DNA of 27,195 bases from a virus: IMG/VR virus record IMGVR_UViG_3300042522_000051, positions 1-27,195 of that record; one strand, written 5' to 3'. Under the pieces are notes generated by a model. The model searched no databases, was not told where the DNA came from, and was given only the letters and a program-made list of their open reading frames with translations. Shown one piece after another: positions 1 to 27,195 of the stretch (position 1 is its first letter; each line of letters opens with the position of its first letter). The translations under genes and the position numbers were made by a program.

Positions 1-61
1 TATGGGCTGCGGTACCCTGAACCCCGCTGCTGCTATTGAGCTGCAGTCGGCTCGCTCCTGA
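1..61 (+). CDS. Major capsid protein, C-terminal fragment (partial)
   Basis: Only the last 19 codons are inside the window. The frame beginning at base 2 reads MGCGTLNPAAAIELQSARS and stops at TGA (59-61), followed at once by an in-frame TAA (62-64). Position supports a T7 gp10-like capsid gene: it lies immediately before two small structural genes, a terminator and the tail tubular genes, exactly where T7 gene 10 sits. The short GTLNPAAAIELQ-type ending fits my memory of cyanophage capsid C-termini, but 19 residues are too few to prove it. The 5' part lies outside the window. Confidence 0.6.
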   Translation, partial: MGCGTLNPAAAIELQSARS

Positions 62-76
62 TAAAGGAGACAGCTA

Positions 77-409
77 ATGGGATTCGCACTTGTTGACGGT
101 GTAGGTGTCACTACTAGTGAAACTGCCTACATGCGTCCTCCTATTGAGCCTGGCCGTGAAGGTGGTACGGTTGTCAGTGTAACTCGTACATCTGGTGGTA
201 CTGGCCAAACTGCTGGTACCGGCAAAGCTACTACTGATGATAACATTAACGGTAGTGGCTGTACTATCACAACTACTGTAACTGATGGTGTTGTCACTGG
301 ACAGACTGTTGTTGCTGGTGGTGACGGTTATCGCGTTGGTGATGTGCTGTCAGTTGCTGGTACAACTTCTGCAACCTTCCGTGTTGACACTGTTTCTTAT
401 ACCAACTGA
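77..409 (+). CDS. Small beta-rich structural protein, possible capsid decoration
   Basis: Encodes 110 residues, very rich in Gly, Thr, Val and Ser with only two Lys/Arg-poor stretches broken by charged turns. The second half (GDGYRVGDVLSVAGTTSATF) has the GxGYxVGDxLxVxG pattern common in phage beta-sandwich and fibre proteins. No signal peptide or membrane segment is seen. A strong ribosome site, AAAGGAGA at 63-70, fixes the ATG at 77. It follows the capsid stop by 15 bases and precedes another small gene before the terminator, so it is probably made with the capsid in large amounts. A capsid decoration or head-fibre role is inferred from position and composition; I do not recognise a named family. 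Confidence 0.75.
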   Translation: MGFALVDGVGVTTSETAYMRPPIEPGREGGTVVSVTRTSGGTGQTAGTGKATTDDNINGSGCTITTTVTDGVVTGQTVVAGGDGYRVGDVLSVAGTTSATFRVDTVSYTN

Positions 410-420
410 GGTACTATCTA

Positions 421-693
421 ATGGCTAATCTTTCTACTGCTGCTGGTGGTAACGGTGTTGCTGGTAACGTTAACTTCGCTACCCGCACCGTAACTGGCGC
501 ATATGCTTCTACCTATGCTGATAACGGCAACCTGGCTGTCTCTGACAACCATGCTGTTCGTCGCTCAGTATCCCGCACCCATGGTGGTGCAACCGCCTCT
601 GGCGTGTTCTCGGAGACTCAGTGTCTTCGTACTTCTTACTCTGGTGTTGAGTCGGATGTTCCGGCACTTGACGCCAGCCGTACTGCTGCTTAA
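421..693 (+). CDS. Small structural protein of the capsid operon
   Basis: Encodes 90 residues, rich in Ala, Gly, Ser, Thr and Asn, with one Cys and no membrane segment. The composition (ATRTVTGAYASTYADNGN and similar) suggests a beta-rich virion component. A GAGGT ribosome site at 408-412 overlaps the stop codon of the preceding gene, so the two are translated in sequence. It is the last gene before the terminator at 706-732 and therefore belongs to the capsid transcript. I do not recognise the family; a head decoration or completion role is a guess from context. Confidence 0.7.
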   Translation: MANLSTAAGGNGVAGNVNFATRTVTGAYASTYADNGNLAVSDNHAVRRSVSRTHGGATASGVFSETQCLRTSYSGVESDVPALDASRTAA

Positions 694-705
694 TTAGTTC
701 TAACG

Positions 706-732
706 GGGATCCTTTCGAGGGTCCCTTTTTTT
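706..732 (+). terminator. Rho-independent terminator after capsid operon
   Basis: GGGATCC (706-712) pairs with GGGTCCC (719-725) through seven pairs, one of them a T.G wobble, around the six-base loop TTTCGA. Seven T residues follow (726-732). It lies between capsid-type genes and tail tubular protein A, the same place as the T-phi terminator of T7. It probably gives high capsid-region expression with partial read-through into the tail genes. Confidence 0.88.
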
Positions 733-755
733 AATCTTTTTATAACGTCATCATT

Positions 756-1415
756 ATGCCGTATACCAATAACGCTCAGGCTGAGCTACAAGCTGTTAAT
801 GAAATTCTGGCGTCTATTGGTCAGGCGCCTGTTACCACCATCGAGGCACAGACCATCACGTATGAAGATGGTACTACTGTCGAAGCTGTAATCAACCCGG
901 AAGTTGCAATTACTTACGAGACCTTAATGCAAGTCTCTCGGGAGGTACAGGCAGAGGGGTGGACATTTAACCGAGAGGTTGAGTACCCACTTACTCCTGA
1001 TACTAACGGCTACCTGTCATTGACTGGCAGTATGCTACAAATTGATCTTAGTGATACCATTGCTAATAGTAACTATGATACTGTTATTAGGAATGGTAGG
1101 CTGTACGATAAGATCAACCATACTGATGTATGGGATACAACCAAGACTTATGATGTTGATGTAGTCTGGTATTATGACTTCATTGATCTCCCTCAAGTCT
1201 TTAGGGACTACATTACATCACGAGCTGCTACACGTTGTGCCATTCGTCTTGTTGGTGATGTGAACCTTACCCAAGCCCTTGCATCATTCGAGACATGGCG
1301 TAGGTCTAACTGTCTTGAGTATGAATGCAATGAGGGTGATTACACTATGTTTGGCTTCAAACAAGGTGATGGATTCTACAGCAGCTATAAACCATTTAAG
1401 GCTCTTGCACGATGA
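756..1415 (+). CDS. Tail tubular protein A (T7 gp11-like)
   Basis: Encodes 219 residues, slightly longer than T7 gp11 (196). The N-terminus (AELQAVNEILASIGQAPV) has the hallmark of this family, LxAVNxxLxxIGexPV, followed by a conserved EVQAEGWTFNRE stretch. In the T7 family this protein forms the dodecameric ring that joins the portal to the nozzle protein. No ribosome site is obvious before the ATG; the leader is AT-rich (731-755) just after the terminator. The gene ends in an ATGA overlap with the gp12-like gene, so the two partner proteins are translationally coupled. The function is assigned from family motifs and synteny. Confidence 0.92.
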   Translation: MPYTNNAQAELQAVNEILASIGQAPVTTIEAQTITYEDGTTVEAVINPEVAITYETLMQVSREVQAEGWTFNREVEYPLTPDTNGYLSLTGSMLQIDLSDTIANSNYDTVIRNGRLYDKINHTDVWDTTKTYDVDVVWYYDFIDLPQVFRDYITSRAATRCAIRLVGDVNLTQALASFETWRRSNCLEYECNEGDYTMFGFKQGDGFYSSYKPFKALAR

Positions 1416-3865
1416 CTTCAGTATCTCAACGTATTCCTAATTTCATCGGTGGTATCTCTCAACAGGCTGATGAGAAGATGCTGTTGGGTCAAGTTAAAGA
1501 TGCTCTTAACTGCTACCCTGATATTACGCTTGGTATGCTCAAGAGACCTGGTGGTAAGTTCCTTGGTAGACTGGCAAGCATAACTGCTAACACAGCTAAT
1601 ACAGCTGCATGGTTCAGTATGTTTAGAGATAACCAAGAGAAGTATATTGCTACTGTCTCTTCTGCTGGTGTTATCAGGGTCTGGAACCTACTTACAGGTC
1701 TTGCTGGTAGTGTTACATTTCCAGCTGGTAAGCAAGCATCTATTGAAAGCTACCTAACTGCTACAGACTATCGTAGCATCAAAACTCTTACTATTAACGA
1801 CTTCACCTATATCGTCAACAGTGAGAAGGTTGTAACTGCTAAGGCTGCACCAACGTGGAATGCTAAAAGGCAAGCCACTATTGTAGTTAACCTTGTTGAG
1901 CATGGCACCATTTACTCGGTTACTGTTGGTGCAAACACGTTTACCTACACGGCACCATCTAGTGGTTCGGGAACCCTAGTCATCTCTACTATAATGTCTG
2001 GTATATCAGCTGCTATCACAAGTGGCTTTGCTACCAAAACCATTATTGATAATACCATCTACCTGACATTCAGCTCTGATACCAATGTATCTGGTTTTGC
2101 TGGTCCAGATGGTAAAGGATTGCGTGTCTTCCAAGATTCAGTAGATACCTTTGCACGGTTACCTGAACAAGCTAATCACAACCAAGTTGTCAAGATCAAC
2201 AATACTAACGCTAGTCAAGACGACTTCTACCTTAAGTTTGTTGCTGATAATGGAACAAGTGGTAAGGGTTACTGGGAAGAGACTATCGCACCTAACGTTA
2301 GTACCGGTGTAAATGAGGCTACAATGCCCATTGCCTTGATCCGCACTAGTGTTAGTCCTCTTACGTTTAGAGCCACCTTCCTGGACGGCTCAGAGACCAT
2401 TAACAGTCTTCCACTGCTATGGGAGCCACGTTTGGTTGGTGATGAGGAATCAAATAGCCACCCTACCTTTGTCAACAACACTATTCAGGATGTCTTTCTA
2501 TTTAACAATAGGCTTGGATTCCTGACTGAAGATAATGTCTCCATGTCTCAAGCTGGTGACTACTATAACTTCTACCACAAATCAGCTACTACTGTAACAG
2601 TCTCTGATCCTATTGATCTTAGCTGTGCAAGTATTAAACCAGCTGTTGTTCGTTCAGTCGTACCAGTTACTCAAGGTTTGCTGCTGTTTAGTGATAGTCA
2701 GCAGTTCCTAATGGAAGCAGAGAATGGTGCATGGACACCTGCTAACTGCTCCATCAGCACCATTGCTAACTACGAGTGTGATAGGCACATTAAACCTGTT
2801 GACCTAGGCTCCACTGTACTGTATGTTAGCCGTAACCAGAGCTGGTCTAGAGCCTTTGAGATCTTTGTTAGAGGTCAAAGGGAAACACCTACTGTTACTG
2901 AGACCACAAAGGTTGTACCTGAGTGGATGCCACAGAGCATCACAGAGACTGTAGGAAGCGCCCAGAATGGCCTGTGGGTGGCCTCTGGTAGGACCTCTAG
3001 CTATGTGTACCTTCACAGGTACTATGAGCAGTCAGACGAGCGTGTGATGGCCGCCTGGGTTAGGTGGTTGCTGCCATCTAATGTTATCCATACATCCATT
3101 CAAAGTGATGTACTATACGTACTTACTAGTGGTACCGAAGGTTACACTATATCACAGTACAAACTGGTACTAGCTCCTAGTACTGGTGGTCTTATTAATA
3201 GCCTTGGTAATACTGTTGATCCTAACCTGGATTCATGGTGTGAGGTAACTGATAATACTATGGTGTCTCCTGTACCACCGACTGCACCTAGCTATAGTAA
3301 CATCACTAGTGTTACTAAGGTATACCTACCGACATACTTTAATACCACTAAGGTTATCAGGTTTGTGGTTGGCCTACTTAAAGCAGGTAGTCCTGGTACA
3401 CAATCTGGTTATACTAATGTAGCTGTACTAGCAACTGACGGTGGTGGTACGTACTTCACCATTCCTGGTGATGTTACAGGTAACTTTATCTATGTTGGTT
3501 ATGAGTACAACATGGAGATAACACTCCCTAGGTACTACTACTCTATGGGTCAAGCAGGTGTTGACTTCACTGCTGTTACCACTACATCCCGTATGGCATT
3601 CTATACAGGACTAGGTGGTGATGTTTATTTCAGTATTAGGGATCGCAGTAGACCTGAGTGGTCTAGTATTGGTGGTGCACAGATTGCTGATTTCTATACA
3701 GCTAATACCTCACCATTCCGTGATGCCTACATTTATAAAGTTCCTATCTACCAGAGGCCAGATAACTATACAATGAAAGTAACTTCAAATACTCCGTTCC
3801 CTGTTAGTCTTGTGTCTATGCAGTGGGAAGGACAATACTCACCTGGCTTCTATAGGAGGTCTTAA
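1412..3865 (+). CDS. Tail tubular protein B, nozzle (T7 gp12-like)
   Basis: Encodes 817 residues (T7 gp12 has 794). The N-terminus SQRIPNFIGGISQQADEKM is the family signature (xxxxPNLlgGVSQQpdxxR), followed by CYPDITLGMLKRPGG. The middle holds the conserved NNRLGFLTEDNVSMSQAGDY block, a segment typical of nozzle proteins. The protein forms the hexameric nozzle at the tail tip to which fibres attach. It overlaps the gp11-like gene by four bases and is followed two bases after its stop by the next gene, whose ribosome site lies inside its last codons. Length and start agree with the family, and nothing suggests truncation. Confidence 0.95.
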   Translation: MTSVSQRIPNFIGGISQQADEKMLLGQVKDALNCYPDITLGMLKRPGGKFLGRLASITANTANTAAWFSMFRDNQEKYIATVSSAGVIRVWNLLTGLAGSVTFPAGKQASIESYLTATDYRSIKTLTINDFTYIVNSEKVVTAKAAPTWNAKRQATIVVNLVEHGTIYSVTVGANTFTYTAPSSGSGTLVISTIMSGISAAITSGFATKTIIDNTIYLTFSSDTNVSGFAGPDGKGLRVFQDSVDTFARLPEQANHNQVVKINNTNASQDDFYLKFVADNGTSGKGYWEETIAPNVSTGVNEATMPIALIRTSVSPLTFRATFLDGSETINSLPLLWEPRLVGDEESNSHPTFVNNTIQDVFLFNNRLGFLTEDNVSMSQAGDYYNFYHKSATTVTVSDPIDLSCASIKPAVVRSVVPVTQGLLLFSDSQQFLMEAENGAWTPANCSISTIANYECDRHIKPVDLGSTVLYVSRNQSWSRAFEIFVRGQRETPTVTETTKVVPEWMPQSITETVGSAQNGLWVASGRTSSYVYLHRYYEQSDERVMAAWVRWLLPSNVIHTSIQSDVLYVLTSGTEGYTISQYKLVLAPSTGGLINSLGNTVDPNLDSWCEVTDNTMVSPVPPTAPSYSNITSVTKVYLPTYFNTTKVIRFVVGLLKAGSPGTQSGYTNVAVLATDGGGTYFTIPGDVTGNFIYVGYEYNMEITLPRYYYSMGQAGVDFTAVTTTSRMAFYTGLGGDVYFSIRDRSRPEWSSIGGAQIADFYTANTSPFRDAYIYKVPIYQRPDNYTMKVTSNTPFPVSLVSMQWEGQYSPGFYRRS

Positions 3866-3867
3866 TT

Positions 3868-4779
3868 ATGGCATTTGATCCAATTAGCGCAATCCTTGGG
3901 ATAGGTAGTGCCGTTATGGGCGGCCTAGGTGGTCAGGCTGAAGCTGATGCACAGAATGCTGCTATCAATGCCCAACATAAATATAGTACACAAGCTTGGC
4001 GCTATGGTAGACGTAGTACCATGGCTGATTGGCGTCACAGTACCAAACAGTGGCGTCTTAATGAACAAAACGAGGAGACTCTAGCCGCGTTTAAGGATGC
4101 CACTAATCTTCAAGATTGGCAGTATAACTTAAGGATTCAAGACTTTGAGTATGCTTCTCAGATGAAGCAATACGCTAAGTCTGAGCAGATCTACGGTCAG
4201 CAGCTAACCTTCAACCAGATGGCACAAGCTGCCGCCAATGAAGCTGAGTACCGTAAACTGGAAGACACCATGAAAGAGATGGCATTCCAGAACCAAGATA
4301 TTGTCATCAAGGCACTACAGTCTGAAGGCACCGCTGCTGTTAAAGGTCAGCAAGGTAGAAGTGCAGAGAAGATGGAGCAAGCTGAATTTGCTGCTCTTGG
4401 TCGTAACCAAGCAATCCTTGCTGAGTCACTGCTGAGTGCTAAGGCTGATACATCATCTGCCTTGCGTAAGATTGCTAACGATAAGTTTGGTGCAGATCTT
4501 GCAGCAGAAGCTAGCCGTATGCTTCGTCCTGATCGTCTCCCACAACCACCCAAACCTCTTACTACACCACGTGCTGAGTACCTCAAGCCACGTAAACCTA
4601 AAGCGTTTGACTTCGGTCCTAAGCCTGTTAAAGGTGCTATGGCATCATCTACTGGGTCCTGGATGGGAGCAGCTACGCAAGGCTTGACTAGTATTGCTGG
4701 AGCTATTGGTGGCTCTGGAAGTAAATCTGGTGTAGGTTCATTTGATATAAATAGCATCAGAGCTAATAGCTATGGTTAA
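3868..4779 (+). CDS. Internal virion protein (T7 gp14 position)
   Basis: Encodes 303 residues, versus 196 in T7 gp14. The N-terminus (PISAILGIGSAVMGGLGGQA) is a short glycine-rich hydrophobic segment. The centre (about residues 25-210) is a Gln/Glu/Ala-rich predicted coiled-coil helix region, and the C-terminus (about 260-295) is again Gly/Ser/Ala-rich and hydrophobic. A near-perfect ribosome site, AGGAGGT at 3854-3860, fixes the ATG at 3868. By synteny it is the first of three core proteins that are ejected with the DNA; the hydrophobic ends fit T7 gp14, which forms the outer-membrane channel. The assignment rests mainly on position and architecture. Confidence 0.82.
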   Translation: MAFDPISAILGIGSAVMGGLGGQAEADAQNAAINAQHKYSTQAWRYGRRSTMADWRHSTKQWRLNEQNEETLAAFKDATNLQDWQYNLRIQDFEYASQMKQYAKSEQIYGQQLTFNQMAQAAANEAEYRKLEDTMKEMAFQNQDIVIKALQSEGTAAVKGQQGRSAEKMEQAEFAALGRNQAILAESLLSAKADTSSALRKIANDKFGADLAAEASRMLRPDRLPQPPKPLTTPRAEYLKPRKPKAFDFGPKPVKGAMASSTGSWMGAATQGLTSIAGAIGGSGSKSGVGSFDINSIRANSYG

Positions 4780-4787
4780 TTAAAACA

Positions 4788-7769
4788 ATGGATCAAGTAA
4801 ATTACAGAGGGTACGCCCGGAGTATAGGTTTCGATCCTATTAAAGCACCTACGGAAGGTCTTGCTAGAATGCAAGAACGAGACAGCCGTATCATACGTGG
4901 TATGGAAGAGAACCGTAGGGACATTAAACAGGTTAGAGACGAGTATGGTGCTGGGCTTGAACGTAAGCTCAGCATCGAAGCACGAGATCGTGATCAGAAC
5001 TATCAGTGGGAGCGTAAGCTTTCTGAGAAACGTCAGGAAGCTATTGGTAAGAATGCTCAAACACTGATCCAAAGTGAGCTGCAGCGTGGTAAGAATGCAG
5101 AAGCTACATTTGAAAGCCTAGCCAAATTCAGCACAACTCTTAGCGAAGGCCTTACTGAATATCGTAAGGTTAAAGAGGAGTCTGATATGATGGCTGGCTA
5201 CATGGAAGTAGCTACTGGTGGCTTCACACCGGAACGCCAGCAAGCAGTAACTAATGCTGAGACACTACTTAAGCTAAGTGGTGAAGCACAGGATCAAATT
5301 GCTGAAGGCTATCAAGCTAGAGGATTGAATCCTACTGTTGTTACCAATCTCCTTAGTGGTAATAAGGCACGTGACTACGGTCGCCTTAAAGCTCACATGG
5401 AGATCATCACTGCTGAGTTTCCTAACTACGCTCAATCCAGACTGGATGAGATGAAGGCTATTACTGCCCCAGAACGTACTGCAGCAATGCAGGAGATCTT
5501 TGGGCAGTTCCTGAAAGAGAATGGTGTCTTTGGTCTTAGTGCTGATTTCATGGCACCTGCCCTTATGAAGATGAGGGGGACCTATGGGTCATTCATTGAA
5601 GCAGCTAGGAAATCTGATGTCGTTAATAAGTCCTCCATGATGCGTGATGACGCTCTTGGTAACTTATCACGTATTAAGAACGGGGAGAGCCTTACAGAGG
5701 CTTTTAGGTCCATCTCACGTAGTTATAGAGAGGATGGTGTTACTCCTGTTGGTAATGCAACAGCTAAAGCTGAAATCTTTAAAGAGCTTGCTGATACCAC
5801 GCGCTACTCAGACGCTGATGTTGAACGTATACTTGGTGAAGCGCAAACTGATCAAGGTACTTGGAGGGAAAGGTTTGGTCGTGACTACGATGACCTTGTA
5901 ACTCTTCGTCAAAAAGATAAAGAGTCTGAGTTCCAGCTTGTTGAAGCACAAGAGCGTCGTGAGAATAAGAAACAAGAGGATCAGTTGCTTGATTGGGTAA
6001 AGAACAACAACCCCAATGAAGAAACCCTCCAAGCTATCATCAAAGAGTCAGCAACAAAAGGCATCAACACTGATCGTCTCAAAGCATATCTGGCATTCAC
6101 TACTGAACAGCAAAACGCTGACTTCTGGGGTAAGCAGTTCCGTGAGCAATACGAACAAGGTACTCTCACTGCTGATGATGTTGATCAACCTGGTGTACCT
6201 ATTGAAGTACGTGAGACGTGGCGTACACGTGCTCAGCAGCTAGATCAGCAACGATCTGATTCTGGTATCAAACAAGAGACCATCAAAGCTGAACTAAGCG
6301 ATGCTCTCAAACAGAACTTGATTGGTGATAGTACTAACCGTGCTGCTCACTATAGTTTACGTGGTGCATCTGATTATGCCCTTAAGCTATACAATCAGAA
6401 GTTTAAGCAATACGCTAAGACGATGGAACCTGCTGTTGCTGCTAATAAAGCACGACTGGATGTTCTAACTGCTATCGAAACTAAGAAAGGTGCGTTTGCT
6501 GTTATTGCCTCTTCTCAAGCAAAGACAGGTCAGACACAAGCCTTTTATGCTGCCTTTACTCCTGGTAAGCATCCTGGTGCTCCTGCTGCTATCAATGTCA
6601 TCACTACCTCTGAAGTTGTTAAGAAGGTACGTGCTAACAGTAACGTAATTAACACTGAAGTACTGGCTAGCCCTGCTCTACTCAAGGATATTGATAACCG
6701 CATTGCCAGTGGTAAGCCTATCTCTATCCCAAAGATCTATACTGATTTGTCTAGGGCAGTACCTGGTATGAGTCCTACTCAGATCCTTAATGCACAGCTT
6801 GCAGCAGCAGGGCTTAGTCAACGAATTAAGCCTGGCTTTAGAGATCAACTGAACCAGATTAATGATCCCGTGCTGCGTAGTATCTTCGCTCAACCTCTTA
6901 CTCAGGATCGCCTTAATACTACTATCATTGGTAGTGGTAATGCACCTGCTACTGTACGTACAGGCAACAGTGGTTTTGCTGATGTACAAGCACTTGGTAA
7001 TGCATCTGGGTTTAAGTTCCCTCAGGTAATGGCTGCTATGTGGGCATTGGAGTCTGGCTGGGGTAAGTATACCTCAGGTAAGAATAATGTCTTTAACATT
7101 AAGGCACGTCCTGGTCAAGGTACTATGAAGAATGGCTCCTATTGGAGGGACTATGCTTCACCCCTTGAGTCTGCTAAGGACTTTCTGAATCTCATGACTG
7201 ATCCTAGGTATGCTCCTGGGCTGTCACGTGCTCAGACACCACGTCAAGCTATCGAAGCTATTGCAGCTGGTGGCTATGCTGGTGGTGAAGCTGCCTATCC
7301 TAGTAAGATCATTCGTGTGATGCAGCAGATGGGTGTTAATGTTGATCAACCCTATAAACCAGCAGCTACTCCTGCACGTAACCAAGCATTTATGCGTCCC
7401 ACCCTTGCTTACATTACAGGTGATATTGGCCCGACTTCTACTGGTGAACACTTAGATGTTAAACAAGAGAATCGTCAACGCTTTGCTGAGAATGCACTTG
7501 ACAATTTTGTTGAGGTTCAAGATCCAGAGTTTGGTCGTATTAGCCTAGGTGATCTTAAGAGGAGGCTTCCTGGAAGAGGTGACAGTTTTGATGAACACGT
7601 AGCACGTGGTTCTCATGGTATCGATTACCCCACTGCTAAGGGTTCTAAACTTTTTATTAAAAATGGAGCCAGAGTTATCAGTAAAACACCAACAGCCCAC
7701 GGGCACAAAGTTGTTATTCAATTGCCGGATGGACGGCGTTTCAGTTTCTTACACGGTAAATCAGTATGA
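4788..7769 (+). CDS. Internal virion protein with glucosaminidase domain (T7 gp15 position)
   Basis: Encodes 993 residues, longer than T7 gp15 (747). Residues 1-720 are mostly charged and helical, as expected for an ejected core protein. Residues about 728-852 form a glucosaminidase domain of the FlgJ/endo-N-acetylglucosaminidase type: KFPQVMAAMWALESGWGKY carries the probable catalytic Glu (E755). The last 55 residues (SHGIDYPTAKG, HGHKVVIQLPDGRR, FLHG) resemble a LytM/M23 fold, but the metal-binding HxGxD motif reads SHGID, with Ser where the first His is expected. The likely role is local opening of peptidoglycan for DNA entry. The stop overlaps the start of the gp16-like gene (ATGA). The N-terminal role is inferred from synteny. 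Confidence 0.88.
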   Translation: MDQVNYRGYARSIGFDPIKAPTEGLARMQERDSRIIRGMEENRRDIKQVRDEYGAGLERKLSIEARDRDQNYQWERKLSEKRQEAIGKNAQTLIQSELQRGKNAEATFESLAKFSTTLSEGLTEYRKVKEESDMMAGYMEVATGGFTPERQQAVTNAETLLKLSGEAQDQIAEGYQARGLNPTVVTNLLSGNKARDYGRLKAHMEIITAEFPNYAQSRLDEMKAITAPERTAAMQEIFGQFLKENGVFGLSADFMAPALMKMRGTYGSFIEAARKSDVVNKSSMMRDDALGNLSRIKNGESLTEAFRSISRSYREDGVTPVGNATAKAEIFKELADTTRYSDADVERILGEAQTDQGTWRERFGRDYDDLVTLRQKDKESEFQLVEAQERRENKKQEDQLLDWVKNNNPNEETLQAIIKESATKGINTDRLKAYLAFTTEQQNADFWGKQFREQYEQGTLTADDVDQPGVPIEVRETWRTRAQQLDQQRSDSGIKQETIKAELSDALKQNLIGDSTNRAAHYSLRGASDYALKLYNQKFKQYAKTMEPAVAANKARLDVLTAIETKKGAFAVIASSQAKTGQTQAFYAAFTPGKHPGAPAAINVITTSEVVKKVRANSNVINTEVLASPALLKDIDNRIASGKPISIPKIYTDLSRAVPGMSPTQILNAQLAAAGLSQRIKPGFRDQLNQINDPVLRSIFAQPLTQDRLNTTIIGSGNAPATVRTGNSGFADVQALGNASGFKFPQVMAAMWALESGWGKYTSGKNNVFNIKARPGQGTMKNGSYWRDYASPLESAKDFLNLMTDPRYAPGLSRAQTPRQAIEAIAAGGYAGGEAAYPSKIIRVMQQMGVNVDQPYKPAATPARNQAFMRPTLAYITGDIGPTSTGEHLDVKQENRQRFAENALDNFVEVQDPEFGRISLGDLKRRLPGRGDSFDEHVARGSHGIDYPTAKGSKLFIKNGARVISKTPTAHGHKVVIQLPDGRRFSFLHGKSV

Positions 7770-10700
7770 CACAAACACCCTATGTTGACGAAGAAGAACT
7801 GAAGCGTCTAGAAGCTGAAGCACTTGCTGAAGAGCAAGCTTTGCAACAGGCAGCTCCAGCTTACAGTCCTCAGACAGCTCCTGAAACAATGTACAAGGAG
7901 GCTACACCAGCTCAGAACCAAGCTGCTGGTAATGTACAACCTGTTAAGTCTCCTCAACAGCAAGCTACCCAGCAACTAATGGGTGGCGGTCAACAACCTC
8001 AGAAACCACTTAACCCAGGCTCTGGCTTCATCTATGGTAGTGGTGATCCTAATGCTACTCTTGGTGAAGATATTGGTACCTATGCCCAACGTACCCTTGA
8101 GGGTCTTGGATCCGTTGGTATGAGTATCATTGACTTTGGTATGGATGGCATTGGTCGTATTCCTGGTGCTGAGTGGATTGATGACGCCTGGGATGCTAAT
8201 ACTAAGTTTAAAAACCCTGGCTTTCAAAAGGTAAGAGAAGTATCTTCTATCCTTGTTCCTGCTATCGGTGTTGGTGCTGCATCACGTGTCGCTACTGCTG
8301 GTATGGCTGGTGGTCCTATTGCTCGTGGACTCTCTGCACTTGGCATTAACGTTGCTGGTGATGTTGCTATCAACGCTATCAGCGATCAATCTGAGGGTGA
8401 GACAGTATCGACGATTGTGAAAGAAGCAGCGCCTTGGTTGCCTGTTCCTGATGCACTTGTCGTTAAGGATACTGACTCTCCTGAACAACGTCGTCAACGT
8501 AACATCTACGAATCAGCTGGTATCAGTATTGTTGGTGACATCATCGGTTACTCTGCTGCTGCAGGTCGTGGAGTAATGGATTGGTTTAAGCCCAACGATA
8601 CAGCAGCTAAGGAGTTCATGTCTTCTGAGGTCCTTGTTAATGCTGATTCTGCTACTGCTACTCGGTTGTCTGAGATTGACACTAAACGCATGGCTCTACA
8701 AGAAGAGCTGGCTCAGGTATCTTCTATTGCTCCTATTGATGAAGCACAGCTGATCGAACAGAGTGTACGTATTGGTGACCTTGAAGCACAAATCAAAGGG
8801 TTGGACAGTGAAGCTGGTAAGCTCGGTAAACAGTACGCTGATACCGGAGCCTCAGATCTCACTGAGAGCCCTCTAGAATCGTTTGTAGAGCGTCAACAGG
8901 TCAGTCGTGATAGTCAGATCGATGAGGTAGGTAAAGGGCGCCTTATGGACGATCCTGAAGGGGCTGGTGGCACTGATCCTATGATCACTCCTAACATGTT
9001 CCCTGAGGGTTCTACTGCTGCTCTTAGCATCCCTCCTGGTAACATCGCTCGTAACATGGCTGACACTACTGCTATCAAGCTTGGTAACAGTGGTGGTACC
9101 CCTGCTCCTATCCTTTCTGAGCGTGCCTACTACGACCTTAGTAAAGGTAATGCTGTATCGCGTAACCTCATCGAAGACCTAGCTGAAGGTACTCGTGCTA
9201 CTGGTAATTTCGATGCAACGGTAGAGGGCTTTAGGTACACTAAGGCTCAGATGAGTGATGCTGCATGGAAGATCTACAATGACATCATCGGTACTGATAA
9301 GGTATCTGATCTCAAGAACCTCTTCCTTAATAACCGGGACGTTAAGAATCTACTTGATGGTCGCTCTATTAAGTATGTTAACGATGTTCAAGCAGAAGCT
9401 ATTGGCTTTGCTATGCGTGAACTGACTGATAAGTACATCGGTCAAGTTGTTACTGAAACATCAGCTCGTGCTATGGATACGGTAGGACGTGAAGTAGCTG
9501 ACATTGCTGAGGGCTATAAGGCATTCCCTGAGACTGCTGACCTTGGCCGTACCACTGAGATGCTTGGTGATCGATTAGCCTTCCTTATGGAAGAGTACGC
9601 CCTTAATAAGTACATCGCAGGTTGGGCGCTTAAGAACCAAGACCGTTGGCAGAAGTTCCTCAAAGAGTCACCCGATAAGGAGGCTGCTATTAGGCAGGTT
9701 ACTGAGCAGTTCGATCTTAAGGTACAAGAGAAGAACATGCAAGCACAAGGTTATCGGGATATGATTCGTACTATTGCTAGGGATCGTCCTGATGCCGCTC
9801 AACCTCTGATTGATGCGTTTGCATTAACCAGGGGTGATGTTGATACTCTTGATAAGTTGATGAAGTGGAGTGCTAAGCAACTTAGCCCCATGGGTCTTCT
9901 TAAGAGTGGTGATGAAGGTTTGAATGCCTTTGCACAAGGTGTGTGGTCGGTACGTTACAACAACATGTTGTCTGGTATCTCAGCACTCAAAGCTATTACT
10001 GGTAACACTGTTGCTCTTACCCTTCGTACTAGTAACGCATATCTTGGTACTGGTATCGGTGCCTTGATGGGGCGTAATACTGTTGATGATCTCCGTAGAG
10101 CTACCCATGTCTATGGTTCATTCTGGCAGACTAACAAGCGTGCACTGAATGATTCCTGGGATACCTTCAAGCGTACCTGGAATAACGGTAAATGGGGTAA
10201 TGATGCTACTACTGACTTCCGTGAACTAGCACGTGAGGACCTTGTTACTGACTATAACCCTAACCTTTGGGATACCCTGGCCGATATGGAACAGGTATGG
10301 GAGAAGGATGGTAACTGGGGTCGTCTTGCTCAGTATCGCTTTTCTAGGTTTATGTATGACCTTGGTAACTGGCGGTGGTTTAAGTATGGTACTAATGCAA
10401 TGATTAGTGCTGACTCCTTTGTACAGACTACTGTAGCCTCTCAGATGGCTCGTGCTAGGGCTTGGGATGAGATCTCTGGTATTGGTTATAAAGGAGCTGA
10501 GCTAGCCCAACAACTAGCTAGGGCTGAAAAGATGGCTTATGATGAGTCTTTTGATGCTCTCGGTAACCTCACTGATGCTGCTGCTAAGAATGCTGCTGGA
10601 GAGATTGCACTTAACCTCGACGATGAGACTGCTACATGGTTGACTCGTGGTGTTAATAAGCTGCCTATCCTAAAGCCGTTCTTTATGTTCCCCAAGACTG

Positions 10701-11977
10701 GTGTTAATGGTGTTAAGTCTGCTATGTCTTACACTCCTATCGCCACTCTACCTGGTATGAACAGGTACTCCAAAGTACTGTGGGCTGGTGATGACATCGA
10801 CAAGATCAAAGATGCTCTCATGGAGCACGGTATTGCGTATGATGGTGTACCTAATGGTATGGCAATCTTCAAGGGCCTTGAGGCCGAATATCGTGGTCGT
10901 GTAGCCTTTGGTGCATTGCTGTCTTCCTCCATGATGGGTTATGCCCTTGGTGGTAACATCCGTGGTAATGGTCCTGTTAATGCTGGTGAACGTAAGAAGC
11001 TTCGTGATAACTTTGGTTGGCAACCTAAAACCATCAATGTTGCAGGTAAGTGGGTCAGCTATGCTGGCTACGAACCTCTTGATACTATCCTGACTCTTGT
11101 TGGTGACCTAGCTTATTACTCACGTGATATTGGCTCTACTCTTACCGAGTCGTTTGTAGATAAACTAGCGTGGACACTCTCCGCTACTTTTGTTAACAAG
11201 TCTTGGGTGGCTGGTCTTGAGCCTGTTGTAGCTGTTGCTAACGGTGATGAAACAGCTATTACTCGATTCCTTGCTAATGAAGTACGAGCTGCTATCCCTA
11301 TGTCTGGTGCGCTTGGTGTTGTATCTAATGCTATCACAAGCTCCCAAAAAGATATCTATAATGACTTAGTTGGGTATGTAACCAATAGGGTTCCTGGCTT
11401 TTCCAGTCAACTACCAGATCAAATTGATATCTACACCGGTAAGCCCCTTAATGACATTGACAATCCTGTACTTCGTGCACTTAATGCTGTTAATCCAGTT
11501 AAGATTAGCGAAGGTACAGAGCCTTGGCGTCAGTGGCTCATTGATAGTGGCTGGGATGGTATTCAAATGATTCGCAAGGACTCATCTGGTAACCACGAAT
11601 ACACCCCGCAGGAACGTGAAGTACTGTATAAGTACATCGGTGAACAACAGCTGTGGAAGGAATTCGATAAACTCAGTAAGAACAAGAAGTATAACGATCA
11701 GTTGGATCGTATTCGTGCAATGCGAGTACAAGGTCGTCCATCTGAAGAGATACAAGCAGCTCAAAGTGAAGTCTATTCAGTGATGAATGATATCATGTCT
11801 CAAGCTCAGAAGGCTGCTGAACTTCGTATGCAGCAAGAAAATGAACCGATGTGGCGTTCTATTCAAGAGTCCCTGACTAACAAGAATATGATGCGTCAAG
11901 GTCGTATTGATGACGCTGCACGAGCTGCTGATCGTCGTAAGGCAGAGATTGAACGACTTACTCAAATGTATCGCTAA
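7766..11977 (+). CDS. Large internal virion protein (T7 gp16-like)
   Basis: Encodes 1403 residues, close to T7 gp16 (1318) and by far the largest gene here. The first 90 residues are Gln/Pro/Ala-rich and look disordered. No transglycosylase motif is visible at the N-terminus, where T7 gp16 carries its murein hydrolase; in this phage that activity sits in the preceding protein. Residues about 300-350 look like a coiled coil, and the C-terminal half has amphipathic stretches (for example around KPFFMFPKTGVNGVKSAMSY). By family it would be the inner-core protein that crosses the cytoplasmic membrane and pulls in the first DNA. It overlaps the preceding gene by four bases and is followed by the fibre gene six bases later. 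Confidence 0.88.
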   Translation: MTQTPYVDEEELKRLEAEALAEEQALQQAAPAYSPQTAPETMYKEATPAQNQAAGNVQPVKSPQQQATQQLMGGGQQPQKPLNPGSGFIYGSGDPNATLGEDIGTYAQRTLEGLGSVGMSIIDFGMDGIGRIPGAEWIDDAWDANTKFKNPGFQKVREVSSILVPAIGVGAASRVATAGMAGGPIARGLSALGINVAGDVAINAISDQSEGETVSTIVKEAAPWLPVPDALVVKDTDSPEQRRQRNIYESAGISIVGDIIGYSAAAGRGVMDWFKPNDTAAKEFMSSEVLVNADSATATRLSEIDTKRMALQEELAQVSSIAPIDEAQLIEQSVRIGDLEAQIKGLDSEAGKLGKQYADTGASDLTESPLESFVERQQVSRDSQIDEVGKGRLMDDPEGAGGTDPMITPNMFPEGSTAALSIPPGNIARNMADTTAIKLGNSGGTPAPILSERAYYDLSKGNAVSRNLIEDLAEGTRATGNFDATVEGFRYTKAQMSDAAWKIYNDIIGTDKVSDLKNLFLNNRDVKNLLDGRSIKYVNDVQAEAIGFAMRELTDKYIGQVVTETSARAMDTVGREVADIAEGYKAFPETADLGRTTEMLGDRLAFLMEEYALNKYIAGWALKNQDRWQKFLKESPDKEAAIRQVTEQFDLKVQEKNMQAQGYRDMIRTIARDRPDAAQPLIDAFALTRGDVDTLDKLMKWSAKQLSPMGLLKSGDEGLNAFAQGVWSVRYNNMLSGISALKAITGNTVALTLRTSNAYLGTGIGALMGRNTVDDLRRATHVYGSFWQTNKRALNDSWDTFKRTWNNGKWGNDATTDFRELAREDLVTDYNPNLWDTLADMEQVWEKDGNWGRLAQYRFSRFMYDLGNWRWFKYGTNAMISADSFVQTTVASQMARARAWDEISGIGYKGAELAQQLARAEKMAYDESFDALGNLTDAAAKNAAGEIALNLDDETATWLTRGVNKLPILKPFFMFPKTGVNGVKSAMSYTPIATLPGMNRYSKVLWAGDDIDKIKDALMEHGIAYDGVPNGMAIFKGLEAEYRGRVAFGALLSSSMMGYALGGNIRGNGPVNAGERKKLRDNFGWQPKTINVAGKWVSYAGYEPLDTILTLVGDLAYYSRDIGSTLTESFVDKLAWTLSATFVNKSWVAGLEPVVAVANGDETAITRFLANEVRAAIPMSGALGVVSNAITSSQKDIYNDLVGYVTNRVPGFSSQLPDQIDIYTGKPLNDIDNPVLRALNAVNPVKISEGTEPWRQWLIDSGWDGIQMIRKDSSGNHEYTPQEREVLYKYIGEQQLWKEFDKLSKNKKYNDQLDRIRAMRVQGRPSEEIQAAQSEVYSVMNDIMSQAQKAAELRMQQENEPMWRSIQESLTNKNMMRQGRIDDAARAADRRKAEIERLTQMYR

Positions 11978-11983
11978 CCTTAA

Positions 11984-14230
11984 ATGGCAACTACACAAAA
12001 TACATTCACTGGTGATGGGTCTAACTTAGGCCCATTTTCTTTTACTTTTAAATGGTTGGAGTTAACCGACATTAAGGTTACTGTAGCTGGTGTCCTTAAG
12101 ACAGCTGGTACTCATTATAACCTACAAGGTCTTAACTACGCCACTAAAACTGGTGGACAGGTGCTGTTCACGGCTGGTAATGCTCCAGCTAATGGTGCTG
12201 CTATTATCATTTATCGAGAGACTGATGATAGTGATCTAGCAGCTACCTTCTACTCTGGCTCTGCCATCCGTGCACAGGACCTTAACAATAACTTCATTCA
12301 AGGTCTCTATGTAACGCAGGAGTCATCTAACAACGCTGCTGCAGCTACTACAGCGGCTAATGCTGCTACAACAACAGCTAACACTGCTCTTAGTAACTCA
12401 ACTGCTGCCCAAGCTTCAGCAGCTAGCGCCATTAGTACAGCTAACTCAGCAGTTAGCACAGCCAATTCAGCAGTCAGTACAGCTAACTCAGCGGTATCTA
12501 CTGCTAATTCTGCCTCAGCTGCTGCTGCTAGTGCTGTTTCTACAGCTAACACAGCTAACTCTACAGCCTCTTCAGCTTTGTCTGCTGTGTCTGAAGCACT
12601 GGCTTACACTACTGTTGCCAACGTTGCTGCTATTCCTGGTTCTCCTACTAATGGAGACTCATTGCGTATTACTGATTCTACGGGTATTGAATCCTTTACA
12701 CCTCTCATTGGTGTTCCTGGAGGATTTGTTGGTAACTCTGCACTAACTGTTGAGATCTACTACAACGGTACTAGTTCTACGTGGATCTGGAGTCGCTATT
12801 TTCCTAATGACCCTGAGAACCGCTATTGGGCTGGATCAGTTGTTGTATCCGATACTGCCCCACTTAGTCCTACTGATGATTCTCTTTGGTATGACAGCAT
12901 TGGTGGTCGTTTTTATATCTGGTACAACGACGGTAACACCAGCCAATGGGTAGATGCTTCACCACAAGGTAATCTTACTTCTACGTTCCTAGCTGGTACT
13001 GCAGCACTGCCTGGCCTTACTCCAGTGAGTGATACTAATACCGGCATTTATTCCCCCGGCGCAGACCAAGTAGCCATCAGCACTAATGGGACTCGCCGTT
13101 TACTTATTGATTCCGCTGGTGCGTTAACTCTTGACACTGGTGATGCAACTATTTATGGCGTCCGTGTTGGTCGGGGCGCTGGGGAGATCAGCACCAGCAC
13201 AGCGCTGGGTAGTGGCGCATTAAACGCAAATACCACTGGTGACAATACAACAGCGCTCGGCTACAGAGCGCTATATGTCAATACAACTGGAACTCAAAAC
13301 ACAGCGGTTGGGTCGCTAGCCCTTGCTTCTAACACAACAGGGCAATGGAACACTGCTTTAGGAGTAGCTGCTCTTAATACGTCAAACGGCAGCAACAATA
13401 CCGCCGTCGGGCGCGTTTCCCTGTATTTTAATACAAGTGGCGTTAATAATACCGGAGTAGGTTATCAGTCTCTTTACAATAATTCAACCGGATCAAGCAA
13501 TGTCTGCATTGGAGTTAGTTCTGGTTCAAGCCTAACCACCGGCTCCAACAACACCATCATCGGTTCTATTGCTGGCACCGCAGGTCTTTCCGATACTGTC
13601 ATTATTGGCGCAGGATCGACAGAACGCCTGCGCATCGACTCCAGTGGCAGGCTCTTGGTTGGTACGTCTTTGAGCTTTGACAATTCAGCATTTGTTCAGG
13701 CCACATCTACATCAGGATTATCTACAGCTTTTGCAGCCAAAATTACAACCTCAAATACAGCTTCTGTTTTTAGCTGCAACAACAGTAGCAATAGCTATGT
13801 TGGCGGTATCAATGTAAGCAGCACTGCAACGGCTTTTGCTACATCCTCCGACTACCGCCTCAAAGAAAACGTCGTAGCAGTCACTGACGGCATCACTCGT
13901 CTGCAGCAGCTGAAGCCCAGCCGTTTCAATTTCATTGCTGACCCTGACCAGACGGTTGACGGCTTCCTTGCCCACGAGGTGCAGACCGTTGTTCCGGAAG
14001 CGATTTTTGGTGAAAAGGATGCTGTCAATGAAAACGGTGATCCTATTTATCAGAGCATCGATCAGGCCAAGCTGGTTCCCCTCCTGACCGCTGCGTTGCA
14101 GGAAGCCATCGGGCGTATTGAAACCCTACAAGGCATGGTGGCCGTCAACAACATGACGATTGATGAGCAGCACTATCAAATCTCTGCTTTGGCAGACCGA
14201 CTCACCACCCTTGAAGGAGGAACCAACTAA
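11984..14230 (+). CDS. Tail fibre protein with T7 gp17 N-terminus, YadA-like repeats and S74 chaperone
   Basis: Encodes 748 residues. Residues 1-115 are the T7 gp17-type attachment domain (GPFSFTFKWLELTDIKVTV, RAQDLNNNFIQGLYV). Residues about 116-205 are an Ala/Ser/Thr/Asn coiled coil with heptads AISTANS then AVSTANS three times (149-176). Residues 407-524 hold seven repeats of 16-17 residues of the type ALGxxALxxNTTGxxNT, like the left-handed beta-roll head of trimeric autotransporter adhesins. The end is an S74 intramolecular chaperone: SSDYRLKEN (621-629) carries the Ser622/Lys627 pair for self-cleavage. It probably trimerises, attaches to the nozzle and binds the cell surface. Base composition changes near 13.03 kb, within the gene, pointing to an exchanged distal part. 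Confidence 0.93.
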   Translation: MATTQNTFTGDGSNLGPFSFTFKWLELTDIKVTVAGVLKTAGTHYNLQGLNYATKTGGQVLFTAGNAPANGAAIIIYRETDDSDLAATFYSGSAIRAQDLNNNFIQGLYVTQESSNNAAAATTAANAATTTANTALSNSTAAQASAASAISTANSAVSTANSAVSTANSAVSTANSASAAAASAVSTANTANSTASSALSAVSEALAYTTVANVAAIPGSPTNGDSLRITDSTGIESFTPLIGVPGGFVGNSALTVEIYYNGTSSTWIWSRYFPNDPENRYWAGSVVVSDTAPLSPTDDSLWYDSIGGRFYIWYNDGNTSQWVDASPQGNLTSTFLAGTAALPGLTPVSDTNTGIYSPGADQVAISTNGTRRLLIDSAGALTLDTGDATIYGVRVGRGAGEISTSTALGSGALNANTTGDNTTALGYRALYVNTTGTQNTAVGSLALASNTTGQWNTALGVAALNTSNGSNNTAVGRVSLYFNTSGVNNTGVGYQSLYNNSTGSSNVCIGVSSGSSLTTGSNNTIIGSIAGTAGLSDTVIIGAGSTERLRIDSSGRLLVGTSLSFDNSAFVQATSTSGLSTAFAAKITTSNTASVFSCNNSSNSYVGGINVSSTATAFATSSDYRLKENVVAVTDGITRLQQLKPSRFNFIADPDQTVDGFLAHEVQTVVPEAIFGEKDAVNENGDPIYQSIDQAKLVPLLTAALQEAIGRIETLQGMVAVNNMTIDEQHYQISALADRLTTLEGGTN
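12428..12574 (+). repeat. 21-bp coding repeats for AVSTANS heptads
   Basis: Seven consecutive 21-bp units encode AISTANS, AVSTANS (three times), ASAAAAS, AVSTANT and ANSTASS in the fibre shaft. The three central copies are close at DNA level (GCAGTTAGCACAGCC, GCAGTCAGTACAGCT, GCGGTATCTACTGCT). Whole-unit gain or loss would keep the frame and change shaft length by one heptad. Confidence 0.8.
13202..13555 (+). repeat. Seven 16-17-residue beta-roll repeats in the fibre
   Basis: The fibre frame contains seven successive units with consensus A-(L/V)-G-x-x-A-L-x-x-N-T-(T/S)-G-x-x-N-T. They start at residues 407, 424, 441, 458, 474, 491 and 508; the fourth is one residue short. The pattern matches the YadA/Hep_Hag head repeat of bacterial trimeric adhesins. 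DNA identity between units is low, so this is an old protein-level repeat. Confidence 0.85.
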
Positions 14231-15084
14231 TGGCTATTGATTTTCCCGCATCACCTACATTAAACCAAACCTTCTCAAGTGGTAATGTTAACTACGTCTG
14301 GGATGGTACCAAGTGGACTGCATCAGTCACTGGTGGCATCTCTCTTGATAAGATCGAGGAAGGTAACACCAAAGCTGAGGTAGTTGATACCGGTAGTGAT
14401 GGCCGGTTTGTGGTTACTACGGAGGGGACAGAGAGGCTTAGGGTTGATAGCAACGGCGACGTGACTATTAACGACAAGATTATCCACAGTGGTGATACCA
14501 ATACAGCAATTCGGTTCCCTGCCGCCGATATTGTTTCTGTTGAGACGAATGGCAGTGAACGCGCCCGCATCGACTCCAGCGGCAGGCTCTTAATTGGTAC
14601 GTCTAGTGCCAACGGCAACGGCGGTGTTCTTCAGCTCTCTGGCGGCATTACGTTCCCAGCTACACAGGTTGCATCCACTGATCCGAACACGCTGGATGAT
14701 TATGAGGAGGGGACGTGGACGCCTATTCTGGGGACCTATCCTTCAGGCACGGCAACAATGTCTGTCCAGGAAGGGTGGTATGTCAAGATTGGAAAGATAG
14801 TTCAATTTAGTGCGCAGGTTGTTTGGACAGCTTATGGTACTTGGTCGGGAAACACACTTATTTCCGGCTTGCCATTTGCGTCTAGAAATAATAATGGCGG
14901 CTACAGCTGGCCCTGCTCCGTCGTAATCAGTAGCACTCTAACTACTACTCCTATGGTATTTGCTATAGAGGCAAATACTAGCCAAGGCTTTATCAAGTCT
15001 GCCTTAGACCTAGTACAGATTGCGAACACTAACTTTCCTTCTAGTGGCAGAGTGACAATCAATGGAACATATCAAGTTCCATGA
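14230..15084 (+). CDS. Second tail fibre / receptor-tip protein
   Basis: Encodes 284 residues. The N-terminus (MAIDFPASPTLNQTF, then YVWDGTKWTA) is a pattern I associate with cyanophage fibre proteins. A beta-repeat zone follows with TEGTERLRVDSNGDVTI and SERARIDSSGRLLIGTS, shared with the main fibre. From about residue 150 (DDYEEGTWTPILG) the protein changes to a compact Trp/Gly/Ser-rich beta domain ending in VTINGTYQVP, likely a receptor-binding tip. The ATG shares one base with the fibre stop (TAATGG), and GGAGG at 14216-14220 supplies the ribosome site. The GC content is raised like that of the distal fibre, so the two probably moved together. An adsorption role is inferred from homology of pattern and position. 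Confidence 0.8.
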   Translation: MAIDFPASPTLNQTFSSGNVNYVWDGTKWTASVTGGISLDKIEEGNTKAEVVDTGSDGRFVVTTEGTERLRVDSNGDVTINDKIIHSGDTNTAIRFPAADIVSVETNGSERARIDSSGRLLIGTSSANGNGGVLQLSGGITFPATQVASTDPNTLDDYEEGTWTPILGTYPSGTATMSVQEGWYVKIGKIVQFSAQVVWTAYGTWSGNTLISGLPFASRNNNGGYSWPCSVVISSTLTTTPMVFAIEANTSQGFIKSALDLVQIANTNFPSSGRVTINGTYQVP

Positions 15085-15144
15085 CTAAGCCCGCAACGGC
15101 ATAAAACTACGGCCTAAACCTATCGAATCTGGAGGATTCCCTTA

Positions 15145-15393
15145 ATGGCCAACTTCACCGAACGCCACGAACACAAGATTGAAATCATCCCACCCTATTC
15201 CATCATCCAATGCCGCCGTGCGGACATCATCGAAAAGGATGGTGTGGAAGTAGGCAAGACCTATCACCGTCACTGCCGCGTCCCTGGTGATGACGTGAGT
15301 GGTGACTGCGCTGAACTGCAAGCCGTTGCTGCTGCCTTGTGGACGCCTGAAGTGATCGCTGCTTATCAGGCATCGTTGAGTCAGCCCGAGTAG
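15145..15393 (+). CDS. Small conserved protein of the fibre module, function unknown
   Basis: Encodes 82 residues. The N-terminal half is His/Arg/Ile-rich (RHEHKIEIIPPYSIIQCRRA) and contains a DIIEKDGVEVGKTYHRH block; the rest is acidic and helical. I recall similar short proteins next to fibre genes in cyanophages, but no function is known to me. GGAGG at 15131-15135 and nine bases of spacing fix the ATG. It has the raised GC of the fibre module and is its last gene, followed by direct repeats and a terminator. A fibre-assembly or accessory adsorption role is possible but unproven. Confidence 0.72.
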   Translation: MANFTERHEHKIEIIPPYSIIQCRRADIIEKDGVEVGKTYHRHCRVPGDDVSGDCAELQAVAAALWTPEVIAAYQASLSQPE

Positions 15394-15409
15394 TCCTACT
15401 CACTACTGG

Positions 15410-15466
15410 CAAACGATGGAACCTCGCATCTCAAACGATGGAACCTCATTCCCAAACGATGGAACC
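15410..15466 (+). repeat. Three direct copies of CAAACGATGGAACC
   Basis: The 14-mer CAAACGATGGAACC occurs at 15410-15423, 15432-15445 and 15453-15466, with spacers of 8 and 7 bases. A decayed fourth copy (CAAAGCGATGG) is at 15504-15514, inside the following terminator hairpin. The array lies in the untranslated end of the fibre-module transcript. No open frame covers it. Confidence 0.9.
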
Positions 15467-15496
15467 GCGTAGACCCCTTCACTACCAACCCCTACG

Positions 15497-15547
15497 GGCA
15501 CTCCAAAGCGATGGCGACTCAGCCGTCACCGGGGTGCCTTTTCTTTT
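15497..15547 (+). terminator. Rho-independent terminator after fibre module
   Basis: GGCACTCC (15497-15504) pairs with GGGGTGCC (15531-15538) in an eight-pair stem with one T.G wobble. Inside it GATGGC pairs with GCCGTC as a second stem. TTTTCTTTT follows. It separates the fibre module from the lysis genes. Confidence 0.85.
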
Positions 15548-15565
15548 ATCACTTAGGTGAACACA

Positions 15566-15772
15566 ATGATCACTATCTTAGGCATCAAGGTGTCCTATGA
15601 GACACTCGCCTTTTTCATCCTTTTCATTACATCTGAATACTTGGGTCTGACTAAAAAGCGTCGATCCAATACCGTTACTCAAGCTATCTCTATGGCTGCT
15701 GCTTACTTTGGTAAGACACGTACTGAGGACGATACAGTTCGTCGTATTCGTCGTACCTTTAGGGGCAAGTAG
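15566..15772 (+). CDS. Small membrane protein, possible holin
   Basis: Encodes 68 residues from the ATG at 15566. A GTG nine bases upstream is in frame but would overlap the ribosome site (AGGTG, 15555-15559), so the ATG is preferred. One hydrophobic segment (about residues 11-27, ETLAFFILFITSEYLG) is followed by a basic tail rich in Arg and Lys. It lies between the fibre-module terminator and the endolysin, close to where T7 places its holin gene 17.5. A holin or other membrane lysis protein is the natural guess. The single short membrane span and lack of a recognised family keep this tentative. Confidence 0.68.
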   Translation: MITILGIKVSYETLAFFILFITSEYLGLTKKRRSNTVTQAISMAAAYFGKTRTEDDTVRRIRRTFRGK

Positions 15773-15774
15773 TT

Positions 15775-16743
15775 ATGGTACTGCTGCCTGTTAAACAGCA
15801 TTATCCCCAGACAGATAGTGCAACAGGTCACGGAGATCGCATGTGCTTTAGCTCGACATGCGCTATGGCTATCAAGTATCTCCGACCTGACGCATTAAAG
15901 GGTAGTAATGCAGATGATGATTACCTCCGTACAGTACTTAAGTATGGAGATACAACTGAATATCTATCACACATCAAAGCTTGTCAGCAGTACGGTATCT
16001 TAGCTACCTTTTACCAAAAAGGCACTAAACAGACCCTTATTAACGAATTAAAGGCTGGTTACCCTGTAGCTACTGGCATCCTTCACAAAGGCCCTGCTAC
16101 AGCTCCTAGGGGTGGTGGTCACTGGATGCTTCTCATCGGTGATGATGGAGAGCGTGGTGTCTTCCATGACCCATATGGTGAGATGGACAACGTTAACGGA
16201 GGCTATGTCACCATTGGTAGTGGTGGTAGTAGTGTTCGTTACTCTTGGAAGAACTGGCTTAAGCGTTGGGAAGTAGAGGGTAGTGGTACTGGATGGTTCA
16301 TGACCTTCAGACCCGTTAACACTCCGCAACCTATCGCTCCTATTGCTAACACCTGGGAAGGAGTTATCACTGCCGCATCCAAGGCAGGTGCTAAGTTCCC
16401 ACAAGTAGTAGCTGCACAATGGGCACTAGAGAGTGGCTGGGGTAAACACACCTCTGGCACTCATAACTACTTTGGACTCAAGGGATCTGGCACTGACCAT
16501 GAGACAAAAGAGTTCATTGATGGTAAGTGGATCACTATTACTGCTGGGTTTCTTAACTTCCCTGACCTACAATCTTGTGTATCGTACTTAGTACAACGCT
16601 GGTACAAGGACTACAAAACATATAAAGGCGTCAACCGTGCCTCTTCTGTAGAGGAGTGTTGCAAGCTTTTAGTTAAAGAGGGATACGCCACTGATCCCAA
16701 CTATAGCACTAAACTATTGAACATCATTAACCAAAAGAAATGA
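15775..16743 (+). CDS. Two-domain endolysin: C39-like peptidase plus glucosaminidase
   Basis: Encodes 322 residues. Residues about 7-178 form a papain-like C39-family-2 peptidase: GDRMCFSSTCAMAIKYL gives catalytic C24, GGGHWMLLIGDD gives H116, and VFHDPYGE gives D132. A Pro-rich linker (182-190) leads to a glucosaminidase domain (about 193-322) with KFPQVVAAQWALESGWGKH, probable catalytic E219, and a C-terminal helical part. The protein would cut both peptide and glycan bonds of peptidoglycan. No signal peptide is present, so it needs a holin; the genes on both sides encode small membrane proteins. The glucosaminidase core is closely similar to that of the internal virion protein at 4788-7769. 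Confidence 0.9.
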   Translation: MVLLPVKQHYPQTDSATGHGDRMCFSSTCAMAIKYLRPDALKGSNADDDYLRTVLKYGDTTEYLSHIKACQQYGILATFYQKGTKQTLINELKAGYPVATGILHKGPATAPRGGGHWMLLIGDDGERGVFHDPYGEMDNVNGGYVTIGSGGSSVRYSWKNWLKRWEVEGSGTGWFMTFRPVNTPQPIAPIANTWEGVITAASKAGAKFPQVVAAQWALESGWGKHTSGTHNYFGLKGSGTDHETKEFIDGKWITITAGFLNFPDLQSCVSYLVQRWYKDYKTYKGVNRASSVEECCKLLVKEGYATDPNYSTKLLNIINQKK

Positions 16744-16985
16744 TTGAAGCCCTTATCACAGGCGTTGCGTCTTTAGTGATTGGCATTGGTGGCGGTATTG
16801 CAGCTATGAACAGTAAATCAAACACACGTATGGATCAATTAGATAAACGTATTGATGCCATTGAATTGAGGTTTGCTGAGAAATACGTCCCAAGGCAAGA
16901 GCTAGCTAACGCCTTACAAAAGATGGAGGATCACATGATCAGAATTGAGAACAAGCTGGACCAGATTGTATTGAGAAATGGCTAA
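16740..16985 (+). CDS. Membrane-anchored coiled-coil protein, possible spanin or holin
   Basis: Encodes 81 residues with an N-terminal hydrophobic glycine-rich segment (about 4-23, ALITGVASLVIGIGGGIAAM) and then a charged amphipathic coiled coil (MDQLDKRIDAIELRF, KMEDHMIRIENKLDQI). One membrane anchor plus a long coiled coil is the layout of inner-membrane spanins such as T7 gp18.5, but holin-like proteins can look the same. It overlaps the endolysin stop (ATGA) and the next gene by eight bases, so it belongs to the lysis and packaging string. No lipoprotein partner was seen nearby. Confidence 0.75.
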   Translation: MIEALITGVASLVIGIGGGIAAMNSKSNTRMDQLDKRIDAIELRFAEKYVPRQELANALQKMEDHMIRIENKLDQIVLRNG

Positions 16986-17232
16986 ACATCAAAAAGCTAC
17001 AGAGGATTCATTTAACCAACTGCACGCTCTTGTTACTGAAGAGTTTCTCAAAAGGGTTCAGTCGGGTGAAGCCTCTACTGCTGATCTAAAAGCAGCTTGT
17101 GACTGGTTGTCCAAGAATGATATCAGTGGTGTCGCCTACGACGGCAACCCTCTCGATAAACTTGCCACCATTTTACCCAAGGTTGACCCTGAACTTATCC
17201 AAACGCGCCTTTACGGTAAAAAGTTTGCATGA
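16978..17232 (+). CDS. Terminase small subunit (T7 gp18-like DNA packaging protein A)
   Basis: Encodes 84 residues (T7 gp18 has 89). The segment EASTADLKAACDWLSKNDI followed by a GNPLDKLATILP stretch resembles the small packaging subunit of T7-like cyanophages. The protein is mostly helical, with no membrane segment. The role would be recognition of the concatemer junction and delivery to the large subunit. It overlaps the previous gene by eight bases and the next by four. The usual partner gene lies 3.7 kb downstream, separated by HNH and unknown genes. The assignment rests on pattern and size, and the family is short and divergent. Confidence 0.72.
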   Translation: MAKHQKATEDSFNQLHALVTEEFLKRVQSGEASTADLKAACDWLSKNDISGVAYDGNPLDKLATILPKVDPELIQTRLYGKKFA

Positions 17233-17639
17233 AATACTGTCCACAATGTAAACAAACTAAAGAGTTGTCAGAGTTCCACAAACACAAACAAGGTAAAGAT
17301 GGGCTAAGGTCAATCTGCAAGGAGTGCCGAAAAGCTGAACCATACAATCCACAAGCTCAGCTTAATAGATACCTTAAATCTGCATATAATATCACTTTAC
17401 AGCAATACGATCAGATGCTTTTGGAGCAGGATGGTGTATGTGCAATCTGCGGTTCGGATTATCCTGGTCATTACGGGAGGTTTTCTGTCGACCATAATCA
17501 CGAAACTGATGAGGTGCGAGGACTTCTTTGCAATCAATGTAACGTTGGATTGGGTGCCTTACAGGATAATCCTAATATACTCTTGAAAGCAGCTCAGTAT
17601 CTACTTGATAAAGGTCATTATGGCAAGTCGCACATCTAA
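17229..17639 (+). CDS. HNH endonuclease, recombination endonuclease VII type
   Basis: Encodes 136 residues. The N-terminus is a small zinc ribbon (C4, C7, C30, C33) with the KELSEFHKHKQGKDGL motif between the pairs. The C-terminal domain is of the T4 endonuclease VII type: ITLQQYDQMLLEQDGVCAIC (C71, C74), VDHNHETDEVRGLLCNQCN with D88/H89/N90/H91 and C101/C104, then GLGALQDNPNILLKAAQYL. All metal and catalytic positions of the family are present. It may resolve DNA junctions during packaging or act as a free-standing homing nuclease. The start overlaps the small terminase stop (ATGA), which argues for integration into the packaging operon. Confidence 0.9.
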   Translation: MKYCPQCKQTKELSEFHKHKQGKDGLRSICKECRKAEPYNPQAQLNRYLKSAYNITLQQYDQMLLEQDGVCAICGSDYPGHYGRFSVDHNHETDEVRGLLCNQCNVGLGALQDNPNILLKAAQYLLDKGHYGKSHI

Positions 17640-17874
17640 ATACTATAAGGCTAATCCTGAGGCTAAGGCTAAACGTCTTAAGCAACAAGCTGAATACAAC
17701 AGAACTAAGGAGGGTCTAAAGATCCGTACTAATGCCAATAAACTAAACCGTAAGCTTGGCACTTATGGTAATGGTGATGGTATGGATGCTTCCCATACTG
17801 GACCTAATAAAGGCAAACTAGAGTCCCCTAAAGCTAACCGTACACGCCCACGTAAGGGTAAGAAGTATGGCTGA
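17620..17874 (+). CDS. Small basic protein, function unknown
   Basis: Encodes 84 residues from ATG 17620, preceded by AAAGG at 17610-17614. A TTG 15 bases upstream is in frame but has no ribosome site. The product is very Lys/Arg/Asn-rich (SKYYKANPEAKAKRLKQQAE, then KLNRKLGTYGNGDGMDASHT). The GTYGNGDGxDxSHT motif is one I recall from conserved short proteins of cyanophages, without known function. The high positive charge suggests nucleic-acid contact. It overlaps the endonuclease gene by 20 bases. Confidence 0.72.
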   Translation: MASRTSKYYKANPEAKAKRLKQQAEYNRTKEGLKIRTNANKLNRKLGTYGNGDGMDASHTGPNKGKLESPKANRTRPRKGKKYG

Positions 17875-17894
17875 TCCACTCCCAATCTAATAAT

Positions 17895-18221
17895 GTGACA
17901 CCGCTATTTCCTAGTCCTGATCACTACCTCCACAACCTAATAACGATGACAAGCTCTGAAGCAAAAAGGCTACACCGTCGTGCAATTAAGGAATACTTTA
18001 ATTGTCAATGCGTATACTGCGGAGAAACTTATGAACTACATGAACTTACACTTGACCACGTTCGCCCTAAGTGTCTTGGTGGCGAAGACCTTACTTCAAA
18101 TTTGGTACCCAGCTGTAGGAAATGCAATCAGGCTAAAGGAAGTAGAAATTGGTTACAATGGATGAGGGACACATTTGGTCCTACTAATAGGGAAACATTA
18201 ATTTTATCACACATTCGTTAA
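17895..18221 (+). CDS. HNH endonuclease (classical CxxC type)
   Basis: Encodes 108 residues from GTG 17895; an in-frame ATG at 17946 would give 91 residues and keeps the whole domain, and neither start has a ribosome site. The core has CVYCGETYELHELTLDHVRP (C39, C42, D54, H55), SNLVPSC (N69, C74) and CRKCNQAKG (C77, N78): the two CxxC knuckles and D-H...N...N signature of HNH nucleases. It has no N-terminal zinc ribbon, unlike the other two HNH proteins nearby. It stands alone after a 20-base gap and may be a homing endonuclease or a packaging-linked nuclease. Confidence 0.85.
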   Translation: MTPLFPSPDHYLHNLITMTSSEAKRLHRRAIKEYFNCQCVYCGETYELHELTLDHVRPKCLGGEDLTSNLVPSCRKCNQAKGSRNWLQWMRDTFGPTNRETLILSHIR

Positions 18222-18223
18222 TT

Positions 18224-18619
18224 ATGGCAATGACACGTAAAGGTAAGGATCAAGACAAGAATCGTGGATCCGTAGTAGAGAGCATCAAAGAGCTTGGTCG
18301 AAGAATGGATGCTGCTCGTATGTCTCGTATGCAAAACAAAGGTAATATCACATCTAAGGACCTGGAGGGTAAAGCTAGGGGTGGTTCAGCCACCGTTAAA
18401 GATGCACCAAACGGTAAGGAGTATATGGGACCTGCTTTTGGTGAATACAAAGCCAAGAAGAAAGAGGATCAACCCAAGGCTAAGGCTAAGACCCGTCAAC
18501 GTCGTGGTGCAGGTCGTGAAGACATGATGAATAATCGTCAACGTGAGATCATGGAACGTGAGGAGCGTAAGCGTAAGAATAACATGGACAAAGGCGGGTC
18601 CAATGTAGTTGGGAGCTAA
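18224..18619 (+). CDS. Lys/Arg-rich hydrophilic protein, function unknown
   Basis: Encodes 131 residues, almost wholly hydrophilic, with Lys, Arg, Glu, Asp, Met and Gly dominating. The end is a long charged helix (NRQREIMEREERKRKNNMDK). No domain is recognised and no Cys is present. The central GPAFGEYKAKKKED segment is followed by a basic run (KAKAKTRQRRGAGRED) that could bind nucleic acid. A second in-frame ATG (18230) lies two codons in. It starts two bases after the HNH stop and is followed three bases after its own stop by the 505-residue gene. Codon use is like the phage background. Confidence 0.72.
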   Translation: MAMTRKGKDQDKNRGSVVESIKELGRRMDAARMSRMQNKGNITSKDLEGKARGGSATVKDAPNGKEYMGPAFGEYKAKKKEDQPKAKAKTRQRRGAGREDMMNNRQREIMEREERKRKNNMDKGGSNVVGS

Positions 18620-18622
18620 GTA

Positions 18623-20140
18623 ATGGCTCCAAGAGACATACTATATACTCCAGAGGGGGACGCCTTAAAAAGCAGATACATTGAATTAATTTCAGGATCT
18701 GACGTACCTAGGGTAGATAGGGCTATTGATATTATCTACCAAACTCCAGATAGTATTATTATTCCTTATTTGGAAAATGCTTTAGCTAGAAATCCAGAGG
18801 CTGATCCTAAGAAACTTGTCTCTGCAATCTCTGGTGCGGAATCTAAAATTTTCAAAGATTATCAAGCCGCTCCTTGGGATGAAGTTCATCATGGACGAGC
18901 AAGCCTCAGTTCCATGAGAAATATCAGATACTTGTCTCCAGAGGAAAGAGTATTTGCGTTAAACAAAACAGCTGAAGTTGTAGGTGGCCCAATCGGTAAT
19001 AGTCCATTTAATTTGGGTGGTAATGTAGCTGGTCGTGGTGCTCATACTGGTGGTAGCATACCTTGGAAAAATCCAGAAGGAATTAAATATCGAGAAGCAT
19101 ACGATCTACCTACAACTCCTAAATCTCAAAGTATGCACCCAATGGGAACTGATGCTGCGAAGGATCCAAGGGGATTAGTCGTGCCTCAAGTTGATACTGG
19201 TGCTGACTTTGTTCAACGGGCTAAAGATTCAATTAAAATTCAATTTAATGATACTGTTACTGGTAGATATTCAGACCTACCAAGACGTGTTATTGTAGAG
19301 AATATGCTGCAAGGTGCCCAAAGGAAGAGGGGTAATTTTTCTACTGGGTCCGGTCTCTTATATGGTGTTGATGCTAATCCACAAGATGTAAAAGCAGCAA
19401 AAACGTTTTTACAGTTGCCAGAAAATGAGCAGCTGCGTATCAATATGCTTAAGGGTTCCTTTACCCCAGATAGTCCGCAAGGTCAGAAGTTTTTAGCTAA
19501 TCCTAAAAATGCGGCTCTTGCTGATATGTATATTAGCCAGTTATACAACGCTAATCTACCAATACCTATCCCAACAGGATCTCAACTTAAACAACTGGCA
19601 CCAAGTATCAAGGCACAACTACCATTTAACGTTAGTTCTGCTATTGAACCTTTGCAAAGAGGTCAGCCTACTAAAGCTCTAGAGGAAGTTGCTAAAGGTA
19701 CTGCTATTGGTATGGCAACAGATCCTATAGTTAAACCTATCATGAGCAGGCTAATCCCTGCTGTTGGTTCTGTTGCTGCAGCTGCTCCTGTTGCTACTAC
19801 GGCTGCTGCTGCAGTAGCTAGTGAATTGGCAGCTCCTAGGGCAGCACAAGGTGGTCCTGAGCGTGTCACAGTTAATGGAACACCTTATTGGCTAGATAAA
19901 AAAGCCAATAAAGTCTACACTAACGATGGTCGTCCTACTAGCTTTGGTGTTGATATTAGAGGAGGTAAGCCGCAATTAGTTCCACGTGGTCAAGGTGCTG
20001 GTACCAAAAGAGCTGCGGCTGATCCAATTAGACAAGCTATGCAGGGTAATCTAATGCCAGCCTTGAATATGCTAAATCCTATGTCTCAACTACTGCGTTT
20101 TTCCAATAGTGCAATGAAGACTATCCGTGGTGAGGTGTAA
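18623..20140 (+). CDS. 505-residue protein with HH...N...H motif, function unknown
   Basis: GGGAG at 18611-18615 supports the ATG. Residues 80-145 contain WDEVHHGRASLSSM (H89, H90), then GNSPFNLGGN (N126-N134) and GAHTGG (H141). This order resembles the His-His / Asn / His layout of HNH/Endo VII-type nucleases of the toxin kind; that reading is inference only. Residues about 375-410 are an Ala-rich hydrophobic stretch (VGSVAAAAPVATTAAAAVAS). The C-terminus has VTVNGTPYWLDKKANKVYTN, which looks like a small beta domain. The gene is AT-richer than the structural genes around it. It lies between the two terminase genes, so a packaging or virion-cargo role is conceivable. Confidence 0.75.
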   Translation: MAPRDILYTPEGDALKSRYIELISGSDVPRVDRAIDIIYQTPDSIIIPYLENALARNPEADPKKLVSAISGAESKIFKDYQAAPWDEVHHGRASLSSMRNIRYLSPEERVFALNKTAEVVGGPIGNSPFNLGGNVAGRGAHTGGSIPWKNPEGIKYREAYDLPTTPKSQSMHPMGTDAAKDPRGLVVPQVDTGADFVQRAKDSIKIQFNDTVTGRYSDLPRRVIVENMLQGAQRKRGNFSTGSGLLYGVDANPQDVKAAKTFLQLPENEQLRINMLKGSFTPDSPQGQKFLANPKNAALADMYISQLYNANLPIPIPTGSQLKQLAPSIKAQLPFNVSSAIEPLQRGQPTKALEEVAKGTAIGMATDPIVKPIMSRLIPAVGSVAAAAPVATTAAAAVASELAAPRAAQGGPERVTVNGTPYWLDKKANKVYTNDGRPTSFGVDIRGGKPQLVPRGQGAGTKRAAADPIRQAMQGNLMPALNMLNPMSQLLRFSNSAMKTIRGEV

Positions 20141-20442
20141 TGGCAGAAAAGAAAAAGAAGAAAGAAGAGACGAACCCTCTACTTGAACTAATCCGTAAGA
20201 TTAAGATAGCTTATGCTATTGGCAAGGATCCAGTAGCTAACGCTATGGCTAGTCGTGCATTTACACCAGCCAAGAACGCAGCATTAAATTACGGCAAGAT
20301 ACTCGGTGCTTCATACGATCCAAAGATGCGTATTAGACCAAAAGATCCACAACAACAATTGCGTGCTAGTAACATGCGAATTGGTGAAATAGAACGTCTA
20401 ACTAATCTATTTGGCGGAGTACGTACTAAGCTCGCTGACTAA
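20140..20442 (+). CDS. Small basic protein, function unknown
   Basis: Encodes 100 residues. The N-terminus is a Lys/Glu cluster (MAEKKKKKEETNPLLELIRK); the rest is mixed helical and basic (ARAxxPAKNAALNYGKI-like region, then RIRPKDPQQQLRASNMRIGE). No family recognised and no Cys. The ATG shares its A with the stop of the preceding gene, and GAGGTG at 20131-20136 is the ribosome site, so it is coupled to the 505-residue gene and probably acts with it. A hairpin with weak T tract follows. Confidence 0.72.
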   Translation: MAEKKKKKEETNPLLELIRKIKIAYAIGKDPVANAMASRAFTPAKNAALNYGKILGASYDPKMRIRPKDPQQQLRASNMRIGEIERLTNLFGGVRTKLAD

Positions 20443-20454
20443 TCCCCCACCATC

Positions 20455-20494
20455 GGTACCTAGGAGCCTCTACAAGGGGCCTCTAGGTGCCTTT
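20455..20494 (+). terminator. Strong hairpin, probable terminator
   Basis: GGTACCTAGGAGCCTC (20455-20470) folds on GGGGCCTCTAGGTGCC (20476-20491) with one mismatch and a few wobbles around a five-base loop (TACAA). Only three T residues follow, so it may terminate weakly or act as an RNA-processing or stabilising hairpin. It isolates the following HNH gene from the upstream operon. Confidence 0.6.
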
Positions 20495-20511
20495 ACGTAT
20501 ATTCTATCATT

Positions 20512-20982
20512 ATGAACAAACAATGCCGTTCCTGTGGCGTGGAAAAGCCTTTAAGCGAGTTCTATAAAAAGGGAGCAGGATGCACAGCTCACTGTATTAC
20601 ATGTACAAAAGAGAAATACAGAACTGAGGAGTACAGATCTTATCAGCGTAATTATCAAAAAGAACACACAACTATTGAGCAAGCAATGCTCAACAGAAGT
20701 AAAAGCCGAGCCAAACGCAAGGGGTTCGAGCATAACATTACACTAGAGGATATTCAGATTCCTGATAAATGCCCGTTATTAGGAATACAACTAAGTAAGG
20801 GATCGGTAAGTGTCCAAGAAAGCTCTCCAACCTTAGATCGCATAGACTCATCAAAGGGTTACATTAAGGGTAACGTCTGGGTAATTTCGTATAAAGCTAA
20901 CACCATTAAATCTAATGCCACACCAGAAGAACTCCTCACCATCGCAACAAGACTCACTAACTTTATTGCAGCAAGACTTTAA
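20512..20982 (+). CDS. HNH endonuclease with N-terminal zinc ribbon, homing type
   Basis: Encodes 156 residues. Residues 5-31 form a zinc ribbon (CRSCGVEKPLSEFYKK, CITC) like that of the nuclease at 17229-17639. The C-terminal half carries the phage HNH pattern CPLLGIQL, SPTLDRIDSSKGYIKGN (D109, R110, D112, N121), VWVISYKANTIKSNATPEE (N130), common in free-standing phage endonucleases. No ribosome site is visible and the gene stands apart after a hairpin. Its last 68 bases overlap the start of the large terminase, if that starts at 20915. The AT-rich composition shared with the terminase 5' half fits a mobile gene with a co-converted flank. Confidence 0.88.
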   Translation: MNKQCRSCGVEKPLSEFYKKGAGCTAHCITCTKEKYRTEEYRSYQRNYQKEHTTIEQAMLNRSKSRAKRKGFEHNITLEDIQIPDKCPLLGIQLSKGSVSVQESSPTLDRIDSSKGYIKGNVWVISYKANTIKSNATPEELLTIATRLTNFIAARL

Positions 20983-22684
20983 GTACTTTCTTCAAGCAAT
21001 TTGGGCACAATTAGATTTACCGTCACCAACTCGTGCTCAATATGCAATCGCTGATTATCTACAATATGGCCCAAAACGTTTAATGGTGCAGGCTTTTCGT
21101 GGTGTTGGTAAATCATGGATTACTGCTGCCTTTGTTCTTTGGACGTTGTTTAACGATAATGATAAAAAGGTAATGGTAATTAGTGCTAGTAAAGAACGTG
21201 CCGATAACTTTAGTATTTTTTGTCAAAAGCTAATTATTGAAACACCTTGGTTGCGGCACATGCAACCTAAAGCTGATACCTCTAGATGGTCACGTATTAG
21301 TTTTGATATTAACTGTGCCCCTCACCAAGCTCCTTCTGTTAAAAGTGTTGGCATTACTGGTCAGTTAACCGGCTCTCGTGCTGACTTGATGATTCTGGAT
21401 GACGTAGAAGTTCCGTCCAATAGCTTAACTGAGATGATGAGGGAGAAGCTCCTACAGTTGTGTACAGAAGCTGAGTCTATTCTAACGCCTAAGAAGGACT
21501 CCAGAATTATGTACCTCGGTACACCACAGACTACCTTTACCATCTACCGTAAGCTAGCTGAACGTAACTACCGTCCCTTTGTGTGGCCCTCACGTTATCC
21601 ACGTAAAGATAAGCTATCACAGTACGAAGGTCTCTTGTCACCGCAGATCGTGGAAGACATAGAGATGGGTGTAGAGGAATGGACACCTACAGATCCTGAC
21701 CGTTTCACTAGTGAAGACCTAGTAGAACGTGAAGCTGCTATGGGTCGTAGTAACTTCATGCTACAGTTCCAGCTAGACACAACCTTGAGTGACGCTGAGA
21801 AGTTCCCACTTAAGTTCAGTGACCTAGTGGTAACATCAGTTAACCCCACACAGGCACCAGATGCTGTGGTGTGGTGTAGTGACCCACGTAACTGCCTCAA
21901 AGACCTCCCCACTGTAGGCCTACCTGGTGATTACTTCTACTCTCCAATGCAGTTACAAGGTGAGTGGAGTGCCTACACTGAAACTATATGCTCTGTTGAC
22001 CCCAGTGGACGGGGTACAGATGAAACAGCAGCTACATACATCTCACAAAAGAATGGCTTTCTCTACGTTCACGAAGTACGAGCGTATCGCGACGGTTATA
22101 GCGATAACACGCTTCTTGACATCCTTCGTGGGTGTAAGCGGTACAATGTTACTAAACTCCTCATCGAAACAAACTTCGGAGATGGTATCGTCGCAGAACT
22201 CTTTAAAAAGCACTTGCAACAAACTAAACAAGCAATAGACGTAGAGGAAGTACGTGCTAATGTCCGTAAAGAAGACCGTATTATCGATGCCCTAGAACCT
22301 GTCATGAACCAACACCGACTCATTGTTGATAGGTCAGTGGTGGAATGGGACTATAGCTCCAATAAAGACGCAGCACCTGAGGAGCGTTTACTGTATATGC
22401 TCTTCTACCAAATGTCTAGGATGTGTCGTGAGAAGGGAGCAGTTAAACATGACGATAGACTCGATAGTCTAGCACAAGGTGTTAAGTACTTCACAGATGC
22501 TATGTCCATTAGTGCTTATGAAGCTGTTAAGATGCGTAAGCAAGAGGAATGGCAAGACATCCTTGAAACATTTATTGATGACCCTCAAGCTGCTACAAAT
22601 CACTTGGTCTTTGGTATGAATTTAGAGCAAAGACGTAAGGCTAGAGGCCAAAAGACAAAACAAGTCGTACCAACGTGGGTCTGA
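20915..22684 (+). CDS. terL: Terminase large subunit (T7 gp19-like)
   Basis: Encodes 589 residues (T7 gp19 has 586). Walker A is AFRGVGKS (60-67), Walker B LMILDDVE (158-165) and the coupling region GTPQTTFTIYRKL. The nuclease half has SVDPSGRGTDET with D362, the NFGDG block and HDDRLDSLAQG with D513/D514. VKSVGITGQLTGSRAD is nearly identical to T7. The ATG at 20915 gives the same N-terminal length as T7; a TTG at 20966 is also in frame and would reduce the HNH overlap to 17 bases. It translocates and cuts DNA during packaging. Base composition is about 30-42% GC in sampled blocks before 21.3 kb and about 55% near 21.85 kb, suggesting a recombinant gene. Confidence 0.96.
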   Translation: MPHQKNSSPSQQDSLTLLQQDFKYFLQAIWAQLDLPSPTRAQYAIADYLQYGPKRLMVQAFRGVGKSWITAAFVLWTLFNDNDKKVMVISASKERADNFSIFCQKLIIETPWLRHMQPKADTSRWSRISFDINCAPHQAPSVKSVGITGQLTGSRADLMILDDVEVPSNSLTEMMREKLLQLCTEAESILTPKKDSRIMYLGTPQTTFTIYRKLAERNYRPFVWPSRYPRKDKLSQYEGLLSPQIVEDIEMGVEEWTPTDPDRFTSEDLVEREAAMGRSNFMLQFQLDTTLSDAEKFPLKFSDLVVTSVNPTQAPDAVVWCSDPRNCLKDLPTVGLPGDYFYSPMQLQGEWSAYTETICSVDPSGRGTDETAATYISQKNGFLYVHEVRAYRDGYSDNTLLDILRGCKRYNVTKLLIETNFGDGIVAELFKKHLQQTKQAIDVEEVRANVRKEDRIIDALEPVMNQHRLIVDRSVVEWDYSSNKDAAPEERLLYMLFYQMSRMCREKGAVKHDDRLDSLAQGVKYFTDAMSISAYEAVKMRKQEEWQDILETFIDDPQAATNHLVFGMNLEQRRKARGQKTKQVVPTWV

Positions 22685-22736
22685 GATCCCACCCGTACAA
22701 GGGGAAGTGGAGGGTGGACCACTTTCTCCGAAGTTA

Positions 22737-22782
22737 GGAAGAGACATGCCTTAGTAAACTAAGACACATCTCTTCCTTCTTT
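22737..22782 (+). terminator. Terminator after large terminase
   Basis: GGAAGAGA (22737-22744) pairs perfectly with TCTCTTCC (22769-22776). CTTAG and CTAAG form a second stem inside it around TAAA. TTCTTTAT follows. It ends the late transcript after the terminase. Confidence 0.78.
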
Positions 22783-22869
22783 ATCTATGTTCACCAGCTA
22801 CTATTACTCTCTAGACAGTTAACCTTGGGGAAGTTAACATAAGTCTTTCTAGGGGGGTTATATCTTCTT

Positions 22870-23019
22870 TACTGTATAACACGCCGAAGGCGGTTATTAC
22901 TGTAAGTACTGTATAACACAAAAGACACAAACTTCCTCTAACCTACACTATTTACGGTTAATACTGTGAGTACTGTGAGGGATTAGGAGCGTAGCTCCTC
23001 CCACTACTGTCACTACTGT
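22870..23019 (+). repeat. Seven TACTGT motifs, six of them in 9-bp-spaced pairs
   Basis: TACTGT occurs at 22870, 22898, 22907, 22962, 22971, 23005 and 23014. Three pairs have the exact form TACTGTnnnTACTGT (spacers aag, gag, cac). The first and third copies extend to TACTGTATAACAC (22870-22882 and 22907-22919). The region is non-coding. Confidence 0.9.
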
Positions 23020-23056
23020 TATTAACTCTCCCAATAACCTCCACTACCACCTGTTA

Positions 23057-23689
23057 ATGACTCATAGCGTATCTCTAGTACACATCACACCTAATGCTGA
23101 AGAACTTATTAGTTACATGGCTAGGGTATCTAACCCATCTAATCAAAACAACACTGAGACCAGTGCTAAACTAATTAAGTATCTTATTGACCATCAACAT
23201 TGGTCACCCTTTGAGATGGTGAATATGTGTGTATCTATTGAGACTACCCGTAGTATAGCGGCACAGATCCTTAGGCATAGGAGCTTTAGCTTCCAGGAGT
23301 TTAGTCAACGGTATGCTGAGGTAACAGAAGTAGCAGCACCCCCACAGTTCCGTAAACAAGATAGTAAGAACCGACAGAATAGCACTGATGATCTAAGTCT
23401 AAAGTTAAACTATCAATACACTGAAGAGACAATTAAACTTTACAATCAGTGTTATGACTTGTATCAGAGGATGTTAAAAGATGGGGTAGCTAAGGAATGT
23501 GCTAGAGAAGTACTTCCACTAGCTGCACCAACTAAGTTGTACATGAATGGTACTATTCGGTCCTGGGTGCATTACTGTCAACTGCGGTGTGGTAATGGCA
23601 CTCAGCTGGAGCATAGGGTGATCGCAGAAGGTGTCTACAAGCTCCTAGAAGAGCATCTTCCTAGTGTGTGTGCTGCGTTCACTGTTTAA
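23057..23689 (+). CDS. thyX: Flavin-dependent thymidylate synthase ThyX
   Basis: Encodes 210 residues, normal for the family. The diagnostic RHRx7S motif is complete: R73-H74-R75 then S83, within RHRSFSFQEFSQRY. HWSPFEM (48-54) is the conserved N-terminal block, and the C-terminal RCGNGTQLEHRVIAEGV carries the nucleotide-binding Gln/Glu/Arg region. ThyX makes dTMP from dUMP using methylene-tetrahydrofolate, FAD and NADPH, supplying thymidine for phage DNA synthesis; many cyanobacteria use ThyX themselves. There is no clear ribosome site before the ATG. The gene stands alone between two non-coding blocks beyond the terminase, so it is probably transcribed separately from the late genes. Confidence 0.96.
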   Translation: MTHSVSLVHITPNAEELISYMARVSNPSNQNNTETSAKLIKYLIDHQHWSPFEMVNMCVSIETTRSIAAQILRHRSFSFQEFSQRYAEVTEVAAPPQFRKQDSKNRQNSTDDLSLKLNYQYTEETIKLYNQCYDLYQRMLKDGVAKECAREVLPLAAPTKLYMNGTIRSWVHYCQLRCGNGTQLEHRVIAEGVYKLLEEHLPSVCAAFTV

Positions 23690-23692
23690 CTG

Positions 23693-23728
23693 CGTTAAGG
23701 GGCCTCTCTACCGACGCTAAGGGGTCCT
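23693..23728 (+). repeat. Two direct repeats CGyTAAGGGGyCyT
   Basis: CGTTAAGGGGCCTC starts at 23693 and CGCTAAGGGGTCCT at 23715, 22 bases apart, directly after thyX. An A-run follows (23729-23735). Short clustered repeats of this sort flank the terminal repeat in T7, but two copies are weak evidence. Confidence 0.6.
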
Positions 23729-23949
23729 TAAAAAATAGCATAAATTTAACAAGTCTTATATCGCCAGAGGGTCTCGTATTTCCCCCCAGTGCCCCCCTCT
23801 TGCGATCAAGGACTCACAGCCAATGTAGTTGTTAACTGCTAGCACTGTGTCCACTGTGAGCCTGCGAGCAGCCTCTGTCCAGCGTACCTGTGCCTGATGC
23901 AGATACTCTGGACACGGTACTTGGGCACTGTCACCATCTATAGTCACGC

Positions 23950-24022
23950 CTTATTGAGAATGAATCGCAATAAGCAATGAGTTACTGAGATACAATGATA
24001 AGGTATTGTAATGGTTCATTGC
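23950..24022 (+). repeat. Back-to-back nested AT-rich palindromes
   Basis: CTTATTG (23950-23956) pairs with CAATAAG (23968-23974). Directly abutting it, GCAATGA (23974-23980) pairs with TCATTGC (24016-24022), and inside that TACAAT (23991-23996) pairs with ATTGTA (24005-24010). All three stems are perfect. The block is AT-rich within a GC-richer non-coding region and could be an operator, an origin element or a processed RNA hairpin. Confidence 0.75.
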
Positions 24023-24386
24023 TGTATGATAAGTTATGTGTATAGGTAGATATGAAGTGATCTGTCTGGCCCTACCAACTCAACAGTACAGCGCAGCTAT
24101 AACGCTCTCAGACACGCCTAGAAGCGGCTATAAGGTGCCTCTAACCGTTGCTAGGTATACTGAGCCCTAGAGCACAGTAGAGAGCCTTACAGCCACCATT
24201 CACGTGCATAGCCTTTTTGCAGTAGTTCGCCTATGACGCGACCTGTAGCACTATTTCCATTCACACGATGCGTTCACTTCGTTCACACTCACGCCCAGCA
24301 TCACATAGCAGCCCTACGGTTCGGATCGATAAGGAACGCTGATAGGGTCAATTAGGGGGCTACACGGATCCACTGGGTTCTGGGGC

Positions 24387-24416
24387 TTGACACATCGGCC
24401 TAGGGGCTGGTATGTT
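24387..24416 (+). promoter_or_regulatory. Sigma70-type early promoter candidate
   Basis: A perfect -35 box TTGACA (24387-24392) is followed after 18 bases by TATGTT (24411-24416), four of six matches to TATAAT. It points toward the early genes starting at 24644. It is the best host-type promoter in the non-coding region. The -10 overlaps the left arm of the inverted repeat at 24400-24466. Confidence 0.6.
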
Positions 24417-24466
24417 AGATGAGTCGGTGGGGGAGGCGAGACCGTCGCTCTACCACCAGCACCTAG
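24400..24466 (+). repeat. 12-bp inverted repeat with inner hairpin
   Basis: CTAGGGGCTGGT (24400-24411) pairs with ACCAGCACCTAG (24455-24466) at 11 of 12 positions. The loop holds GAGGCGA/TCGCTC around GACCG, and an alternative GGTGG/CCACC stem (24426-24430 with 24453-24457). The arms cover the promoter spacer and -10, so it may be an operator or a DNA-level structure rather than only an RNA leader. Confidence 0.7.
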
Positions 24467-24481
24467 ATAACTTAATAGTGT

Positions 24482-24564
24482 GTGGTCGTCACAAGACGGA
24501 CTTAGCGAAGCGAGCGATCCCGCGAACAGTTATAGGTTGCAACCCGACCTGACTGTACGACCAC
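24482..24564 (+). ncRNA. Structured leader element, multi-stem, 83 bases
   Basis: GTGGTCGT (24482-24489) pairs perfectly with ACGACCAC (24557-24564). Directly inside the right arm, ACAGT (24526-24530) pairs with ACTGT (24552-24556), enclosing AGGT/ACCT and the palindrome GGTTGCAACC (24535-24544). This predicts a junction of two or three stems in the RNA upstream of the first early gene. It lacks canonical D, anticodon and T arms, so it is not called a tRNA. The RNA nature is inferred. Confidence 0.45.
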
Positions 24565-24575
24565 GTATCTAATCA

Positions 24576-24604
24576 TTAGTGCAGAGCCACATGCGCTATA
24601 TAAA
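24576..24604 (+). promoter_or_regulatory. Second early promoter candidate
   Basis: TATAAA (24599-24604) within TATATAAAT is a good -10. TTAGTG (24576-24581) at 17 bases is a poor -35. The position, about 40 bases before the first early start codon, favours a role in early transcription. Confidence 0.4.
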
Positions 24605-24643
24605 TTAGATCATGGCAACCGTTCACAACTATTGGAGTTAATT

Positions 24644-24793
24644 ATGACTACTACCATTGATCGTAAGGTAGTGCTTGACCTGCTTGGTAAGGCACGCACT
24701 GGTAATGATCTCTTGTCTGTTCTTGATATGATCGTTACTACCTTTACTGAGCCTACTACTGCTACCCCTACACTGGAGGAGATTGAGTTCTGA
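24644..24793 (+). CDS. Small early protein, 49 residues
   Basis: First gene of the early cluster. It reads MTTTIDRKVVLDLLGKARTG at the start and ends in an acidic Thr/Pro-rich tail (TEPTTATPTLEEIEF). GGAG at 24634-24637 with six bases of spacing supports the ATG. The amphipathic LDLLGKARTGNDLLSVLDMI part looks helical. Small proteins of this type open early regions in cyanophages as I recall, but no function is known to me. The stop overlaps the next start (TGATG). Confidence 0.75.
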   Translation: MTTTIDRKVVLDLLGKARTGNDLLSVLDMIVTTFTEPTTATPTLEEIEF

Positions 24794-24867
24794 TGCTAGC
24801 CCTGACTATCCTAATCATCGGCACCATTTACACTATTAAGGAGATCAATGACAACGTTTACCTTTGA
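24793..24867 (+). CDS. 24-residue hydrophobic micropeptide (possible)
   Basis: The ATG shares its A with the stop of the preceding gene (TGATG), ideal for translational coupling. The product is MLALTILIIGTIYTIKEIND plus NVYL: a 12-residue hydrophobic run followed by a short polar tail, long enough for a minimal membrane insertion. Its last 20 bases overlap the next gene in another frame, and the AAGGAG ribosome site of that gene (24838-24843) lies inside it. It may be a real micropeptide or only a leader that carries ribosomes to the next gene. Confidence 0.42.
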   Translation: MLALTILIIGTIYTIKEINDNVYL

Positions 24868-25066
24868 TGATCTACGTGCTGCTGTGCAAGACTGTACCAG
24901 CTATGACTTAGTTCAACGCATGGGTGATGACTATGAGGAGTACGCCTTGATTGATCCTTATGGTGACCAGGATGGTGATGCGTTCTATGAGTTGGGTATG
25001 GTAGAATCCTACATTCGATATAACTTTGATATCGAGCAGTACCTTAACGCACTCACTGATAAATGA
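24848..25066 (+). CDS. Small acidic early protein, 72 residues
   Basis: Starts at ATG 24848 with AAGGAG at 24838-24843. The product is strongly acidic and aromatic (DDYEEYALIDPYGDQDGDAF, then YIRYNFDIEQYLNAL) and has no membrane segment. The charge pattern is that of DNA-mimic or inhibitor proteins used in host takeover, which is a suggestion only. No family recognised. The stop overlaps the next start (ATGA at 25063). Confidence 0.75.
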   Translation: MTTFTFDDLRAAVQDCTSYDLVQRMGDDYEEYALIDPYGDQDGDAFYELGMVESYIRYNFDIEQYLNALTDK

Positions 25067-25212
25067 CATACACCATTTCACGCATGGATGATGAGGGTAA
25101 CATGATTGCTCTTGAGTCATTCGATACATATAGTGAGGCTGAGATGACAATCAATGCCTACTTTAATATGTACCCTAATGCTTATGTAGACATTATCGTC
25201 TCACCTAACTAA
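25063..25212 (+). CDS. Small early protein, 49 residues
   Basis: Overlaps the preceding gene by ATGA and ends at TAA 25210-25212. The product reads MTYTISRMDDEGNMIALESF, continuing with YSEAEMTINAYFNMYPNAYV and ending VDIIVSPN. Its pattern (beta strand, turn, beta, helix, beta) suggests a tiny alpha/beta fold. No family recognised. Codon use matches neighbours, and the coupled start makes it a credible gene despite its size. Confidence 0.7.
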   Translation: MTYTISRMDDEGNMIALESFDTYSEAEMTINAYFNMYPNAYVDIIVSPN

Positions 25213-25240
25213 TTCATTCACAATCACACGACCTAACATA

Positions 25241-25834
25241 ATGACTACCACCACAAGTGCTTTCGTTAACACTCAAGCCGCACCTATCTTTATGCTCAAG
25301 GGTGATTCACTTCTTAACTTCGTTAACGAAAAGATGCCCCTTATTAATAGAGGAGAGCTTACTCGCACTGATATGATCAAGGACGCAGGTTATGTCTATG
25401 ACAATGGTAAGGCTATGTATGTAGACTTCTACACTGAGTTGCTCAATGCACGAGGTATTGTACCTACCACCGACACTGATGTAGCTGATAAGGAGTATGA
25501 TGACATGAGCACTGATGAGAAGGATCTCTATGATAAGATCACTGATATGCTCGGTAGCAAGTGGACTCATGAGGAAACGATTGAGTTCATGGATGAGCTA
25601 GCTGACATTAGTATCACCACTGCCGATGAGTTCGAGGATGCTTACTATGGGTACAATGATGAGTATCATGCTGAGCGTTACTTTGCAGAGGAGTTTGTTA
25701 ATGAGCTAGAGGATCTCAAAGATTCCATTGTGTATGCTGCTATTGATTGGCAAGCTGTGTGGGATCATCAACTTCGGTATGATTTCAGCACCATTGAGAC
25801 TAACAACGGCACATTCTTCTTCCATAACTATTGA
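25241..25834 (+). CDS. cyAbrB-like domain fused to ArdA-like antirestriction domain (putative)
   Basis: Encodes 197 residues. Residues 19-74 (LKGDSLLNFVNE, then DMIKDAGYVYDNGKAMYVDF and YTELLNARGI) match the pattern of the cyanobacterial AbrB-like regulator core, LL..V...R.e.a...GYy...ng....dFY.A.l.ArGi. Residues about 105-197 are acidic (about 19 Asp/Glu in 57 residues) and follow the ArdA C-terminal pattern: DEFEDAYYGYND, FAEEFVNEL, then IDWQAVWDHQL and a terminal GTFFFHNY. ArdA proteins mimic DNA and block type I restriction enzymes. The early location fits anti-restriction. No ribosome site is seen; CATTCACAATCA lies in the leader. Both domain calls are by eye and should be treated as hypotheses. 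Confidence 0.7.
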   Translation: MTTTTSAFVNTQAAPIFMLKGDSLLNFVNEKMPLINRGELTRTDMIKDAGYVYDNGKAMYVDFYTELLNARGIVPTTDTDVADKEYDDMSTDEKDLYDKITDMLGSKWTHEETIEFMDELADISITTADEFEDAYYGYNDEYHAERYFAEEFVNELEDLKDSIVYAAIDWQAVWDHQLRYDFSTIETNNGTFFFHNY

Positions 25835-25847
25835 TCCATTCACACTC

Positions 25848-26066
25848 ATGACGACTTCACTACCTGCTTACAAGTCTTATGGTTATGACATTGGGTATGA
25901 GCCTATGTATCATGTAAGTACACTGATGTGGTTTAACATCGCTAAGTGTGCGAGGGAGCGAATGACTGAGTATTGTCACGACATAACACGATGGAAAGGT
26001 GAGCGTAGATCATTCTACACATCACTACAAAGGATGGAAATTGATTCTAAATGGTTTAGCGATTGA
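25848..26066 (+). CDS. Small early protein, 72 residues
   Basis: Starts at ATG 25848, 13 bases after the previous stop. The open frame runs further upstream inside the preceding gene but without a credible start. It reads MTTSLPAYKSYGYDIGYEPM and then a basic helical part (KCARERMTEYCHDITRWKGE). It has two Cys and several Tyr/Trp. No ribosome site is present; the leader carries CATTCACACTCA overlapping the ATG. No family recognised. The stop overlaps the next start (TGATG). Confidence 0.7.
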   Translation: MTTSLPAYKSYGYDIGYEPMYHVSTLMWFNIAKCARERMTEYCHDITRWKGERRSFYTSLQRMEIDSKWFSD

Positions 26067-26254
26067 TGAGTCAGACACAAGAAACTGCTATTAAAGTTGA
26101 TGTCTATCCCGATGAGTTCAAGCCTATCATGAAGGCTGTTAATTATGCTCTAATGTGTGATGATTCACGCAATATACTTAGTGAGGTAGAGTGGGCTGCA
26201 CTAAATGCGTGGCTTGATGACTTCTCCGACATTGCACTCAACGAAGCTGTATGA
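26066..26254 (+). CDS. Small acidic early protein, 62 residues
   Basis: ATG 26066 shares its A with the preceding stop; an in-frame TTG one codon earlier is unnecessary. The product (VDVYPDEFKPIMKAVNYALM, then LSEVEWAALNAWLDDFSDIA) is acidic and helical with no membrane segment. No family recognised. It is coupled on both sides, ending in ATGA with the next gene. Confidence 0.72.
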   Translation: MSQTQETAIKVDVYPDEFKPIMKAVNYALMCDDSRNILSEVEWAALNAWLDDFSDIALNEAV

Positions 26255-26412
26255 AGCTAAACATCCAACGATTACTTGAAACGTGTATAGATGATGGTAT
26301 TCGAGATGCTATCAATTCATGCCGTAAAGAGGATGACCTAGCATCTAAGCTAAGCGAGTACATCTGGATACAGATCGATTACTACTTCGACTTTGAGGAC
26401 ACTAATGGCTAA
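26251..26412 (+). CDS. Small early protein, 53 residues
   Basis: Overlaps the preceding gene by ATGA and stops at TAA 26410-26412, inside the start of the next gene. The product reads MKLNIQRLLETCIDDGIRDA, then a charged helix (CRKEDDLASKLSEYIWIQID) and an acidic end (YYFDFEDTNG). It is probably all-helical. No family recognised. The double coupling and matching codon use support it. Confidence 0.68.
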   Translation: MKLNIQRLLETCIDDGIRDAINSCRKEDDLASKLSEYIWIQIDYYFDFEDTNG

Positions 26413-26575
26413 ACCACTCACCAGTGATCAAATCAAGATGCGTCTTGAGTTGATTGACTTTGTTGCTCAAGGTGTACGTACTCAAGCTACTGCTGGGTAC
26501 TATGATGCTGAGCAAGTATCGTACTTGACTCAACAACTTGAGCGTGTCGCTAAGTTCCTTTGTGTTCGTAACTGA
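26405..26575 (+). CDS. Small early protein, 56 residues
   Basis: GAGGA at 26395-26399 places the start at ATG 26405; an in-frame TTG at 26393 is rejected. The product (MAKPLTSDQIKMRLELIDFV, YYDAEQVSYLTQQLERVAKF) is a basic-to-neutral helical protein, likely a helical hairpin. It overlaps the previous gene by eight bases in another frame. No family recognised. Confidence 0.72.
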   Translation: MAKPLTSDQIKMRLELIDFVAQGVRTQATAGYYDAEQVSYLTQQLERVAKFLCVRN

Positions 26576-26577
26576 TC

Positions 26578-26742
26578 ATGTACACTACCTACAAAAGTCT
26601 CCGTGAGTACGAGGTAACCCTCACAAGCGGTATTTGGTATCTACTAGCACCAAGTACTGAACAGGCAGCATGGACTGCTCTTGAACTATCCCAACAACGT
26701 AACGAACAACTAGTTAATGTCAAACAAACGGAAGAATGGTAA
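26578..26742 (+). CDS. Small early protein, 54 residues
   Basis: Starts two bases after the preceding stop and ends at TAA 26740-26742, inside the next gene. The product reads MYTTYKSLREYEVTLTSGIW, then YLLAPSTEQAAWTALELSQQ and an acidic end. A beta hairpin followed by one helix is likely. I recall a similar GIWYxLLAPSxExAAWxALEL pattern in short cyanophage proteins, without known function. Confidence 0.68.
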   Translation: MYTTYKSLREYEVTLTSGIWYLLAPSTEQAAWTALELSQQRNEQLVNVKQTEEW

Positions 26743-27049
26743 GATGGGTAAGCGCAAAGAGTTTCCTAACAACTGGCAAGAATACAAGGATGCTGATGAT
26801 GACATGTTCCATGAGCATACCTTTGAAGAGGTCATGTCTTGGAAGGTAGCAGGCTGGGAACTACCTAGCTCAGTCTGCTGTATCATCCGCACATCTGACC
26901 TCAACACTGGTAAGGTTAAGGAGTATGTCTACCAAAAGCGTAGTGCTGCTCAAGCTAAGGTTAATGCACTGATTGACACACCTGACATTGAGTTCACGGT
27001 TGTTGATCACGAGTCTATTCACTTCCTCACCCCTACTGACTTCAACTGA
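26717..27049 (+). CDS. Early protein, 110 residues, function unknown
   Basis: Starts at ATG 26717 inside the previous gene; a second in-frame ATG at 26744 (MGKRKEF) would remove the overlap and cannot be excluded. The product starts very basic (SNKRKNGKMGKRKEF), continues with an acidic Asp/Glu part (YKDADDDMFHEHTFEEVMSW), and ends in a mixed alpha/beta region (VKEYVYQKRSAAQAKVNALI, FTVVDHESIHFLTP). Two adjacent Cys (SVCCIIRT) are present. No family recognised. It ends in TGATG overlap with the next gene. Confidence 0.72.
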   Translation: MSNKRKNGKMGKRKEFPNNWQEYKDADDDMFHEHTFEEVMSWKVAGWELPSSVCCIIRTSDLNTGKVKEYVYQKRSAAQAKVNALIDTPDIEFTVVDHESIHFLTPTDFN

Positions 27050-27186
27050 TGTCTAGCACCACCTTCTCCCGTCGTCTTGCTCAACTGATCAAGCAAGTTG
27101 AGAATCATCCTAACCGTGATGAGATCATCAAGCTTGCACAAGAGCAACTTGTTGATGACTCATTCACAATCATCGCGGATAACTGA
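27049..27186 (+). CDS. Small early protein, 45 residues
   Basis: The ATG shares its A with the preceding stop. The product reads MSSTTFSRRLAQLIKQVENH, then PNRDEIIKLAQEQLVDDSFT and IIADN: two likely helices with a basic start and an acidic end. No family recognised. Its stop is again a TGATG overlap, with another gene starting at 27186. Confidence 0.68.
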   Translation: MSSTTFSRRLAQLIKQVENHPNRDEIIKLAQEQLVDDSFTIIADN

Positions 27187-27195
27187 TGACCAAAT
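27186..27195 (+). CDS. Start of a further early gene (partial)
   Basis: ATG at 27186-27188 shares its A with the stop of the preceding gene and reads M-T-K before the window ends. It is called only because every preceding junction of the cluster uses similar coupling. Confidence 0.4.

Follow-up and report, generated by a model that had tools for sequence, protein, structure and literature searches.

A cyanophage protein joining the N-terminal domain of cyAbrB to an acidic, ArdA-type domain

The window, by which we mean the whole 27,195-base stretch analysed here (IMG/VR virus record IMGVR_UViG_3300042522_000051), resembles Synechococcus phage DSL-LC07 in its right part and carries a 197-aa ORF with an ATG start (Table 1). 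A protein search recovered 58 IMG/VR loci, most at 60-73% identity, with about 55 viral contigs encoding full-length relatives (60-74% identity); so do five isolated Synechococcus podoviruses (DSL-LC07, S-CBP1, S-B28, WH11-B and 7B11-B). Conserved residues are present in the N-half and the C-half alike (alignment A1, 45 sequences), and purifying selection acts on both, the median dN/dS over 150 pairs being 0.22 in the N-half and 0.17 in the C-half. These values and the conservation identify the ORF as a translated, selected two-part protein, ruling out a chance ORF or an annotation artefact. Single-sequence Pfam and NCBIfam scans of the protein gave no credible match; weak matches to “enhancer of rudimentary” and SseB lay under the cut-off and were discarded.

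Table 1. Positions in the window of the fusion gene and of the features within it
Feature	Position	Strand	Evidence
Fusion protein CDS, stop codon included	25241..25834	+	>50 viral contigs keep full length; dN/dS about 0.2
cyAbrB N-terminal domain homologue, residues 16-75	25286..25465	+	hhalign 98.1%, E 6e-14; AF2 pLDDT about 93-95
Ala49, at the conserved cysteine position of the cyAbrB CGY motif	25385..25387	+	Alignment counts
Acidic ArdA domain 2+3-like (sArdC-like) domain, residues 83-197	25487..25831	+	hhalign, AF2, 2w82, PHROG 36653
Signature IDWQAVWDHQL, residues 168-178	25742..25774	+	Aligned to conserved Y[FI]DYEAYGRDL of ArdA domain 3 (alignments A1, A4, A6; hhalign)

In three of the phages (DSL-LC07, WH11-B and S-CBP1), small genes surround the gene, and the phage RNA polymerase is encoded downstream of it. 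This is the expected early region in T7-like phages, and T7 biology suggests that the gene would be expressed early in infection. In NATL2A-133, a standalone gene for the C-domain adjoins a DNA methyltransferase gene. Elsewhere in the window, upstream of the fusion gene, positions 24848-25066 (+) encode a very acidic 72-aa protein (phrog_35755, E 2e-20) that could be another anti-host protein, and an HNH/endonuclease VII-like gene (phrog_3322; 20512-20982, +) precedes the large terminase gene and overlaps its start. The ~0.9 kb downstream of the thymidylate synthase gene (23690-24630) holds no convincing ORF and is possibly a genome-end or early-promoter region; a comparable stretch of DSL-LC07 (19125-19999) is free of annotated genes.

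A sequence-only reading had tentatively assigned residues 19-74 to the DNA-binding regulator family cyAbrB. The likeness is real: reversed and cross controls of the hhalign comparison between the phage N-domain and cyAbrB reached only 0.1-0.2% (compare Table 1). When the A1 profile was searched against 386 cyanobacterial genomes, cyAbrB genes were matched by the first ~65 profile positions only (E 1e-11 to 1e-9 on re-scoring), the profile aligning with the first ~60 residues of the cyAbrB frames; a cyAbrB query served only to fetch real loci. The Pfam AbrB-like model PF14250 maps downstream of this match within the same genes, as on the minus strand of G141:C1, where the phage-profile match lies at 405911-406081 and PF14250 at 405740-405949; in a 133-aa cyAbrB, PF14250 spans residues 45-113. 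The DNA-binding domain of cyAbrB is its C-terminal region (PMC4284466), and PF14250 had no match in the window or its relatives (seven phage records searched), its place in the phage protein being occupied by the ArdA-like domain. By profile homology, then, the phage N-half is the cyAbrB N-terminal domain without the AbrB-type DNA-binding part, and the description of it as a DNA-binding domain fails, since that domain is C-terminal in cyAbrB and absent here.

The phage N-half carries a net charge of -1, and fused N-domains average -1.8 against +2.6 for the N-domains of cyAbrB. With the DNA-binding domain absent and the N-half near neutral, the opposite charge logic once expected of the two domains does not arise. 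cyAbrB proteins (PF14250; Synechocystis cyAbrB1/2) share with the phage protein the N-terminal pattern LTG..LL..V...[ST][KR][ST][DE]...GY...NG....FY..LL.A[KR]G; apart from lacking the C-terminal DNA-binding domain, the phage protein differs at two sites. The residue before GY is C in 142 of 145 cyAbrB proteins but A or S in 64 of 65 fusion proteins, and the GY-to-FY stretch is 11 residues long in the fusions and usually 15 in cyAbrB, making the hairpin four residues shorter than in most cyAbrB. Glutathionylation of C34 in cyAbrB2 stops DNA binding (PMC13421787). The cysteine of the CGY motif is, from its position, likely the equivalent of C34, and since the fusions lack it, their N-module may escape redox control. 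A structure search with residues 21-73 returned mostly winged-helix domains (SelB, Zalpha, BigR) at Z 2.1-2.6, below significance (Z <3), and we therefore claim no fold for this domain.

The C-half is as acidic as had been noticed from the letters, with a net charge of -25 over 115 residues and 28% D+E; domains 2-3 of Tn916 ArdA, by comparison, have -19 over 104. In hhalign, a broad alignment of 97 C-domains matched 25 ArdA sequences at 95.8% (E 8e-9), a narrow C-domain alignment reached 78.6%, and 20 column-shuffled ArdA alignments gave at most 0.9%. The C-domain profile also found a cyanobacterial ArdA (E 1e-4) and the ArdA of Rhizobium phage Pasto (E 9e-4), and PHROG 36653, “anti-restriction protein”, matches the C-half (3.6e-5). 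At the position of the signature in Table 1, cyanobacterial ArdAs have IDWxxxW. The phage protein scores below the cut-off of the Pfam ArdA model PF07275, a search of seven phage records with that model found no match and the control genomes were likewise without one, and the A1 profile matched none of the PDB sequences.

Structure prediction, which had been proposed as a check on the ArdA assignment, agrees with it. Modelled by itself in AlphaFold2 (pLDDT 91.4, pTM 0.80), the C-half has ArdA 2w82, identical in sequence to our Tn916 ArdA query, as its best PDB match in Foldseek (prob 0.94, E 0.1). VIA superposes 97 residues of the model on ArdA residues 64-164 (Z 6.0, rmsd 3.4), with the next-best row, an unrelated one, at Z 3.5; in the viral structure library BFVD, the leading matches include proteins named as antirestriction or ArdA. 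Because the match to 2w82 starts at ArdA residue 64, the C-half corresponds to ArdA domains 2+3. Profile comparison and the predicted fold together show its homology to these two domains, domain 1 being absent; the ArdA pattern seen in the C-half is thus upheld, though not as a whole ArdA, and the cyAbrB N-domain stands in place of ArdA domain 1. With both halves homologous as proposed, and the full length conserved in more than 50 contigs, the two-domain cyAbrB/ArdA-type fusion is confirmed.

Our survey of architectures covered 80 viral loci and three others, 83 C-domain proteins in all: the cyAbrB N-domain is present in frame in 73, eight are intact standalone proteins and two run off contig ends. 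The standalone forms, about the size of sArdC, occur in related viruses and in one cyanobacterial genome. In one cyanobacterial genome (G274), an N-domain of this fused type, having both the Ala and the shortened hairpin, is joined to a complete ArdA in a 250-aa protein (PF07275, E 3.5e-23 at residues 77-231), the sole such case found among the 399 genomes of its order that were searched; a viral contig (L339) has a closely similar N-domain joined to the phage-type C-half. In an N-domain tree built on 58 columns, a group of 28 out of 29 fusions, to which the cyanobacterial N-domain-ArdA belongs, separates from cyAbrB. Support is weak (67/95; 42% of bootstraps give one origin), and a single origin of the fused N-domains is therefore possible rather than shown.

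The cyAbrB N-domain was also observed in other settings. Prochlorococcus phage P-TIM68 encodes it alone as a 52-aa protein (L251:2501-2659), and in Synechococcus phage B23 it is followed by a further tail in a 142-aa protein (L252:2465-2893); both are annotated hypothetical. In viral contigs L353 and L354 it is fused to other partners, lying in the middle of a 240-aa frame and C-terminally in a 141-aa frame. Many contigs classed as viral (L342-L418) encode full-length cyAbrB-like proteins, N-domain plus AbrB-like domain, in which the CGY cysteine is retained (about 115-180 aa). Genome G118 has the domain behind a membrane segment in a 1110-aa frame with degenerate, HEAT/LRV-like helical repeats (L203:1-2070, -), and a second such frame of 589 aa. 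In five cyanobacterial loci (L233, L236, L237, L238, L239), ArdA is preceded by a different, common extension of ~75 aa, L.F..E.DA..V.EQ.YN...VG..LI.

On balance, we favour the view that this protein, encoded in the early region of a cyanopodovirus, belongs with the ArdA antirestriction proteins as an sArdC-like DNA mimic whose host-derived module serves targeting or oligomerisation, and that it probably disarms host proteins acting on viral DNA. In the mechanism we infer, the acidic C-half would dimerise through its ArdA-domain-3-like part, and the dimer would present a DNA-like surface. Early in infection this surface would fill the cleft in which a host enzyme binds DNA, the enzyme being most likely a type I restriction-modification complex. 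The domain derived from cyAbrB may add a second contact or self- or hetero-association, which could for example gather the mimic on the nucleoid or into oligomers. It is the activity of sArdC that leads us to favour antirestriction by DNA mimicry: this 114-aa protein by itself shields phage lambda from EcoKI and EcoR124II (PMC12548430). The joining of the same N-domain to a complete ArdA in a cyanobacterial genome points the same way. Counting against antirestriction, Roberts et al. place this activity in ArdA domains 1 and 2, and antimodification in domain 3 (PMC3906837); the phage protein lacks domain 1, and among PDB structures it finds a match of moderate quality, at Z 6 and Foldseek E 0.1.

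The strongest rival, in our estimate unlikely, is counter-silencing of cyAbrB, in which the N-domain would bind host cyAbrB while the acidic C-half shields or occupies an AbrB-type DNA-binding surface, lifting repression of AT-rich phage DNA. The N-module does derive from a nucleoid protein for which such a part has been proposed: the AT-rich DNA bound by cyAbrB2 includes IS elements, and the protein may act as an H-NS-like defence against foreign DNA (PMC11368403). Phage antagonists of H-NS and MvaT exist, and sArdC also appears to bind a transcription repressor, AllR, and to derepress its promoter (PMC13300388). Retention of the N-domain in 73 of 83 C-domain proteins under selection (dN/dS 0.22), and loss of the cysteine that is likely the C34 equivalent (PMC13421787), would fit as well. 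However, protein contacts through the cyAbrB N-domain are an assumption, oligomerisation of cyAbrB2 being only expected (PMC11368403); eight relatives manage without the N-domain, and the cyanobacterial fusion to a normal ArdA fits a role in restriction equally well.

Two further explanations concern the N-domain. It may be a winged-helix-like contact for nucleic acid or RNA polymerase through which the mimic reaches incoming DNA or the transcription machinery, as suggested by the largely winged-helix matches of residues 21-73, by the standalone 52-aa protein of P-TIM68 and by a published recruitment idea for ArdC-N/ArdA polyvalent proteins (PMC5512222). We think this improbable, as Z-scores below 3 are not significant and the slight acidity of fused N-domains, set against the positive charge of cyAbrB N-domains, goes in the wrong direction for DNA binding. 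Least credible, to our minds, is that the two halves fused by chance and that the N-domain is only a folding or solubility leftover without a role of its own; related viruses do keep standalone C-domain proteins, but the N-half is under purifying selection, and the Cys-to-Ala and hairpin changes are consistent across the fusions.

An ArdA-type function is not new here, as the gene is already deposited as “antirestriction protein” in three isolated phages (DSL-LC07, WH11-B and 7B11-B). For the fusion of a cyAbrB domain to an ArdA-type domain we found no description in the literature searched, which subscription journals lay mostly outside. What emerges is that a nucleoid-protein domain from the host is fused to a DNA-mimic domain in a conserved and widespread manner, and that the N-terminal region of cyAbrB is a mobile module that can be separated from the rest: it occurs by itself, joined to a full ArdA or to other partners, and within full-length cyAbrB proteins of viral contigs. 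Should the rather doubtful idea hold that cyanophages use a piece of a host nucleoid protein to home a DNA mimic onto cyAbrB, blocking silencing of phage DNA and possibly also restriction, this would be the first dedicated anti-silencing protein against cyAbrB. The fusion offers a direct handle on the function of the N-terminal domain within cyAbrB, and on whether cyanobacteria silence phage DNA through cyAbrB as enterobacteria do through H-NS.

T7 Ocr, whose gene lies at the left end of the T7 genome, and T4 Arn are early acidic phage DNA mimics, and the fusion protein would be like them in kind only, with no relation of sequence or fold claimed. With ArdA (Tn916 ORF18, PF07275, PDB 2w82), of which there are several phage examples, it shares homologous acidic domains 2+3, but it lacks domain 1 and goes unscored by PF07275. 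The polyvalent ArdC-N/ArdA proteins of Firmicutes elements likewise fuse ArdA to a nucleic-acid-related domain, with another partner; the survey describing them lists few polyvalent proteins in cyanobacteria and leaves AbrB unmentioned (PMC5512222). sArdC is also a ~114-aa, acidic protein comprising the C-terminal part of ArdA, dimer interface included, and independent of ArdA domain 1 (PMC12548430). It stands alone, whereas the C-half described here comes from cyanophages, is preceded by the cyAbrB N-terminal domain and, in contrast to sArdC, reveals its likeness to ArdA only by profile or fold.
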